Assembly (NCBI RefSeq): GCF_040436365.1
Contig: NZ_AP026369.1
Coordinates: forward strand, 124,001-188,000
Length of the DNA stretch: 64,000 bases
Source of the DNA: Hydrogenimonas sp. SS33
GTDB lineage: Bacteria; Campylobacterota; Campylobacteria; Campylobacterales; Hydrogenimonadaceae
Direction: 5' to 3'
The translations under genes and the position numbers were made by a program. Shown piece by piece: positions 1-64,000 of the stretch (positions are counted from its first letter, which is position 1; each line of letters begins with the position of its first letter). The notes beneath the pieces were generated by a model. It made no database searches. It saw nothing but the letters and a program-made list of their open reading frames with translations, and had not been told where the DNA came from.

Positions 1-723
1 GTAGAGCACCCGCGCCAGGTAGAGCCCCTGGGGAGGCGCCAGCAGCGTGGTGTGCCGGGCTTTTGCGTCGATCTGCTCTTTGATCTGCTTTTCAGTAAGC
101 TCTCCCCGCATGCAGAGGATGGCGGCGGAGACGATCATCCGCACCTGGGAGCGCAGAAAACCGTCGGCTTCCAGGTAGAGGGCGTGATAGCTTCTGAAAC
201 GCTCCACACGGGTTCTGTAGATGGTGCGCACCGTCGAGCCGGGGTCGCTCCCTTTTTTGTGGAAATAGCGGAAATCGTGTTCCCCTTCGAATAGCGAGAG
301 GGCATTTTTCAAGGCATCCGGGTCCAGGTCGGGCACGGCGAGGCAGTAGGGAAGCTCGAAGGGGGTGGGGGCGCTCTTTTTGAGCATGTAGCGGTAGATG
401 CGGCGTCTGGCGTCGTAACGGGCGTGGAAGCCGTCGGGAACGGGGGAGAGGGTTTTGAATTGGATGTGCGGGGCGAGATGGCGGTTGAGCATCGTCTTGA
501 GTTTGGTCAGGTCGTCCCAGTGCGGGGGAAGGTCGAAGTGGACTACCTGCCCTGTGGCGTGGACCCCCCGGTCGGTCCGCCCGCTTCCGACGATGGGCCC
601 GGCAATGCCCAGGCGACCCGCCGCCCGGGCAAGGGCACCGCTGACCGTTCTGGGGGTGGTCGTCTGGCTCTGGAAACCGTAAAAAGCGGTGCCGTCGTAG
701 GCGATGACCCCTTTGACGCGCAT
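1..723 (-). CDS. truA: tRNA pseudouridine(38-40) synthase TruA, 3' end cut by window edge
   Basis: Converts uridines 38-40 in the anticodon stem-loop of many tRNAs to pseudouridine. The translation starts MRVKGVIAYDGTAFYGFQSQ and carries the catalytic motif GRTDRGVHA, whose aspartate is the nucleophile of the family. About 240 codons are visible and the reading frame is still open at position 1, with YLARVLY as the last residues; that is close to the usual C-terminus, so only a few residues are probably missing. The ATG overlaps the TGA of the upstream permease gene (TGATG), indicating translational coupling at the end of a long minus-strand operon. Identification is secure; only the exact C-terminus is unseen. 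Confidence 0.93.
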   Translation of the reverse strand, partial: MRVKGVIAYDGTAFYGFQSQTTTPRTVSGALARAAGRLGIAGPIVGSGRTDRGVHATGQVVHFDLPPHWDDLTKLKTMLNRHLAPHIQFKTLSPVPDGFHARYDARRRIYRYMLKKSAPTPFELPYCLAVPDLDPDALKNALSLFEGEHDFRYFHKKGSDPGSTVRTIYRTRVERFRSYHALYLEADGFLRSQVRMIVSAAILCMRGELTEKQIKEQIDAKARHTTLLAPPQGLYLARVLY

Positions 724-1745
724 CAGAACCTCGTCTGGACCCTGCCGCGGAAGAAGAGGATGCCCACTGCGAAAAAGAGGGCGAGAAAGGTGAAAGAGCC
801 GATGGCCGAACTCTTCGCCACGGCGGAGATGACGCCGTAGTAGACGGCCGTGACCAGTAAAATGGCGAGGTAGGAGTAGTTGCGGTCGTATCTGGGGTGC
901 AGAATCCCGTAGCCCAGGGCGTAGGTGAGTGTCAGGAGCGGAAAGAGACTGACGGCGACGAAGATGATGAGGTCTTTGAGCCGTTTTCTGTCGCTCGTGG
1001 CACTGAGCCAGTATTCGGTGATGTTGCGGTAGGTGAACGGCTTGTGGGTCGAGGTGTCGAAAATCTTCATCACCTTGAAGTCGATCTGGTCGATCCGCTT
1101 CTTGGTCAGGCGGTAGGCGACGCCCTGTTCGAGCTGGAGCCCCAGTGCGCCCCCTTCGTTGATGAAGCGCCCCTTTTCCGCCAGGAGAATCTGCTCTTCG
1201 TTGGGCTGGCTGGCGTTGTAGAGGACGATATGGTGCAGGATGCCGCTCTCTTTCTCCTTGCTCTGTAAAAAGACGAGCCAGGGGCCGAACTTCTGGCCGA
1301 ACTCGCTCGCTTCGATGTTGAGGACGGCATGGACGCTCTTGTAGCTGATGAAGGATTTGATGAGCTGCTTTGTTATGGGCACCAGCGCCAGGGAGAGAAG
1401 CAGAAGCAGCAGGGTCGTCAGCAGCGTGATGGGGGTGAAGATGCGCAAAAGGCGCGACGGCGCGATGCCGAAGGAGAAGAGGACGATGTTCTCGAAATCG
1501 TTGGAGAGCTTCACCATCGTCAGCGTCAGGGCTGCGAAAAAGGTGATCGGCAGGGTGTAGAAGAGAATGGTCGGCAGAAAGTAGCCGTACATCGTCACCA
1601 TCTCCGAAAAGGTCATCTGGGTCACTTCCGTCAGTTTGGCGATGCGCACGAAGAGGATGAGCGACCCGATGGCGATGATGGGCAGGAAGATGGAGAAGAA
1701 GAGGGTGCCGAAGCTTCGCAGAAGGTAGCGCGAGGTGTTAGGCAT
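723..1745 (-). CDS. LptF/LptG-family (YjgP/YjgQ) LPS-export permease
   Basis: A 340-residue inner-membrane permease of the family that works with LptB to extract lipopolysaccharide from the inner membrane. Hydrophobic segments occur near residues 10-35, 50-80 and 95-120, followed by a soluble periplasmic region (about 120-260) and three more segments at the C-terminus, which is the LptF/G topology. The chosen start (MPNTSRYLLRSF) overlaps the stop of the prepilin peptidase gene by a few bases; a longer reading to 1964 would lie inside that gene and was not used. The same neighbour order (truA, this gene, prepilin peptidase, uppS) is known from Campylobacter. LptF and LptG cannot be told apart by eye, so no symbol is given. 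Confidence 0.85.
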   Translation of the reverse strand: MPNTSRYLLRSFGTLFFSIFLPIIAIGSLILFVRIAKLTEVTQMTFSEMVTMYGYFLPTILFYTLPITFFAALTLTMVKLSNDFENIVLFSFGIAPSRLLRIFTPITLLTTLLLLLLSLALVPITKQLIKSFISYKSVHAVLNIEASEFGQKFGPWLVFLQSKEKESGILHHIVLYNASQPNEEQILLAEKGRFINEGGALGLQLEQGVAYRLTKKRIDQIDFKVMKIFDTSTHKPFTYRNITEYWLSATSDRKRLKDLIIFVAVSLFPLLTLTYALGYGILHPRYDRNYSYLAILLVTAVYYGVISAVAKSSAIGSFTFLALFFAVGILFFRGRVQTRF

Positions 1746-2535
1746 AGAGCGAACTCCACCAGTGGAGGATCGGTTCGTCGAAGATGTAGGCGACCCAGGT
1801 CCCCATGGCGAGGAAGGGGACGAAAGGCACCATGTGGTTCCGGGCGAAAAGCGCGGGGACGATGGCCAGCAGGGCGGCGATGTAGATGGCCACCAGCACC
1901 AGCGGGAAGCCGAGCATCGCCCCCATGGTGCCGGCGATGATGATATCCGCCTCCCCCAGGGCATCTTTTTTGATGGCCAGCTTGACGAGCAGCCCCAGGG
2001 CGAAGAAGGAAGCCGCCATGACCGCGGCGTCTTCGAAACGGGTGACGAGCATGCTCTGGTAATGGTCGAAGGGGTGTGGCGAGCCCGTCGCCATATCCCA
2101 TCCGAAAAGAAACAGCGGTGTCAGAAGCGCCAGCGCCAGCGCCGTGAGGTTGAGTGAGTCGGGCACAGCGTAATATTCGAAATCGATGACCGAAAGGGCC
2201 AGCAGCAGGGCGAAGATGAGGGAGGTGACGAACCAGTCGGCGTTGAGCCCCGTCTTCAGGGCGACCGTGGCGAAGAGCAGCCCCGTCAGCAGCTCCACCG
2301 CCGGGTAGAGGGTGCTGATGGGGCTTTGGCAATAGGCGCATCTACCCCTGAGGGCGATCCACGAAAGCAGCGGGATGTTGTGCCACCACTTCAGGGCGTT
2401 GCCGCAGGCGGGGCAGTGGGAAGGGGGGAAGGCGATATTCTCCCCTTTGGGGATGCGTACGATCAGAACATTGAGAAAGGAGCCGATGGCCAGGCCGACG
2501 AAGAGGGCGAAAAGGAGGGTGAAGGCAAGGGACAT
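1738..2535 (-). CDS. Prepilin peptidase / N-methyltransferase (A24 family)
   Basis: A 265-residue polytopic membrane enzyme that cleaves the leader of type IV prepilins or pseudopilins and methylates the new N-terminus. Two CxxC pairs (CPACG near residue 40 and CAYCQ near 67) form the cytoplasmic zinc-type site of the N-terminal methyltransferase domain. The two catalytic aspartates of the A24 family are in SVIDFEYYAVPD and in GEADIIIAGTMGAM. About eight hydrophobic stretches are visible, the first at residues 1-28. The ATG overlaps the uppS stop codon (TGATG). No pilin gene lies in the window, so its substrate set (competence pseudopili or type IV pili) is unknown here. Confidence 0.9.
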   Translation of the reverse strand: MSLAFTLLFALFVGLAIGSFLNVLIVRIPKGENIAFPPSHCPACGNALKWWHNIPLLSWIALRGRCAYCQSPISTLYPAVELLTGLLFATVALKTGLNADWFVTSLIFALLLALSVIDFEYYAVPDSLNLTALALALLTPLFLFGWDMATGSPHPFDHYQSMLVTRFEDAAVMAASFFALGLLVKLAIKKDALGEADIIIAGTMGAMLGFPLVLVAIYIAALLAIVPALFARNHMVPFVPFLAMGTWVAYIFDEPILHWWSSLYA

Positions 2536-3218
2536 CAGATGCCTCCGAAACGGCGGTGGCGCCGCTTGAAACGGTCGATGATGCTCTCCAGCTCCTCAGG
2601 GGTGAAGTCGGGCCAGAGGGTCTGGGTGAAGAAGAGCTCCGCATAGGCCGACTGCCAGAGCAGGAAATTGGAGAGCCGCTGCTCCCCGCCGGTGCGAAGG
2701 AGGATGTCCACCGGTCCGAAACGGGCGCTCTCCAGTTGCGCTTCCAGAGTGTCGACGGTGACGGCCCCGCCTTTTTCGCAAAGCTGCCGCGCCGCCCGGG
2801 CGATCTCGTCCTGGGAGCCGTAGTTCAGGGCGAGGACCTGGGTCAGTTTCTCTCCGTGGCGCGTCGCCTCCCTGGTCTTTTCGATCTGCTCCCGCAGGGC
2901 GGGGGAGAAACGGCTCAGATCCCCGATGGTTTCGAACCGGGTTTCGTTTTTGATGTAGGTCGCCGTCTCCTTCTGAAGATAGTTTTTCAGAAGGCGCATC
3001 AGGAAGTCGACCTCCATTTTGGGGCGCTTCCAGTTTTCGGTACTGAAGGCGTAGAGGGTCAGCACTTCGATTTCGGGATGGCGGGAGGCGTAGGTGGTGA
3101 TGGTCCTGACCACCTCGGCACCGCGTTCGTGCCCCTTGATGCGCTTGAGGCCCCTTTCACCGGCCCAGCGGCCGTTGCCGTCCATGATAATGGCGATATG
3201 CCGTGCAATATTGCTCAT
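2535..3218 (-). CDS. uppS: Isoprenyl transferase (undecaprenyl diphosphate synthase) UppS
   Basis: Cytosolic cis-prenyltransferase that extends farnesyl diphosphate with isopentenyl units to make the C55 carrier lipid for peptidoglycan and LPS synthesis. The N-terminal motif HIAIIMDGNGRWA holds the catalytic aspartate; ALNYGSQDEI, DILLRTGGEQRLSNFLLWQ and FTQTLWPDF are the other signature blocks. At 227 residues it is the normal length. It lies 9 bases downstream of the hypothetical gene at 3228-3986 and overlaps the prepilin peptidase start, so it belongs to the same minus-strand operon. Confidence 0.96.
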   Translation of the reverse strand: MSNIARHIAIIMDGNGRWAGERGLKRIKGHERGAEVVRTITTYASRHPEIEVLTLYAFSTENWKRPKMEVDFLMRLLKNYLQKETATYIKNETRFETIGDLSRFSPALREQIEKTREATRHGEKLTQVLALNYGSQDEIARAARQLCEKGGAVTVDTLEAQLESARFGPVDILLRTGGEQRLSNFLLWQSAYAELFFTQTLWPDFTPEELESIIDRFKRRHRRFGGI

Positions 3219-3227
3219 GAGGTGTGG

Positions 3228-3986
3228 TTATCCTTTGATATCGAGCAGCGTCGTGCTCGATGCGTCCCAAAAGGGTGCGATGTCGCTCTTGTTCAACCCT
3301 ATCTCCACCCGGTCGAATCCTTCCAGCTCTTTTGCGTGCCGCTCGAGCAGTGCCACGCTCTTGGGATAGAAGAGCGAGAGGGTCAGGTGCCGCTTTCCGC
3401 CCCCCTGGGAAATTCGCCCCTCCACGGGGCCGATGTTGTTCATAGCTGCATAAAATTCTACACTTTTTTGGTTTAAATCCCCCTCCCGCTTGCGCCGGCG
3501 CATCTGCAGCAGCGCTCTTCTGCCCTCCTTTTCTACCGGGATGGTCACCACACCATGATGGAGTGATAGCAGCAGCTGCGTGAGGTTTTGAAACTGCTCC
3601 TTCGAAGTCGCGGCGGAGAGGGCGTGCAGAAGATGCTCTTTCAGCGATGCCGACGGATGCTCCTTCTTGGCAAAGGTTTTCAGAAGCCCTTCGTCGAAGA
3701 GGTTTTGGAAAGATTTTTGAAGCAGGAGCGGCTTGGGATGGGGGTGGTGGAGCTGGATGATCCCCTCTTTCGTCTGCGCCATGTCGACCCAGTAGGCCCG
3801 CCCGGGAAGCAGGGGCGTTTCGCTTTTGGTGGTGAAGGTGTGCTGCCCCATGCGAATCAGAAAGCGGCCCTGGGCCTCCTTGTCGAGCACCTCTATGCCG
3901 GTCTGAAGTATGGCGTTGATTTCGATGGCGGCCATTCGGGAGAGAACGGCCTGGGCCGCTTTGACGGGGGTCAGGGCATAGATCAT
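3228..3986 (-). CDS. Conserved hypothetical protein with a FliK-like C-terminal region
   Basis: 252 residues with no signal peptide or membrane segment. I do not recognise it firmly. Its position between coaBC and uppS matches an uncharacterised gene in Campylobacter genomes. Residues about 165-245 read like the C-terminal core of flagellar hook-length control proteins: NNIGPVEGRISQGGGKRHLT followed by LSLFYPKSVALLERHAKEL, similar to the FliK pattern of a glycine-proline-valine-E-x-R strand, a second strand ending in a hydrophobic run, and a helix of Leu/Ala/Arg. The N-terminal part (AIEINAILQTGIEVLD, GRFLIRMGQHTFT) also resembles the strand-rich middle of some FliK-like proteins. It overlaps coaBC by 4 bases (ATGA). 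FliK-like is an inference from pattern only. Confidence 0.75.
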   Translation of the reverse strand: MIYALTPVKAAQAVLSRMAAIEINAILQTGIEVLDKEAQGRFLIRMGQHTFTTKSETPLLPGRAYWVDMAQTKEGIIQLHHPHPKPLLLQKSFQNLFDEGLLKTFAKKEHPSASLKEHLLHALSAATSKEQFQNLTQLLLSLHHGVVTIPVEKEGRRALLQMRRRKREGDLNQKSVEFYAAMNNIGPVEGRISQGGGKRHLTLSLFYPKSVALLERHAKELEGFDRVEIGLNKSDIAPFWDASSTTLLDIKG

Positions 3987-5248
3987 AGGGTTTCGAGCAG
4001 ATCCAGCAGGGCGAAGGCGACCGCCGTTTTGCCGGCGAGGGGGATCTCCGCCGTCTCCTCCGGCGTGACGAGGGTGACGGCGTTGGTGTCGGAACCGAAA
4101 CTGCCGGCATCTTTGAGCACATTGAGCGCCACGGCATCCACCTTTTTCCTCTCCAGGAGTTTTCGGGCGGAATCCAGGGCCGACGAGGCGTCCATTTCGG
4201 CTTTGAAGGCCAGGGTTTTAACCCCGCTTCGATCCAGCGACATCAGGATGTCGGGGTTTTGTACCAGCTCCAGTGTCCACCGCTCGCCCAGCTGCTCCTT
4301 TTTGAGCTTGCCGCTCTGGGGATAGGCGGGGCGGTAGTCGCTCACCGCCGCCGCCATGAAGAGCCAGGGGGTTTTTTGCACCAGTTCGGGTTGGTTGCTT
4401 TCGGAGTGAAAGTCCGGTTTGACGAGGATCCCTTTTTTCGCCGTCTTCAGGGCCTCCTGGGTATATGTGAGCATCTCCTCGGCACTTTGGACCTCGATGA
4501 CATGGACCGGCGGTATCTCGGAAGGGGGTCGGGTCGCAACGAGGCAGACATCGGCGCCGGCGGCGTAGAGGGCGGTGGCGAGGGCTTCGGCCATCTTGCC
4601 GCTGGAGAAGTTGGAGAGGTAGCGCACCTCGTCGATCTTCTCGACGGTCCCGCCTCCTGTGACGACGACGCGGCGGTTGTACCAGTACTCTTTTTGCAGG
4701 AGATGTTTCAGCGATGCGGCGAAGATTGTTTCCGGCTCCGCCAGCGCCCCTTTGCCCACCGTGTTGCAGGCCAGCAGTTTCGTCTGTGGCTCGACCAGTT
4801 CGACACGGTTGAGTGCCAGCCGTTTCATGTTGGCGACGGTGACGGGGTTTTCGACCATGCGGGTGTTGGCCGCGGGGGCGGCGAGGATGGGCCCCTCGTA
4901 GGCCAGGACGGCCTGCAGCAGCAGGTTGTCGGCGATGCCGGAGGCCATTTTGTTGAGGGTGTTGGCCGTGGCGGGGGCGATGACGAAAAGGTCCGCCCAC
5001 TCCCCCAGCCCGATGTGGTTGATCTCATCGGCCCAGCTTTCGGTACTTTCGTGCAGGACCCGGTTGGCGCTGAGGGCTTCGAAGGTCAACGGCGAGACGA
5101 ACCGTTTGGCCGATTCGGTCATGACCACGCGCACCTCGGCACCCGCCTTCACATAGAGGCGCACCAGGTCGCATGCCTTGTAGGCGGCAATGCTACCGGT
5201 GACCCCCACCAGAACCTTTTTCCCCTCCAGCCGTACCTGTGTCAGCAT
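3983..5248 (-). CDS. coaBC: Bifunctional phosphopantothenoylcysteine decarboxylase / phosphopantothenate-cysteine ligase (CoaBC, Dfp)
   Basis: Carries out two consecutive steps of coenzyme A synthesis: ligation of cysteine to 4'-phosphopantothenate and decarboxylation to 4'-phosphopantetheine. The N-terminal flavoprotein half has GVTGSIAAYKACDLVRL, the active-site histidine in NHIGLGEWAD, the FMN-binding APATANTLNKMASGIADN block and a cysteine-containing substrate flap (LLACNTVGKGALAEPET). The C-terminal ligase half begins near residue 193 with VVVTGGGTVEKIDEVRYLSN and SSGKMAEALA. 421 residues is the usual size for the fused enzyme. It directly follows glmU and overlaps the next gene. coaD lies in a different operon at 33.4 kb. 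Confidence 0.95.
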   Translation of the reverse strand: MLTQVRLEGKKVLVGVTGSIAAYKACDLVRLYVKAGAEVRVVMTESAKRFVSPLTFEALSANRVLHESTESWADEINHIGLGEWADLFVIAPATANTLNKMASGIADNLLLQAVLAYEGPILAAPAANTRMVENPVTVANMKRLALNRVELVEPQTKLLACNTVGKGALAEPETIFAASLKHLLQKEYWYNRRVVVTGGGTVEKIDEVRYLSNFSSGKMAEALATALYAAGADVCLVATRPPSEIPPVHVIEVQSAEEMLTYTQEALKTAKKGILVKPDFHSESNQPELVQKTPWLFMAAAVSDYRPAYPQSGKLKKEQLGERWTLELVQNPDILMSLDRSGVKTLAFKAEMDASSALDSARKLLERKKVDAVALNVLKDAGSFGSDTNAVTLVTPEETAEIPLAGKTAVAFALLDLLETL

Positions 5249-6544
5249 CTACTTTTTCGTTCCGAAAAACTTGTGGAAGAAGCCCTTGACCGTTTTCTGG
5301 GGCGTGCGGGAGATGGCCAGCGCGTCACTCTCCACATCCCGCGTGACCGTGGTTCCGGCGGCGATCATCACATTGTCCTCGACGGTGACGGGGGCGACGA
5401 GCTGGGTGTCCGAGCCGATGAAGACGTTTTTGCCGATTTTGGTCTTGTATTTGCCCTTGCCGTCATAGTTGCAGGTGATGGTGCCCGCCCCCACGTTGGT
5501 GCCTTCGTCGATCTCCGCATCGCCCAGGTAGCTCAGGTGCCCCGCCTTGACCCCTTTGAGGTGCGATTTTTTCACCTCGACGAAGTTGCCGATGTGGGTA
5601 TCTTCGAGGATCGTGCCGGGGCGGATGCGCGCCATGGGGCCGACGCCGGAGTTTTTGATGTCGGCATCCTCGATGACGCTGTGGGCACGGATATGGCTTT
5701 CGGTGATGACGCTCTCCCCGTGGATCGTTGCGCCGTTTTCGAGGGTGCATTCGCCGAAGAAGCGTGCCCGGCTGTCGATGTAGATGGTTTTGGGCAGGTG
5801 CATCGTCACGCCTGCGCGCATCCACTTTTCGCGGATGCGGTCCTGCATCAGCTCTTCGGCGTGGGCCAGGTCGTAGCGGGAGTTGACCCCCTTGAACGCC
5901 TCCTCCTCGACCCAGACGGGCACGATGTGGCGCCCCTCGTCGCGGGCCATTTTGATGATATCGGTCAGGTAGTACTCCGCCTGGGCGTTGTCGTTGGAAA
6001 GGAGCGGAAGGTAGCGGTCGAGCACCTCCTTTTTGAAGACGTAGACGCCGGCGTTGACCGTCTTGATCGCTTTCTGCCCAGGGGTGCAGTCCTTCTCCTC
6101 CACGATCGCCCGGACCTCCCCGTTTTCCACGACGACACGGCCGTAACCGGAGGGGTCGGGAAGGTCGAAGACGCTCATGACGATGTCGGCCTCTTTCGAG
6201 ACGAGAGGCTCGAGCGATTCGGCCGTAACCAGGGGCATGTCCCCGTTGAGCACCAGCACCCTGTCGTGGCGTGTCGGGATCTCCATGACGGCACCGCCGG
6301 TCCCGGGGTAGTTGGCATGGTCCTGAAGTTTGTAGCCAAGTCCCGGAAATTCGGCTTCCAGCGCTTCACGGATCCGGTCGGCCTGGTGGTAGAGGACGAC
6401 GGTGATGTCGTCGCTGAGGGCCTTTGCCGCTTCGATCACATAGAAGAGCATGGGCCTGCCGCTGATGGTGTGCAGGACTTTGGGAAGCTGCGATTTCATG
6501 CGCGTCCCCTGGCCTGCGGCGAGTACGATAACGGAGAGAGACAT
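5249..6544 (-). CDS. glmU: Bifunctional N-acetylglucosamine-1-phosphate uridyltransferase / glucosamine-1-phosphate acetyltransferase GlmU
   Basis: Makes UDP-N-acetylglucosamine for peptidoglycan and LPS. The N-terminal Rossmann-like domain opens with [18 protein letters not shown], the nucleotide-binding signature of pyrophosphorylases; VLNGDMPLV is the metal-binding aspartate region. From about residue 245 the sequence becomes a left-handed beta-helix with hexapeptide repeats, including [12 protein letters not shown] and [14 protein letters not shown], the acetyltransferase active-site region. 431 residues is normal. It is the first gene of the minus-strand run that continues to truA, and is divergent from the stator genes across a 270-base AT-rich gap. 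Confidence 0.96.
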
Positions 6545-6814
6545 ATACTATTCCTTCAGAACCGGTGACTCTGTCAAAACACCGAAATTTAGGTGATTTT
6601 AACGCAATAAAGTTTAAAATGGACCAAAATTAACGACGGTTTGTCACGGTTTATCATTTGGATTTTTTGCCGATTTAGTCTGGAGTGATTACAAAGAAGA
6701 ACGAAAATTGCTTCGAAATCGTAAGCCGTGAATTTTTTGGATGTGTCTTCTGTTTTTCACAGGGTTTGACCCACGGTTTTTTCATAACAACGAAACAAAA
6801 AGGCAGGTGTGTCG
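6545..6814. other. AT-rich divergent intergenic region between glmU and motA
   Basis: About 270 bases, clearly more AT-rich than the genes around it. It must hold the promoters of both the glmU-truA run and the stator genes. Several AT-rich -10-like strings are present (for example GTTTAAAATGG near 6611), but I cannot pair any with a convincing -35, and I see no GG-N10-GC sigma-54 signature. An AGGCAGG Shine-Dalgarno at 6801-6807 serves motA. Confidence 0.5.
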
Positions 6815-7579
6815 ATGGACTTAGGTAGTGTCATCGGGTTGGTTCTGATTCTCGGTCTCCTTTTCGGTTCGATGGCGATGGGTGTGGGGATTGGCGCCTA
6901 TATCGATATTCCGTCGGTACTGATCGTTATAGGCGGTTCCATCGGGGCGTTGCTGGTCGCCTTCAAGATGGAGCAGATGAAGAACTTCGTCAAGATCTTC
7001 ATGATCGCCATCAAACCGCCCCAGGAAAATGTGCCCGAGCTGATCAAGAAGCTGGTCGACTACTCGACCCAGGCGCGGCGCGACGGAATCCTTTCCCTGG
7101 AAGCGGCGGCCAACAACGAAGAGAACGAATTTTTGAAAAAGGGCCTCTCCATGGCGGTGGACGGCAACGAGCCCGACACGATCCGCGAACTGCTGGAGAT
7201 CGAAATGGAGCAGACCAGCGAACGCCACAAGGGCAATTCCGCCATCTTCAGCCAGTGGGCCGGCCTGGCGGGGGCGATGGGGATGATCGGGACCCTGATC
7301 GGTCTGGTCGCGATGCTTTTGAACATGTCCGACCCGAGCGCCATCGGCCCCTCCATGGCGGTGGCGTTGCTGACGACGATGTACGGTGCGATGATCGGCA
7401 ACATCTTCGGAAACCCCATCGCCAACATCCTCAATATCCGGGATGCCGACGAACTTCTGGTGAAGACGATCATTCTGGAAGGGATCATGTCGATCCAGGC
7501 CGGCGACAACCCCAGAACGCTGGAGGCGAAACTCCTCTCGTTCCTGCCGCCCAACGAGCGCGTGAGCCAGTTCGAGTAG
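6815..7579 (+). CDS. motA: Flagellar stator protein of MotA family, PomA-like
   Basis: Four-helix inner-membrane subunit of the ion-driven stator that turns the flagellar rotor. Hydrophobic segments lie at about 5-25, 30-50, 150-172 and 180-205; the AMGMIGTLIGLVAMLLNM and SMAVALLTTMYGAMIGN segments are the signature third and fourth helices. The cytoplasmic loop carries the charged residues that contact FliG. The sequence follows Vibrio PomA closely from memory (MDLGSVIGLV, VDGNEPDTIRELL, QAGDNPRTLEAKL), suggesting a sodium-type stator. I use the ATG at 6815 rather than the GTG at 6809 because AGGCAGG at 6801 is then 7 bases away. 254 residues. The next gene is its partner, 9 bases downstream. 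Confidence 0.92.
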   Translation: MDLGSVIGLVLILGLLFGSMAMGVGIGAYIDIPSVLIVIGGSIGALLVAFKMEQMKNFVKIFMIAIKPPQENVPELIKKLVDYSTQARRDGILSLEAAANNEENEFLKKGLSMAVDGNEPDTIRELLEIEMEQTSERHKGNSAIFSQWAGLAGAMGMIGTLIGLVAMLLNMSDPSAIGPSMAVALLTTMYGAMIGNIFGNPIANILNIRDADELLVKTIILEGIMSIQAGDNPRTLEAKLLSFLPPNERVSQFE

Positions 7580-7588
7580 GTCTGAGAG

Positions 7589-8422
7589 ATGGCAAAACAG
7601 AAGTGTCCCGAATGTCCCGAATGTATGCCCGAATGGCTGGCGGCTTTCGGCGACCTGATGAGCCTGCTGCTCTGCTTCTTCGTGCTTCTGCTTTCGATGT
7701 CCACGATGGACGCCAAAAAACTGGAAGAGGCGATCGGCTCCCTGGCGGGGGCTTTGAGCGTTCTGGAGGGCGGAGAGCGTTCGGAACTGCAGGAGCGGCG
7801 AATCGAGAGCGGGACCGGCGGAGGTTCCGCCGCCACATCGCCGACGGAGGTGGAGACTTCCCAGCAGGCCCAGTCGAAGATGGCCAGGCAGATCAACAAA
7901 ATCTGGATGCAGATGGTTTCGCTCAAAAACGAGATGAACGAGATCATCGTCAGCCAGGGGGCGACCCCCGTGGCGCTGGAGGAAGCGGAGAAGGGTTTTA
8001 TGCTCCGTCTCCCGGCGGAACTCCTTTTCAAACCGGGTGAAGCGACCATAGACAATATGGATGCTCTGCTTTTCCTGAAACGGATCGCCATGATCATCGA
8101 CCGTCTCCCCAACTCACTGCAGGTGGCTGTCCGGGGCCATACCGACGACCGGCCGCCGGGACCCCACAGCCCCTTCAGAGACAACTGGGAACTCTCCGCC
8201 GCGAGGGCGGTGTCGGTGGTGAAAGTCCTTATCAAAGACGGCGTCAACCCCAAGCGCCTCTCCGCCTGCGGCAATGCCCAGTTCAAACCCATCGCCACCA
8301 ACGCCACCCCGGAAGGACGTGCGAAGAACCGGCGGGTGGAGCTCTTTTTCTACTCCAACGAACCGGAACTGGAAGGCAAAGCGCGCAAATCGATTCTCGA
8401 CGCCGGTATGAAACCCGAGTGA
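7589..8422 (+). CDS. motB: Flagellar stator protein of MotB family, PomB-like
   Basis: Single-pass inner-membrane stator subunit with a peptidoglycan-binding OmpA-like domain. The N-terminus has the cysteine cluster CPECPECMPEW, then the pore helix with the ion-binding aspartate in FGDLMSLLLCFFVLLLSMST. This string closely matches the Vibrio PomB helix that I remember and differs from the usual Campylobacter MotB. The plug and linker region (60-130) is rich in Ser, Glu and Gln. The OmpA-like domain (about 135-265) shows VAVRGHTDDRPPG, NWELSAARAVSVV and GRAKNRRVELFF. 277 residues. Paired with the PomA-like gene immediately upstream; the ion used is an inference. Confidence 0.92.
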   Translation: MAKQKCPECPECMPEWLAAFGDLMSLLLCFFVLLLSMSTMDAKKLEEAIGSLAGALSVLEGGERSELQERRIESGTGGGSAATSPTEVETSQQAQSKMARQINKIWMQMVSLKNEMNEIIVSQGATPVALEEAEKGFMLRLPAELLFKPGEATIDNMDALLFLKRIAMIIDRLPNSLQVAVRGHTDDRPPGPHSPFRDNWELSAARAVSVVKVLIKDGVNPKRLSACGNAQFKPIATNATPEGRAKNRRVELFFYSNEPELEGKARKSILDAGMKPE

Positions 8423-8445
8423 TCCGGCTGTCAGTGACAATTGGC

Positions 8446-8460
8446 TAAAATAGCGCCATG
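8446..8460 (+). promoter_or_regulatory. Possible -10 element giving a leaderless fliP transcript
   Basis: GGCTAAAAT places a TAAAAT hexamer at 8446-8451, only six bases before the fliP ATG at 8458. No Shine-Dalgarno precedes that ATG. If the hexamer is a real -10, transcription would begin at about the A of the start codon. No good -35 is visible. Confidence 0.35.
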
Positions 8461-9192
8461 AATCGCCTGAAACTTCCCCTTCTGCTGCTCCTTGCGGCAC
8501 TGCCGCTCTTTGCCGTCGACATTCCCACCGTCAACCTCTCCCTGAGCGCGCCGGCGGAACCGAAAGATCTGGTCAATACCCTCAACATCGTCATCGTTCT
8601 GACCCTGCTGGTTCTGGCTCCCTCGCTGATACTGGTCATGACCAGTTTCATCCGACTCATCGTGGTTTTCGCCTTTTTGCGGCAGGCCCTGGGAACCCAG
8701 CAGACACCGCCCACGCAGCTGCTGGTCTCCCTGGCGCTGGTCATCACCCTCTTCATCATGGAGCCGATGGGGAAGGAGGCCTACAAGAACGGCATCAAAC
8801 CCTATATGGACAAAAAGATCGGGTATGAAGTGGCCTTCGACAAAACGGTGGAGCCTTTCAAGAAGTTCATGCTGCGCAATACCCGGGAGTCGGACCTGGC
8901 GCTTTTTTACCGGATCCGCCATCTTCCCAACCCAAAAACGGAGGCGGATGTGACGCTGCCGATTCTGCTGCCGGCGTTCATGATCAGCGAACTGAAAACC
9001 GCCTTCGAGATCGGGTTTCTGATCTTTCTTCCCTTCCTCGTCATCGATATGGTCGTCAGTTCGGTGCTGATGAGTATGGGTATGATGATGCTGCCGCCCG
9101 TGATGATCTCCCTGCCGTTCAAGATTCTCATCTTCGTTCTCGTGGACGGGTGGCATCTGCTGGTGGGGAATTTGGTCGAAAGCTTTAAATAG
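8458..9192 (+). CDS. fliP: Flagellar export gate protein FliP
   Basis: Core pore component of the flagellar type III export gate in the inner membrane. It starts with a cleavable signal peptide (MNRLKLPLLLLLAALPLFA), as usual for FliP. The conserved blocks follow: LNIVIVLTLLVLAPSLILVM, SFIRLIVVFAFLRQALGTQQ, and near the C-terminus FMISELKTAFEIGFLIFLPF, IDMVVSSVLMSMGMMMLPPV and PFKILIFVLVDGW. 244 residues is normal. fliP lies in the same neighbourhood as glmU in Campylobacter. Its stop codon is the first three bases of a degenerate heptanucleotide array. Confidence 0.96.
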   Translation: MNRLKLPLLLLLAALPLFAVDIPTVNLSLSAPAEPKDLVNTLNIVIVLTLLVLAPSLILVMTSFIRLIVVFAFLRQALGTQQTPPTQLLVSLALVITLFIMEPMGKEAYKNGIKPYMDKKIGYEVAFDKTVEPFKKFMLRNTRESDLALFYRIRHLPNPKTEADVTLPILLPAFMISELKTAFEIGFLIFLPFLVIDMVVSSVLMSMGMMMLPPVMISLPFKILIFVLVDGWHLLVGNLVESFK

Positions 9193-9247
9193 TGAACGCT
9201 GAAAAGTGAACAGTGAACGGAAATCGGGAAACGGGAATAGGTAAAAG
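9192..9247 (+). repeat. Degenerate heptanucleotide tandem array after fliP
   Basis: Eight consecutive 7-base units begin at the last base of the fliP stop: GTGAACG, CTGAAAA, GTGAACA, GTGAACG, GAAATCG, GGAAACG, GGAATAG, GTAAAAG. Unit length is invariant but sequence drifts around a purine-rich G-x-R-A-A-x-G pattern. Confidence 0.8.
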
Positions 9248-9262
9248 GAGTGTTAGGTAGCG

Positions 9263-10375
9263 ATGGAGTGTAGACATTTCGGGGAGTGCGGAAGCTGTAC
9301 GTTGTATGAGAAGCCCTATCCTGCGCAGGTGGCGGGCAAAATGGCGAAACTTAGTACGATGTTGTCCCCTTTCTATCAGGGAAGCATCACCCCCTTTCCC
9401 TCACCCCGGAGCCGTTACCGTGCCCGGGCGGAGTACAAAGTCTTTCATGACGCGTCGGGCTGCCATTACAGTATGCGCAGGATGGACAAAAAGGGATTCG
9501 TGACTCTAAAGATGTGCCCCATGGTTATCGAGCCGATCGAGGCGCGGATGTGGCGGCTGATGGAGGCGGTCAACGAAGAGGAGACGCTTTCGGAGAGGCT
9601 TTTCGGCATCGAATTTCTGGCGGCGACCACCGGCGAAGTGCTGGTGACGATGCTCTACCACCGCAGGCTCGACGAAGCGTGGGAAAAGGCGGCCGGGGCG
9701 CTGCAGGAGAGGCTGGATCTGCAGATCATCGGACGGAGCCGGAAGCAGAAAATGGTACTGGCGAAGGAGTATGTCACCGAAGCGCTGGAGGTGGGCGGCC
9801 GGCTCTACCGATACCGCCACTACGAACAGAGCTTCACCCAGCCCAACCCCCATGTGAACCGCCAAATGATCGGCTGGGCGATGGCCCAGGCCCGGCGGTT
9901 CGGAAAAGGGGACTTTTGCGAACTCTATGCGGGCGCGGGCAATTTCACGATTCCCCTGGCGACCCTTTTCCCCAAAGTGATCGCGACGGAGATCTCCAAA
10001 CGCTCCATCAAGGCGGCGAAGGAGAATTGCGGACTCAACGGTATCGAAAACATCACTTTCGTCAGAATGAGCAGCGAAGAGTTCACCGAAGCACTGGAGG
10101 AAAGGCGGGCATTCAACCGGCTCAAAGAGGTGGCGCTGGATCGTTACGACATCGGTACCGTTCTGGTAGACCCTCCGAGGGCCGGGCTGGACGAGGGAAC
10201 GCGAAAGCTCATCGCCCGCTTCGACACGATTCTCTACATCTCCTGCAACCCGGAGACCCTTTGCCGGGACCTGGAAACCCTGAACCAAACCCATCGCATC
10301 ATGGATGCGGCACTTTTCGACCAGTTTCCCTATACGGAGCATATGGAAGCGGGTGTGGTGCTGGTTAAAAGGTGA
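9263..10375 (+). CDS. trmA: tRNA (uracil-5-)-methyltransferase TrmA
   Basis: S-adenosylmethionine-dependent enzyme making 5-methyluridine at position 54 of the tRNA T-loop. The N-terminus (MECRHFGECGSCTLYEKPYP) is the TrmA-type cysteine cluster. The methyltransferase domain (about 190-370) has ELYAGAGNFTIPLA as the SAM-binding loop, VLVDPPRAGLDEGT, and the catalytic cysteine in ILYISCNPETLCRDL. 370 residues is typical. The start ATG has a nearby TTAGGT and is preceded by the heptad array; the stop codon begins a second such array. TrmA rather than RlmD is favoured by the short N-terminus without a TRAM domain. Confidence 0.9.
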   Translation: MECRHFGECGSCTLYEKPYPAQVAGKMAKLSTMLSPFYQGSITPFPSPRSRYRARAEYKVFHDASGCHYSMRRMDKKGFVTLKMCPMVIEPIEARMWRLMEAVNEEETLSERLFGIEFLAATTGEVLVTMLYHRRLDEAWEKAAGALQERLDLQIIGRSRKQKMVLAKEYVTEALEVGGRLYRYRHYEQSFTQPNPHVNRQMIGWAMAQARRFGKGDFCELYAGAGNFTIPLATLFPKVIATEISKRSIKAAKENCGLNGIENITFVRMSSEEFTEALEERRAFNRLKEVALDRYDIGTVLVDPPRAGLDEGTRKLIARFDTILYISCNPETLCRDLETLNQTHRIMDAALFDQFPYTEHMEAGVVLVKR

Positions 10376-10421
10376 AACGGGAAACGGAAATCGGGAATGG
10401 GGAAGCGGAAATGGGAAATAG
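10373..10421 (+). repeat. Degenerate heptanucleotide tandem array after trmA
   Basis: Seven 7-base units starting exactly with the trmA stop codon: TGAAACG, GGAAACG, GAAATCG, GGAATGG, GGAAGCG, GAAATGG, GAAATAG. Same unit length and same drifting consensus as the array after fliP 1.1 kb upstream. Confidence 0.8.
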
Positions 10422-10422
10422 G

Positions 10423-10443
10423 AGTCAGCGCTTTGCGCTGACT
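10423..10443 (+). terminator. Perfect 9-bp hairpin downstream of trmA
   Basis: AGTCAGCGC, loop TTT, GCGCTGACT. The stem is perfect and GC-rich, but no T-tract follows, so it is either a weak or Rho-assisted terminator or simply a structural element next to the palindrome at 10451. Confidence 0.4.
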
Positions 10444-10450
10444 TCGGGAG

Positions 10451-10607
10451 TGTTATACCAAACCCCAACAAACCCTAACAAGACATTGGGGGCGTGTGTT
10501 TGGATAGCGTTGCGATTTGAGAGGCCGCGTCCCGCAGGGCAAATCGCACTCCCGCGTACCAAACGCACGAACACAATGTTATCTTTTGAATGGGGATTGG
10601 TATTACA
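10451..10607. repeat. 157-bp imperfect palindromic element
   Basis: The two arms are inverted copies of each other: left TGTTATACCAAACCCCA, right (reverse complement) TGTAATACCAATCCCCA. Internal blocks also match, ACATTG...CGTG.GTTTGG and TGCGATTTG on both sides of a GC-rich centre near 10530. It could fold into one long hairpin. Its right end supplies the TAA stop of the DUF2780-type gene. Termini differ from the other element families in this window. Confidence 0.7.
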
Positions 10608-11103
10608 GGAAGGCGCTCCACGCCTGTTTCAGAAGCGCCACATTCTCCGGCGTGGCATACTGTTTGATATAGCCAAGAAGAGCAGGGGCGAATTTGGAGA
10701 TCATGGAATTGTCCATGCCCAGCATTTTGAATGCCTGGCCCACCATGTCGGTGTTGCCCATCATGCTCATGGCGCCGTTGACCAGGCCGCTGTTGTTCTT
10801 GACGATGCCGCCGAGGCCGGGAACGCTGCCAAGAAGCTGCGTGTAGTTGCTCTGGGGCATCTGTTGCGCCGCGGCGTTCATCAGAGCGGCGGTCCCGCCG
10901 GCGGCCTGCTTCTGGGAGATGCCCAATTGTCCGGTGAGTGAGGAGAGAAGCCCGGACGCCTGGGAGGTGTTGGTGGAGGCGGTGGCGGGGGCGCTCTGCG
11001 ACGGCCGGTTCATGCTGCCGACACTCTTGACGGCATCGTCGAAAAATCCGGCCTGCAGCGAAAGCGACGCAGCCAGGGTTGCTATGGCGACTTTTTTCAT
11101 CAT
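10603..11103 (-). CDS. Exported DUF2780-type protein
   Basis: 166 residues starting MKKVAIATLAASLSLQAGFF after one extra Met, a typical Sec signal peptide with likely cleavage after the alanine of LQA. A Ser/Thr/Ala-rich linker (about 30-50) follows, then an all-helical domain with LSSLTGQLGISQKQAAGGTA and LLGSVPGLGG, the pattern of DUF2780 (VcgC/VcgE-like) proteins of unknown function. The start was set at the ATG preceded by AAAGGAA; the longer reading has no signal peptide at its N-terminus. Its TAA stop lies in the terminal repeat of the palindromic element at 10451-10607, so the last residues may have changed when that element arrived. Confidence 0.8.
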   Translation of the reverse strand: MMKKVAIATLAASLSLQAGFFDDAVKSVGSMNRPSQSAPATASTNTSQASGLLSSLTGQLGISQKQAAGGTAALMNAAAQQMPQSNYTQLLGSVPGLGGIVKNNSGLVNGAMSMMGNTDMVGQAFKMLGMDNSMISKFAPALLGYIKQYATPENVALLKQAWSAFL

Positions 11104-11149
11104 TTCATTTCCTTTTCGTTGAAGATATTTGAATTTTAACATTATTTAT

Positions 11150-11278
11150 GGACTAATGTTGCGTAATGCATGAGCAAAGCCCATGCTTTTGTGGGGACAA
11201 AGGGTTTTTCCTGCACCCCCCTAAAGCTACGACATCGTAGATTTCGAGAAGAGGTCACACTTTTTGCGTAACGTCTGG
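11150..11278 (-). repeat. Hairpin-array element, copy 1 (minus orientation)
   Basis: A diverged member of the ~125-bp family. On the minus strand it shows the outer stem (GTTACGC with GTGTGAC, paired through G-U wobbles), the TCGAAAT/CTACGATGTCGTAG region, the GGGGGGTGCAGG motif, a decayed GGGGAC hairpin and the GCATG-GGCTTTGCT-CATGC stem-loop. It starts about 7 bases after the stop of the rhodanese-domain gene. Confidence 0.75.
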
Positions 11279-11285
11279 GTGTGAA

Positions 11286-11807
11286 TCACTCCCCGCCGCT
11301 CGGCAAGCCCGAAGCTCTCCATCCGAAAATGTAGCCATCTTCCAGGTTGTAGACATTATCGAAGCCGTTTTTCGCCAGTTTGTTGGCGGCATAGACGGAG
11401 CGCTCTCCACTGCGGCACATGACGATGATGGGGGCATCGAGTTTTCCGTGGACCGCTTTTTTGACATTCTCCACGAACTTTTTGTTCTCGTCCATCAGGG
11501 GGCGGTAGGTCTTTAACGGATGGACCGCCTTGTGCTCTTTGCGCTCCACCGCCGCCACTTTCATACGTATCTTCACCGGGGGCATATCGACACGCACGAA
11601 AAAGACGGGGATGTTGACGCTACCCGCCGCATGGCCAACATAGAGAAACTCCACCGGGTCGCGCACGTCGATCAGTATGGCCCCCTCCTTCTGCATCATC
11701 TCCGCCGCATCTTTGGCCGTGACATCGTCGTTGTAGGCCATCTCTTCGGCAAAGAGAGAGGCGCATGCCGCAAGCAGCAGCGTGATGAAAAAGAGAGATT
11801 TTTTCAT
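11286..11807 (-). CDS. Exported rhodanese-domain protein
   Basis: 173 residues with a Sec signal peptide (KKSLFFITLLLAACASLFAE) and a single rhodanese domain. DVRDPVEFLYVGHAAGSVNI is the start of the fold and the active-site loop is VMCRSGERSVYAA with the catalytic cysteine, followed by GFDNVYNLEDGY. It is therefore a periplasmic sulfurtransferase or sulfane-sulfur carrier candidate; a GC residue pair inside the signal (ACASL) is not a clear lipobox. It is divergent from the FeoA-domain gene, and the Fur-box-like operator at 11873 sits between them, so iron control could extend to it. Substrate unknown. Confidence 0.87.
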   Translation of the reverse strand: MKKSLFFITLLLAACASLFAEEMAYNDDVTAKDAAEMMQKEGAILIDVRDPVEFLYVGHAAGSVNIPVFFVRVDMPPVKIRMKVAAVERKEHKAVHPLKTYRPLMDENKKFVENVKKAVHGKLDAPIIVMCRSGERSVYAANKLAKNGFDNVYNLEDGYIFGWRASGLPSGGE

Positions 11808-11872
11808 AATCTACCTTTATAATAAAAATATTTTCGGCGAAATTTTACCATATTCGGCATATCTTGAAGTGT

Positions 11873-11927
11873 GATAATGAAAATGGTTATCAAATCTATT
11901 GACAAAGAGGACGCCATGCTTTATAAT
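11873..11927 (+). promoter_or_regulatory. Fur box overlapping approach to a consensus sigma-70 promoter
   Basis: GATAATGAAAATGGTTATC at 11873-11891 matches the 19-base classical Fur consensus (GATAATGATAATCATTATC) at 16 positions. Eight bases on lies TTGACA (11899-11904), a 17-base spacer, and TATAAT (11922-11927), both hexamers perfect. Transcription should start near 11934, 26 bases before the ATG of the FeoA-domain gene. Confidence 0.8.
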
Positions 11928-11959
11928 TGGACAAAATTCGTATGATTTCGAGGAGAGAT

Positions 11960-12205
11960 ATGAAGCCGATAACCCAATGCAAAATCGGATGCGAAGGCAA
12001 AATCGTGAAGATCAGGGCGCAGGAACCGGTGAAAGGAAGGCTCTTCTCTCTGGGGCTCGCGAGAGGAAGCCGCATCCGCGTGCTGGACCATACGTTGGCG
12101 AAACAGACATGGGAGATCGAGAGTGATGAGACGAAGATCGCACTCCGGGAGGAGGAGGCTTCATCCATCTTTATCGAACCGGAAAAGTGCGAATCCCAAA
12201 GGTGA
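11960..12205 (+). CDS. feoA: FeoA-domain protein (ferrous iron transport accessory)
   Basis: 81 residues forming an SH3-like FeoA fold: IGCEGKIVKIRAQEPVKGRL, FSLGLARGSRIRVLDHTLA and a C-terminal strand pair ending in a Glu-rich ALREEEASSIFIEP. FeoA proteins bind and support the FeoB GTPase permease. No feoB lies in the window, so this is either a stand-alone FeoA or one whose partner is elsewhere. I chose ATG 11960 because AGGAGAG precedes it by a few bases and because the upstream TTG at 11927 overlaps the -10 hexamer. Expression is predicted to be iron-repressed through the Fur box at 11873. Confidence 0.85.
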   Translation: MKPITQCKIGCEGKIVKIRAQEPVKGRLFSLGLARGSRIRVLDHTLAKQTWEIESDETKIALREEEASSIFIEPEKCESQR

Positions 12206-12224
12206 AAACTTTCGCTGAAATATC

Positions 12225-12770
12225 ATGAAATGCACGATTTCGCTCATCCCTTTTTCCGAAGTGCCGCAGCGCTATGCCGAAGCGCTGGCGAAGGGGCTTG
12301 AAGAGATCTTTTCGATGGATGCGGCATGGAGGGAACCCATACCCATGCCTTCGGACGCTTTCGATGCGTCGAGGAGTCAGTACCGGGCAACGAAGCTGCT
12401 GCAGAGGATCTGCCGACACAAAGATGAGCCCACGCAGATCGTTTTGGGGATAACCCGTGAAGATATTTATGAGGAGGGGCTCAATTTCGTCTTCGGGGTG
12501 GCGACCCCCGTCCATCGGTGCGCCCTCGTTTCGACGAAGAGGCTTTCCAACGCTTTTTACGGCCTGCCGGAAGATGAGACACTCTTTTTCCGGCGCCTGA
12601 TGACGGAGGCGGTGCATGAAATCGGCCATACGCTCGGGCTGGAGCACTGCCCGAATCCCCATTGTGTCATGCACTTCTCCAACTCCCTCGCCGATACGGA
12701 CAAAAAAGGGTTTCTCTTCTGCGCGGAGTGCCGCCGTAAAGTGGATCACGCCCTGGCTGCGTGCCGATAG
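12225..12770 (+). CDS. Archaemetzincin-family zinc metalloprotease (peptidase M54)
   Basis: 181 residues ending in the full archaemetzincin signature: HEIGHTLGLEH, then C-x4-C-x-M (CPNPHCVM) and a distal CxxC (CAEC) about 20 residues on. The first two His plus the third His bind catalytic zinc, Glu is the general base, and four cysteines bind the second, structural zinc of the family. No signal peptide, so probably cytosolic. The N-terminal region (MKCTISLIPFSEVPQRYAEA) matches the expected beta-alpha start. It follows the FeoA gene by 19 bases, so it may share the iron-regulated transcript. Natural substrates of bacterial members are not known. Confidence 0.9.
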   Translation: MKCTISLIPFSEVPQRYAEALAKGLEEIFSMDAAWREPIPMPSDAFDASRSQYRATKLLQRICRHKDEPTQIVLGITREDIYEEGLNFVFGVATPVHRCALVSTKRLSNAFYGLPEDETLFFRRLMTEAVHEIGHTLGLEHCPNPHCVMHFSNSLADTDKKGFLFCAECRRKVDHALAACR

Positions 12771-12791
12771 GCGCACCCTTCTTTCAGCCCT

Positions 12792-12804
12792 CTTTTGCTA
12801 TACT
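12792..12804 (+). promoter_or_regulatory. Extended -10 promoter for the CoA-binding gene
   Basis: CTTTTGCTATACT gives TATACT at 12799-12804 with an upstream TTTTG run, a form common in Campylobacterota promoters that lack a clear -35. The start site would be near 12811, and AAGGAA sits just before the ATG at 12834. Confidence 0.45.
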
Positions 12805-12833
12805 CCATACAATTTATCAGTTAAGGAAAAAGC

Positions 12834-13262
12834 ATGGAGTGTGAATTTCCCACCGTCAATGCCGATGCGGATGAGATCCGCCGGATTTTCAAAGAGGTGA
12901 AGACCATCGCCGTCGTCGGCCTCTCTCCCAACCCCTCCAAAGACAGCCACCGGGTCGCCAAGTACCTTCAGAGTGTAGGATACAAAATCATTCCGGTCTA
13001 TCCGAAAGAGGAGGAGATTCTGGGTGAAAAGGTCTACCGCTCTTTGAAGGAGATTCCCGGCAATATCGATATGGTGGACATTTTTAGAAAACCGGCGGCG
13101 GTCAGGCCCATCGTCGAAGCCTGCAAAGAGCGCGGCGATGTGAAGGTGGTCTGGCTGCAGGCGGGCATCGTCAACAACGAAGCGGCAGAAACGGCGAAAG
13201 AGGCCGGCATGAGAGTGGTGCAGAGCCGCTGCGCCATGGTCGACCACAGAAACCTGGCATGA
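12834..13262 (+). CDS. CoA-binding domain protein (YccU-like)
   Basis: 142 residues forming a single Rossmann-type CoA-binding domain: KTIAVVGLSPNPSKDSHRVA near residues 21-40, YKIIPVYPKEEEILG, and a C-terminal VVQSRCAMVDHRN with the conserved Cys-Met. Family members bind CoA in vitro, but their role is not established. It overlaps the ilvA start by 4 bases (ATGA), so the two are co-translated; this pairing is conserved in relatives. Confidence 0.88.
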   Translation: MECEFPTVNADADEIRRIFKEVKTIAVVGLSPNPSKDSHRVAKYLQSVGYKIIPVYPKEEEILGEKVYRSLKEIPGNIDMVDIFRKPAAVRPIVEACKERGDVKVVWLQAGIVNNEAAETAKEAGMRVVQSRCAMVDHRNLA

Positions 13263-14476
13263 TCGAGCTGCAGGATATCGAAAAGGCGCTGCCCAGGGTA
13301 CGGAAGGTCGCCGTAGAGACCCCCTTCTCCTATGCGCCGAGACTGAGCGAAGAGAGCGGGTACGACGTTTTCCTGAAGAAGGAGAACCTCCAGACCACCG
13401 GCTCTTTCAAGATTCGGGGCGCCTTCAACAAAATCGCCTCCCTGGGTGAGGAGGAGCGTGCAAAAGGCGTCGTGGCGGCCAGTGCCGGCAACCATGCCCA
13501 GGGCGTCGCCCTGGGGGCGAAATATTTCGGCATTCCGGCGACTATCGTCATGCCCGAAACGACGCCTCTGACCAAGGTGGACGGGGTGAAGTCCTACGGC
13601 GCCGAGGTGGTGCTGCACGGCAGCAACTACGACGAAGCCTACGCCTATGCCGTCAAATTCGCCCAGAAAGAGGGGCGGGTCTTCGTCCACCCCTTCGCCG
13701 ACGACGACGTCATTGCGGGCCAGGGGACCATCGCCCTGGAGATTCTGCGGCAGTGCGGCGACGACAAGCCCGATGCCGTGCTCGTCCCCGTCGGCGGCGG
13801 AGGGCTCATCAGCGGGATCGCCGTGGCCGTCAAGGCCCTTTCGCCCAAAACGAAGGTGATCGGCGTGGCGGCGGAGGGGGCGCCGGCCATGAAACTCTCT
13901 TTCGACGCCCGCAAACCCATCGACACCACCGGCGTGCGCACCATCGCGGACGGTATCGCGGTGCGGGACACGTCGCCCAAAACCCTCGATTACATCCTGC
14001 GCTATGTCGACGACATCGTCCTGGTCAGTGACGACGAAATCGCCAACGCCATCCTCTACCTGCTGGAGAAGCAGAAACTGGTGGTGGAGGGTGCCGGTGC
14101 CGTCGGCGTGGCGGCGCTGATTCACCGCCGCCTGGAACTGCCGGAAGAGGCGAAAGTGGTCACGGTACTCAGCGGCGGGAACATCGATGTCACGATGCTT
14201 TCGGTCATCATCGAAAAAGGTCTGGTCAAGTCCTACCGGAAGATGAAGCTGGTCGTGACGCTGCTGGACAAACCGGGCAGCCTGATGCGCCTGACGGAGA
14301 TCCTCAAGGAGGCCCAGGCCAACATCGTGCAGATCGGCTATGACCGCACCTCTCTCGACCTGAAGTTCGGGGATGCCTATGTCTCCATCGCCCTGGAGAC
14401 CAAAGGGAAGGAGCATCAGCAACTCATCAAAAAGCTTCTTCATGACAACGGGTACCGCTTCGAAGAGGAGCACTGA
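13259..14476 (+). CDS. ilvA: Threonine ammonia-lyase IlvA with C-terminal ACT domain
   Basis: PLP enzyme converting threonine to 2-oxobutanoate, the entry to isoleucine synthesis. The PLP lysine is in TTGSFKIRGAFNKI; SAGNHAQGVA is the substrate loop and VGGGGLISGIAVAVK the phosphate-binding tetraglycine loop. After about residue 325 a single ACT-like region follows (KLVVTLLDKPGSLMRLTEIL), the shorter regulatory arrangement rather than the double one of E. coli IlvA. 405 residues. ilvBN lie 3 kb downstream on the same strand, so the isoleucine branch is almost all here. Catabolic TdcB-type function cannot be excluded. Confidence 0.92.
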   Translation: MIELQDIEKALPRVRKVAVETPFSYAPRLSEESGYDVFLKKENLQTTGSFKIRGAFNKIASLGEEERAKGVVAASAGNHAQGVALGAKYFGIPATIVMPETTPLTKVDGVKSYGAEVVLHGSNYDEAYAYAVKFAQKEGRVFVHPFADDDVIAGQGTIALEILRQCGDDKPDAVLVPVGGGGLISGIAVAVKALSPKTKVIGVAAEGAPAMKLSFDARKPIDTTGVRTIADGIAVRDTSPKTLDYILRYVDDIVLVSDDEIANAILYLLEKQKLVVEGAGAVGVAALIHRRLELPEEAKVVTVLSGGNIDVTMLSVIIEKGLVKSYRKMKLVVTLLDKPGSLMRLTEILKEAQANIVQIGYDRTSLDLKFGDAYVSIALETKGKEHQQLIKKLLHDNGYRFEEEH

Positions 14477-14484
14477 GTCCCGTC

Positions 14485-16575
14485 ATGATCGTCGACAAGC
14501 GGCTCCAGATCAAATCGCCGGTAGCCGCGCTCAAACCTGTGGGCGGCGACCGCCTGGCGCTCGCCGGGGCGGACGGCACGCTGCGCTTTTTCAAACTCGA
14601 TCCCGTCACGCTTCTGGACGGGTTCAAAACGACCCTCGACATCGACCCTTCCCTCTACAATGCCGCGGATGTCTCCCATGACGGCCGTTTCGTCGCCTTC
14701 GCCGTCAAAAAGGAGGGGGTTGCCGTCTTCAGCGCCCTTCACAAACGTCTGGTCTACCGTTTCCGGCGCCACGAGGGGGATGTGGAGTCGGTCCGCATGG
14801 GGGAAAAACGCGACTACCTCGCCACCGGCGGGCAGGATGGAAAAACCTTTCTCTGGAGCCTGGTGACGGGACGCATGGTGGCGTCGCTTCCCCACCACGC
14901 CGACTTCGTCACCGCCATCGCTTTCAGCCCCAACGGCCAGTGGATCGCCACCGGCGGATTCGACCGGAAAGTCCTGGTGACGAACATCTCCTCCCTCTCC
15001 CAGAGCTTTCGGCTCAGAGGCCACGGCGGGGCGATCACCGCCCTGCGTTTCATCGGCGGCCACCGTCTCGTGGCGGCGGACAAGAGCGGGGAGATCGTCG
15101 TCTGGGACTATTTCTCGTCGAAAGTGGTCAAACGGCTCAGAAAGATGCTCGACGAGGTGGTCTCCTTCGCCCTGACACCGGATGAGCGCTTTCTGTTCGC
15201 GGCGGACCGAAGCGGGATCGTTTCGCTCTACGATCTCGAAAACTACGACATGCTCTCTCTTCGCTATCTGAGCTATGCGCGCCCCATCCGCAAGATCGCC
15301 TATTCGAGTGTGGGGAACTACCTCGTGGTGGGGCTCGAAGATGGAGAGGTCACTTTCAACTCCCCGCTCAAAGAGAGTGCGAAGATGGAGGAGGCGATCG
15401 ACCGGGGGGATTTCACCGAAGCCTATGCCCTGGCGGAAGAGAACCCGCTGCTGCGTTACAGCGACGCCTACCTGCGTCTCGAAGCGCTCTGGAACGATGC
15501 CTACGAAGCGGCGGTGAAAGATCTGGAAGAGGGGCGTGTCGAAGAGGCGAAACAGGTGCTGGAGCCTTTCTACGGCGAAGGGGCCAAGCGGCTTCTTGCC
15601 CAGCAGCTGATACACGACTACCGTGAGTTCGGAAAGTTCAGGACCGCGGTGGAGCACCGAAAATACCAGCTCGCCTACTCCCTCGCCGCCCAGTACCCGA
15701 TGCTCAAACAGAACCCCCTTTACCGGAAAATGGAAAAAGAGTGGGAAAACCTCTTCGCAAAAGCCAAGAATATCGTACTCCAAAACGGGGGCGAAGAGAA
15801 GGTGCGGGAACTGCTCAAGCCGTTTTTGGGGATACCGGGAAAGAGCCTGCTCATCAGGACCCTGCTGGCGGAAAAAGAGGTCTACAAACTCTTCATGAAG
15901 CTGGTGGCGAAGAAAGATTACAAAAGCGCCGTCGAATTGGCCCGGCGCTATCCGGCGATCCGTGAACTTGAAGAGTACAAAAAAGTGGAGCGCATCGCCG
16001 ACGCGATCGCCCAGCAGGCGCAAGCGAAGCTGAAAGAGGGGGATTACGCCGAAGCCGCGAGGCTGGCCGACCGGCTCAGGGAGTTTCCCGACAAGAAGGA
16101 GCTGGCGGAAGAGATCAGGGAAGAGGCCAACCTCTACGCTTCCGCCATGCGCTACTTCGCGGAGAAGAACTATGCGGCGGTCTACCGCATCCTGGAGCAG
16201 TTTCCCCGGCTTGAAGAGACGAAGATCGTGCGCAATCTGGAAACGGCGTGGCAAAAGGTGGTGGAGCGGGGGGAAGTGTATGCCTCCCGGGGCGACATTG
16301 CGGGGTTGAAAAAGGTGTTTCGGCCATTCATGAAGATCGAAATGAAGCGGCTTAAAATCGCGGCGCTTTTTAAACAGGCATACATCGAACAGATCGAAAG
16401 ACTCCCCGAAGAACAACGGGAGGAGGCGGTTCGCCGTTATCTCGACCTTTTCGGCTTGGACGACGAGATCGGCTCCTGGCTCATGGACCACGGGCTTGCC
16501 GGGCGTTACGAAGAGATTCCGCCCCGGGATGCCATCCATATCGACTTCGAATCCCTGCCGGAGTCGGTCGTATGA
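14485..16575 (+). CDS. WD40 beta-propeller protein with C-terminal alpha-helical repeat domain
   Basis: 696 residues without signal peptide. Residues about 1-295 form WD40 repeats: GVAVFSALHKRLVYRFRRHE, DYLATGGQDGKTFLWSL, WIATGGFDRKVLVTNI, GHGGAITALRFIGG, SGEIVVWDYFSSKVV. From about 305 on it is purely helical, with four or so imperfect units built on a K/R-D/N-Y-x-x-A-x-x-L-A...Y/F-P-x-L core (GDFTEAYALAEENPLLR, RKYQLAYSLAAQYPMLK, KDYKSAVELARRYPAIR, KNYAAVYRILEQFPRLE). A propeller followed by an alpha-solenoid is a scaffold architecture. It lies 8 bases after ilvA and overlaps ppx, so it is in the same operon, but the sequence does not reveal a function. Confidence 0.88.
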   Translation: MIVDKRLQIKSPVAALKPVGGDRLALAGADGTLRFFKLDPVTLLDGFKTTLDIDPSLYNAADVSHDGRFVAFAVKKEGVAVFSALHKRLVYRFRRHEGDVESVRMGEKRDYLATGGQDGKTFLWSLVTGRMVASLPHHADFVTAIAFSPNGQWIATGGFDRKVLVTNISSLSQSFRLRGHGGAITALRFIGGHRLVAADKSGEIVVWDYFSSKVVKRLRKMLDEVVSFALTPDERFLFAADRSGIVSLYDLENYDMLSLRYLSYARPIRKIAYSSVGNYLVVGLEDGEVTFNSPLKESAKMEEAIDRGDFTEAYALAEENPLLRYSDAYLRLEALWNDAYEAAVKDLEEGRVEEAKQVLEPFYGEGAKRLLAQQLIHDYREFGKFRTAVEHRKYQLAYSLAAQYPMLKQNPLYRKMEKEWENLFAKAKNIVLQNGGEEKVRELLKPFLGIPGKSLLIRTLLAEKEVYKLFMKLVAKKDYKSAVELARRYPAIRELEEYKKVERIADAIAQQAQAKLKEGDYAEAARLADRLREFPDKKELAEEIREEANLYASAMRYFAEKNYAAVYRILEQFPRLEETKIVRNLETAWQKVVERGEVYASRGDIAGLKKVFRPFMKIEMKRLKIAALFKQAYIEQIERLPEEQREEAVRRYLDLFGLDDEIGSWLMDHGLAGRYEEIPPRDAIHIDFESLPESVV

Positions 16576-17483
16576 TCGCCGTCGACCTTGGGTCCAACAC
16601 TTTCCGGGCCGTCGAGATGGCGTGCGACACTCTCGAACCGGCGGCGGAGTACGAGAAGATTGTCCGTACCGCCGACGGGCTGGTGGAGACGGGGAAGATT
16701 TCGGATGCGGCGGTGGAGCGGATTGTCGCGGCGGCACGGGAGGCGAAAGAGCGGCTCGACTTCTCCCAGGGGGTCAGGGCGGTGACGACGGAGGCGATCC
16801 GCCGGGCAGCCAACGCATCCGAGGTTCTTGCACGCATCCACGAGCGAACGGGCCTTCGGTTCGAGACGATCAGCGGCGAGGAGGAGGCCCGCTACACCCT
16901 TCTGGCGGTGCGGACACGCCTCGAAAAACTGAGCCGGGAGAGCCGGCGTTTTCTGATGGTGGACATCGGGGGCGGGTCGACGGAGATTGCCTTCTTTCAT
17001 GAGGGGCGCATCGCCACCCGGAGTTTTCCGGTAGGCATCGTGACCCTCGCCCAGGGGTATGGAACGCTCGAAGCGATCGAAGCGGCCCTCCCTTCACTGA
17101 CGGCGCCGATGGCATCCTATGTAGAACAGATGCGGGCGGAAGGTTTCCGGCCCCGGCTTTTCGTCCCCACCGCCGGCACCCCCACCACGGTGGCGGCCAT
17201 GAAGCTGGGCATGACCTACGCCACCTACGATGCCCGCCGCGTCAACGGAACGACACTCACACCGGAAGAGCTGCAGCGGCAGTTTGAGAGGCTGATGTCA
17301 CTCGATGAAGCGGCGAGAACAGAGCTGGTGGGCGTCGGACGGGAGGACCTGATCGCCGCGGGCATTCTCATTTTCCGGCAGCTTTTTGCCGTTACCGGCT
17401 TTCTGGAAGCGACGGTCGTGGACGACGGCCTGCGGGAAGGGGTCGCCATCGCGGCATGCAGAGAGATGAACGGTAAACAGTGA
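16572..17483 (+). CDS. Ppx/GppA-family exopolyphosphatase
   Basis: 303 residues of the actin-fold phosphatase family that hydrolyses polyphosphate and/or pppGpp. MIAVDLGSNTFRAVEM is the first phosphate loop, VRAVTTEAIRRAANASEVL and SGEEEARYTLLAVR the following blocks, and VDIGGGSTEIAFFHEGR the second nucleotide-binding motif. It corresponds to the short, core-domain-only form. The ATG overlaps the stop of the WD40 gene (ATGA). The last residues (EMNGKQ) and the stop are encoded by a heptanucleotide array. Ppx versus GppA specificity cannot be decided. Confidence 0.9.
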   Translation: MIAVDLGSNTFRAVEMACDTLEPAAEYEKIVRTADGLVETGKISDAAVERIVAAAREAKERLDFSQGVRAVTTEAIRRAANASEVLARIHERTGLRFETISGEEEARYTLLAVRTRLEKLSRESRRFLMVDIGGGSTEIAFFHEGRIATRSFPVGIVTLAQGYGTLEAIEAALPSLTAPMASYVEQMRAEGFRPRLFVPTAGTPTTVAAMKLGMTYATYDARRVNGTTLTPEELQRQFERLMSLDEAARTELVGVGREDLIAAGILIFRQLFAVTGFLEATVVDDGLREGVAIAACREMNGKQ

Positions 17484-17514
17484 ACGGTAAACGTGAAACG
17501 GTGAACAGATAATG
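17466..17514 (+). repeat. Degenerate heptanucleotide tandem array at the ppx stop codon
   Basis: Seven 7-base units that begin inside the coding end of ppx: ATGAACG, GTAAACA, GTGAACG, GTAAACG, TGAAACG, GTGAACA, GATAATG. The ppx TGA is in the third unit, so the array contributes codons as well as the stop. Confidence 0.8.
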
Positions 17515-17573
17515 ATTTGTGATGCTTGTTTTGGGTTTGATGGCCGGGCATCGGTTTTTAACCTTTAATTGGA

Positions 17574-17579
17574 TATAAT
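17574..17579 (+). promoter_or_regulatory. -10 element for ilvB
   Basis: GGATATAATCGG contains a perfect TATAAT. The predicted start (~17586) leaves a 25-base leader with CAGGAGA before the ATG at 17611. No strong -35 is seen. There is no room for a leader-peptide attenuator between this -10 and the gene. Confidence 0.55.
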
Positions 17580-17610
17580 CGGCAAATTTCTAACCCCAGG
17601 AGAGACGGCA

Positions 17611-19302
17611 ATGCAGATGACCGGTGCACAGATGGTGATCGAAGCGATGAAGCTGGAGGGGGTCGATACGGTCTTCGGCTACCCCGGCGGCGCCATCATG
17701 AACGTCTATGACGAAGTCTACAAACAGAAAGATTTCCGGCACATCCTCACACGCCACGAACAGGCGGCGGTCCATGCGGCGGACGGGTATGCGCGGGCGA
17801 CGGGAAAGGTGGGGGTCGCCTTCGTCACCAGCGGTCCCGGCTTCACCAACGCGGTCACCGGTATCGCTACGGCCTACATGGACTCCGTTCCCCTGGTCGT
17901 CATCAGCGGGCAGGTGCCCATTTCGATGATCGGCACCGACGCGTTTCAGGAGATCGACGCCACCGGCATCAGCCGCAGCTGTACGAAACACAACTACCTG
18001 GTCCACAGCGCCAAAGAGCTGCCCCGTATCCTCAAGGAGGCGTTCTACCTGGCCCACAGCGGGCGTCCCGGGCCCGTACACATCGACATTCCCAAGGATG
18101 TGACGGCGGAGATGGCCGAATTCAACTATCCGACCCACATCGACCTGCCCACCTACAAGCCGACGACCCGTGGCAATGTCCGTCAGATCAAAAAGGCGGC
18201 GGAAGCGATCTGCCGGGCCAAGCGGCCCGTCTTCTACCTGGGCGGCGGCATCATCCATGCCGAAGCCGCGGGCCTGGTTAGGGAACTGGTCGATGTCACG
18301 CAGATCCCCGCCGTCGAAACCCTGATGGCCAGGGGAACCCTTCCCCACGACCATCCCCTGCTGCTGGGTATGGTAGGGATGCACGGAAGCTACCAGGCCA
18401 ACATGGCCATGAGCGAGGCGGACCTGATGATCGCCCTCGGGCCCCGTTTCGACGACCGGGTCACCGGAAAACTGAGCGAATTTGCCAAACACGCCAAAAT
18501 CATCCATGTCGACATCGACCCCAGCTCCATCGGCAAACTGGTCGATGTGGACTACCCGATCGTCGGCGACCTCAAAGAGGTGCTGGAAGTGATGCTGCCC
18601 AAGGTCAAGGAGTGCGTTGATCCCGACAAATACCAGGCGTGGCGGCAGATTCTGAAACGCTACAACGATATTCACCCCCTCCGTTACGAGGACAGCGACG
18701 AGGTGATCAAACCCCAGTGGGTCATCGAACGCACGGGGCAGCTGCTGGGAGAGAGGGCCGTCGTCTGTACCGACGTGGGGCAGCACCAGATGTGGACCGC
18801 CCAGTTCTACCCCTTCAGCTACCCGCGCCAGTTCATCACCAGCGGCGGCCTGGGGACCATGGGATTCGGCTTCCCCGCCGCCATCGGCGCCAAGAGGGGC
18901 GTGCCCGACAAGACGGTCATCAACTTCACAGGCGACGGGTCGATTCTGATGAACATCCAGGAGCTGGTGACGGCGGTGGAGAGCCGCCTGCCGGTGATCA
19001 ACATCATCCTCAACAACCACTACCTGGGCATGGTGCGGCAATGGCAGACCTTCTTCTACGAAAAACGCTACGCCGAAACCGACCTCAGTTTCCAGCCCGA
19101 CTTCGTCCGGTTGGCGGAAGCGTGCGGCGGTGTCGGCTACAGGGTCGAGACCAAGGAGGAGTTCGACGAAGCGCTGCAGGATGCGATCGACAAGGGGGTC
19201 GTCGCGATGATCGACGTCATCGTCGACAGAGAAGAGAATGTTCTGCCCATGGTTCCCAGCGGCGGAACGCTTTACAATATGATGCTGGAATACAAGGATT
19301 GA
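17611..19302 (+). CDS. ilvB: Acetolactate synthase large subunit
   Basis: ThDP- and FAD-dependent enzyme that makes acetolactate and acetohydroxybutyrate in branched-chain amino acid synthesis. N-terminal pyrimidine-binding domain: VFGYPGGAIMNVYDEV and the catalytic glutamate in RHEQAAVHAADGYAR; middle FAD domain around 195-330; C-terminal ThDP-binding motif GDGSILMNIQELVTAVE followed by LNNHYLGMVRQWQ. 563 residues. ATG 17611 is preferred over the reading from 17569 because AGGAGA precedes it by 7 bases and because the longer reading overlaps the -10. It is followed by ilvN after 2 bases and then lpxD, an order also found in Campylobacter. Confidence 0.96.
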   Translation: MQMTGAQMVIEAMKLEGVDTVFGYPGGAIMNVYDEVYKQKDFRHILTRHEQAAVHAADGYARATGKVGVAFVTSGPGFTNAVTGIATAYMDSVPLVVISGQVPISMIGTDAFQEIDATGISRSCTKHNYLVHSAKELPRILKEAFYLAHSGRPGPVHIDIPKDVTAEMAEFNYPTHIDLPTYKPTTRGNVRQIKKAAEAICRAKRPVFYLGGGIIHAEAAGLVRELVDVTQIPAVETLMARGTLPHDHPLLLGMVGMHGSYQANMAMSEADLMIALGPRFDDRVTGKLSEFAKHAKIIHVDIDPSSIGKLVDVDYPIVGDLKEVLEVMLPKVKECVDPDKYQAWRQILKRYNDIHPLRYEDSDEVIKPQWVIERTGQLLGERAVVCTDVGQHQMWTAQFYPFSYPRQFITSGGLGTMGFGFPAAIGAKRGVPDKTVINFTGDGSILMNIQELVTAVESRLPVINIILNNHYLGMVRQWQTFFYEKRYAETDLSFQPDFVRLAEACGGVGYRVETKEEFDEALQDAIDKGVVAMIDVIVDREENVLPMVPSGGTLYNMMLEYKD

Positions 19303-19304
19303 CA

Positions 19305-19778
19305 ATGAAAGTGGAAAGAAGAGTCATTTCGGTAATCGTCCAAAACGAACACAGCGTCCTTGCCCGCATCACAGGCCTCTTCGCCGCCCGGGGTTACAAT
19401 ATCGAAACCCTGACCGTCGCCCCCATTCCCGACAGCGACATGTCGCGGCTGACCATCGAAACCAGGGGGAATGTCAGGGTCATCGAACAGATCATCAAGC
19501 AGCTGCATAAACTGATCCCCACCTACAAGGTCATCGAACACGAAGAGATGATCGAGAAAGAGATGGTGATGATGAAGTTCCCCATCAACGAATCGTTGGC
19601 GGCGATCCAGGCGCTCTGCCAGGCCTACAACGGCGGCATCGCCAATGTCAGCAGCCAGCACATCATCACGATGGTGGCCGACGAACCCAGACGGGTCAAA
19701 CATTTCATCGAAGCGGCGCAGCGCTTCCACCCCGTCGAGATCGTCCGGGGCGGCGTCGTCGCCATGGAGCGTGAATGA
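19305..19778 (+). CDS. ilvN: Acetolactate synthase small (regulatory) subunit
   Basis: 157 residues with an N-terminal ACT domain (RRVISVIVQNEHSVLARITG, LFAARGYNIETLTVAPI) that binds valine and a C-terminal activation domain (MVMMKFPINESLAAIQALCQ, HIITMVADEPRRVKHFIEA). It binds the large subunit and confers feedback control. The ATG lies two bases after the ilvB stop; the stop overlaps the lpxD start (ATGA). A longer frame running upstream through ilvB is only a shadow. Confidence 0.95.
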   Translation: MKVERRVISVIVQNEHSVLARITGLFAARGYNIETLTVAPIPDSDMSRLTIETRGNVRVIEQIIKQLHKLIPTYKVIEHEEMIEKEMVMMKFPINESLAAIQALCQAYNGGIANVSSQHIITMVADEPRRVKHFIEAAQRFHPVEIVRGGVVAMERE

Positions 19779-20728
19779 GGCTCAGTGAAATCGCCGGGCG
19801 TGTCGGCCTCGCCTTCGAAGGGGCGGACACGGAGATCGAAGGGATCGCGACGCTGAAAAATGCGGATGAAAACCACCTCAGTTTTCTGGACAACCCGAAA
19901 TATCTGCATGACCTGTCAAAAACGAAGGCGGCGGCGGTGCTGGTCTCCCCCCGGTACGCCGACAAGGTGCCGGAAGGGACGGTTGCCCTCATCGACGAGG
20001 AACCCTACCTGAAACTGGCCCTTGTGAGCGCCCTTTTCGCACCCGATGTGATGAAAGAGGAGGGGGCCGAACCCCGGATTGGAGAAGGTTGCCGCATCGG
20101 GCCCAACGTCACCTTCGGTAAAAATGTGGTCGTAGAAGGCGGTGTGACGATCATGCCGGGGTGCTATATCGGCGACGATGTGACGATCGGGGAGGGGAGT
20201 CTGCTCTATCCCAACGTCACCCTCTACCATCAGACAGCTGTGGGGCGCAGGTGCATCATCCATGCCGGAACGGTTATCGGCAGCGACGGGTACGGTTTCG
20301 CCCATACACGCACGGGCGAACATGTCAAGCTCTACCAGCTGGGACGGGTCGTCATCGAAGATGAGGTGGAGATCGGCGCCAACTGTGCCATCGACCGGGG
20401 GACCCTGGAGGAGACCCGCATCCGCAAAGGGACCAAAATCGACAACCTGGTGCATGTCGCCCACAACTGCGATATAGGGGCGCATTCGCTCATTACAGGG
20501 CAGGTGGGGCTTTCCGGCTCCACGAAACTGGGCCGCAACGTGGTCATGGGAGGCCAGAGCGGAACCGCGGGGCATCTGGAAGTGGGCGATTTCGCCACCA
20601 TCGCGGCCCGCGGCGGCGTCACCAAGTCCCTTCCCGGAGGCAAAACCTATGCCGGTTTCCCCGCCATCGAACACAAAAAGTGGCTGAAACTCAACGCCCT
20701 TTTGATGCGGCTGCTCAAAAAAAGTTGA
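19775..20728 (+). CDS. lpxD: UDP-3-O-(R-3-hydroxymyristoyl)-glucosamine N-acyltransferase LpxD
   Basis: Transfers the amide-linked hydroxyacyl chain in lipid A synthesis. N-terminal uridine-binding domain with HLSFLDNPKYLHDL and AAAVLVSPRY, then a left-handed beta-helix of hexapeptide repeats (GEGCRIGPNVTFGKNVVVEG). The catalytic histidine is in LVHVAHNCDIGAHS. A short C-terminal helix follows. 317 residues, normal. The stop codon TGA lies inside the left terminus of a hairpin-array element, so the insertion site coincides with the gene end. Confidence 0.95.
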   Translation: MRLSEIAGRVGLAFEGADTEIEGIATLKNADENHLSFLDNPKYLHDLSKTKAAAVLVSPRYADKVPEGTVALIDEEPYLKLALVSALFAPDVMKEEGAEPRIGEGCRIGPNVTFGKNVVVEGGVTIMPGCYIGDDVTIGEGSLLYPNVTLYHQTAVGRRCIIHAGTVIGSDGYGFAHTRTGEHVKLYQLGRVVIEDEVEIGANCAIDRGTLEETRIRKGTKIDNLVHVAHNCDIGAHSLITGQVGLSGSTKLGRNVVMGGQSGTAGHLEVGDFATIAARGGVTKSLPGGKTYAGFPAIEHKKWLKLNALLMRLLKKS

Positions 20729-20850
20729 CATTACACAAAAGGTGTAATATCCTCTCGAAATCTCCGATTTCGAAGCTTTAGGGGGGGTGCAGGGGACATA
20801 GTGTCCCCGCCAAAGCTTGGGCTCTGCTCAAACTTTGCATAATATCATCA
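20723..20850 (+). repeat. Hairpin-array element, copy 2 (plus orientation)
   Basis: The outer stem here is ATTACAC / GTGTAAT instead of GTTACGC / GCGTAAC in other copies, i.e. both strands changed together. It is followed by CGAAATCtccGATTTCG, GGGGAC-atagt-GTCCCC and CAAAGCTTG-ggctctgct-CAAACTTTG. The lpxD stop codon is within its left end. Confidence 0.8.
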
Positions 20851-20866
20851 ATCAAAAGGAGGATAG

Positions 20867-21094
20867 ATGAAAGAGTCCAAGTTGATCAAAGAGATTCCGC
20901 TTGCGAGCAACGATGACGGTATGATCACCGTCGCCAATATCAAAGACCCCTACGGCCAAAACAGCGGAGAGGTGGTGAGTGTCGCCGTCTGGCTCTCCAA
21001 AAGCAGCGAAGAGCCGGACTGGAAAGTCCACATTCCTGCCGAGAACCTCGACGCGGTCATCGAAGCGCTTCAGGAAGCGAAAAAAGCGCTCTGA
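20867..21094 (+). CDS. Small hypothetical protein, possibly PC4-like
   Basis: 75 residues, preceded by AAAGGAGG. The pattern of alternating strands (GMITVANIKD, GEVVSVAVWLS), a W-K-x-H-I-P-A-E turn and a C-terminal helix (NLDAVIEALQEAKKAL) resembles the small PC4/p15-type single-stranded nucleic-acid-binding fold, in which W-K-x-x-x-x-x-x-L/I-P is followed by an amphipathic helix. That is a weak inference. The gene is bracketed on both sides by hairpin-array elements in opposite orientation, separating it from lpxD and the TonB receptor. Confidence 0.7.
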   Translation: MKESKLIKEIPLASNDDGMITVANIKDPYGQNSGEVVSVAVWLSKSSEEPDWKVHIPAENLDAVIEALQEAKKAL

Positions 21095-21101
21095 TCTTCA
21101 C

Positions 21102-21221
21102 CTGATGTAACGCAACGCTTGAGCAAAGCCCAAGCGTTGGCGGGGACACAATGTCCTCTCCCCCTAAAGCCTCGAAATCGAAGATTTCGAGATGACGTTA
21201 CGTTTTTTCGCAACGTCTTTA
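21102..21221 (-). repeat. Hairpin-array element, copy 3 (minus orientation)
   Basis: Inverted relative to copy 2. It has CAACGCTTG-agcaaagcc-CAAGCGTTG (perfect 9-bp stem with an altered pair relative to copies 4 and 6), GGGGAC-acaat-GTCC, CTCGAAATCgaaGATTTCGAG and a partly decayed outer stem GACGTTACG / CGCAACGTC. Confidence 0.8.
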
Positions 21222-21246
21222 ATTTGATAGTAAGGAGTTTGTTTCC

Positions 21247-23166
21247 ATGAAAATCGCCAAAGGTTTCAAGGGGCGCTACTTTTCTCTCGCCGCTATTGCC
21301 GCAACCGTCGGTTGTGTCAATCTGCAGGCAACCGAGAGTCGAACCGTCGCCCATGAACAACAGATCGTCCAACAAGACAGAAGCGACATCGACGAAGAGA
21401 CGGAATCTCTTGAAGATATCGTCGTCGAATCCGCACTTCCCTCCTCTTCCCCGCTCAAAAACATCACATCCGACATCTCCGTCATTACATCCGAAGAGCT
21501 GCAACAGAGGCATTACCGCAACCTGTTGGAGGCTTTGAAAGGCCAGACCTCCCTTTTTGTGACCCAAAACGGCGGCCCGGGGCAGTCTTCCGGATTTTTT
21601 CTGCACGGCATGGGGGCGGAAAACGTGCTGGTGCTGATCGACGGGATCCGCGTCAACGACCCGACCAGTACCAAAGGACAGGCGGAGCTGGAGCATCTCC
21701 GACTTGCCGACGTGAAGCAGATCGAAGTGGTCAAAGGGGCCCAGTCCGGTGTCTGGGGTGCCGATGCGGCCGGCGGTGTCATCAATATCGTCACCAAAAG
21801 AGCGAAAAAGGGGCTTCACTTCAGCGGCCATCTCGCCGGCGGAAGCTACCTGACCCATGAAGGCTCTCTCATCGCCTCCTACGGCAGTGAGAAGTTCACG
21901 CTCAAAGCGGGTTTCGACGGCTACAAAACCGACGGCTTTGCGCCCAAGACCACCTCGACATTCGACGCGGGAGATACCGAGCGTACCTATCTCGCGGCCT
22001 TGACGCTGCGTCCCACCGACACGACCAGAATTTCGGGAAACTACCGGCAAGTGGTTTCGGATTTCGATTACGAAGGGTTCAATGCCTCAACCTTTCAACC
22101 CGAAAAGCAGCATGGCAGCGCCGACCTGAAGTTCTACAACCTCAAAGCCGACCAGACCATCGGGGCGTTTACCGTCACCGGGTATGGCTGGGGAAGCCGT
22201 TTTGAGAGGGTTTACGACGGCAACGCCTACAAAGGCAATGAGTACGAGGGGGGTCTGAAAGGGCGTTTCTCCCTGGCCGGCGGCAGCTACAATATCGGTG
22301 TCAGTCACCGGCGTTCGAAGATGGACAAATCCTACGGAGCCGATTTTGACGGCAAGGTCCGAGACAATGCGGCCTACGGCTCTTTCGTTCAACCGGTGCT
22401 GGAGGGCAGGCTGGTCGCCAACGCGGCACTGCGATATGACAATTATGACGCCTACGACGACAAAACTACGGGAAAAGTGGGCTTGAAAGCCCTCTTTTTC
22501 GATGGAGCCGGCATCGCCGCCAACGTGGGAACCGGCTACCGCGTTCCCTCCCTTTACGAACGCTACGGCGACGGCGCCTATACGCTTTCCAACGACTCGC
22601 TCAAACCCGAATCGACCACGACCTACGATGCGAGGATCTTCGGGTACGGGGCGAAGATCGGCTATTTCTACAATGAAACTACCGATCTCATCGACTATGT
22701 TCCCGGAGCCAATTACGGCCCGGGACGCTACGAAAACGTAGAGGGAAAATCGAAAATCCAGGGGGTCGAAGTCGCCTATGAAAGGGCGATCGATGCGATC
22801 GATTCGGTTCTGAAACTCTCCTACGACTACCTCGATGCCAAGGATCAGAACGACAAACGGCTTTTGCGCCGCCCCAGGCATCGCGTGGGTGCCTCCTGGA
22901 GTCTTTTCCCGACAGAGAAACTCGACGTCACGCTCGATATGCAATATGCCGCCGATTATCTGGATGTCCATTACGAAGGCTATACGCCCAAAACCGTCCA
23001 GATGGGCGAATATATCGTCTTCAATGCCGTCATCAATTACGGCACGCCCCGATACGGCGGTTTCTATCTGAAAATCAACAACCTCTTCGACGAGGGTTAC
23101 CAGATCGTAGACGGCTACAATACCGAGGGGCAGAGCCTCTATGCCGGTTGGAGATTCGTCTACTAA
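21247..23166 (+). CDS. TonB-dependent outer-membrane receptor, BtuB-like
   Basis: 639 residues. Signal peptide at 1-27 (cleavage near NLQA-TES), TonB box-like EDIVVESA at about 58-65, plug domain with NLLEALKGQTSLFV, GMGAENVLVLIDGIRVNDP and QIEVVKGAQSGVWGADAAGG (the typical plug end), then a 22-strand-type barrel ending in an aromatic strand (LYAGWRFVY). The overall layout and plug motifs are closest to BtuB-type cobalamin receptors, but siderophore receptors share them. metE follows downstream, so the neighbourhood relates to methionine and B12 supply in theme only; I saw no cobalamin riboswitch upstream. Start chosen for the AAGGAG just upstream. Confidence 0.88.
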   Translation: MKIAKGFKGRYFSLAAIAATVGCVNLQATESRTVAHEQQIVQQDRSDIDEETESLEDIVVESALPSSSPLKNITSDISVITSEELQQRHYRNLLEALKGQTSLFVTQNGGPGQSSGFFLHGMGAENVLVLIDGIRVNDPTSTKGQAELEHLRLADVKQIEVVKGAQSGVWGADAAGGVINIVTKRAKKGLHFSGHLAGGSYLTHEGSLIASYGSEKFTLKAGFDGYKTDGFAPKTTSTFDAGDTERTYLAALTLRPTDTTRISGNYRQVVSDFDYEGFNASTFQPEKQHGSADLKFYNLKADQTIGAFTVTGYGWGSRFERVYDGNAYKGNEYEGGLKGRFSLAGGSYNIGVSHRRSKMDKSYGADFDGKVRDNAAYGSFVQPVLEGRLVANAALRYDNYDAYDDKTTGKVGLKALFFDGAGIAANVGTGYRVPSLYERYGDGAYTLSNDSLKPESTTTYDARIFGYGAKIGYFYNETTDLIDYVPGANYGPGRYENVEGKSKIQGVEVAYERAIDAIDSVLKLSYDYLDAKDQNDKRLLRRPRHRVGASWSLFPTEKLDVTLDMQYAADYLDVHYEGYTPKTVQMGEYIVFNAVINYGTPRYGGFYLKINNLFDEGYQIVDGYNTEGQSLYAGWRFVY

Positions 23167-23172
23167 GCGGTT

Positions 23173-23541
23173 GTGACGGTGCGGGGATTCAAAAAGACCT
23201 ACTTCACCCTGGCGGCGATTCAGGCCTACAGTACCGCGGCCGTGATGCATGCCCGCGGATGCGCCTATGCCGCCCGCGACAGAGGGTACCGTACCCTTTT
23301 GGGTACTGAAGCCAAAGAGGACCCGCCCCCGGAGGAGTCGATGGAACCGGAATCGCTCCTTTGCCCTTTTATCCGGCTGCAGGGGGGCACGCGTCCCTGC
23401 CACTGCAACCGCCATTTCCAGCGTCTTGCCTATCTGCTTCTTTATATCAGTGAACACTTCCGGCGTTTTCTTTGCCGATGCCGCTATACCAAAACCGGAC
23501 TGGCTCCCCCCTTCAGTGAAAAACTAAAAATTAAAAGTTAA
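23173..23541 (+). pseudogene. Doubtful small reading frame; possible remnant with a signal-peptide copy
   Basis: A 122-codon frame begins with GTG 7 bases after the TonB receptor. Its first residues (RGFKKTYFTLAAIQA) echo the signal peptide of the preceding receptor (KGFKGRYFSLAAIAA), which suggests a duplicated leader. The remainder (many Cys, Arg and Pro, no recognisable domain) does not look like a maintained protein, and an overlapping +1 frame is equally open. I read it as the decayed remainder of a duplicated or truncated exported gene rather than a functional CDS. From 23542 to 23583 I see only AT-rich sequence with a short CGC/GCG hairpin and T-run. Confidence 0.4.
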
Positions 23542-23583
23542 CAACGAAAAATTTTGGTAGTCGCTTTGCGATTTTTATTTATG

Positions 23584-23710
23584 AACTGACGTTACGCAAA
23601 AGGCGTAACGTCCTCTCGAAATCTACGATTTCGTAGCTTTAGGGGGGTGCAGGGGACGGCCGGTCCCCGCCAAAGCTTGGGCTTTGCTCAAGCTTTGCGT
23701 AACATCAGTT
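23584..23710 (+). repeat. Hairpin-array element, copy 4 (plus orientation; best-preserved)
   Basis: Terminal inverted repeats of 17 bases, AACTGACGTTACGCAAA left and AACTGATGTTACGCAAA as reverse complement of the right end. Internal order: GACGTTACGC/GCGTAACGTC stem, CGAAATCtacGATTTCG, CTTTAGGGGGGTGCAGG, GGGGAC-ggccg-GTCCCC, CAAAGCTTG-ggctttgct-CAAGCTTTG. It ends 21 bases before the metE ATG and so forms most of the upstream region of that gene. Confidence 0.85.
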
Positions 23711-23731
23711 ATGAAAATAAAAGGGATAGCT

Positions 23732-26026
23732 ATGTCTGAAAAATTGGGAACCTGGGTGACGGGGTTTGCCCGTATCGGGGAAAAACGGGAGTTGAAAAGG
23801 GCGTTGGAAGCCTATTGGAGAGGAGAAACCGGTTTTGATGCGGTCGAACGTACGGCCAAGATATTGAAAGAGCGCCACTGGCGTTACCAGTCGGAGGCGG
23901 GAATCGATGCGATCAGCGTCAACGATTTTTCTCTTTACGACCAGACGCTGGATATGGTTCAGGCCCTGGGGTTGGAACCCGACCGCTTCAAAGACATCGA
24001 CGACCCGATTGAGCGTTACTTCGCCATGGCCAGGGGCGATGCGGCCCATACGGCGATGGAGATGACCAAGTGGTTCAACACAAACTACCACTATATCGTG
24101 CCCGAACTCAAGGCAGGCATGCAGTGGTCGATCGATCTTGAAAAGATCGCCCGGGAGTATGCGGAGGCCAGGGCGCTGGGGTTGACGCCGAAGATCAATC
24201 TCATCGGCATACTGACGTTTCTGGGCAACGCGAAGCGCGTCGATAGTCGGGATGAGGATGCGCTCTCCCTGTTTCACGAACTGCTTCCGGCCTATGAAGC
24301 GCTGCTGGCGGAGGCGGCGAAGCTGGATGAGCGCCTCATCGTGCAATTCGACGAGCCGGTTTTGGTGACCGACAAAGCCTCCCGGGTCTCGCTGCTTTGC
24401 AAAGAGGCCTATACCCGTCTTGCCAAAGTCGCCGAAGGTGTGGAGATCTATGTCGTGACCTACTTCGACCATGCAAAAGAGGCGGTGGCGCAACTGGTGC
24501 AGACCCCCGTGGCGGGGATCGGCCTCGATTTTGTGTATGGCGCGGAGAATGCCGAAGTGCTGCAAACCATTGCCCAAAGCGGCAAACGGCTGATCGCCGG
24601 GGTGGTCGACGGGCGCAACATCTGGGTCAGCGACATCGAAGGCCGGGTGGCGTTTTTGAACGAGATCGCCAAAACCGTGCCCAAAGAGCGAATCACCGTC
24701 GCCACTTCCTGTTCCTTGCTCCATGTACCCTATACCCTCAAATACGAAGAGAGGCTCGATGAGGAGATCCGCACCTGGCTGGCGTTCGGGGTCGAGAAGC
24801 TGGAGGAAGTGGCGCTGATAGAAAAGCTGTTTCATGCGGGTGCCGACGCGCTCGATGCCGGGGAGGCGATGGCCTACGCCAAAAACCGCGAAGCCAACGC
24901 CAGGCGCAAGACCTCCACGCGCATTCACGATGCGGCGGTGCAGGCGCGGATGGCCGGTATCGAGGCGCTGAAAAAGCGGCGCGAACCGTTCGCCGAGCGC
25001 ATCAAGGCCCAGCATGCGCGCTTTGCCTACCCGCCTCTTTGTACCACCACCATCGGCAGTTTTCCGCAGACACCCGAAGTGCGGGCTGTACGAAGGGATT
25101 TTAAAAACGGCGTCATCTCCGAAGCGGACTATGTGGAGAAGATGAAAGGTTTCATCCGCGAATGTGTCGCCTTCCAGGAGGAGATCGGCCTGGAGGTGCT
25201 GGTGCACGGGGAGTTTGAGCGCAACGATATGGTCGAGTATTTCGGCGAGCAGCTCAAAGGGGTGGCGTTCAGTGAAAACGGCTGGGTGCAGAGTTACGGC
25301 AGCCGCTGTGTCAAGCCCCCCATTCTCTACGGCGACGTCAGCCGCCCGGAGCCGATGACGCTCTTTTGGAGCACCTTCGCCCAGAGCCTGACCGACAGGC
25401 CGATGAAAGGGATGCTCACCGGCCCCGTGACGATCCTCAACTGGTCTTTTGTGCGTGACGACCAGCCCAGAAGCGAAACCTGCTACCAGATCGCCCTGGC
25501 GATCCGCGACGAAGTGGATGATTTACAAAATGCGGGCATCGGGATGATCCAGGTGGACGAAGCGGCTTTCAAGGAGGGGTACCCGTTGCGAAGCGCCAAA
25601 CGCCCCGCCTACGAAAAGTTCGCGCTGGAGAGTTTCTGGATCGCCACCAACGTGGCCAAACCGCAGACGCAGATCCACACCCATATGTGTTACAGCGACT
25701 TCAACGACATCATCGACACGATCGAAGCGATGGATGCGGATGTCATCTCCATCGAAACGGCCCGAAGCGGCAATGTACTGTTGAAAGTCTTCCAGTCCCA
25801 CGGATATGAAAAGGAGATCGGGCCCGGGGTGTATGACATCCACTCCCCCCGCATTCCGAGCGTCGAAGAGATCGAAAAACAGATTCATGCACTGCTTGAA
25901 GTCTTGCCGGCGAGGCAACTGTGGATCAACCCCGACTGCGGGCTAAAAACCAGGCGGTGGGAAGAGGTGAAACCGAGCCTGCGGCATATGGTGGAAGCGG
26001 CGAAAAAAGTAAGAAAAACCCTTTGA
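23732..26026 (+). CDS. metE: Cobalamin-independent methionine synthase MetE
   Basis: Methylates homocysteine using 5-methyltetrahydropteroyl-glutamate without B12. 764 residues with the two barrel halves expected. C-terminal half: LCTTTIGSFPQT starts the catalytic domain, QVDEAAFKEG and the zinc ligands in THMCYSDF (His, Cys), a Glu in the strand between and WINPDCGLKTR (Cys). The N-terminal half includes NTNYHYIVPEL and VQFDEPVLV. Starts further upstream lie in the repeat element; ATG 23732 gives MSEKLGTWVTGFARIG with GGGA a few bases before it. MKIKGIAM at 23711 is an alternative. No B12 riboswitch was recognised. Confidence 0.95.
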   Translation: MSEKLGTWVTGFARIGEKRELKRALEAYWRGETGFDAVERTAKILKERHWRYQSEAGIDAISVNDFSLYDQTLDMVQALGLEPDRFKDIDDPIERYFAMARGDAAHTAMEMTKWFNTNYHYIVPELKAGMQWSIDLEKIAREYAEARALGLTPKINLIGILTFLGNAKRVDSRDEDALSLFHELLPAYEALLAEAAKLDERLIVQFDEPVLVTDKASRVSLLCKEAYTRLAKVAEGVEIYVVTYFDHAKEAVAQLVQTPVAGIGLDFVYGAENAEVLQTIAQSGKRLIAGVVDGRNIWVSDIEGRVAFLNEIAKTVPKERITVATSCSLLHVPYTLKYEERLDEEIRTWLAFGVEKLEEVALIEKLFHAGADALDAGEAMAYAKNREANARRKTSTRIHDAAVQARMAGIEALKKRREPFAERIKAQHARFAYPPLCTTTIGSFPQTPEVRAVRRDFKNGVISEADYVEKMKGFIRECVAFQEEIGLEVLVHGEFERNDMVEYFGEQLKGVAFSENGWVQSYGSRCVKPPILYGDVSRPEPMTLFWSTFAQSLTDRPMKGMLTGPVTILNWSFVRDDQPRSETCYQIALAIRDEVDDLQNAGIGMIQVDEAAFKEGYPLRSAKRPAYEKFALESFWIATNVAKPQTQIHTHMCYSDFNDIIDTIEAMDADVISIETARSGNVLLKVFQSHGYEKEIGPGVYDIHSPRIPSVEEIEKQIHALLEVLPARQLWINPDCGLKTRRWEEVKPSLRHMVEAAKKVRKTL

Positions 26027-26034
26027 GATCGTCT

Positions 26035-26062
26035 GCGGCAGCGACTTTTCCGTCGCTGCCGC
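26035..26062. terminator. Bidirectional terminator-like hairpin between metE and the EAL/HDOD gene
   Basis: Perfect 11-bp stem GCGGCAGCGAC / GTCGCTGCCGC with a TTTTCC loop, placed between two convergent genes. There is no T-tract on either side. Confidence 0.6.
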
Positions 26063-26072
26063 TCTGCGGTCT

Positions 26073-27317
26073 CTACTGCATCATCTTCAACGCTTCATCG
26101 AAGGCGTTGACCTTCTTCATCGCTTCCAGGGAGAGCCTGTTGATTGCATCCGGTGAGAGCTGATATTTCTGGACGATCTGATTGAGTTTGGCGATATCGT
26201 TGTTCTCGATGATTCTGACCATCTTGAGCAGTTGCCCGTAAAGGCCGTTGGCTTCGAAGAGGGCGTCCTCGATCTCCTCCGAAACGTGGAGATGGTGGAG
26301 AATCTCCCTGGGAGGCCGGTGAAAGATGAGATGGATAAGGGAGAGCATTCCCACCAGATAGGCGGTTTCCTGCTCCGATTTGCCGGCATTGGGTTCGATG
26401 AGCTTGAGCAACCCCACCATCAGTTCCGTACGGTTGATGACCATCAGGACCAGAGGATGGTTGCCGTTTTCACGCTGGCTCTCTTTGGCGAAAAGCATGA
26501 CCAGCAGCCACTGGGAGAGCTGGTTGCGTCCCAGGAGGGTGATGAGATGGCGGATGGAGGTGACGGTCTGGCGCAGGGAGAAAAAGGGTGAATTGATGAA
26601 ACGGAGCAGTTGCAGCGTAATCGCGTGCTCCCGTTCGAAAGCCTCGACCAGTTCGTCGGTGGAGGCATCGTTTCGGATGAGATTCCACAACAGCAGGATC
26701 GACCCGGTCTCCGCCCGTATCGGGTAATCTTCCATGATTTCGGGTTCCCGGTAGAAGAACCCCTGAAAATAGTCGCACCCCAGGTCCATCATGTTCTGGT
26801 GGGCTTTACGGGTTTCGATTTTGCTGCAGATGGTTTTGATGCCGTGCTCTTTCGCCGTTTTAATGAGGTCGGCGATCGTCGCTTCGTCCAGGGCCTCGTG
26901 GTCGATTTTGATATAGTCGAAAAGTTCGAGGACGTGGGGGTGTTTCAGGATATCGGGGTGATGGATATCGTTGATGGCGAAGGTGTACCCCTGTTCTTTG
27001 TACTCTTTGAGTATCTCAAGAAGTTCGGGGTCGTCGATATCCTCTTCGAAGAGGGCGAAGATGAGCCTCTCTTTCGGAAGGGCTTCGATGAGTTTGCGTT
27101 TCAGAAAAAGAGGTGTGATCTTGATGACGCCCCAATGCAGCCCGATGACGTTTTCGACGCCGATGACATTGAGCAGGTTGTTGACGGCTGTAGCCGTCAT
27201 GACCGTACCTTTGTCGATATCCTCTTCGGGTTTTCTCCCCCTGAAGAGGATTTCGTATCCGAAGACACGGTTGTGCCTGTCCATGATGGGTTGCCTGGCG
27301 ATATAGAATGCGTCCAT
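26073..27317 (-). CDS. EAL-HDOD (YuxH-type) signalling protein
   Basis: 414 residues. N-terminal EAL-type domain (about 1-195) starts FYIARQPIMDRHNRVFGYEI with EIL in place of EAL, retains DYIKIDHEAL-like and CSKIETRKAHQNMMDLGCDY segments but lacks several metal ligands, so it is probably catalytically inactive toward cyclic-di-GMP. The C-terminal HDOD domain (about 200-400) has LLRFINSPFFSLRQTVTSIR and LLGRNQLSQWLLVMLFAKES. Proteins of this design act in signalling, some in chemotaxis or motility. It is the last gene of a minus-strand run behind a 54-residue membrane protein; an AGAGGT precedes its ATG. Confidence 0.88.
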   Translation of the reverse strand: MDAFYIARQPIMDRHNRVFGYEILFRGRKPEEDIDKGTVMTATAVNNLLNVIGVENVIGLHWGVIKITPLFLKRKLIEALPKERLIFALFEEDIDDPELLEILKEYKEQGYTFAINDIHHPDILKHPHVLELFDYIKIDHEALDEATIADLIKTAKEHGIKTICSKIETRKAHQNMMDLGCDYFQGFFYREPEIMEDYPIRAETGSILLLWNLIRNDASTDELVEAFEREHAITLQLLRFINSPFFSLRQTVTSIRHLITLLGRNQLSQWLLVMLFAKESQRENGNHPLVLMVINRTELMVGLLKLIEPNAGKSEQETAYLVGMLSLIHLIFHRPPREILHHLHVSEEIEDALFEANGLYGQLLKMVRIIENNDIAKLNQIVQKYQLSPDAINRLSLEAMKKVNAFDEALKMMQ

Positions 27318-27318
27318 G

Positions 27319-27483
27319 TTACCTCTTTTTACTGCTTGCGTTGATCTCGTCGAGCCACCGGGTGGTATCTCCCTGTCGCAGCTCCCGGTTGTTCTGGGGC
27401 GTCTTGTGGGTCTTGGTGGGATAGAAATAGCCGATCGCCACCAGAATCGCCACGGCAGCCAGGAAAATCAGGAATGCCTGCAT
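27319..27483 (-). CDS. Small single-pass membrane protein
   Basis: 54 residues, too short for usual gene finders. It begins MQAFLIFLAAVAILVAIGYF, a clear transmembrane segment, followed by a basic and polar tail (YPTKTHKTPQNNRELRQ, TTRWLDEINASSKKR). The ATG overlaps the aspC stop (TGATG) and the TAA ends one base before the start of the EAL/HDOD gene, which supports it as a translated, coupled member of the operon. It could anchor or modulate its neighbour; there is no direct evidence of function. Confidence 0.65.
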   Translation of the reverse strand: MQAFLIFLAAVAILVAIGYFYPTKTHKTPQNNRELRQGDTTRWLDEINASSKKR

Positions 27484-28652
27484 CAACGATACTTTTCGAC
27501 GAACTCCGCGATCCGGCCGATCCCCCTGCGGATCGTTTCGAGATCCTTCGCGAAACTGAAACGGAAGTAGCCGTCGGTACCGAAACCGGCGCCGGGCACG
27601 ACTGCGATGCCTACCTCTTCGAGCATCCGCTTGGCGAATACGATGGAGTCACTCTCGACGGCTTTGTGGTTGACGAAGAGATAGAAGGCCCCCCTGGGCG
27701 GGACGACGGAGAGGCCGTCGATGGCGTTGAAGAGGCGGACCGCTTCGTCGCAGCGCTCTTCGAAGGCGGCGCGCATCGTGGCGATGTCCGCATCTGCACT
27801 GCCGTCGAGCCCCTTGATGGCGGCGTGCTGGGTGATAGTGTTGATATTGGAGGTGCTCTGGCTCTGCAGCTTTTTCATCGCTTTGACCAGTTCACGGTCC
27901 GCACTGGCGCAGTAGCCGAAACGCCATCCCGTCATGGCGACCGACTTGCTCAGGCCGTTGATGGTGACGGTGCGTTGGAACATGTCGTCACTGACGGAGG
28001 CAGTCGCCGTGAATTCGGTGCCGTGGTAGACCAGTTTCTCATACATTTCGTCGCTGGCAACGAGAATGTCGGTTCCTCTGAGCACCTCCGCGAGCGCCTC
28101 GATCTCCGCTTTGGAGTAGACCGCACCCGTCGGGTTGGAAGGGGTGGTCAAGATCAGCATGCGGGTTTTGGGCGTGATCGCCTTTTCGAGCATCTCCGGG
28201 GTGATTTTGAAGGCGGTGCTGTCGTCGGTGTCGATGGCGACCGGGACCCCTTCGCTGTATTTGACCAGCTCGGGGTAGGTGACCCAGTAGGGGGCGGGGA
28301 TGATCACTTCGTCGCCCGGGTCGATGGTAGCCTGGAAGAGGTTGAAGAGGGACTGCTTGGCGCCGTTGCTGGCGATGACCTGGTCGGTCGTATACTCCAG
28401 GCCGTTGTCCCGTTTCAATTTGGCGACGATCGCCTCCTTCAGCTCCGGGATACCGTCGACGGCCGTATATTTGGTGTACCCCTTTTCGATGGCGTCGATG
28501 GCGGCATCCTTGATGACCCTGGGGGTGTCGAAATCGGGTTCGCCGGCGGAAAAACCGATGACATCTTTTCCTTCCCTCTGTAGTTGCTGGGCCAGGGAAG
28601 TGATGGCGATGGTCAGAGATTCGGAGAGTGATTGAATCCGTTTCGAAAGCAT
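27483..28652 (-). CDS. aspC: Class I aspartate aminotransferase
   Basis: PLP enzyme transferring the amino group between aspartate and 2-oxoglutarate. 389 residues from MLSKRIQSLSESLTIAITSL; this start follows AAAAAGG and is the one typical of relatives, while a further 11 codons upstream are open. Motifs: GFSAGEPDFDTP, the LTTPSNPTGAVYSKAEIEAL block and the PLP lysine in TINGLSKSVAMTGWRFGYCA. The order aspC-cysE-speA-hisS-tmk-coaD is the Campylobacter order, here interrupted by a lipoprotein gene. Sub-family Ib aminotransferases may also accept prephenate. Confidence 0.92.
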   Translation of the reverse strand: MLSKRIQSLSESLTIAITSLAQQLQREGKDVIGFSAGEPDFDTPRVIKDAAIDAIEKGYTKYTAVDGIPELKEAIVAKLKRDNGLEYTTDQVIASNGAKQSLFNLFQATIDPGDEVIIPAPYWVTYPELVKYSEGVPVAIDTDDSTAFKITPEMLEKAITPKTRMLILTTPSNPTGAVYSKAEIEALAEVLRGTDILVASDEMYEKLVYHGTEFTATASVSDDMFQRTVTINGLSKSVAMTGWRFGYCASADRELVKAMKKLQSQSTSNINTITQHAAIKGLDGSADADIATMRAAFEERCDEAVRLFNAIDGLSVVPPRGAFYLFVNHKAVESDSIVFAKRMLEEVGIAVVPGAGFGTDGYFRFSFAKDLETIRRGIGRIAEFVEKYR

Positions 28653-28798
28653 GGATAAAACCTTTTTTGTATTCATTTTACCCAAAGCTGCAGAAATGGC
28701 GTCTTAAATCGTAATAAACGGGAAGAAGAAGAGGGAGCGTGTAACGTCCGGGGTCAGGCGTACGCCCCGAAAGATAAGGCGGTTTTGGGAGGTGGTTG

Positions 28799-29041
28799 TT
28801 ACTTCGTCGAGCAGTTGGTGTCGACCGTGCCGTCACGGTTGAACTTCACGGTCACACCGAACTGTTCGTCGTCGTCGTATTTGATGTAGCGGACACCGTC
28901 GATGCAGAAGTAGCTGACATTGTCCACATCGATTTCACCCGCTTCCACGTCGGCGGCTTTGACCTGATGCTGTTTGTCGCTGCAGCCGCTGAAAAGGGCC
29001 AAAGCAGAGACCAGAGCAAGGAAGTAGAATGTCTTTTTTAT
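28799..29041 (-). CDS. Small lipoprotein with apparent AUA start codon
   Basis: 80 residues if translation starts at the ATA at 29041-29039, which lies six bases after AAGGA. That gives an ideal lipoprotein signal: KKTFYFLALVSALALFSGC, with lipobox LFSGC. In this frame there is an in-frame stop 12 bases upstream of the ATA, and no ATG or GTG exists up to the lipobox. The only standard start, TTG at 29002, would delete the whole signal peptide. The mature part (CSDKQHQVKAADVEAGEIDV, YFCIDGVRYIKYDDDEQFG) is acidic with two further Cys and resembles nothing I recognise. It lies between cysE and aspC. Confidence 0.65.
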   Translation of the reverse strand: MKKTFYFLALVSALALFSGCSDKQHQVKAADVEAGEIDVDNVSYFCIDGVRYIKYDDDEQFGVTVKFNRDGTVDTNCSTK

Positions 29042-29067
29042 CGATTTTCCTTTTTAGAATGGAATAG

Positions 29068-29772
29068 TTATTGTTTCATAGACTGGATGAAAGCTTCATA
29101 AATCTTGTCGAGCTCCTGCTCTTTTTCCAGTAGCTCCCTGTGTTCGGGTGTCAGGATATGCTCGATCAGTGCCACCCGTTTGAGAAGGTATTCGAAAAGC
29201 TCCTTGTTGATGTCGGGAATCTTGTTGTGGCTGAGGGGGCTCTTGTCGCGCCCTTTGGTGACCACCTTGGCGGGAATGCCCACGGCGGTCGATTCGGGCG
29301 GGACGTCACGGACCACGACGGAGTTGGCGCCGATTTTGGAGTTGTAGCCGATGGTAATGTTGCCAAGCACCTTTGCACCCGCGCCGATGACCACGTTCCG
29401 CTCCACCGTCGGGTGCCGCTTTCCGGGGTTGAGGGAGACCCCGCCGAGCGTCGCCCCCTGGTAGATCGTCACGTCGTCGCCGATGATGGCGGTCTCCCCG
29501 ATGACCACGCCGATCCCGTGGTCGATGAAGACCCGTCGCCCGATGGTGGCGGCGGGGTGGATGTCGATGTTGGTGATGAGCTGGGAGAGGCCCATCAGGA
29601 AGCGGGCGAAGAGCTTGAACCCCTTGCGGTGGAACCAGTTGGCGATGCGGTAGTTGGCCACGGCCCAGACGCCGGGATAGTTGAAAAAGAGTTCGAAGCG
29701 CGAGTGGATCGCCGGGTCCCGCCGATAGACACTTTTGAAATCTTCGGCGATCAGTTTGAATACGGAAATCAA
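29068..29772 (-). CDS. cysE: Serine O-acetyltransferase CysE
   Basis: Makes O-acetylserine from serine and acetyl-CoA, the first step of cysteine synthesis. N-terminal helical part (FELFFNYPGVWAVANYRIAN) precedes the left-handed beta-helix: DIHPAATIGRRVFIDHGIGV has the catalytic His, GATLGGVSLNPGKRHPTVER is the extended loop, VVIGAGAKVLGNITIG the terminal coils. 234 residues. It starts 3 bases after the speA stop. Confidence 0.94.
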   Translation of the reverse strand: MISVFKLIAEDFKSVYRRDPAIHSRFELFFNYPGVWAVANYRIANWFHRKGFKLFARFLMGLSQLITNIDIHPAATIGRRVFIDHGIGVVIGETAIIGDDVTIYQGATLGGVSLNPGKRHPTVERNVVIGAGAKVLGNITIGYNSKIGANSVVVRDVPPESTAVGIPAKVVTKGRDKSPLSHNKIPDINKELFEYLLKRVALIEHILTPEHRELLEKEQELDKIYEAFIQSMKQ

Positions 29773-29775
29773 CCC

Positions 29776-31650
29776 TTACGCTCCTTCCTGGAAATTGATG
29801 GTCCTAAGATAGCCATTTTCACTTAAGTAGAGGTAAAGTTCCCCAAGTATCTCTTTGCGCTCATTTTCATCGAGGATCTCGGACTCTTCGATCGACTGGC
29901 GGATGCGCCGTTCGATCTCTTTGGTGTCGTAGTCGATGTCGTCCAGAACGTCGAGGATGTTCTGGGCCTCCATAACCGATTCGATCCGGACGTTCCCTTC
30001 TTTGTCGAAACGGACGGTCGCTTCGGTGGGGTGGGTGAAGAGGTTGTGGCGCATGCCCAGAATCTCCTGGTAGGCCCCCACTTTGAAAAAGCCCAGGAAA
30101 TACTCCTCCTTCTCCACATCCACATCGTGCAGGTAGAGAGGGTTGTCGATGTTGAAGGCGATCTCCCCGTCGCTGTCGCAGGTGATGTCCCAGAGGCTTG
30201 CGGAGCGGGTGGGACGCTGGTCGAGCCGGTCGAGGGGCATGACGGGAAAGGTCTGTCCCAGCCCCCAGTAATCGGGGAGCGACTGGAAAATGGAGAAGTT
30301 GACCAGGTAGCGCTCCTGCACCCGGTCGAGAATGTCGCGGATCTCCTTGGAGGGTTTGTCCCGCAGCAGAAGAATCGCCTTTTTGATGATGAGGTGCACC
30401 AGGGTTTCGGTGTTGGCCCGGTCGGTCAGGTCGATGTACCCCAGGTCGAAAAGGGTCAGGAGCGACTCCATATGGTCCAGGGCGTCGTGGAGGTACTCCC
30501 GCGCGTTTTTAGGTGTAACGGAGGTGTAGAGTTCGTAGAGCTCCTGCACCAGGGGCGGGTTCTGCTCTTTGAGGCGCAGGATCTTTTCGCTGTACTCCTG
30601 GCTGAAGAGCTCCAGTACCGGGCCGACGAGGACGGCATGGTCGGCGGCGACGTAGCGTCCCGATTCGGTGAAGATGGTCGGCTCCCGCACCCCTTTGGCG
30701 ATGGAGATCTCTTTCAGGAGGAAAACCACATCGTTGGTAAATTCCTCCAGGGTGTAGTTGCGGCTGCTCTGGCCCTCCTGCTGGCTGTACTCCACCGCCA
30801 GCCCGCCGCCGATGTTGATGGCATGGAGATTCTCCGCCCCCATCTTCCTGAGTTCGGCGTAGATGTTTCCCGCTTCGCGGATCGCCTTCTTCAGGGGAGA
30901 GATATGGTTCATCTGGGAACCGATGTGGAAGTGGATCATCGAGAGGCGGTCGATGAGGTCATTGCGTTTGAGAAGGTCCAGTGCTTCGAGAAGCTCGGTG
31001 GAGGTGAGGCCGAATTTGGAGCTGTAGCCCCCGCTTTTGGCCCAAATGCCGATGCCGCCGGTATGGAGGCGGATCCGCAGTCCGATTTTGGGCACGGGAG
31101 AGCCCAGCCGCCTCGCCTCTTTGATGATGAGCTCCAGTTCGTTGATCCCTTCGATGGTGAGGGTGATGTTGTGGCCCATCTTCGCCGCCAGGAAGCCGAT
31201 GCTGATGAGCTCCTGGTCCTTGAAGCCGTTGACGGTGATGGGCTTGCCCAGGTTGGTGAAACTCATGGCGAGAATGAGTTCGGCCTTGCTGCCCGCCTCC
31301 AGGCCGTACTCCAGGTCTTTGAGCGCCTCCATCAGGGGGATGACGAAACCGGGGAACTGGTTGACCTTCAGGGGGAAGACCGCCTTGAATTTCCCCTGGT
31401 AGCCGAACTCTCTCTTCGCCCGTTCGAAATGGTCGAAGAGGCGGCGTACGTTGGCTTCCGCCAGGTGGGGAAAGCGCAGAAGCAGGGGGCCTTTGAACCC
31501 TTCGTCCCTCAGTTGCCGGGTGATGTCGATGAGAGAGGGTTTGCAGCCGTGGTTGACCTTGACGACGCCATCCTCGACGATGAAGTCGCCGTTGCCCCAG
31601 ATATGGATGCCGTAACTGCGTTTGGGGTCCTCAGAAAAGGTCGACGGCAA
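29776..31650 (-). CDS. speA: Biosynthetic arginine decarboxylase SpeA
   Basis: PLP enzyme converting arginine to agmatine for polyamine synthesis. 624 residues, normal for the SpeA/alanine racemase-fold family. The PLP lysine is in AVFPLKVNQFPG; LGLRIRLH-type and GGGLAVEYSQQEG segments are present, and the C-terminal part has the long helical insert (LLTLFDLGYIDLTDRANTET). The start overlaps the hisS end by 20 bases. The Campylobacter order hisS-speA-cysE is preserved. Confidence 0.94.
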   Translation of the reverse strand: MPSTFSEDPKRSYGIHIWGNGDFIVEDGVVKVNHGCKPSLIDITRQLRDEGFKGPLLLRFPHLAEANVRRLFDHFERAKREFGYQGKFKAVFPLKVNQFPGFVIPLMEALKDLEYGLEAGSKAELILAMSFTNLGKPITVNGFKDQELISIGFLAAKMGHNITLTIEGINELELIIKEARRLGSPVPKIGLRIRLHTGGIGIWAKSGGYSSKFGLTSTELLEALDLLKRNDLIDRLSMIHFHIGSQMNHISPLKKAIREAGNIYAELRKMGAENLHAINIGGGLAVEYSQQEGQSSRNYTLEEFTNDVVFLLKEISIAKGVREPTIFTESGRYVAADHAVLVGPVLELFSQEYSEKILRLKEQNPPLVQELYELYTSVTPKNAREYLHDALDHMESLLTLFDLGYIDLTDRANTETLVHLIIKKAILLLRDKPSKEIRDILDRVQERYLVNFSIFQSLPDYWGLGQTFPVMPLDRLDQRPTRSASLWDITCDSDGEIAFNIDNPLYLHDVDVEKEEYFLGFFKVGAYQEILGMRHNLFTHPTEATVRFDKEGNVRIESVMEAQNILDVLDDIDYDTKEIERRIRQSIEESEILDENERKEILGELYLYLSENGYLRTINFQEGA

Positions 31651-32842
31651 TGCGTTTCTCCTCTTTGGTCTCCAAGTCCTTGACCCAGATCTCTCCCGCT
31701 TTCATTTCATCTTCGCCGATGACGCCGCAATAGCGGGCACGGAGGCGGTCGGCGGCCTTGAGGTGGGCTTTGAGGGAGCGTTTGGCGTACTCGGTGAAGA
31801 CCTTCGTCTCTTTCCGTTTGCGGTGGGCCAGGTCGATGACGGTATCGAGTGCTTCGGGGACCATGACGCCGAGGTAGATGCCCTGCCGTCCGGCTTCGGG
31901 CATTTTGACCAGGTCGAGGATCCGCTCCACCCCCAGTGCGAAACCGACGGCGGGTGTCGGTTTGCCTCCGAGAAACTCCACCAGGCGGTTGTAGCGCCCG
32001 CCGCCGGCGATGGCGCTCTGGGCGCCCACTTCGTCGCTGACAAATTCGAAGGCGGTGCGGGTGTAGTAGTCCAGGCCACGGACAAGTTTGGGGTCGAGCT
32101 CGTAGGGGAGGGCGTGGGCCTCCAGGAGCCTGACGAGGGTCCGGAAATCCCGGTCGCAGATTTCGCAGAGTTTGTCGGTGATGACCGGGGCCTCTTTCAA
32201 AAGTGCCTGGCAGCTTTCGACTTTGCAGTCGAGCACGCGGATCGGGTTGGTTTCGATGCGCCGCTGGCAATCTTCGCAGAGGCCGTCGCGGATGTCGTTG
32301 AGGTGGCTAACGAGGCTCTCGCGGTAGCCGGGCATGCACTCCGGGCAGCCGAGGGAGTTGATCTTGATGGTGTAGCCGATGCCCAGCGCGTCGAAAATGT
32401 CCTTGATCATCAGAATGATGGTGAAGTCTTCGTAGACGCTCTCTTCACCGAAACTCTCGCAGCCGAACTGGTGGAACTCCCGCAGGCGCCCTTTCTGGGG
32501 TCGCTCGTAGCGGAACATGGGGCCGTGGTAGTAGAAGCGGTGCACGCCCCCCTTGCGGTCGAGCTTGTTCTGGATGAACATCCGCACGACGCCGGCGGTC
32601 CCTTCGGGGCGGAGGCAGACGTCGTGGCCCCCTTTGTCGATGAACTGGTACATCTCTTTGCCGACGATATCGCTGCTTTCGCCGACGCTGCGCTTGAAGA
32701 GGGCGGTCTCTTCCAACAGGGGCGTTTCGATGTAGTCGTACCCGTACCGGCGGGCGATTTCACCCGCGGTTTTTAGAAGGTAGAGAAACCGTTCGCTCTC
32801 CGGCGGGATGATGTCTTTCATGCCTCGCAAAGCTTGAATCAT
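31631..32842 (-). CDS. hisS: Histidyl-tRNA synthetase
   Basis: Charges tRNA-His. Class II synthetase with RGMKDIIPPES at the start, motif 2 around FRYERPQKGRLREFHQFG, the histidine-binding motif LVRGLDYYTRTAFEF and AGGGRYNRLVEFLGG, and motif 3 VGFALGVERILDL. A C-terminal anticodon-binding domain covers about 315-403. 403 residues. Overlaps tmk by 4 bases. Confidence 0.96.
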   Translation of the reverse strand: MIQALRGMKDIIPPESERFLYLLKTAGEIARRYGYDYIETPLLEETALFKRSVGESSDIVGKEMYQFIDKGGHDVCLRPEGTAGVVRMFIQNKLDRKGGVHRFYYHGPMFRYERPQKGRLREFHQFGCESFGEESVYEDFTIILMIKDIFDALGIGYTIKINSLGCPECMPGYRESLVSHLNDIRDGLCEDCQRRIETNPIRVLDCKVESCQALLKEAPVITDKLCEICDRDFRTLVRLLEAHALPYELDPKLVRGLDYYTRTAFEFVSDEVGAQSAIAGGGRYNRLVEFLGGKPTPAVGFALGVERILDLVKMPEAGRQGIYLGVMVPEALDTVIDLAHRKRKETKVFTEYAKRSLKAHLKAADRLRARYCGVIGEDEMKAGEIWVKDLETKEEKRIAVDLF

Positions 32843-33420
32843 TGGCGTTCCTTGATGAATTGGGTTAGGGTTTCGGTGACGGCTTCCACGGGCTGTGCCG
32901 CATCGACGACGATATGGTCGATGGCCAACAGGTCCAGCAGCTCCTCCATCGTCCGCTGTACCGCCATCATGTAGCCGGTGCCCCGCCGTTCGATGGCGTC
33001 GCGGCTCTTTTGGCCGAGGCGGCTTTGCAGCGTCTTCTCATCCAGTTTCAGCAAAACGGCGGCATCGGGAAAGAGGCCGTCCGTGGCGAAACGGTTGAGT
33101 TGCAGCAGGGTGTCGACGGGGAGCTTTTCGTGCACGTGGGCATAGGCGATACCCGAGATGAAGGAGCGGTCGCTGAGGATGAGCCGGCGGCGGTTGGGGC
33201 GGATGATGCGTTCCGTGTGTTCGGCGCGGTCGGCGAGAAAGAGGAGGGCTTCGGCCCTGGGGTGCACGCCGCCGGAGTCGAGCAGTATGGCGCGTATGCG
33301 CCTGCCAAGCTCCGTTCCGCCCGGCTCTCTGGTGACCACCACGTCGTCAAACCGGCTTCGCAGCCTCTCGATCTGGGTGCTTTTGCCGGCGGTGTCGATC
33401 CCCTCGAATGCGATGTACAT
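32839..33420 (-). CDS. tmk: Thymidylate kinase
   Basis: Phosphorylates dTMP to dTDP. P-loop at the N-terminus is FEGIDTAGKSTQIERL, the DR(F/Y)-type motif appears as ILSDRSFISGIAYA, and the lid region has the basic QSRLGQKSRDAIERRG. 193 residues. Sits 3 bases after coaD in the same operon. Confidence 0.94.
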   Translation of the reverse strand: MYIAFEGIDTAGKSTQIERLRSRFDDVVVTREPGGTELGRRIRAILLDSGGVHPRAEALLFLADRAEHTERIIRPNRRRLILSDRSFISGIAYAHVHEKLPVDTLLQLNRFATDGLFPDAAVLLKLDEKTLQSRLGQKSRDAIERRGTGYMMAVQRTMEELLDLLAIDHIVVDAAQPVEAVTETLTQFIKERQ

Positions 33421-33423
33421 GGG

Positions 33424-33903
33424 TTACGCCCTCCTGCCTATCACGGCGCTCACCTCCGGCGGGAGCAGATGGTCGCAGGAGGCGCCGTGCTTGAGGATGG
33501 CGCGCACCACGGAGGAGCTGATGAAGGCGTTTTCGAGGCTCGGCATCAGGTAGACCGTTTCGATCTCGGGGTCCAGCGAAGCGTTGGCGTACCCCATCTG
33601 GAGTTCGTATTCGAAGTCGCTGACGGCACGCAGGCCGCGGATGATGATTTTCGAGCTGCTTTCACGGCAGAAATCGACCAGAAGACCGGAGAAACCCTTC
33701 ACCTCGACGCTCGGCAGTTTTTTGCAGGCAGCTTTGGCCATGGCGATGCGCTCGTCGTGAGAAAACATCGGCCCCTTTTCGTTGGAGGCGGCCACCGCCA
33801 CGACCACCTCGTTGAAAAGCCGGGTGGCGCGGACGATAATGTCCATATGCCCGTTGGTGATGGGGTCGAAGGTCCCGGGGTAGATGACTCGTTTGGGGTT
33901 CAT
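33424..33903 (-). CDS. coaD: Phosphopantetheine adenylyltransferase
   Basis: Penultimate step of CoA synthesis, adenylating 4'-phosphopantetheine. 159 residues from MNPKRVIYPGTFDPITNGHM, where the T/H-x-G-H nucleotidyl-transferase motif is visible; RGLRAVSDFEYELQMGYAN and the ISSSVVRAI block near the C-terminus complete the signature. An in-frame extension upstream of 33903 lies in ubiX and is not used. ATGA overlap with ubiX. Confidence 0.95.
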   Translation of the reverse strand: MNPKRVIYPGTFDPITNGHMDIIVRATRLFNEVVVAVAASNEKGPMFSHDERIAMAKAACKKLPSVEVKGFSGLLVDFCRESSSKIIIRGLRAVSDFEYELQMGYANASLDPEIETVYLMPSLENAFISSSVVRAILKHGASCDHLLPPEVSAVIGRRA

Positions 33904-34427
33904 GCGTCCTCGATTCTCCAGCGTTTGTAGAGCCGGTTGGGAATGCCCAGCAGGTCGAACCATTTGCCGACGATGAAACGCTCCATCTCCTCCAGATTCG
34001 ACTGTCGGCTGTAGTACCCCATGACGGGCGGGGCGATGATGACCCCCAGGCGCGAAAGTTTGAGCATGTTTTCCAGGGCGATGGCGCTGTAGGGCATCTC
34101 CCTGGGGGCGAGCAGGAGGGGCCTGCGCTCCTTGATCATCACGGCGGCGGCGCGGGTGGTCAGGTTGTCGGCGATGCCGCAGGCGATTTTGGCGAGGGTG
34201 TTCATGCTGCAGGGGGTGACCATCATGGCGTCGCTGGGAAAGGAGCCCGAGGCCACGGGAGCGCCGATATCGCTGTTGTCGTAGCGGCGCAGGTTCTCGT
34301 TTTCCAGCACCTTTTGCGCATTGTCGGAGAGGATGAGATAGGGGGTCACCTCTTCGGGGAGCAGTTCGACGGCTTTCAGGCCCAGCTCCACGCCGCTGGC
34401 GCCTGTGACGGCGACGACCAGCCTCAT
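33900..34427 (-). CDS. ubiX: Flavin prenyltransferase, UbiX family
   Basis: Makes prenylated FMN, the cofactor of UbiD-type decarboxylases in quinone synthesis. 175 residues: VVAVTGASGVELGLKAVEL is the FMN-binding start, MMVTPCSMNTLAKIACGIADN the central motif, LLLAPREMPYSAIALENM the next block, and IAPPVMGYYSRQSNLEEMER the C-terminal part. The true start is the ATG overlapping the flgA stop (ATGA); the longer frame is inside flgA. In Campylobacterota the likely use is menaquinone (futalosine pathway). Confidence 0.93.
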   Translation of the reverse strand: MRLVVAVTGASGVELGLKAVELLPEEVTPYLILSDNAQKVLENENLRRYDNSDIGAPVASGSFPSDAMMVTPCSMNTLAKIACGIADNLTTRAAAVMIKERRPLLLAPREMPYSAIALENMLKLSRLGVIIAPPVMGYYSRQSNLEEMERFIVGKWFDLLGIPNRLYKRWRIEDA

Positions 34428-35308
34428 CGCAGTTCCACCAGGCCGCGGCCTTTGACGATGCCTGTCATCACCCGTCCGTTTCCTTTCTTCACCGTGATCA
34501 TCTCTCCTCTGTACCCGTTTTTCAGTGCGATGGCGTCGAATTCGATATGGACCGCCCCTTCGTCGTAGAGGCAGTGGACCCTGTCGTGCTTTCTCACATC
34601 CGGAAGCGGCGCCGTCATCCGTTTCGTGAGTATCTCCCCCGCACGGATATTTCGCCTGGCGATAAGGCCTTTTCCATGCAGGGGCCATAGGGGCGTGTCG
34701 CCAAACTTCCTGAAAGGAAGGGTCGCTTCCGACACCGAATCCAGGGAAATGATTTTATCTTTTTTTATTTGATGATTGGCTTTATAGACCGTAATGGAGC
34801 CCTTCAGGTCGTAACGGAAAAAGTGCCTCTCTTTACCGCATTTGGCGACGAAGGTGCCATGGTCGCGTCGAAGACCGGCGGGCGTGAGACGGAGGCTGCA
34901 ACCCCTGTCGGAGGTAAGGGTGTCCCGTAAGGAGGTGGGGGCGATATGCAAAGCCTCTATTTGCAGGGAGGGGTAGCGCTTGCGGTAGGCTGCCATGAGG
35001 CTTTTGCGAAAACGGGGATAGTGCCGCGGCGGCTGAAGGTCGAAGCGAATATCGGCACTTTTGGGCGTTTCGACCCTGCACTCCGGCACCGTCTTTTTCA
35101 ATTGCGAAAGGATCTTGTAGACCGGGACAAGCGTCCGCGGCCGGTTCGGAAGGGTCAGAAGGCAGCGGCGGTCTGCTTTGAAACCGAGAGTTTCAGGCGT
35201 AATGCAGGGGGTCGTTGTGAAATAGTGGCTTTTGAGTCGGATGGTGCATTCATTTTTGGAAGCGTGGAGATTCGAAAAAAAGAGTAGGGAAAAAAAGATG
35301 AGAAAAAT
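34424..35308 (-). CDS. flgA: Flagellar basal-body P-ring assembly protein FlgA, start codon non-standard
   Basis: Periplasmic chaperone needed for P-ring assembly. The C-terminal SAF domain is clear: [20 protein letters not shown], then [20 protein letters not shown] and [16 protein letters not shown]. The N-terminus should be an export signal, and one is present ([19 protein letters not shown]), but no ATG, GTG or TTG lies between the tRNA-Gly gene and this signal. The only codon in a suitable place is ATT at 35308-35306, whose first base is the last base of the tRNA's encoded CCA. The next in-frame standard start upstream is a GTG inside the tRNA. About 294 residues with the ATT start. No Shine-Dalgarno is seen. 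Identification as FlgA is good; the start is unresolved. Confidence 0.82.
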
Positions 35309-35382
35309 GGAGCGGGAGACGGGGGTCGAACCCGCGACCCCAACCTTGGCAAGGTTGTGCTCTACCACTGAGCTACTCCCGC
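35308..35382 (-). tRNA. tRNA-Gly(GCC)
   Basis: 75 bases on the minus strand with CCA encoded. Acceptor stem GCGGGAG/CTCCCGC, D-arm GCTCAGTGGTAGAGC, anticodon loop TTGCCAA with anticodon GCC, T-arm GCGGGTTCGACCCCCGT. It lies 5 bases after tRNA-Leu and directly abuts flgA. Confidence 0.96.
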
Positions 35383-35387
35383 AAAAA

Positions 35388-35474
35388 TGGTACCGAGGGC
35401 CGGACTCGAACCGGCACGGCCTAACGGCCACCAGATTTTGAGTCTGGCGTGTCTACCAGTTTCACCACCCCGGC
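35388..35474 (-). tRNA. tRNA-Leu(CAA)
   Basis: 87 bases on the minus strand, CCA encoded. Acceptor GCCGGGG with CCTCGGT (two G-U pairs), anticodon stem CCAGA/TCTGG with loop CTCAAAA and anticodon CAA, long variable arm TGGCCGTTAGGCC, T-arm GCCGGTTCGAGTCCGGC. Reads UUG codons. Confidence 0.95.
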
Positions 35475-35526
35475 TTCTGGTACCTCTGAAAATTTCTGGT
35501 GGAATTTTAGTAACTGGAAACTTAAA

Positions 35527-35548
35527 CACCGGTTAATCCTAACCGGTG
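35527..35548 (-). terminator. Hairpin downstream of hup
   Basis: 8-bp perfect stem CACCGGTT / AACCGGTG with a 6-base loop, 16 bases after the HU stop on the minus strand and followed by TTTAAGTTT. Probable weak intrinsic terminator separating hup from the tRNA genes. Confidence 0.55.
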
Positions 35549-35563
35549 CATTTCAAAATGAAA

Positions 35564-35839
35564 TTATTTGGCGACCGCTTCTTTCAGCTTTTTGCCTACT
35601 TTGAATTTGACGGCGCGTGTGGCAGGAACTTCTACGACACGATCTGTGCCCGGAACTTTCGCTTTGCGAGCTGCACGTTCGGCAGTGGTGAAGGTACCGA
35701 AACCGATGAAGCTGACACTTTTGCCGGCCGCGAGCGCTTCGGTGATCGTTTCGATCGCCGCATCGAGTACCGCTTCGGTATCTTTTTTGGACAATCCCGC
35801 TTTTTCGGCTACTGCCTGAACGAATTCCGCTTTTTTCAT
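35564..35839 (-). CDS. hup: HU-family DNA-binding protein
   Basis: 91-residue nucleoid protein. KKAEFVQAVAEKAGLSKKDT is the first helix pair and VSFIGFGTFTTAERAAR the DNA-binding arm base; the arm itself (KAKVPGTDRVVEVPATRAVK) has the proline position of HU proteins. It bends and protects DNA as a homodimer. AGGATAGCTC precedes the ATG. The upstream region is AT-rich to about 35960. Confidence 0.96.
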   Translation of the reverse strand: MKKAEFVQAVAEKAGLSKKDTEAVLDAAIETITEALAAGKSVSFIGFGTFTTAERAARKAKVPGTDRVVEVPATRAVKFKVGKKLKEAVAK

Positions 35840-35962
35840 AGAGCTATCCTTATGTGAGATTTACGCAGTCATTGTACACTCTTTTATTTCAAATTGCAAG
35901 AAATCTTATAAAAAAACTAAACCCAATGCCTCAAATGCCGATGTTGTTTACAATAATTTAAT

Positions 35963-36238
35963 AAACTGATGTTGCGCAGTGGTCACCATCATCCGTCCAA
36001 CGAGAACGCATACGATGCGAGGCGAAAAGGTTCGGGCGTAGCCGAAGCTACGTTCGGTTCTTTTCAACGATGTCAGCGTGTGCGTTATCGTTGGACTCCG
36101 AAGGGGCGGCACTATCGCCGCACGATCACGGCGTTGCGACGGCATCGGCGTAGCTTCGGCTACGCCTCGCCGCAGCGCCTTGTGCTCGCACGACGCTGAT
36201 GCCGCGGATGCCGGTGACTACTACGTAACATCAGTTTT
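35963..36238. repeat. 276-bp structured element with terminal inverted repeats
   Basis: Ends are inverted repeats of about 32 bases with 5 mismatches: left AACTGATGTTGCGCAGTGG then TCACC and CATCCG; right (reverse complement) AACTGATGTTACGTAGTAG then TCACC and CATCCG. The first 10-13 bases equal the termini of the ~125-bp element family. Inside are nested hairpins: GTCCAACGA...TCGTTGGAC (about 35995-36096) enclosing CGTAGCcgaaGCTACG, and GGCGTAGcttcgGCTACGCC near 36150. It fills the gap between hup and flgL (35840-36291); I see no gene in that gap. Confidence 0.75.
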
Positions 36239-36242
36239 ACAA

Positions 36243-36258
36243 CGGAACCCATTTTGCT
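36243..36258 (+). promoter_or_regulatory. Sigma-54 (RpoN) promoter for flgL
   Basis: CGGAACCCATTTTGCT has the GG (36244-36245), ten bases, GC (36256-36257) spacing and the A-C and TTTTGC features of -24/-12 promoters. A start near 36269 leaves a ~23-base leader with GGAGAGAGG before the flgL ATG. Hook and hook-associated genes are RpoN-controlled in Campylobacterota, which fits. Confidence 0.65.
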
Positions 36259-36291
36259 TGGGGAAAACCGAGTGAATGGAGAGAGGTAGAT

Positions 36292-37992
36292 ATGAGAATC
36301 ACGCAAAACAACTTTTACAATACTTTTATCAACGACCAGCAGAGCATCAAAGAGCAGTTGAACCGTCTCAATCAGCAGATCTCCTCTGGAACGAAGATCA
36401 AATATGGCTACGAAGATCCCCAGGTTTTCGCCGAAACGTTGCGCCTCGACTACGAGGAGACCACCCTGAACCAGGCGGTCGATGCCTCCACCGATGCCCA
36501 GAATTTCGCCAACAATATCGACAGTGTCATGTTCCAGTTCACCGACGCGCTGACCCGTTTCAAGACACTTCTGATTCAGGCGGCCAACGGCAGCAATGCC
36601 GATGCCAACTACTACGCCATCAGCAATGAGCTCAAGTCACTGAAGGAGCACTTCGTCAACCTGGGGAACAGCTCCATCAACGGCCGCTACCTCTTTTCCG
36701 GCAACAAGCTCGACGTCAAACCGCTGGATGAAAAGGGGAACTATTACGGCAACGGCGAAGAGCTCAAGGCGGTCGTGGGTGCAGGGGTGGAAGTACCCTA
36801 CAACATCCCGGGCAAGGATCTCTTTTTCGGAGAAGACAACAATGTGAACCGCAGCGTCATGACCAATGTCGCACTGGTAAAAAAAGATGGCAGCGGGCCT
36901 GTATCTATGGATACCACTCTGGAAGAGATTACGGGCCCGGGCAGCGATTATGAATTTACCGTCAGCGGCCGGAAAAGCGACGGAACGATTTTTCAACAAA
37001 CCATAGATACATTGACATCCGGAAGCAGCGTTGCCGATTTGCTGAATGAAATAAAAACCGCCTATGGCGATCAGGTGGACGTTTCCCTGGTCAACGGATA
37101 TATTCAGCTTCGTGACAAACGGGAAGGCAACAGCCTGCTGGATTTCCATATGGTCGGTTCGTATGCAGATGAAAACAACAATCCGCAATCCATTGATTTC
37201 GTGAAGTCGAACGGGGTGAGTGGAGAGACCTATGCCGACAATGTTCCGTTTGAAAAATTAGGGGGAAACAGGTTCCGTGGGAATATGCCGCAAATCGTAT
37301 TGGAAAATCAGTCATTTGCGACCAATGCGACGAAATTGAGTGACACTACAAAAGTGGATCTTGCAGGAAAAAGCATAACTATCAGTGTCAATGGAACAGA
37401 TTCGACATTTTCCATAGACAACACCACAACATTCGGACAACTTTTCGAAGAGATAAAGAATGCGGTCAATAATCAGACCGGAAAACCTGTTGAAGCGGCA
37501 ATTGATCATAACGGTCGTATCAAAGTTTCATCCGAAGGGCTTTCTAGTTTTTCACTTTCTGAAAACAGTGCTCCACCTGTCTTGCTTTTCAATACCAATG
37601 ACGCCTTGACGGTCGACGATCCCAAGCACGATTTTTTCGCTTCCATCGATGCGGCGATCGAGGCGGTGGAAAACGGGCTTCTCTACCCCGACGGAAAGAG
37701 TGACGCCCTGGCCAGAAATCCCGGCATCGAAAATGCGATCGCGCGAATCGACCATGTGATATCCCATGTCGACAAGGAGCATACGAAAATCGGCGCGATG
37801 TCCAACAGCCTCAAGTATGCCGTCGAACGGAATGAAACCCTCAAAATCAACGTCCAGACGTTGCGGTCGGATATTCTCGACACCGATATCGGCGAAGCTT
37901 CCATGAAGCTCAGCCAGCTCAGCCTCAATTTTCAGGCGATGATGGCAACGGTTGCGAAAGTCCAGAATCTCTCTCTGGTTAACTATATATAA
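36292..37992 (+). CDS. flgL: Flagellar hook-associated protein FlgL (HAP3)
   Basis: 566-residue junction protein linking hook to filament. The flagellin-like N-terminus is MRITQNNFYNTFINDQQSIK with LNRLNQQISSGTKIKYGYED, and the C-terminus has SMKLSQLSLNFQAMMATVAK and VQNLSLVNYI; both form the coiled coil of the axial family. The large middle part (about 190-430) is variable and its DNA (36,880-37,600) is more AT-rich than the ends, as is common for surface-exposed flagellin domains. The next gene is ftsK, as in Campylobacter. The stop TAA is inside a 15-bp tandem duplication. Confidence 0.9.
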   Translation: MRITQNNFYNTFINDQQSIKEQLNRLNQQISSGTKIKYGYEDPQVFAETLRLDYEETTLNQAVDASTDAQNFANNIDSVMFQFTDALTRFKTLLIQAANGSNADANYYAISNELKSLKEHFVNLGNSSINGRYLFSGNKLDVKPLDEKGNYYGNGEELKAVVGAGVEVPYNIPGKDLFFGEDNNVNRSVMTNVALVKKDGSGPVSMDTTLEEITGPGSDYEFTVSGRKSDGTIFQQTIDTLTSGSSVADLLNEIKTAYGDQVDVSLVNGYIQLRDKREGNSLLDFHMVGSYADENNNPQSIDFVKSNGVSGETYADNVPFEKLGGNRFRGNMPQIVLENQSFATNATKLSDTTKVDLAGKSITISVNGTDSTFSIDNTTTFGQLFEEIKNAVNNQTGKPVEAAIDHNGRIKVSSEGLSSFSLSENSAPPVLLFNTNDALTVDDPKHDFFASIDAAIEAVENGLLYPDGKSDALARNPGIENAIARIDHVISHVDKEHTKIGAMSNSLKYAVERNETLKINVQTLRSDILDTDIGEASMKLSQLSLNFQAMMATVAKVQNLSLVNYI

Positions 37993-38016
37993 TAGGGGTT
38001 GATATAATAGGGGTTG
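37987..38016 (+). repeat. Perfect 15-bp tandem duplication at the flgL stop
   Basis: ATATAATAGGGGTTG occurs twice in a row. The first copy contains the flgL stop codon, and both contain a TATAAT-like string. The second copy ends in TTG of the possible -35 of the ftsK promoter. Confidence 0.8.
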
Positions 38017-38043
38017 CAGACGCTTTCGGGGATGAGATATAAT
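38014..38043 (+). promoter_or_regulatory. Promoter for ftsK
   Basis: TTGCAG (38014-38019), 18-base spacer and perfect TATAAT (38038-38043). The start near 38050 is 25 bases before the proposed AUU start codon, the same distance as in ilvB and acnB here. Confidence 0.6.
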
Positions 38044-38074
38044 CTTCCGTTCATTTTTTCGGAAGGATGTCACC

Positions 38075-40267
38075 ATTTTTAAGACCGCGCTTCTTTTAAC
38101 CATCGCCATCTTTTTCATCTACGGCGCCATCGCCACCTTCCTGCCCCAAAGCGGGATGGTAGGGAGCTTCGGGACCTACCTGGGAAGCCACAATGTGGAG
38201 CTTTTCGGCTACCTCGCCTATGCCGATTTTCTTTTTCTGCTCTACCCGCTCTACCGCCTTTACAAAATGCGCAGTCTCCGGGATTTTCATATCGACACCT
38301 TCGCCGCATGGCTGCTCTTTCTCTTCTCCCTGCTCATACTGCAGGCGCTGGTGGTATCGCCTCCGATGCGGGGATGGATCGGGGCGAGCATCGTCGATTT
38401 TCTCCACCCCTACATCGGCAATGCCGGCGTCTGGCTCTTCTGGCTCATGACGCTGACCCTTTCGGGCCTCATTCTGTGGGGGGAGAAGATGCATTGGCAC
38501 TTCTCAACTCTCGGCAGCCGGTTTCCGGCCAAAAAGCGGCATCCCGAGCCCAGGGGGCAGGAGGCTTTCGACAGGGAGGAGGCGTTCGCCGCACCGGTCG
38601 AAACGAAAACGGAGTTCGAAGAGGAGGAGACTCCTCTGGAACCGGAACCGGCGGAGACGGCCGAAACCGAAGCGGAGACCCCGCCTTTCGACATTGAAGA
38701 CCAAGAGGAGAAAGAGCCTCAGATCAAACTTATCAAACGGCCGAAAACTCCTTCGAAAAAAGAGGAAGCCCCCGAACCTGCCCATGCGGAAGTGGAGATC
38801 GTCCACGAGATCGAAGAGAACAAAGCCCTCTTGAAGCAGATCGAACTGGGCGAGCAGGCGAAACCGAAGAACTTTGTCCTCCCCAAACTCGATTTCCTGC
38901 AAAAGCCGCCGAAACGGAGCCGTGAGATTAACGAAGCGGAGATCGACGCGAAGATCAAGGACCTTCTGGATAAACTGGCGAAGTTCAAGATCGAAGGGGA
39001 TGTGGTCCGCACCTACGCCGGGCCCGTCGTCACCACTTTCGAATTCAAACCTGCCGCCCATATCAAAGTCTCCAAAATCCTCAACCTCCAGGACGACCTG
39101 GCCATGGCCCTCAGGGCCCAGACCATCCGCATCCAGGCGCCGGTGCCGGGCAAGGATGTGGTGGGCATCGAAATCCCCAACAAGCAGATCGAAACGATCT
39201 ACCTGCGGGAGATTCTGGAGAACGACATTTTCAAAAAGTCAAAATCACCCCTGACGATCGCACTGGGCAAGGATATCGTCGGCAAACCGTTCGTCACCGA
39301 CCTGGCGAAACTGCCCCACCTGCTCATTGCCGGTACCACGGGCAGCGGCAAGAGCGTGGGTATCAACGCCATGATTTTGAGCCTGCTCTACCGCAACTCC
39401 CCGGACCAGCTCAAGCTGATGATGATCGACCCCAAGATGCTGGAATTTTCCATCTACAACGACATCCCCCATCTTCTCACGCCGGTCATTACCCAGCCCA
39501 AAAAGGCGATCGTGGCGCTGTCGAACATGGTGGGCGAGATGGAGCGGCGCTACCAGCTCATGAGCCAGACCAAAACCAAAAACATCGAAACCTACAATGC
39601 CAAGGCACGGAAGGAGAAGCGGGAGGAGCTGCCCTACATCGTCGTCGTCATCGACGAGCTGGCCGACCTGATGATGACGGGAGGCAAGGATGTGGAATTC
39701 TCCATCGCCCGTCTGGCCCAGATGGCCCGCGCCAGCGGTATCCATCTCATCGTCGCTACCCAACGCCCCAGTGTCGACGTTGTGACGGGGCTCATCAAGG
39801 CCAACCTGCCTTCGCGCATCAGCTACAAAGTGGGGCAGAAGATCGACTCCAAGGTCATTCTCGACGCCCTGGGCGCCGAATCGCTCCTTGGAAGGGGGGA
39901 CATGCTCTTCACGCCTCCGGGCGGCGGCGGTCTCATCCGCCTCCACGCCCCCTGGAGTAGCGAGCAGGAGATCGAGACGATCGTCGAGTTTCTCAAATCC
40001 CAGCGTGAGGCGGAATACGACGAGCATTTCCTGATGGAAGAAGAGGGCGACAGCGCCGCGGGCGGCAGCGGCACCGTCGACGACATCGACCCCCTCTTCG
40101 AAGAGGCGAAGCAGATCGTCCTGAGCGATCGCAAAAGCTCCATCAGCTATATCCAGCGCCGCCTGCAGATCGGCTACAACCGGGCGGCCCGCATCGTCGA
40201 ACAGCTCGAAAAGATGGGCGTCCTCTCCGCTCCCAACGCCAAGGGGAACCGGGAGATTCTTCAGTAG
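38075..40267 (+). CDS. ftsK: DNA translocase FtsK with apparent AUU start codon
   Basis: Septal DNA pump for chromosome segregation. With ATT at 38075 the N-terminus is FKTALLLTIAIFFIYGAIAT, the expected first membrane helix; three more follow up to residue ~135. A Pro/Glu-rich linker (about 140-240) precedes the motor: LLIAGTTGSGKSVGINAMIL is Walker A, IVVVIDELADLMM is Walker B, and the C-terminal gamma winged helix is RKSSISYIQRRLQIGYNRAA. GGAAGGA lies 7 bases before the ATT. The frame has a stop at 38033 and no ATG, GTG or TTG before ATG 38156, which would cut off the first helix. 730 residues. Confidence 0.9.
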   Translation: MFKTALLLTIAIFFIYGAIATFLPQSGMVGSFGTYLGSHNVELFGYLAYADFLFLLYPLYRLYKMRSLRDFHIDTFAAWLLFLFSLLILQALVVSPPMRGWIGASIVDFLHPYIGNAGVWLFWLMTLTLSGLILWGEKMHWHFSTLGSRFPAKKRHPEPRGQEAFDREEAFAAPVETKTEFEEEETPLEPEPAETAETEAETPPFDIEDQEEKEPQIKLIKRPKTPSKKEEAPEPAHAEVEIVHEIEENKALLKQIELGEQAKPKNFVLPKLDFLQKPPKRSREINEAEIDAKIKDLLDKLAKFKIEGDVVRTYAGPVVTTFEFKPAAHIKVSKILNLQDDLAMALRAQTIRIQAPVPGKDVVGIEIPNKQIETIYLREILENDIFKKSKSPLTIALGKDIVGKPFVTDLAKLPHLLIAGTTGSGKSVGINAMILSLLYRNSPDQLKLMMIDPKMLEFSIYNDIPHLLTPVITQPKKAIVALSNMVGEMERRYQLMSQTKTKNIETYNAKARKEKREELPYIVVVIDELADLMMTGGKDVEFSIARLAQMARASGIHLIVATQRPSVDVVTGLIKANLPSRISYKVGQKIDSKVILDALGAESLLGRGDMLFTPPGGGGLIRLHAPWSSEQEIETIVEFLKSQREAEYDEHFLMEEEGDSAAGGSGTVDDIDPLFEEAKQIVLSDRKSSISYIQRRLQIGYNRAARIVEQLEKMGVLSAPNAKGNREILQ

Positions 40268-40376
40268 AAGCGTTCGCTCCTACTCCTTTCCCCGTCATTT
40301 TGTCACCTTTTCACACATCGGGAAAAATTTGTGTTACCCTGCGTTACATTGCCTCTCCATCCGAAAACCATTGAGG

Positions 40377-40382
40377 TAAAAT
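40377..40382 (+). promoter_or_regulatory. -10 element for acnB
   Basis: GAGGTAAAATAG contains TAAAAT; a start near 40389 gives a 25-base leader with AAGGAG before ATG 40414. No clear -35. Confidence 0.45.
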
Positions 40383-40413
40383 AGAGCCGACAAACCAAAC
40401 CTAAGGAGAAAGA

Positions 40414-42987
40414 ATGGGTTTTCTGGCCGATTATGAAAAGCATGTCGAAGAGCGTGCGAAACTGGGAGTTCCTCCGCTGCCGCTGACGGCGGAACAGACC
40501 GCCCAGGTCATCGAACTGCTCAAAGAGATTCCGATCGTCGAGGAGGAGAAACTTCTCGACCTTCTCCAAAACCGCGTCCCCCCGGGTGTTGACGATGCGG
40601 CCTACGTGAAAGCGGCCTTTCTGAACGACATCGTCCAGGGCCATGCCAATACGGCGGCCATCTCCCCGCTTCATGCGGTCAAAATGCTGGGAATGATGCT
40701 GGGCGGCTTCAACGTCAAACCCCTCATCGAAGCCCTCAAGCACGAAGATGAAGAGATCGCCCAGGAGGCGGCCAACCAGCTCAAGCATACGCTGCTGGTC
40801 TACGACAGCTTCAACGATGTGAAGGAACTGGCGGAGCAGGGCAACAAATACGCCAAAGAGGTGATGGAGAGCTGGGCGAACGCCGAGTGGTTCACCAGCC
40901 GCCCCGAACTGCCCGAAGAGATTACCGTCACCGTCTTCAAAGTTCCCGGCGAAACCAACACCGACGACCTCTCCCCCGCCAGCGAAGCCTTCACCCGAAG
41001 CGACATTCCGCTGCACGCCAACAGCATGCTGGCCGCGAAAATGGAAGACCCCATCGGCACCATCAGGAAGCTGAAAGAGAAGGGCCATCCCGTCGCCTAC
41101 GTCGGTGACGTCGTCGGTACCGGCTCTTCTCGGAAATCGGGCATCAACTCTGTCCAGTGGCACCTGGGCGAAGACATTCCGGGCGTTCCCAACAAGCGTA
41201 CGGGCGGCATCATCATCGGCGGCATCATCGCGCCGATCTTCTTCAACACTGCCGAAGACTCCGGCGCCCTTCCCATCGAAGCACCCGTCGACCAGCTGGA
41301 GATGGGCGATGTCATCACCATCAAGCCCTACGAAGGCAAGATCTACAAAGACGGCAAGGTGGTCAGCGAGTTCAAACTCAAGCCCAACACCCTTCCCGAC
41401 GAGTTCCGCGCCGGCGGACGGATTCCGCTCATTATCGGCCGCAACCTGACCCGCAAAGCCCGCGAAGCCCTGGGAATGCCCGAAGAGAAGATCTTCGCCC
41501 GTCCCGAACAGCCCGAAGGCAAAGAGGGTGTCGGCTATACGCTGGCCCAGAAGATGGTGGGCAAAGCCTGCGGCATGGAAGGGGTGCGCCCCGGCATGTA
41601 TGTCGAGCCCGCCACCTCCACCGTCGGCAGCCAGGACACCACCGGCCCCATGACCCGCGACGAGATCAAGGAGCTTGCGGCGCTCAGTTTCGGTGCCGAC
41701 CTGGTGCTCCAGTCCTTCTGCCACACGGCGGCCTATCCGAAACCTTCCGACGTGAAGCTCCAGCACGAGCTGCCTCCCTTCTGGACGAGCCGCGGCGGCG
41801 TCATTCTCCGCCCGGGCGACGGCATCATCCACAGCTGGCTCAACCGTATGGTCCTGCCCGACACCGTCGGTACCGGCGGCGACAGCCATACCCGCTTTCC
41901 CATCGGTATCAGCTTCCCGGCCGGTTCGGGCCTGGTCGCTTTCGCGGCAGTCACCGGTACGATGCCCCTGAACATGCCCGAGTCGGTTCTGGTCCGCTTC
42001 AAAGGGGAGCTGCAGCCGGGTATCACCCTGCGCGACCTGGTCAACGCCATTCCCTACTACGCCATCAAAGAGGGACTGCTGACCGTTGAGAAACAGGGCA
42101 AGAAGAATATCTTCGCCGGACGGATTCTCGAAATCGAAGGGCTCCCCTTCCTCAAGTGCGAGCAGGCCTTCGAACTCTCCGACGCATCCGCGGAGCGGAG
42201 TGCGGCCGCCTGTACCGTCAAACTCGACAAAGAGCCGATCATCGAGTATCTCAACTCCAACATCGCCCTGCTCGAAGGAATGATCGAGCACGGATACGAA
42301 GACAAGCGGACCATCCAGCGCCGCATCGACAAGATGAAAGAATGGCTGGAGAACCCGACCCTCCTCGAGCCCGACGAAAATGCCGAATATGCGGCGGTTA
42401 TTGAGATCGACCTGAACGAGATCACCGAGCCCATCGTCGCCTGCCCCAACGACCCCGACGACGTGGCGACGCTCAGCGAGGTCCTCGCCGACCCAAAACG
42501 CCCCCACAAGATCGACGAAGTCTTCGTCGGAAGCTGTATGACCAACATCGGCGTCTTCCGCGCCCTGGGCGAAGTGCTCAAAGGCAAAGGCCAGGTGCCC
42601 ACCCGCCTCTGGATCGCCCCGCCGACGAAAATGGACGAGAAGGAGCTGATCGAAGAGGGCTATTTCGCCATCTACGGCCAGGCCGGCGCACGGACCGAGA
42701 TTCCGGGATGTTCGCTCTGCATGGGTAACCAGGCCCGCGTACGCGACAACTCCACCGTCTTCTCCACATCGACGCGGAACTTCGACAACCGTCTCGGAAA
42801 AGGGGCGCAGGTCTACCTCGGTTCCGCCGAACTGGCGGCGGTTTGCGCCATTCTGGGACGGATCCCCACGAAAGAGGAGTACCTGGAGATCGTGCCCCAG
42901 GCCATCGCCGGCAAAGAGGAGGATGTCTACAAATATCTCAACTTCGACAAGGTTGAAAAAGAGATGCTCGACGAGATGCTGGAGTAG
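40414..42987 (+). CDS. acnB: Aconitate hydratase B
   Basis: Interconverts citrate and isocitrate in the (oxidative or reductive) TCA cycle with a [4Fe-4S] cluster. 857 residues with AcnB domain order: N-terminal HEAT-like helical domain (1-160), swivel domain with [20 protein letters not shown], then the catalytic core. Cluster cysteines are in [11 protein letters not shown] and [24 protein letters not shown] and [12 protein letters not shown] are further signatures. It is one of three cycle enzymes here, with icd and mdh at 60.7-64 kb. Confidence 0.97.
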
Positions 42988-43014
42988 TCCGGCATCGTCA
43001 CTTCACCCCTCTCG

Positions 43015-43048
43015 AAGGCTCCGGGGGTTCTTCTCCCGGAGCCTTTCT
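43015..43048 (+). terminator. Intrinsic terminator after acnB
   Basis: 11-bp perfect GC-rich stem AAGGCTCCGGG / CCCGGAGCCTT with a 9-base loop, ending in TTTCT. The best intrinsic terminator in the window. Confidence 0.8.
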
Positions 43049-43050
43049 GC

Positions 43051-43062
43051 TACAATCTTCCT
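43051..43062 (+). promoter_or_regulatory. -10 element six bases before an ATG (possible leaderless gene)
   Basis: CTGCTACAAT gives TACAAT at 43051-43056, preceded by TGC (extended -10), immediately after the acnB terminator. Only CTTCCT separates it from ATG 43063, so the transcript would start at or next to the start codon. No Shine-Dalgarno is present. Confidence 0.45.
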
Positions 43063-43440
43063 ATGAAAAAAATCGTATTGCTACTTCTTTCGACCCTTCT
43101 GCTGAGTGCGGGAGAGCTCGATTTCAACAATATCGAAACCACGGTGCTCATGAAAAAGGAGCAGGAGCCGGTCAATGTCGCACTCTCACTGGTTCTGCAG
43201 GGGCGGGATGTCTCCGACGCTACGCGCTTCAAACTGATGGATGTGGTGCAGACCGCCCTGGGGAGCCTATGGGCGGAGACCCTGGTGACGGCCCAGGGGA
43301 AAACACAGCTGAAGAAGATGATCATCAAGCTGGCGGACAGCCAGTACGGCATCGAGGTCGATTTTGTCTATATCCTCGATGTGCGGCTACAGATCGATAC
43401 GCTGAAAAAGTGCCTGGAGCTGATCAAAGAGGCGCGCTAA
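43063..43440 (+). CDS. Exported protein with FliL-like C-terminal domain
   Basis: 125 residues. A Sec signal peptide (KKIVLLLLSTLLLSAG) replaces the membrane anchor of classical FliL. The rest follows the FliL C-terminal pattern: a central strand (NVALSLVLQG), a helix (RFKLMDVVQTALGSLWAETL), V-T-A-Q-G-K-x-x-L-K-K and a final strand (VDFVYILDVRLQID). FliL helps stators at the flagellar motor; a secreted, anchor-less version would act in the periplasm. The assignment is from pattern only. Its end overlaps the end of lolA on the other strand by 4 bases. Confidence 0.7.
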   Translation: MKKIVLLLLSTLLLSAGELDFNNIETTVLMKKEQEPVNVALSLVLQGRDVSDATRFKLMDVVQTALGSLWAETLVTAQGKTQLKKMIIKLADSQYGIEVDFVYILDVRLQIDTLKKCLELIKEAR

Positions 43441-43991
43441 AGCCGCCCGTCGATGATGTCGAAACCGTCGGGGATGTCGCATTTGAGCAGGGCAGGATCG
43501 AAGGGTGCTGTGTTCAGGTTGGAAAAACGCATCAGGACCCGGTTGCCCAGTTCGTCCCGGTAGGAGAGGGTGAGAGGGCGCCCCTTGTCATCCACGGTGA
43601 TGTCGTAGTCGACCCCCTCGTACTTCGCTTCGTAGCGGCCGGGGGCTATCCGTTTCGCCTTTTTCAAAATGGCTACCAGGGGGATCGCCCTGTTGAGGCG
43701 GTAGAGGGTCGCCTGCTCCAGTTCGGGTTCGATGACCCACGCCCGGTCGTTGTCGAGGCAGATCGTCTTGGAGAGGGGACGGGTATAGACCCATTTGGCC
43801 ATGCCCGGAACCTTCAGGGCGAAGTGGCCTTCGTACCGGATGGTCTCGTTGTTCTCTTTGTTGATGATGCTCTGGTTGAAGTCGGCCTGCATCTGGGCGG
43901 GTACGGGAAGGCCCGCCCACACGCTTGTCATCAAAACCATGAGTAAAAGAGCCGTTGCGCTTTTTGCGGTATTTTGTCGTTTTTCAGTCAT
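43437..43991 (-). CDS. lolA: Outer-membrane lipoprotein carrier protein LolA
   Basis: Periplasmic shuttle that carries lipoproteins from the Lol ABC transporter to the outer membrane. 184 residues from MTEKRQNTAKSATALLLMVL, with a signal peptide cut near VWA-GLP. The LolA fold pattern of strands is clear: ADFNQSIINKENNETIRYEG, FALKVPGMAKWVYTRPLSKT, AWVIEPELEQATLYRL and the C-terminal AILKKAKRIAPGRYEAKYEG. The start could also be the ATG nine bases upstream (MPD). A TATAAAAT lies immediately upstream, so the mRNA may have almost no leader. Divergent from secA; a LolC/E-like permease gene lies beyond secA. Confidence 0.85.
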   Translation of the reverse strand: MTEKRQNTAKSATALLLMVLMTSVWAGLPVPAQMQADFNQSIINKENNETIRYEGHFALKVPGMAKWVYTRPLSKTICLDNDRAWVIEPELEQATLYRLNRAIPLVAILKKAKRIAPGRYEAKYEGVDYDITVDDKGRPLTLSYRDELGNRVLMRFSNLNTAPFDPALLKCDIPDGFDIIDGRL

Positions 43992-44102
43992 GTCGGGCAT
44001 TTTATAGAAGCCTATGTAAAGATGTGATAAAATCCCCACCTTAGTATTCTATGTGGTCGATTTCCGCATTCTTCAGATCCTTCATGCAAAGGTATTTTTA
44101 TC

Positions 44103-46685
44103 ATGATCAAAACCGCTTTTCGCGCCCTCGTCGGTACGGCCAACGACCGGGAACTCAAAAAATACGCGAAAAAAGTCAAAAAAATCAACGCCCTGGAGCC
44201 CAAATACGAAAAGATGGGCGACGACGAGCTCAAAGCCGCCTTCAACGCCCTCAAAGAGGAGGTGCTGAGCGGCCAGAAGAGCCTCGACGACGTCCTCTTC
44301 GACTCCTTCGCCATCACCCGCGAGGCGGCCAAGCGCACCCTGGGCATGCGCCACTTCGACGTGCAGCTCATCGGCGGCATGGTCCTGCACGACAACAAGA
44401 TCGCCGAAATGAAGACGGGGGAGGGTAAAACTCTCGTCGCCACCCTGCCGGTGGTGCTCAACGCCATGCTGGGCCGCGGGGTCCACGTCGTCACGGTCAA
44501 CGACTACCTGGCCCACCGCGACGCCTCCGAGATGGGGAAGATCTACGAGTTTCTCGGTTACAGCGTCGGCGTCATCACCGCGGACATCCAGGACGACGCT
44601 TCGAGAAAAGCCCAGTACGACGCCGACATCACCTACGGAACCAACAACGAATTCGGCTTCGACTACCTGCGGGACAATATGAAGTACTCCCTCGAAGAGA
44701 TGGTCCAGCGAGACCACTACTACGCCATCGTCGACGAAGTGGACTCCATCCTCATCGACGAGGCACGTACGCCGCTCATCATTTCCGGCCCCACCAAGAG
44801 CAAACTGGAGAATTACGAGCGGGCCGACAAGGTGGCGCGCCAGATGATCCGCGACGAAGATTTCACCGTCGATGAAAAGAACCGGGTCATCCTGGTGACG
44901 GAGAAGGGGATCGAAAAGGCAGAGAAGCTCTTCGGCGTCGATAACCTCTACGCCATGGAGAACGCCATTTTGGCCCACCACCTGGACCAGGCCCTCAAAG
45001 CCCACAACCTTTTCGAAAGGGATGTCGATTACGTCGTCAAGGATGGCGAGATCGTCATCGTCGACGAATTCACGGGGCGCCTCAGCGAGGGGCGCCGCTT
45101 CAGCGAGGGGCTCCACCAGGCCCTGGAGGCCAAAGAGGGGGTGGAGATCAAGGAGGAGTCCCAGACCCTGGCGGACATCACCTTCCAGAACTATTTCCGC
45201 ATGTACGAGAAGCTGGCGGGCATGACCGGTACCGCCCAGACCGAAGCGACCGAATTTTCCGAAATCTACGGGCTTGATGTCATCTCCATCCCAACCAACG
45301 TCCCCGTCATCCGCAAGGATATGCCGGACCTCATCTACAAAACCGAACGGGAGAAGTTCGACGCCGTCATCAAGGATATCAAGGAGCGGCACAAAAAGGG
45401 GCAGCCGGTGCTGGTGGGGACCGCCTCCATCGAAAAGTCCGAGGCGCTGCATGAACTGCTGAAGAAAGAGAAGATTCCCCACAACGTCCTCAACGCCAAG
45501 AATCACGCCCACGAAGCGGAGATCATCAAGGATGCGGGGCGCAAGGGGGCCGTCACCATCGCCACCAATATGGCGGGACGGGGAGTCGACATCAAGATCG
45601 ACGACGAAGTGCGCGCGCTGGGCGGCCTCTACATCATCGGGACCGAGCGGCACGAAAGCCGCCGCATCGACAACCAGCTGCGGGGACGCTCCGGACGCCA
45701 GGGCGACCCGGGCGAAAGCCGCTTCTACCTGAGTCTCGAAGACCATCTGCTTCGCATTTTCGGCAGCGACAAGATCAAGAGCATCATGGACCGCATGGGG
45801 GTCGAAGAGGGCGAATATATCGAGTCCAAAATGGTCACCCGAGCCGTCGAAAAGGCCCAGAAGAAGGTGGAGAACCTCCACTTCGAGTCGCGGAAGCACC
45901 TGCTGGAGTACGACGATGTTGCCAACGAGCAGCGGAAACTGGTCTACCGGTTCCGCCACGAGCTGCTCAACCCCGAATTCAACATCGGCGAAAAGATCGA
46001 CGCGATCCGGGAGGAGTACCTCGACCACCTGCTGACGGAGTGCGGCATCTTCGAAGGGGCGCCGACGGAAGATTACGACCTGGAGAAACTGCGGCTCAAA
46101 CTCCTCGAAGAGCTGGGCGAAGCTTTCGAGCCTTCCGAACTGGAAAGGAAGGAGTACACCGAACTGAAAGCCTACCTGCTGGATGCCCTCAAAGCGCGGT
46201 ACGAAGCCAAAATGGGGGCGATCGACCCGCAGCAGCGCAACGAGATCGAGCGGATCATCTACCTCCAGGTACTTGACAACGCCTGGCGCGACCATCTCTA
46301 CCAGATGGACATTCTCAAAACCGGCATCGGCCTGCGGGGCTACAACCAGAAAGACCCGCTGGTCGAGTACAAAAAAGAGAGTTACAACCTCTTCACCGAA
46401 CTGGTGGAGTCCATCAAGTTCGAAGCGCTCAAGACCCTCTATCTCATCCGTTTCAAGAGCGAAGAGGAGCTGGCCGAAGAGCAGGCGGCCATCGAACGGA
46501 TGCGCCAGCAGATGGAAGCGGAGATGCAGAATTTCTCCACCAACAAGGAGGAGGAGCTTGCCCCCCTCACCACCGGCAAGAAACCCGCACGCAACGAACC
46601 CTGCCCCTGCGGAAGCGGCAAGAAGTACAAGCACTGCTGCGGCAGAAGCGGCCCGAAAAAAGGGGCGCTGGCAGGGAACGGGTAA
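44103..46685 (+). CDS. secA: Protein translocase ATPase SecA
   Basis: Motor of the Sec pathway, driving export through SecYEG. 860 residues. Walker A is [18 protein letters not shown]-type motif [13 protein letters not shown], helicase motifs [20 protein letters not shown]-like and [15 protein letters not shown]. The C-terminus carries the zinc-binding tail [17 protein letters not shown] that contacts SecB and lipids. The last three bases of the gene (TAA) begin a heptanucleotide array. lolA and a lolC-like gene flank it, as in Campylobacter. Confidence 0.97.
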
Positions 46686-46716
46686 ACGGTGAACAGGAAA
46701 CGGTGAACGGATGAGA
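46682..46716 (+). repeat. Heptanucleotide array at the secA stop codon
   Basis: Five 7-base units: GTAAACG, GTGAACA, GGAAACG, GTGAACG, GATGAGA. The first unit holds the secA stop codon TAA. Confidence 0.75.
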
Positions 46717-46726
46717 GACTCCCCCA

Positions 46727-46796
46727 TTCACACTCCACAGTGCACAATTCACTGTTCACTGTTTACCGTTCACTGTTTACCGTTCACCATTCACTC
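46727..46796 (-). repeat. Heptanucleotide array, inverted relative to the one at secA
   Basis: Ten consecutive units on the plus strand: TTCACAC, TCCACAG, TGCACAA, TTCACTG, TTCACTG, TTTACCG, TTCACTG, TTTACCG, TTCACCA, TTCACTC. These are the reverse complements of the GTGAACG/GTAAACG type, so the two arrays can pair. It ends 18 bases before the start of the lolC-like gene. Confidence 0.8.
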
Positions 46797-46814
46797 AAAC
46801 CGAAAGGTTTGTCA

Positions 46815-48014
46815 TTGAATAGACGCTTCGTCAACACGATGGTGCGGCGCTACCTGCGCTTCGACAGGGAGCACCCCTTCATCTTCCTCTCCGCCATTCT
46901 CGCTTTTCTGGGTATCGCGGTAGGGGTGACGGTGCTCATCATCGCTATGGCCATCATGAACGGAATGGAGAAGGAGTTCGAGAAGCGGCTTTTCGTGATG
47001 AACTATCCCCTCACCATCTACCCCAAAGTACGCCATGCCATCCGCGACTCCCTGGTGGAGGAGCTGGAAGACAAATTCCCCGACCTCAAATTCAGCCCCT
47101 ACATGCAGACCCAGGTGTTGGTGCGCCAAAACGGCAAGCTCAGGGGCGGCATGATGTTCGGCATCGATCCCGAGCGGGAGAAACGGGTCAACGAAGTCTT
47201 TGCCAAAGCCTATGTCAAACCCTTCGGCAGGTACGGAGTCATCATCGGCAGACCGCTGGCGGAGAGCCTGAACATCGGCATCGGTGACAAGGTGATGTTC
47301 ATCTTTTCCAAGCTGCAGCCCGCCGGCCTTTCGCTGATCCCCCTCTCCAAACGCTTCACCGTCGACGGTCTTTTCCGCTCTGGCCTCAACGCCTACGACG
47401 AAAGCTACTACTACACCTCCTTCCATACGTTCGAAAAGATCCTCAAACGCCGGCCCGGCCGGTACGACGGCATCCATGTCGATTCGAAGCACCCGATGCG
47501 CGACATCGAGGCCCTGCGCAGGGAACTGCCGGACAATGTGGGGATCATCGGCTGGTGGCAGCAAAACGGCAACTTCTTCGCCGCCATGCAGATGGAGAAG
47601 CACGCCCTCTTCATCGTTTTGATGCTCATCATCCTCATCGCATCCCTCAATATCGTCAGTTCGCTGCTGATGACAGTGATGAACCGCCGCAGCGAAGTGG
47701 CGCTGCTCCTTTCGCTGGGCGCTTCGCGAAAGGAGATCCGGCAGATATTCTTCCGCCTGGGGCTCGTCATCGGCATCGGCGGCGTCCTGGTGGGCGCTTT
47801 TCTGGGTCTCGGCGGTATGGAGCTTCTGAAACACTTCGACATCGTCACCCTGCCCGAAGATGTCTACGGCACCAGCCGCCTCCCCGTCAACCTCGCCCCT
47901 ACCGATTTCGTTAGCATCATTATCGGCGCCCTGGTCATCACGCTTCTTTCCTCCGCCTACCCCGCCAAAAAAGCCTCCCAGATCGACCCGCTCAAAGTGT
48001 TGAGGAATGAATAG
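46815..48014 (+). CDS. LolC/LolE-family lipoprotein-releasing permease (FtsX/MacB fold)
   Basis: 399 residues with four membrane helices: one at about 22-47 (FLSAILAFLGIAVGVTVLII), then a large periplasmic region (50-265), and three more (about 270-295, 320-345, 365-390). The GMEKEFEKRLF and SLGASRKEIRQIFFRLGLVI segments are typical of this ABC permease family. With LolD it would release lipoproteins for LolA, which is encoded 3 kb away. I chose the TTG at 46815 (MNRRFVNTMVRRYLRFD), which follows AAAGG by 7 bases; ATG 46839 is possible. The longer frame reads through the heptad array and is rejected. Confidence 0.85.
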   Translation: MNRRFVNTMVRRYLRFDREHPFIFLSAILAFLGIAVGVTVLIIAMAIMNGMEKEFEKRLFVMNYPLTIYPKVRHAIRDSLVEELEDKFPDLKFSPYMQTQVLVRQNGKLRGGMMFGIDPEREKRVNEVFAKAYVKPFGRYGVIIGRPLAESLNIGIGDKVMFIFSKLQPAGLSLIPLSKRFTVDGLFRSGLNAYDESYYYTSFHTFEKILKRRPGRYDGIHVDSKHPMRDIEALRRELPDNVGIIGWWQQNGNFFAAMQMEKHALFIVLMLIILIASLNIVSSLLMTVMNRRSEVALLLSLGASRKEIRQIFFRLGLVIGIGGVLVGAFLGLGGMELLKHFDIVTLPEDVYGTSRLPVNLAPTDFVSIIIGALVITLLSSAYPAKKASQIDPLKVLRNE

Positions 48015-48132
48015 TTTGAGAATGTAGTGGGTAGAAAATTTTCCCTGTTGGTTGGTGAGTTTGACTTTGACGACGTTTGTCGTTAGTCGTTAGTCGTTGG
48101 AACGGGGCTTCGCCCCTCTTTGATTTCTGTTT

Positions 48133-48216
48133 TTGGGCATTGGGCATTGGGCATTGGGCATTGGGCATTGGGCATTGGGCATTGGGCATTGGGCATTGGG
48201 CATTGGGCATTGGGGC
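48133..48216. repeat. Perfect TTGGGCA heptanucleotide array
   Basis: Eleven identical copies of TTGGGCA (48133-48209) plus a partial TTGGGGC. The surrounding 48,015-48,300 holds no gene; it contains short hairpins (GGGGCttcGCCCC near 48105, GAATGATTC near 48225) and a GTCGTTA direct repeat near 48083. Confidence 0.95.
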
Positions 48217-48299
48217 GCGTTGAGAATGATTCTCGGTTTAAAATTTCGTCAAGTTGACGACAACCCTTGACAACCCATTCAAAATCAGCTCCGCTGATA

Positions 48300-48360
48300 C
48301 TACCCACTACCCACTACCCACTACCCACTACCCACTACCCACTACCCACTACCCACTACC
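48300..48360. repeat. CTACCCA heptanucleotide array, left part
   Basis: Eight perfect CTACCCA units and five bases of a ninth, cut off exactly where the IS481-type element begins. The array resumes beyond the element at 49458. Confidence 0.95.
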
Positions 48361-49457
48361 TGTCCAGTTTCACCACGTTGTTGATGAAAGAGAGGCAGGG
48401 TTCCATACTGACTTCGAAGAGAGAAGTTGGTAGGCTGAGACATCTCGAATCAAGGCAAAAGAGAGATGAAACAGCACTACCATCGCAATGCGAGGACCAA
48501 CTCGCATGTGCGCCAAAGTATACAGAAATCCGGAGCGAGCAATCAAGCGTTGGCTCGACGCTTCGGTATCAGTGTCCAGACCGTCAGTAAGTGGCGTCAT
48601 CGCCAGGAGACGGAAGATCGCAGTAGCCGGCCCCATACGATTCATTATGCGTTGAGTGATTTGGAGCGGGAGCTTGTGCGCCTTGTGCGGACCAGTACCT
48701 GGATGCCGCTGGACGATCTGGTAGAGGCCCTGCAGAGTGTCATGCCCCATGCCAGCCGTTCCACGGTTTCTCGGACCCTGAGAGCCTTGAAGATCAGCCA
48801 GGTTCCCCAGGAAGAACGTGCCAAAGCAAAAAAGTTCAAAGAGTATGTTCCGGGCTTCGTGCATATGGATGTGACCTATCTTCCCAAGATCGATGGCGTC
48901 AAATACTATCTCTTCGTAGCCATCGACCGGGCGACACGGTTGCTCTATTACAAAGTCTATCGAAGCAAAAGTGCCGCCAGCGCCCTCGATTTTCTCAAAG
49001 AGTGTGAACGCTTCTTTCCATTTACCATCACCCATATTCTGACCGATAACGGGATGGAGTTTACGGATCGCTTCAGCCAGGGACGCAAGGACCCCACCGG
49101 CAATCATCGTTTCGACAAGCTCTGCAGGGCATTCAACATCGACCATCGCCTCACGAAACCCTTTTGCCCGCAAACCAACGGGATGGTCGAACGGGCCAAC
49201 GGGCTCATTAAGGAGCGAACCATCAAAATACAGAACTATGAGAATCTGCAGCAGATGATTGCCGATTTGGACAAGTTCCTGCTCTATTATCTCTTCAGCA
49301 GACGCCATGGAGGTCTCAGAAAAGAACTGAAAGTCAAAACACCCTTTGAAGCACTACACTATTGGTATAATCTGGAACCTGAACTATTCAGAAAATCCCC
49401 TGAGATGTTCGAAGCCGACACATTGCTCTGGCTTGAACAACGTGGTGGAACTTGACA
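48361..49457 (+). mobile_element. IS481-family insertion sequence inside a heptanucleotide array
   Basis: About 1,097 bases with imperfect terminal inverted repeats: left TGTCCAGTTTCACCACGTTG, right (reverse complement) TGTCAAGTTCCACCACGTTG. The single transposase gene fills most of it. ACTACC is present on both sides (48355-48360 and 49458-49463) and may be the target duplication, although the repeat context makes this ambiguous. The transposase stop codon lies in the right inverted repeat. Confidence 0.88.
48466..49455 (+). CDS. IS481-family DDE transposase
   Basis: 329 residues, apparently intact. N-terminal helix-turn-helix (NQALARRFGISVQTVSKWRH) is followed by a second DNA-binding helix set and an rve integrase core. 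Catalytic residues are the Asp in VHMDVTYLPKID, the Asp in ILTDNGMEFTD and the Glu in NGMVERANGLIKER. No frameshift or internal stop is seen, so the element may still be active. The only recognisable transposase in the window. Confidence 0.93.
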   Translation: MKQHYHRNARTNSHVRQSIQKSGASNQALARRFGISVQTVSKWRHRQETEDRSSRPHTIHYALSDLERELVRLVRTSTWMPLDDLVEALQSVMPHASRSTVSRTLRALKISQVPQEERAKAKKFKEYVPGFVHMDVTYLPKIDGVKYYLFVAIDRATRLLYYKVYRSKSAASALDFLKECERFFPFTITHILTDNGMEFTDRFSQGRKDPTGNHRFDKLCRAFNIDHRLTKPFCPQTNGMVERANGLIKERTIKIQNYENLQQMIADLDKFLLYYLFSRRHGGLRKELKVKTPFEALHYWYNLEPELFRKSPEMFEADTLLWLEQRGGT

Positions 49458-49487
49458 ACTACCCACTACCCACTACCCACTACCACT
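49458..49487. repeat. CTACCCA heptanucleotide array, right part
   Basis: ACTACCCA followed by two more CTACCCA units and two degenerate ones (CTACCA, CTACTCC). It is the continuation of the array split by the IS element. Confidence 0.85.
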
Positions 49488-49521
49488 ACTCCCTATAACA
49501 TCCCCTTAAACTCTTCCCGGT

Positions 49522-49527
49522 TATAAT
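49522..49527 (+). promoter_or_regulatory. -10 element for the nucleoside cluster
   Basis: GGTTATAATCG has a perfect TATAAT. The start near 49534 leaves a 30-base leader with AAGGAG before ATG 49564. No operator resembling DeoR or CytR sites is recognisable. Confidence 0.55.
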
Positions 49528-49563
49528 CGTTAAAGGTTGGGATTCAAGATACAAGGAGCAGAG

Positions 49564-50808
49564 ATGCAATCGGTTTTGATGGGGGTGGCGGGGGTGTTCG
49601 TCCTGCTGGGAGTGGCGTGGCTCTTTTCGAGCAACCGCAAAGCGATCAACCCGCGGACGATCATCGGTGCGTTGGTGCTTCAGGCGATGGTGCCGGCGTT
49701 TGTCATCTACACCGATTCGGGGGCGGCGACGCTGCAGGCCATCTCCAACGGGGTTCAGGCGGTCATCGACAGCGCCCAGACCGGTATCGGCTTTGTCTTT
49801 GGCCCTCTGACCGACGTCAAGAAGGTGGGCTTCATCTTCGCCGTCAAGGTGCTTCCGGTCATCATCTTTTTTGCCGCGCTGATGTCGGTGCTCTACTACC
49901 TGAAGATCATGCAGGTGGTCATCAAGGTGATGGGAGGGGGGTTGCAGAAACTGCTCAAAACCTCCCCGGTCGAGTCCCTTTCCGCCGCCGCCAACATCTT
50001 CGTCGGTCAGACCGAGGCGCCCCTGGTGGTCAAGCCCTACCTGCCGACGATGACGAAGTCGGAGCTTTTCGCCATCATGTCGGGTGGGCTCGCCTCCGTG
50101 GCGGGCGCGGTGCTGGCGGGCTACGCCTCTATGGGCATTCCTCTGAACTATCTTATCACCGCTTCTTTCATGGCGGCTCCCGGCGGCCTGCTGATGGCCA
50201 AGATGCTGGAACCCGAAACCGAAGCCCCCAAAAGTGACATGGAAGAGAAGATCGTGGAGGATCAGGAGAAGGAGGCGGAAGCGGTCAATGTCATCGACGC
50301 CGCTGCCATCGGGGCTTCCGACGGCCTCAAACTGGCGGCCAACGTGGGTGCCATGCTCATCGCCTTCGTGGCGCTGATCGCCCTGCTGAACATGATGGTG
50401 GGCGGTATCGGTGGCCTCTTCGGCGTGGAGGGGCTGACGATACAGCAGATTCTGGGGTACCTCTTCTCGCCCGTGGCTTTCGTTCTGGGGGTGCCGTGGG
50501 AGCATGCCACCGATGTTGGGTCGCTGCTGGGCATCAAACTCATCGTCAACGAATTCGTCGCCTATATCGACCTGGTGAAGATGAAAGAGACGCTGGACCT
50601 GCACGCCTTCGCCATCGCCACGGTGGCGCTCTGCGGTTTCGCCAACCTCTCCTCCCTTGCCATCCTGCTGGGAGGGCTGGGGGTCATCGCCCCCAACCGG
50701 CGGGGTGACATCGCCCGCATGGGGATGAAGGCGATTCTGGCGGGAACCCTCTCCAACTTCATGAGTGCCACGCTGGTAGGCATTTTTGTCGCCATTAAAA
50801 TGATGTGA
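49564..50808 (+). CDS. nupC: Concentrative nucleoside transporter, NupC/CNT family
   Basis: 414-residue inner-membrane symporter bringing nucleosides into the cell with Na+ or H+. CNT signatures: [40 protein letters not shown] (nucleoside and ion binding), [20 protein letters not shown], and [19 protein letters not shown]-like C-terminal part ([15 protein letters not shown]). About ten hydrophobic segments. ATG 49564 with AAGGAG upstream was chosen. It is the first gene of the deo cluster; together with Tsx in the outer membrane it completes the uptake route. Confidence 0.93.
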
Positions 50809-50819
50809 GGAACACGATG

Positions 50820-51599
50820 ATGAAAGATCTGCAAACTGCGGCGAAGACCGCCATCGGCCTGATGGACCTGACGTCGCTGAACGACGACGATACGCGGGAG
50901 AAGATCGTTCAACTCTGCCGCGACGCCCACACCCCCGCCGGCGACACGGCGGCGGTCTGCATCTACCCCCGGTTCGTTCCCGTCGCCAGAAAGAGCCTCA
51001 AGGCCCAGGGAACGCCGAACATCAAGGTGGCGACGGTCACCAACTTTCCCCATGGCGACGACGATATCGAGATCGCCGTGGCGGAGACCCGGGCGGCCAT
51101 CGCCTACGGCGCGGAGGAGGTAGATGTGGTCTTCCCCTACCGGGCCTTCATGGCAGGCAACGAGCGGGTCGGCTTCGACCTGGTCAAAGCGTGCCGCATC
51201 GAGTGCGGCGACACGGTGAAGCTGAAGGTGATCCTGGAGACGGGGGAGCTGAAGAGAGCGGAGCTGATCGAACGGGCCTCCCGCATCGCCATCGACGCGG
51301 GGGCGCACTTCATCAAGACCTCCACCGGAAAGGTGCCGGTCAACGCCACCCTGGAGGCGGCGGAGGTGATGCTGAGGACCATCAAGGAAGCCAATCCCGG
51401 GGTCGGCTTCAAAGCCGCCGGCGGGGTGCGCGACGCCGAAACCGCCAAAGCCTACCTCGATCTCGCCGCGCAGATCTTGGGGGAGGGGTGGATCTGTAAA
51501 GAGCATTTCCGCTTCGGCGCCTCGGGGCTTTTGAAAAACCTGCTGGTGACCCTGGGAGTCGAAACAGGCGGCAAGCAAGGTGAAGAGGAGGGGTACTGA
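50820..51599 (+). CDS. deoC: Deoxyribose-phosphate aldolase
   Basis: Cleaves deoxyribose-5-phosphate to acetaldehyde and glyceraldehyde-3-phosphate. The long E. coli-type form: [65 protein letters not shown] with the Schiff-base region, and [19 protein letters not shown] with the catalytic lysine. These blocks follow the gammaproteobacterial enzyme closely from memory. 259 residues from ATG 50820, which stands 7 bases after GAGGAA; ATG 50817 or GTG 50805 are alternatives. The stop overlaps the deoB start. Confidence 0.95.
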
Positions 51600-52867
51600 T
51601 GAGACGGACGGTCATTCTGCTGCTGGACTCTTTCGGCATCGGCGGCGCCGAAGACGCCTGCCAATTCAAAGATGTCACCAAAGAGGGGCGCCCTTTCAAC
51701 GACGACGGGGCCAACACCCTGGGCAACATCGCCGCTTTCTGTGCCGCGGGGCTGGCGGAGGAGGGGCGTACGGGCCCCCTGCAACTGCCCAACCTGAACC
51801 GCCTCGGGCTGGGGTTCGCCGCCAAGGAGAGCTGCGGCGGCTGCTACCCCGAAGGGCTCGACGAAAACGTGGTCCCCGAGGGGGCCTACGGCTACGCCTC
51901 GGAAGTTTCCACGGGCAAGGACACATCCAGTGGCCACTGGGAGATGATGGGGGCGCCCGTCACCTTCAAATGGGGCTACTTCCGCAAGAAGAGCGGCTCC
52001 TTCCCCCCGGAGCTGATCGAGGTGTTTGTCAGGGAGGCGAAGATACCGGGGATTCTGGGCAACTGCCAGGCGTCCGGGACGGAGATCATCAAAAAGCACG
52101 GCATGGAGCACATCAAAACCGGCAAGCCAATCGTCTACACCTCTGCCGACAGCGTCTTTCAGATCGCCGCCCATGAAGAGCACTTCGGGCTGGAGCGCCT
52201 CTACGAAATCTGCGAGATCGCCAGGAAACTGGTGGACCGCTACAATGTGGCCCGGGTCATCGCACGCCCCTTCGTCGGGGAGTCTCCCGAGACCTTCCAA
52301 CGCACCGGAAACCGCCACGACTACTCCGTCAAACCGCCGGCGAAGACCCTGCTGGACGAGATGAAAGAGTCGGGGAACGAAGTGGTGAGCGTGGGCAAGA
52401 TCAAGGATATCTTCGCCGGTTGCGGCATCACCCGCGCCTATCGGGCCAACGGGGTGGAGGAGCTTTTCGACACGACCCTGGCGGCGGTGAAGGAGCTTGA
52501 CCGTGAGGGCCTCGTCTTCACCAACTTCGTCAATTTCGACGCCGATTACGGCCACAGGCGCAACATTTCGGGGTACGCCCGGGAGCTGGAGTATTTCGAC
52601 CGGCGCCTGCCGGAGATGATGGCGCAACTGGGCGAGGAGGACCTGCTGGTGGTCACCGCCGACCACGGCTGCGACCCGACATGGTGGGGGACCGACCATA
52701 CCCGCGAACACATTCCGGTCCTCTTCTATGGCAAGAGGGTGCGCCCCGTCAACCTGGGACACCGCTACACCTTCGCCGACATCGGCCAGACCATCGCCGA
52801 ACACCACGGCTTGAAGCCGCTGCTTGTCGGAAAAAGCTTCTATCATCTGATGTTACGCAAACCATGA
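51599..52867 (+). CDS. deoB: Phosphopentomutase
   Basis: Interconverts (deoxy)ribose-1-phosphate and -5-phosphate, linking nucleoside phosphorolysis to DeoC. Alkaline-phosphatase fold with metal ligands in [15 protein letters not shown] and [20 protein letters not shown]. 422 residues. The final residues (HLMLRKP and the stop) are encoded by the terminal repeat of a hairpin-array element, so the natural C-terminus has been replaced by element sequence; E. coli DeoB ends differently. It lies in the nupC-deoC-deoB run with overlapping codons. Confidence 0.95.
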
Positions 52868-52971
52868 GCAAAGCCTATGTTTTGGCGGGGACATAAATGT
52901 CCCCTGCACCCCCCTAAAGCTTCGAAATCGAAGATTTCGAGATGACGTTACGCTGTTGCGTAACGTCAGTT
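52847..52971 (-). repeat. Hairpin-array element, copy 5 (minus orientation)
   Basis: Left end CTGATGTTACGCAA overlaps the last codons of deoB. It contains CATG-agcaaagcc-TATG (one G-U pair), GGGGAC-ataaat-GTCCCC, CGAAATCgaaGATTTCG and a perfect outer stem GACGTTACGC-tgtt-GCGTAACGTC. It lies between deoB and deoD. Confidence 0.85.
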
Positions 52972-52999
52972 ATCATGAAATATGGAAAAAGGATTGACC

Positions 53000-53716
53000 A
53001 TGCCCACACCTCACATCAACGCCCAGCCGGGCGACTTCGCCGAAACGGTCCTGCTGCCGGGAGACCCGCTTAGGGCCAAGTTCATCGCCGAAACCTTCAT
53101 GGAAGATGCCAAACTTGTAACCGACGTGCGCAATATGTTCGGCTTCACCGGCACTCACAGGGGCAAACGGGTCTCCGTTATGGGGAGCGGAATGGGCATC
53201 CCTTCCGCTTCCATCTACGCCACCGAACTCATCACCGAATATGGCGTGAAAAACATCATCCGCGTCGGCACCTGCGGCGCCGTGAGCCGGGAGATCGAAG
53301 TGCTCGACGTCATCATCGCAATGGGGGCCAGCACCGACTCCAACGTCAACCGCATGCGTTTCAACGGCCACGACTTCGCCGCCATCTGCGACTACGGTCT
53401 GTTGCGCAGGGCGGTCGATACGGCCGAAGCCAAAGGCATCGATGTCAAGGTGGGCAACATCTACTCCGCCGACCTCTTCTATACGCCCCAGCCCGAGATG
53501 TTCGACCTGATGGAAAAGCTCAACATCCTTGGCATCGACATGGAGGCGGCGGGCCTCTACGGCGTGGCGGCGGAGTTCGGCGCGAAGGCGCTGACCATCC
53601 TCACCGTCAGCGACCATATCCGCACCGGTGTCAAAACCACCTCCCAGGAGCGACAGACCAAGTTCAACGCCATGATGGAGATCGCCCTCGATACGGCGGT
53701 ATTGGAAGGGGAGTGA
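53000..53716 (+). CDS. deoD: Purine nucleoside phosphorylase, DeoD type
   Basis: Phosphorolysis of purine (deoxy)nucleosides to base plus (deoxy)ribose-1-phosphate. 238 residues from [20 protein letters not shown], with AAAGGA 9 bases upstream. Signatures: [18 protein letters not shown]-like [48 protein letters not shown] with the nucleoside-binding Met-Glu, and [10 protein letters not shown] with the catalytic Asp. Closely follows gammaproteobacterial DeoD. It and tsx form a pair bracketed by inverted hairpin-array elements. Confidence 0.95.
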
Positions 53717-53717
53717 G

Positions 53718-54626
53718 ATGCAGGGCTGGAAGAGGGTATTGCTTTCCAGCGTTGCCTGTTCGACCCTGCTGGCGGGGCAGACAGTGGTGGCCTCCGAAGA
53801 TGCGGAGGCCCAGGCGGAGATCGCCGCCAAAAAGAGCGAGGCAGAGCAGGCGGTTTCGCTGATAACCAGGTCGCAGGAGGCGGAAAAAGCCTGGTACAAA
53901 CCCGACTTCACCTGGAGTGACGTCAATATCAACTATCTCGACTGGAGCAGCGGGACCGAACGGCGGGGTGCAGGCAATTACGACGACTTCCCATACATCG
54001 AACTGGAGGGGGGCGCCGGCTGGCCGTGGGGCGATTTCTACTTCTTCACCGACCTGGAGAATCCCGGCAAAGGGTTCGACGCCGACGAAGCGCCCAGGGA
54101 CAGCCGGTTAGTCATCAAACCGATACTGGATCTCAACATCCCCGAAGCGGAAGGGTGGATGAAAAGTGTGCAGCTGCACATTCAAGACTACTACCTCTAC
54201 GGAAAGACCTTCCGGGTCAACAATCTGGTGGTGGGTCTGGCCTACAAATATGTCAGCGACAACTTTTCCATGCGCCCTTTCGTGGGCATCCACTACATGA
54301 ACGACACCTTCCACAGCTCGCTTTGGAACGGGTACATGGGAGGCTGGGTCTTCAACTACGACTTCAAATTTTTCGACCAGAAATTCTCCCTCTCCAATTG
54401 GCACGAATTCGAGTGGGACCGGGACGAGTCGACCTACCTCAATCCCGACGGGACCCGCCAACCGTTCGGGGACCGCTCCTCCTGGGGTGTCCAGGGGGCG
54501 CTGGCGGCCTGGTGGCACTTCACCAAACATGTCACCGGCGGTATCCAGTACCGCTACGCCTTGCACAAACTGGGCTCCTACGAATACCTGACGGGGATGA
54601 TATATACGATGAAATACAACTTTTGA
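53718..54626 (+). CDS. tsx: Tsx-like nucleoside-specific outer-membrane channel
   Basis: 302 residues with a signal peptide (WKRVLLSSVACSTLLAGQTV, cut near VVA-SED) and a short charged linker, then a 12-strand-type barrel: FTWSDVNINYLDWSSG starts the channel, PYIELEGGAGWPWGDFYFFT and HYMNDTFHSSLWNGYMGGWV are aromatic strand pairs, and the end is MIYTMKYNF, a terminal outer-membrane Phe. F-x-W-S-D-V-x-I-N-Y at the start and the position next to deoD support the Tsx family. The start is one base after the deoD stop. Its TGA stop touches the left end of the next element. Confidence 0.82.
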   Translation: MQGWKRVLLSSVACSTLLAGQTVVASEDAEAQAEIAAKKSEAEQAVSLITRSQEAEKAWYKPDFTWSDVNINYLDWSSGTERRGAGNYDDFPYIELEGGAGWPWGDFYFFTDLENPGKGFDADEAPRDSRLVIKPILDLNIPEAEGWMKSVQLHIQDYYLYGKTFRVNNLVVGLAYKYVSDNFSMRPFVGIHYMNDTFHSSLWNGYMGGWVFNYDFKFFDQKFSLSNWHEFEWDRDESTYLNPDGTRQPFGDRSSWGVQGALAAWWHFTKHVTGGIQYRYALHKLGSYEYLTGMIYTMKYNF

Positions 54627-54735
54627 ACCGACGGCGTAATGTCTTCTCGAAATCTTCGATTTCGAAGCTTTAGGGGGGTGCAGGGGACACTTGTGTCCCC
54701 GCCAAAGCTTGGGCTTTGCTCAAGCTTTGCATAAC
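54624..54735 (+). repeat. Hairpin-array element, copy 6 (plus orientation, left end truncated)
   Basis: The left outer stem has lost about ten bases (GTTACGCAAA), leaving AACCGAC and GGCGTAATGTC. The rest is complete: CGAAATCttcGATTTCG, GGGGGGTGCAGG, GGGGAC-acttgt-GTCCCC and CAAAGCTTG-ggctttgct-CAAGCTTTG. Begins at the tsx stop and ends 19 bases before deoA. Confidence 0.85.
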
Positions 54736-54754
54736 AAAAAATGAAAGGAGAGCC

Positions 54755-56086
54755 ATGCTGCTGCCCCAGGAGATCATCCGCAGGAAAAGAGATGGAGAGG
54801 AGCTGAGCCGCGAAGAGATCGACTTCTTCGTCAAAGGTATTACGGAAGGGTATGTGAGTGAAGGGCAGATCGCCGCTTTCGCCATGGCGGTCTACTTCAG
54901 GGGGATGACGATGGATGAACGCATCGCCCTGACCGAGGCGATGCGTGACAGCGGCGACGTGCTGGAGTGGAAGAGCCTGGGGCTGGACGGCCCGGTGGTG
55001 GACAAACACTCCACCGGCGGGGTCGGCGACGTGGTCTCCCTGATGCTGGGGCCCATGGTGGCGGCCTGCGGCGGGTACGTGCCGATGATTTCGGGACGCG
55101 GGCTGGGCCACACCGGTGGTACCCTGGACAAATTCGACGCCATCCCCGGCTACAACACCGCCCCCGACAATGCGCTTTTCAGAAAGGTGGTCAAAGAGGT
55201 GGGTGTCGCCATCATTGGCCAGACGGGCAACCTGGCGCCGGCGGACAAGCGCTTCTACGCCATTCGCGACGTGACGGCGACGGTGGAGTCGATTCCGCTC
55301 ATTACCGCCTCCATCCTCTCCAAAAAGCTGGCGGCGGGACTGGATGCACTGGCGATGGATGTCAAAGCGGGCAGCGGCGCCTTCATGCCCACCTTCGAAG
55401 GGTCGGTGGAGCTGGCCGAAAGCATCGTGGAGGTGGCCAACGGCGCGGGGTGCAAAACCACGGCGCTCATCACCAGCATGGACCAGGTGCTCGCAAGCAG
55501 TGCCGGCAATGCGGTGGAGGTGCGCGAAGCGGTCCGCTACCTGAAAGGGGATTTCCGCAACCCACGGCTCCATGAGGTGACGATGGCGCTCTGCGCCGAA
55601 ATGCTGATGCTGGGCAATCTGGCAAGCACGGAAACGGAGGCACGCGGGAAGCTCCAGGAGGCCCTCGACAGCGGGGAGGCAGCGGAGCGGTTCGCCAGGA
55701 TGGTGGCGGCTCTGGGCGGCCCCGCCGACTTCATGGCGCGTTACGACGACTACCTGGAGAAGGCGCCGATCGTGCGGCCCATCTACCCCGAGAAAGAGGG
55801 CGTCGTGGAGGCGATGGATACCCGCGCCGTTGGCCTGGCGGTGGTGGCCCTGGGGGGCGGTCGTACCAAGCCGACCGATGCCATCGACTATGCGGTGGGC
55901 TTCACCGATTTCGCCGCGCTGGGCGACAGGGTGGGCGGCAAAAAGCCGCTGGCGGTGGCCCATGTCCGCTCCGAAGCGCAGTTTGCCGAGGCGCAGAAGC
56001 GGATACGTGAAGCGGTCACGGTCGGCGACCGGATGCCCGAGCCCAAACCGATGGTGCTCAAAAAAATCGTGCCGAAGGAGCGGTGA
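54755..56086 (+). CDS. deoA: Thymidine phosphorylase
   Basis: Phosphorolysis of thymidine and deoxyuridine. 443 residues: [20 protein letters not shown] at the start, [20 protein letters not shown] (phosphate loop), [20 protein letters not shown] and the C-terminal [14 protein letters not shown]. The order of motifs and wording match the E. coli enzyme closely from memory. Start chosen after AAAGGAGAG; the longer frame begins in the repeat element. Overlaps the next gene (TGATG). Confidence 0.95.
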
Positions 56087-56703
56087 TGCAGATCGACTGG
56101 GTCGAGTGGCTGGGCTATTTCGCGTCGGTCGTCGTCTTGATCTCCCTGACGATGGCCTCCATCGTCAAGCTGCGCTGGATCAACATGGCAGGTGCCCTGC
56201 TTTTCACGATCTACGGGCTTTTGATCCACTCCATTCCCGTAGCCTTTCTCAACTTCGGCATCGTGCTCATCAACATCTACTACCTCTACAAATACTACAC
56301 GCTGAATGAGGAGTTCGCCGTCGTCGAAGCGCACATGGACTCCGAACTCTTCAACTATTTCCTGCAGCGGCACCGTAAAGAGATCGAACAGATCGTCTCC
56401 ATTGAGCTGCTGAAACAGTCCCAGAAAGCCCTCTACCTGATGCGCGACAGCAATATCGCGGGAATCATGGTCGGTGACCGCATCGGGGACATTCTCGACA
56501 TCAAGATCGACTATGTGATTCCGATGTATAGGGACTTCAAGATAGGCGAATACTTCTTCATCCGCCATCCCGAGCTTTTCAGGGAGCGGGGTATCCGGAA
56601 AATTTTCGCCCACGCCAAAAGCGAAGCCTATGCCGACTATCTCAAAAAGATGGGTTTTGTGAAAGTCGAGGGGAGCCAAAACACCTACGAGAAGGTTTTA
56701 TGA
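56086..56703 (+). CDS. 3-TM (YgjV/SemiSWEET-like) membrane domain fused to a GNAT-like domain
   Basis: 205 residues. Residues about 8-78 form three membrane helices: LGYFASVVVLISLTMASIVK, INMAGALLFTIYGLLIHSIP and AFLNFGIVLINIYYLYKYY. The I-Y-G-L-L-I-x-S-I-P-V-A-F-L-N pattern is that of YgjV and of PQ-loop/SemiSWEET sugar transporters. Residues about 85-205 look like an acetyltransferase fold (ALYLMRDSNIAGIMVGDRIG, IGEYFFIRHPELFRERGIRK, YADYLKKMGFVKVEG). It is coupled to deoA (TGATG) and overlaps cdd by 4 bases, so it belongs to the nucleoside operon. Function unknown; transport of a nucleoside or sugar is an inference from context. Confidence 0.8.
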   Translation: MQIDWVEWLGYFASVVVLISLTMASIVKLRWINMAGALLFTIYGLLIHSIPVAFLNFGIVLINIYYLYKYYTLNEEFAVVEAHMDSELFNYFLQRHRKEIEQIVSIELLKQSQKALYLMRDSNIAGIMVGDRIGDILDIKIDYVIPMYRDFKIGEYFFIRHPELFRERGIRKIFAHAKSEAYADYLKKMGFVKVEGSQNTYEKVL

Positions 56704-57092
56704 ACCATTTCGAGAGGCTGGAGCGGCTTTTGGATCGGGCCTACGCCCCTTATTCGCGCTTTCGTGTCGCGGCGGTGGCGGTGGATAGCGAGGGCAACCT
56801 CTACGAAGGGGTCAATGTGGAGTCGGCCGCCTACCCGACGACTATGTGCGCCGAACGCAACGCCATCTTCCACGCCGTCGCCGCCGGCATGGCCCACGGA
56901 ACGGTCAGGGAGGTGCACATATTGGCAAGAGACGGGGAGGGGGCATTCGTACCGGCCTACCCCTGCGGTGCCTGCCGACAGATCATCGCCGAACAATCCT
57001 CCAAAGATGCGGAGGTCTTCGTCTACTTTTCGAAAGAGAGGGTGGAACGCTACACCATCGCCGAACTGCTGCCCCACGCTTTCACGTTGTAA
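56700..57092 (+). CDS. cdd: Cytidine deaminase
   Basis: Deaminates cytidine and deoxycytidine to uridine forms that enter phosphorolysis. 130-residue homotetrameric type. YAPYSRFRVAAVAV starts the fold, NVESAAYPTTMCAERNAIFH has the first zinc Cys and catalytic Glu, PCGACRQIIAEQ the other two Cys. Last gene of the nupC-cdd cluster; it converges with the AsmA-like gene after 9 bases. Confidence 0.95.
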   Translation: MNHFERLERLLDRAYAPYSRFRVAAVAVDSEGNLYEGVNVESAAYPTTMCAERNAIFHAVAAGMAHGTVREVHILARDGEGAFVPAYPCGACRQIIAEQSSKDAEVFVYFSKERVERYTIAELLPHAFTL

Positions 57093-57101
57093 TACACCCT
57101 C

Positions 57102-59714
57102 TCAGTCGAAGAGGTGGAAGGGGAAAGTGATGGTCCGCTTCAGGATGTTGATGGGGGCGGTGACGATATCTTTGGCGGCGGAGGTTTTCACTTTCGGTTT
57201 CTCCAGGGTTCCCGAGACCGAAAGCCCCACGGAGATGGTCCCGTCCTTGCCGAAGAGGATGTAGCCGGCAACCGGTACGTTGTGCATCGTTTTGCTGATA
57301 CTCTCCATGAACTGGATGCGCATTTTCATGTCGATGCCGTGGGTATCGAAGTTGATGTGCCCTTTGCCGTAGATGTTGGCGCTGGCCCCCTCGATGGCGA
57401 TCTTTTCGAAATCGAAGAGGGGCGCTTTGTAGCGGTAGCGGATGAACCCCTTTTTGATCTTGAAGCCGTCTTTGTTGAACCCGGGATTCTGCATCGTCAG
57501 CAGGGAGGGGATCGCGTTGAGGGTGGCGATGAGGTTGTTGTAGACGGCACTCTTCGCCCACAGGGCGTCATAGATGGTGACGGTACCGTTGAAATCGTCG
57601 ATCTTTCCGACGGCGTCGAAATTGTAGTAGCCGCCATAGAGGTCTTTGAGGGCGGGGATGCCGTGCACGACCCTGTCCGGAAGTTTGCGCCCGACGATTT
57701 TGATGCCGTCGCCCACGACAATGGCGTGGATCGTTCCATTGCCGCTGCGGCTTTCGAAGAGGGCGGAGAAGTGCTTTGCGAGAGTGATCTTGCCCTCCAG
57801 GCTGTCGCAGGGGAGATAGGCGCGTTGCCCCAGAAGCCGGCTCTTTTTCCCGTAGATATGGATGAAACGGGTTTTGGCTTTTTTGGTTCTTTTCTTACTT
57901 TCGTCCTGGGCGAAGATTGATGTGAGCATCTTTTTTAGGCGAAAGAGCTGAATGTCCAGGTCGTGGTAGGTGACGGTGGTCGTCTCTTTCTGCTGTTCGA
58001 TGCGGAGCCGGTCGCCGAGGGTGAGCGTGCGCTTATCGGGGGTCAGGGATGCCTGTAAAGAGAAGCGCTCCCACGGTTTTCCCTGCCGGAATAGAATATT
58101 GTTTCTGTAAACCAGCTGCGCGTCGGTTTTTACGAGGCCCGGCGTACGTGTCAATATCAGGGAACCCGATTCGATGCCCTTCAGCGGCCCCTTCAGGTAG
58201 GGTTTGAGGCGGGCGAGATCCTCCATTTCGAGGCGGATGCCGTTTCGGGGGAGAAACGCAAGGTCCGTTTTGAGCGACGGGATCGAAAAGCGGACCAATT
58301 TTTCAAAATCCATCACGACATGCAGCGATTCGTTTTTTATTGAGAGGAGGGGGGCTTTGACCGGGCCGTAACTTAGGCGGCGGATGGTGGGCCGGAATTC
58401 CCCACGATGCTTTTTGAAATCGATTTTCCCCTTGAGATTCGCCTCCAGGTAGGGCGGCAGGACGACACCTCCCTGCGCGATGGTGATGGTCTGGTCCTCG
58501 GCGGTGACATGGAGGTTTTCGACCGGTACGGGGATCTCGTCGAGAAAAAGAAGCGTCCCCTTTTTAATGCGGTAGTCGCCCCGGTACTTCACCAAAGAGC
58601 CGTCGGCGATGCGCAGGGTGATGTCGGAACGGCTTTTCGCCGTTCCGGCGGTCTGGACGAAGGGCAGCGGGATGTTAAAGGCCTGCAGGACCTTCCGTAC
58701 CGACCGGTCGAAGGGGGCGTTCGCCACGATGTGGATGTCGATCTGGCACTGCCCCCGCCTGGGAATCAGGTTTCTGATGCGTACGAAGCTGCCGTCGAGC
58801 CTCTTGCGTTCGTAGACCGGTTTGTGAAGATGGAAGGCGAGGGTGTCGTTTTTCAGCGTCACGTCGATTCTGGCGACTTTGACCGGCGGGACTTTGGGAT
58901 GGAAATGGACCTTCGCGTCGTAGGCGGAGGCAGAGGCTTCCACTTTGTACGGGTCGAAGTCGATGCCCCCTCCCTTTTTCAGCGTGACGGTGCCTTTCAG
59001 ATAGTGCAGAATGTAGCGTTTCGCGGGGATGTTCGGATAGATCCAGACTTTGATGGGCGGAATCGGGTCGATATAGTCGATCAGCGGCTTGATGGAGTCG
59101 GTGGGGTTGGCGTTCACCTCGAAGCCGATGGTGCGCCCTTTGTGCCAGACGGAGAAGTTGCCGTCGAGATTGAGGCCCCGGTAGCTTCCCTCACCGTTCC
59201 AGATATGGCGGCGTGTGTCGTAGGCGAACTCGCCCCTGAGGGTCAGGTCGGGCCCTTCCACATGGAGGAACCTGACGTTGGCGTAGAGAACTTTCCGTTT
59301 CTCGTCGAAGTCGAGCCGGGTCGCCAGCTGCAGGCGGTCGGTTTCGACATAGAAGAGATCGTCGTAGAAGAGGGTGGCGATCTGCTCGCCGCCGATGACG
59401 GCACGGTTGATCTGCACCTTCTCGAAGAGGGCGGGAATGAAGCGCAAAGCCCCGCCGATGCGGTCCATCTCCTCGACGGCACCCCCTTCGCCATGCTTTT
59501 TCTTCCCGCTGCCGATGATAACCTTGTCGATCTCGACAATCAGTTTCTTATCGAGTTTGATGTAGAATTCGGAAATTTTGAGGCCGGGCAGGTCGAGACG
59601 GTCGATCCGGATGCCGTGTGCCAGGGAAATAAACAGGATGAGAAAAAACAGAACGATCGCCAGCACGATTTTAAGGACGGTGGAGTGGAGCACTTTCGCT
59701 GTGGTGATTATCAT
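57102..59714 (-). CDS. AsmA/YhdP-like envelope protein
   Basis: 870 residues: one N-terminal membrane helix (KIVLAIVLFFLILFISLAHG) and a very long periplasmic part dominated by beta strands, with an AsmA-type C-terminal region (ISKTMHNVPVAGYILFGKDG, TISVGLSVSGTLEKPKV). That closing motif, a hydrophobic V-P-V-x-G-x-x-x-x-G followed by G-T-L-x-x-P, is the common end of AsmA-like proteins. Such proteins are bridge-like and have been linked to phospholipid transport to the outer membrane. Starts almost on top of the divergent mltG start. Confidence 0.8.
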   Translation of the reverse strand: MIITTAKVLHSTVLKIVLAIVLFFLILFISLAHGIRIDRLDLPGLKISEFYIKLDKKLIVEIDKVIIGSGKKKHGEGGAVEEMDRIGGALRFIPALFEKVQINRAVIGGEQIATLFYDDLFYVETDRLQLATRLDFDEKRKVLYANVRFLHVEGPDLTLRGEFAYDTRRHIWNGEGSYRGLNLDGNFSVWHKGRTIGFEVNANPTDSIKPLIDYIDPIPPIKVWIYPNIPAKRYILHYLKGTVTLKKGGGIDFDPYKVEASASAYDAKVHFHPKVPPVKVARIDVTLKNDTLAFHLHKPVYERKRLDGSFVRIRNLIPRRGQCQIDIHIVANAPFDRSVRKVLQAFNIPLPFVQTAGTAKSRSDITLRIADGSLVKYRGDYRIKKGTLLFLDEIPVPVENLHVTAEDQTITIAQGGVVLPPYLEANLKGKIDFKKHRGEFRPTIRRLSYGPVKAPLLSIKNESLHVVMDFEKLVRFSIPSLKTDLAFLPRNGIRLEMEDLARLKPYLKGPLKGIESGSLILTRTPGLVKTDAQLVYRNNILFRQGKPWERFSLQASLTPDKRTLTLGDRLRIEQQKETTTVTYHDLDIQLFRLKKMLTSIFAQDESKKRTKKAKTRFIHIYGKKSRLLGQRAYLPCDSLEGKITLAKHFSALFESRSGNGTIHAIVVGDGIKIVGRKLPDRVVHGIPALKDLYGGYYNFDAVGKIDDFNGTVTIYDALWAKSAVYNNLIATLNAIPSLLTMQNPGFNKDGFKIKKGFIRYRYKAPLFDFEKIAIEGASANIYGKGHINFDTHGIDMKMRIQFMESISKTMHNVPVAGYILFGKDGTISVGLSVSGTLEKPKVKTSAAKDIVTAPINILKRTITFPFHLFD

Positions 59715-60600
59715 CGTTTCACTTGTCTATTATCTCACCCAGCCGGTCAGGTGCAGCCGTGTCCTCTATCTGCCGGCAGGCTCAAGTGGTTCGATTATAA
59801 CATATCTGCACCGTGCCGGCATCGACGTCAACGGACTCGACCGCGTGCTGATGCGTTTTCTGGGATACCCCCAGCACGGTTGGATCGACATCGGCTCCAC
59901 CCGGCTCACCAAAGCCGACTTTCTTTACAAAATCACCCATGCCAAGGCGGCGCTGGTTCCCGTGACGCTGATACCGGGAGAGACGCGGGCCCTCTTCTTC
60001 GACAAACTGGCCAGGCAGCTGGGGCTCGACCGCCGTCGGCTCGAAGAGGCCTACAAAAAGTACGCCCCCTATCCCGACGGCGTCATCTGGCCCGAAACCT
60101 ACTACGTCCCCAAAGGGATCAGCGCCGAGCATCTGGCCTACTACCTCGTCAAGCGCTCCCTCGCCCGACACGAAGCCCTCGCCAGGAAGTTTTTCGGCCT
60201 CTACAACGAGAAGAAATGGTTTCGATACGTAACGATCGCCTCCATCATCCAGAAAGAGGCGGCGGATGAAAAGGAGATGCCGATCATCGCGTCGGTCATC
60301 TACAACCGCCTCAAGAAGGGGATGCCGTTGCAGATGGACGGCGCCCTCAACTACGGCCGCTACTCCCATGTCAAAGTGACGAAACGGCGTATCCGGGAGG
60401 ATGCCACCCGCTTCAACACCTACCGATATTCCGGGCTTCCGCCCTGGCCTGTGGGTTCCGTCTCCCTCGACGCCCTCAAAGCCGCCGTCAAACCGGCCCA
60501 GACCCCCTACCTCTACTTCGTCAAAGGCAAAAACGGACGCCATATCTTTACCAGCCGTTACAGTTCCCACCTCAAAGCCATCAGAAGTGGGAAAAAATGA
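59638..60600 (+). CDS. mltG: Endolytic transglycosylase MltG (YceG)
   Basis: Inner-membrane enzyme cutting nascent glycan strands. One membrane helix (TFAVVIIIVSLVYYL), then a LysM-like region and the YceG domain with the catalytic Glu in TIASIIQKEAADEKEMPIIA, VIYNRLKKGMPLQMDGALNY and NTYRYSGLPPWPVGSVSLDA. About 320 residues from ATG 59638 (MRKNRTIASTIL), which overlaps the start of the divergent AsmA-like gene by 77 bases. GTG codons at 59680 or 59701 are alternatives that reduce the overlap but shorten the N-terminus. Identification firm, start uncertain. Confidence 0.88.
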   Translation: MRKNRTIASTILRTVEWSTFAVVIIIVSLVYYLTQPVRCSRVLYLPAGSSGSIITYLHRAGIDVNGLDRVLMRFLGYPQHGWIDIGSTRLTKADFLYKITHAKAALVPVTLIPGETRALFFDKLARQLGLDRRRLEEAYKKYAPYPDGVIWPETYYVPKGISAEHLAYYLVKRSLARHEALARKFFGLYNEKKWFRYVTIASIIQKEAADEKEMPIIASVIYNRLKKGMPLQMDGALNYGRYSHVKVTKRRIREDATRFNTYRYSGLPPWPVGSVSLDALKAAVKPAQTPYLYFVKGKNGRHIFTSRYSSHLKAIRSGKK

Positions 60601-60705
60601 AACATCTTTCCGCCGTGTGACCCTCCCGCTCTCCGATTTATTATGAACTGACAGATTGTTGAGTAGTATAGAAGCTACAAAACCACATCAAAGAAGGAGA
60701 GATCC

Positions 60706-62892
60706 ATGGCATCCAACCCCACCATCATCTGGTCAAAAATCGACGAGGCGCCGGCACTGGCGACCTATTCCCTCTATCCCGTCGTCAAGAAGTTCGTCTC
60801 GAAAGCGGGCGTCGACGTGAAACTGAGCGACATCTCCCTGGCCGGCCGTGTCCTCGCCGCCATGGGCAAGAAAGAGGATGAACTGGCCAAACTGGGCGAA
60901 CTGGTTCACAAGCCCGAGGCCAACATCATCAAACTGCCCAACATCTCCGCTTCCGTTACCCAGCTCAAAGAGTGTATCGCGGAGCTGCAGGCGCACGGCT
61001 ACGACATTCCCGACTATCCCGAAAATCCCCAGACCGAAGAGGAGAAGCAGATCGCGGCCAAATACGCCACCTGCCTCGGCTCCGCGGTCAACCCCGTGCT
61101 GCGGGAAGGCAACTCCGACCGCCGCTCCGCCCTGGCGGTCAAGCGCTACGCCCAGAAACATCCCCACCGTCTGAAGCCTTTCGCCGAGGATTGCAAAGCC
61201 CGTGTCGCCCATATGGACGGAGACGGCGACTTCTACGGCAATGAGCAGTCGGTCATCATCCCCAAAGCCCAGACCGTCTCCATCAAACTCAACGGCAAGA
61301 CCCTCAAAGAGATCGAAGCCGAAACCGACGAGGTGCTGGATGCCACCTTCATGTCCGCCAAGAAACTCCGCGCTTTCTACGAAAAGACGATCGAAGAGGC
61401 GAAAGAGAAAGATCTCATCTGGTCTCTGCACCTGAAAGCGACGATGATGAAGATCTCCGACCCCATCATGTTCGGCCATGCCGTCGAAATCTTCTTCAAA
61501 GACCTCTTCGCGAAATACGGCGATCTCTTCAAAGAGCTGGGTTACAACCCGAACCTGGGCCTGGGTGACCTGTTCCAGCGCCTGGAGAAAGCGGGACGCA
61601 ACGATGTGGTCGAAGAGTTCAAGCAGGCCATTCTCAACAAAAAACCCGACCTGGCCATGAGCGACAGCGACAACCTGATCACCAACCTCCACGCCTCCAA
61701 CCTGATCATCATCGACGCCTCCATGCCGGTCGTCATCCGCGAAGGGGGCAAACAATGGGACAAAAACGGCGACGCCCGCGAAACCCTGGCGGTTATTCCC
61801 GACAGCACCTACGCCTATTTCCATGAAGCGATGATGGAAGACTGCAAGAAGAACGGCCAGTTCGACGTCACCACCATGGGCCGCGTCTCCAACGTGGGCC
61901 TCATGGCGAAAAAGGCCGAAGAGTACGGTTCCCACCCCACTACCTTCGAAGTGGCCGAAGACGGTGTCATGGAAGTGGTTTCCGAAACCGGCGAAGTGCT
62001 GATGAAGCACGAAGTGGAGAAAGGGGACATCTGGCGACTGGTGCGCGCCAAAGACGAAGCGATCCGCGACTGGGTCCGCCTGGCCGTCGAGCGCGCCCGC
62101 ATCGAGGGGGTTCCCGCCGTCTTCTGGCTCGACAAGAACCGCGCACACGACGCCAACTTGATCAAACTGGTCGAAAAATATCTCAAAGAGCACGACACGA
62201 CCGGCCTGGAACTTCCGATCATGGATGTCAAAACCGCGACTTACTATACCAACGAGCGCGCCCGTGCCGGCCTCGACACCATCTCCGTCACCGGAAACGT
62301 CCTGCGTGACCACCTGACCGACATGTACCCGATTCTCGAACTGGGCACCTCCGCGAAGATGCTCTCCATCGTGCCCCTGCTGGCAGGCGGCGGCCTCTTC
62401 GAAACCGGTGCCGGCGGTTCCGCACCCAAGCACGTCGACCAGTTCCTCAAAGAGGGGCACCTGCGCTGGGACAGCCTGGGCGAATTTCTGGCCCTGGCCG
62501 AATCGCTCCGCATGGAGTACATGAAGTCCGAAGACGAGCGAATCGGTGTCATGGCCGACACCCTCGACAAAGCCAATGAAGGCTATCTGGAAAATGACAA
62601 GGCTCCGAGCCGTAAATGCTGCGAGCCCGACAACAAAGCCTCCCACTACTGGCTGGCACGCTACTGGGCAGAGGCGCTGAGCACCCAGACGGTGGACAAA
62701 GAGATCGCCGACACCTTCACGCCGGTTGCCGAAGCCCTCATCAAGAACGAAGAGAAGATTCTCGAAGAGATGCTCGCTTCCGAAGGCAGCCCCAAAGATA
62801 TCGGCGGCTATTACGACCCCGACGATATCAAAGCCGAAGAGGCGATGCGCCCCAGCAAAACCTTCAACGAAATCATCGACTCGATCGCCTGA
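60706..62892 (+). CDS. icd: Isocitrate dehydrogenase (NADP+), monomeric type
   Basis: Oxidative decarboxylation of isocitrate, or the reverse in a reductive TCA cycle. 728 residues, the size of the monomeric family, which is unrelated in length to the common dimeric enzyme. Signatures: [19 protein letters not shown] at the N-terminus, [81 protein letters not shown] precedes the ATG. TATAGA at 60667 may be its -10. mdh follows after a terminator and its own promoter. Confidence 0.96.
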
Positions 62893-62898
62893 TACTCC

Positions 62899-62926
62899 CT
62901 TTTCCGCACCTTCGGGTGTGGAAAAG
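62899..62926 (+). terminator. Strong hairpin after icd with a UUCG loop
   Basis: 12-bp stem CTTTTCCGCACC / GGTGTGGAAAAG (one G-U) closed by a C(UUCG)G tetraloop, seven bases after the icd stop. There is no T-run after it, so efficiency is uncertain. Confidence 0.65.
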
Positions 62927-62975
62927 CGATACAGGATGGGTGAATGAAGCTTCGCAGCGGCGAGGTTTTATTCAC

Positions 62976-63004
62976 TTGTCCGTCTGTCTGTTCTATACTA
63001 TAAT
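62976..63004 (+). promoter_or_regulatory. Promoter for mdh
   Basis: TTGTCC (62976-62981), 17-base spacer, perfect TATAAT (62999-63004). The leader of about 85 bases contains a possible stem TTCCGGT / ACCGGAA and ends with AAAGGA five bases before the mdh ATG. Confidence 0.65.
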
Positions 63005-63094
63005 CAATACGTTCTTCCGGTGAATTTTCAAAAAAAGCAAAATCTCTTTGACCGGAACCAGGGAACGGCAAACTCCATAGCTAAAGGATTATCA

Positions 63095-64000
63095 TGGGGA
63101 AAGGAAAACGAGTCGGTGTCGTCGGAGCCGGGAATGTCGGTTCGACGGTCGCCTTCATTCTGGCGATGAACGGCGTCTGCCATGAAATCATTCTGCGTGA
63201 CAACAAACTGGATATCGCCAGGGGAAAAGCGCTGGATATGAGTCAGGCGGCGGCCGCGGCGCGCAGCCACACCATCGTCTCCGTCGCGGAAGAGCCCGAA
63301 CAACTCAAAGATTGCGACGTGGTCGTGGTAACGGCCGGAAGCCCGCGCCTGCCAGGCATGAGCCGGGACGACCTGCTGCTGACCAACGCGGAGATCACCA
63401 AAGAGGTGGTCAACGACATCAAGACCTACTCGCCCAACGCCATCATCATCATGGTCTCCAACCCTCTGGATGCCATGACCTACGTGGCGCTGAAGGAGAG
63501 CGGTTTCGAACGCAACCGCGTGCTGGGAATGGCCGGTATTCTGGACAGCTCCCGGATGGCCTACTTCATCCAGGAGAAGCTGGGGTACGGCGCGGGCCAG
63601 ATCCGCGCCTCGGTCATGGGCGGCCACGGGGACGACATGGTGCCCCTGCCGCGCTACTCCACCGTCGCCGGCGTGCCCCTCAACGACCTGCTGACCGATG
63701 AGGAGATCGACGAGATCGTCGAGCGCACCAAGCACGGCGGGGCGGAGATCGTCGGATACCTCAAAACGGGTTCCGCCTACTATGCGCCGGCCAAATCGAC
63801 GACGATCATGGTGGAAGCGATTCTGAAAGACACGAAACAGATCTACCCCTGCGCCGTCTACCTCGACGGAGAGTACGGCTACAGCGACATCGTCAGCGGT
63901 GTACCGGTGAGCATCGGCGCCAACGGCGCGGAAGAGATCATCACCGTTTCACTCAACGCCTGTGAGCGCAAAATGTTCAGGCGCTCCGTCGACTCGGTCC
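63095..64000 (+). CDS. mdh: Malate dehydrogenase (LDH-like type), 3' end beyond window
   Basis: Interconverts malate and oxaloacetate. The frame is open to the end of the window: 302 codons visible. N-terminal NAD-binding motif [19 protein letters not shown], the acidic residue for NAD in [31 protein letters not shown] with the catalytic loop arginine, [13 protein letters not shown], and the catalytic His in [18 protein letters not shown]. The M-G-G-H-G-D-x-M-V-P-L-x-R string marks the LDH-like MDH group. Completes a set with icd and acnB. Confidence 0.95.

Follow-up and report, generated by a model that had tools for sequence, protein, structure and literature searches.

A small lipoprotein gene of Hydrogenimonas with an apparent AUA start codon, and putative near-cognate isoleucine starts in its order

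The window analyzed here, a stretch of 64,000 nucleotides from Hydrogenimonas sp. SS33, carries on its minus strand a small gene of 80 codons whose reading begins at ATA (Table 1). Translated from this codon, the product comprises IKKTFYFLALVSALALFSGC and, after it, approximately 60 residues of mature protein. The features of a type II signal peptide are recognizable by eye (IKK-TFYFLALVSALALFSG-C), with a charged N-terminus, a hydrophobic stretch, and small residues leading to the cysteine. An earlier reading of this DNA from its sequence only had described the start region as AAGGA, six bases and ATA, and had placed the first conventional codon, TTG 29002, inside the signal peptide, such that its use would remove the signal. 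The coordinates, strand, frame and stop are all as it claimed, and reading of the frame confirms the position of the TTG. No ATG, GTG or TTG occurs in this frame between the bounding TAA (29056-29054) and TTG 29002, which lies six residues ahead of the lipobox cysteine; its product, MALFSGC..., would be devoid of the charged region and of most of the hydrophobic region. The gene therefore possesses an in-frame ATA behind a Shine-Dalgarno sequence, and no conventional start that would preserve its N-terminus. The upstream neighbor, by its sequence a serine acetyltransferase (cysE) gene, ends with a TAA located 26 bases upstream of the ATA, and the gene that follows the lipoprotein gene presumably encodes an aminotransferase. 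The cysE-like gene itself seemingly starts with TTG (window 29774-29772, minus strand), close to the place of an ATG in the relative G016.

Table 1. Positions of the lipoprotein gene, its start region and the other genes compared (window coordinates unless a contig is given).
Feature	Position	Strand	Basis or remark
Small lipoprotein gene, 80 codons	28799..29041	minus	start ATA, stop TAA; sequence and orthologues
ATA, inferred start codon	29039..29041	minus	faces ATG in 3/3 orthologues
Shine-Dalgarno sequence AAGGA	29048..29052	minus	read from sequence, duplex energy
Spacer between AAGGA and ATA, 6 bases	29047-29042	minus	sequence
Stop codon TAA of lipoprotein gene	28801-28799	minus	sequence
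Signal peptide IKKTFYFLALVSALALFSGC, including lipobox cysteine	28982..29041	minus	sequence; G19 and C20 invariant in 4/4
TTG, first conventional start codon in frame, within signal peptide	29000..29002	minus	
In-frame TAA bounding the lipoprotein ORF upstream	29054..29056	minus	
Serine acetyltransferase (cysE)-like gene, upstream neighbor	29068..29772	minus	
flgA	34424-35308	minus	Pfam ChapFlgA
tRNA-Gly	35308-35382	minus	flgA frame runs out of the tRNA
rnpA	G000:C1:299457-299798, outside window	plus	loci L201-L217
BatA-like von Willebrand domain gene	G000:C1:81972, outside window	plus	loci L123-L137

A Pfam search with the lipoprotein returned nothing above the cut-off, and the known families YgdI/YgdR and EexN (NCBIfam) scored 16.5 bits against a cut-off of 42 and 14.5 bits against a cut-off of 33, respectively, in each case through the signal-peptide region only. 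A search of solved structures gave chance matches of approximately 20 residues with E-values of 0.08 or worse, some of them to Shiga toxin B chains, and these were not regarded as relatives. The predicted structure of the lipoprotein is of low confidence (mean pLDDT 52, pTM 0.27).

Homologues were sought in 60 genomes, the organism's own included; the genus set comprises its own and 17 further genomes (18). Matches with E-values of 0.01 or better were found in eight of the 60, and were full-length in four, again counting its own. A profile search recovered the lipoprotein from the same four of the 18 Hydrogenimonas genomes, which marks the gene as accessory (locus L009, being the same contig as L003, was counted once). 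Weak matches elsewhere in the genus, with E-values no better than 0.0018, cover solely or almost solely the signal peptide, and were rejected as orthologues. The nearest named relative of the genome is a Hydrogenimonas metagenome-assembled genome.

The three full-length Hydrogenimonas orthologues are 76, 71 and 65% identical to the lipoprotein, and in all three loci the end of a cysE-like gene precedes the lipoprotein gene. Alignment of these orthologues, which the sequence-only reading had proposed as a check, fixes the position of the start: they begin with ATG AAA AAA, ATG AAA CGT and ATG AAA AGA, and the gene in the window with ATA AAA AAG. Because ATG occupies the homologous codon in all three, the ATA marks the true start position. 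At the other end of the signal peptide, glycine 19 and the lipobox cysteine 20 are invariant in all four sequences. As ATA is found at the homologous codon in none of the three orthologues, no claim of a conserved regulatory start is made; rather, either ATA has replaced ATG within this lineage or one base is in error.

The mature part of the lipoprotein is conserved, with no clear decay. Across all six pairs among the four sequences, pN in this part is 0.05-0.15 and pS is 0.49-0.78, and with a third genome as reference, four mature changes are unique to this lineage versus three in the nearest relative. The corresponding comparison of the signal peptide gives five unique changes here versus none in the nearest relative, which might be an early relaxation. 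With an assumed anti-Shine-Dalgarno sequence, the duplex energy is -5.8 kcal/mol here and -5.9, -1.1 and -5.7 kcal/mol in the orthologues. Since the pairing energy equals that of two relatives and exceeds that of the third, no compensating gain in Shine-Dalgarno strength is seen; a switch to GUG or UUG tends to bring such strengthening, according to the part of the source available (PMC5622118).

Start codons were also compared along two collinear stretches amounting to 404 kb (18% of the genome) and 302 gene pairs (159 + 143), with a 55% identity filter applied to the set of 143 but not to the set of 159. In 184 of the 302 pairs, a conventional start preceded by a Shine-Dalgarno sequence is common to both genomes. 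The other 118, mostly pairs with a weak Shine-Dalgarno sequence or with homology that enters an overlapping gene, were inspected by way of listed near-cognate sites, so that some near-cognate starts may have escaped. A second pairing of ATA with ATG (G000:177676-178626) was dropped, being located upstream of the ATG that belongs to the gene concerned. The ATG-versus-ATA difference at the lipoprotein is thus a singular event, which is compatible with one real mutation and also with one error.

The explanation that we favor, with a probability of roughly 0.6, is that the start codon of the lipoprotein gene shifted from ATG to ATA recently in this lineage, and that AUA still supports real but weak initiation, such that less lipoprotein is made. 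The intact frame, the retained Shine-Dalgarno strength and the homologous ATG in the three orthologues all argue for a genuine start at this codon. In such a mechanism, the ribosome would bind AAGGA and the initiator fMet-tRNA would pair with AUA although the third position is mismatched. Initiation would then reach only part of the rate seen with AUG, about one tenth if the gene behaves like the cases measured in Staphylococcus aureus. Ribosomes finishing the cysE-like gene so close upstream may help by reinitiating. The lipoprotein would still be produced with the complete signal peptide, in smaller amounts.

Two other explanations merit weighing, each of them considerably less probable. As the ATA is limited to one genome, a single wrong base arising from sequencing or assembly would explain everything, and the gene would then truly begin with ATG; this is unlikely, although one substitution suffices to restore the codon of all three orthologues, and although this is the sole case in the 302 gene pairs in which a relative's Shine-Dalgarno-preceded ATG faces ATA. 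Against it, the genome sequence forms a single closed contig (2,254,567 bases) with a stated completeness of 100%, and a comparison of 204 kb with G016 revealed one possible frameshift on its own side and three on the other. The low frameshift count and the closed genome together indicate that gross errors are few, which still leaves room for a single substitution. Slightly less probable again is that the ATA is a start-loss mutation, with no useful translation and a gene that is turning into a pseudogene. An accessory gene present in four of 18 genomes is one that can be lost, the five unique signal-peptide changes would accord with such a loss, and a very recent mutation would leave an identical picture; conversely, the frame is intact, the Shine-Dalgarno sequence is kept, and the mature part is conserved to the same degree as that of the nearest relative. 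Translation from TTG 29002 into a protein of 67 residues lacking an export signal is highly improbable. While this is a conventional codon and the likely choice of gene finders, the charged and hydrophobic regions that it would forfeit are kept in all three orthologues, and no AAGGA-like sequence is present at the proper distance upstream of it.

The recent, weakly used AUA start that we prefer for the lipoprotein can be set beside the other near-cognate isoleucine starts that the sequence-only reading had proposed, for ftsK and possibly for flgA. The window's ftsK (Pfam FtsK_SpoIIIE, FtsK_alpha, FtsK_gamma and FtsK_4TM) has AAGGA, seven bases and then ATT at 38075-38077 on the plus strand, with no conventional start near the N-terminus. 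The proposal for this gene is supported throughout the genus, where all 15 readable loci (16 examined) have such a codon, ATT in 14 and ATC in one. For the wider order, a rule was applied that takes the best Shine-Dalgarno match and then the in-frame codon 5-9 bases further on, whatever its identity. Among the ftsK loci (L055-L070, L081-L102, L143-L182), the 77 examined in this way yielded 68 that were scorable, six that were unplaced, and three without a Shine-Dalgarno sequence by this rule. The codon at the start position is ATT in 29 of the 68, ATA in 10, ATC in eight and TTG in nine; in the remaining 12, it is a codon beside the likely start (for example, AAG after TTG or GTG). An isoleucine codon therefore occupies the ftsK start position in 47 of 68 scorable loci, with the ATA cases falling in three families, and ATG in none of the 68 by this codon-blind rule; a separate reading of genome L177 found an ATG at nine bases. 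The ftsK gene of E. coli K-12 starts with TTG. A narrow literature search combining ftsK with AUU or non-canonical start codons returned nothing on the subject by title.

The case of flgA is divided. In 12 of the 13 junctions that could be read in the genus (14 examined, with L196 misplaced by the script and not among the 13), its first codon after the tRNA-Gly gene is ATT or ATC, and the tRNA was confirmed in all eight loci tested; yet no Shine-Dalgarno sequence precedes the ATT or ATC, which is built from the A of the tRNA CCA and a following TT or TC. A GTG within the tRNA-Gly is in frame with flgA. In rnpA, by comparison, AAAGG, nine bases and ATT directly follow the rpmH stop in all 11 readable loci (17 were examined, and six were not located by the search patterns), and none of the 11 has a conventional start within at least 19 codons of the ATT, so that rnpA seems to begin with ATT. 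The BatA-like gene has an apparent start of CTG in three and ATC in two of its five readable genus loci (14 examined, nine not located by the search patterns). The infC gene of the same genome (L072) has an apparent start at TTG or at a later ATG, with an overlap into the region after thrS, and no ATT start of the E. coli kind was found there on reading.

The ftsK data strengthen the broader suggestion that near-cognate isoleucine codons are tolerated. The accompanying statement, that all such starts are on exported or membrane proteins, fails, because the cytosolic RNase P protein encoded by rnpA also seems to be started with an invariant ATT. Near-cognate starts thus appear to be a repeated feature that extends beyond exported and membrane proteins, and from the loci compared, those with isoleucine codons look native to the order. 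A relaxed initiation factor IF3 was considered as their cause. More tentatively, and with the balance of probability against it, initiation at AUU, AUA and AUC might be normal in Hydrogenimonas and much of the order, as a long-kept setting of protein level seen in ftsK across many families and seemingly in rnpA, flgA and the BatA-like gene within the genus; the lipoprotein gene would then be a recent single-base recruit, its AUA being tolerated by the machinery.

A lineage-limited change from ATG to ATA in a conserved gene constitutes a natural test of how far start-codon decay is tolerated before loss. A gene finder that accepts no start codons other than ATG, GTG and TTG would overlook the lipoprotein gene or set its beginning wrongly, and, with graver effect, would misplace the ftsK start across the order, including in well-studied bacteria. 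The order-wide ftsK pattern renders testable the idea of near-cognate starts as conserved throttles beyond infC, for which data had been scarce. While the lipoprotein shares with the ftsK genes of the order an ATT, ATA or ATC after AAGGA or AAAGGA, its orthologues have ATG, and its single-lineage ATA therefore differs in kind from the long-conserved ftsK start.

Among known systems, E. coli pcnB reportedly has an AUU start codon. The lipoprotein gene would resemble E. coli infC and pcnB in having a near-cognate isoleucine start after a Shine-Dalgarno sequence and a low yield. It differs from them in using AUA rather than AUU, and it bears no sign of the autoregulation through IF3 that is described for infC in the portion of the literature consulted. 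IF3 throttles both the AUU of E. coli infC and the GTC of Streptomyces sigR, as far as the accessible part of the source goes (PMC5472188). The sigR start would be similar to that of the lipoprotein in holding expression low and in being overlooked by gene finders, but it is conserved and regulatory, unlike an ATA whose relatives have ATG. The closest parallels come from S. aureus, for which the available part of one study reports AUA starts in infC, ccpN and citZ, with initiation mapped for infC and ccpN (PMC13009471). Reporters of ccpN and citZ (AUA) and of cvfC1 (AUU) gave approximately 10% of the AUG level in poor medium, with ccpN reaching as much as 30% when the medium was rich (PMC13009471). 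As in the lipoprotein gene, AUA stands behind a Shine-Dalgarno sequence in these genes, and the citZ AUA is confined to strains of one lineage (PMC13009471), as the change described here seems to be. The S. aureus starts differ in that initiation has been mapped and measured and, in the case of ccpN, by conservation and an extended Shine-Dalgarno sequence, whereas the AAGGA of the lipoprotein gene is ordinary and is known from sequence. By analogy, therefore, the lipoprotein start would belong to a rare, weak kind of AUA start already documented, and would work most like that of citZ.
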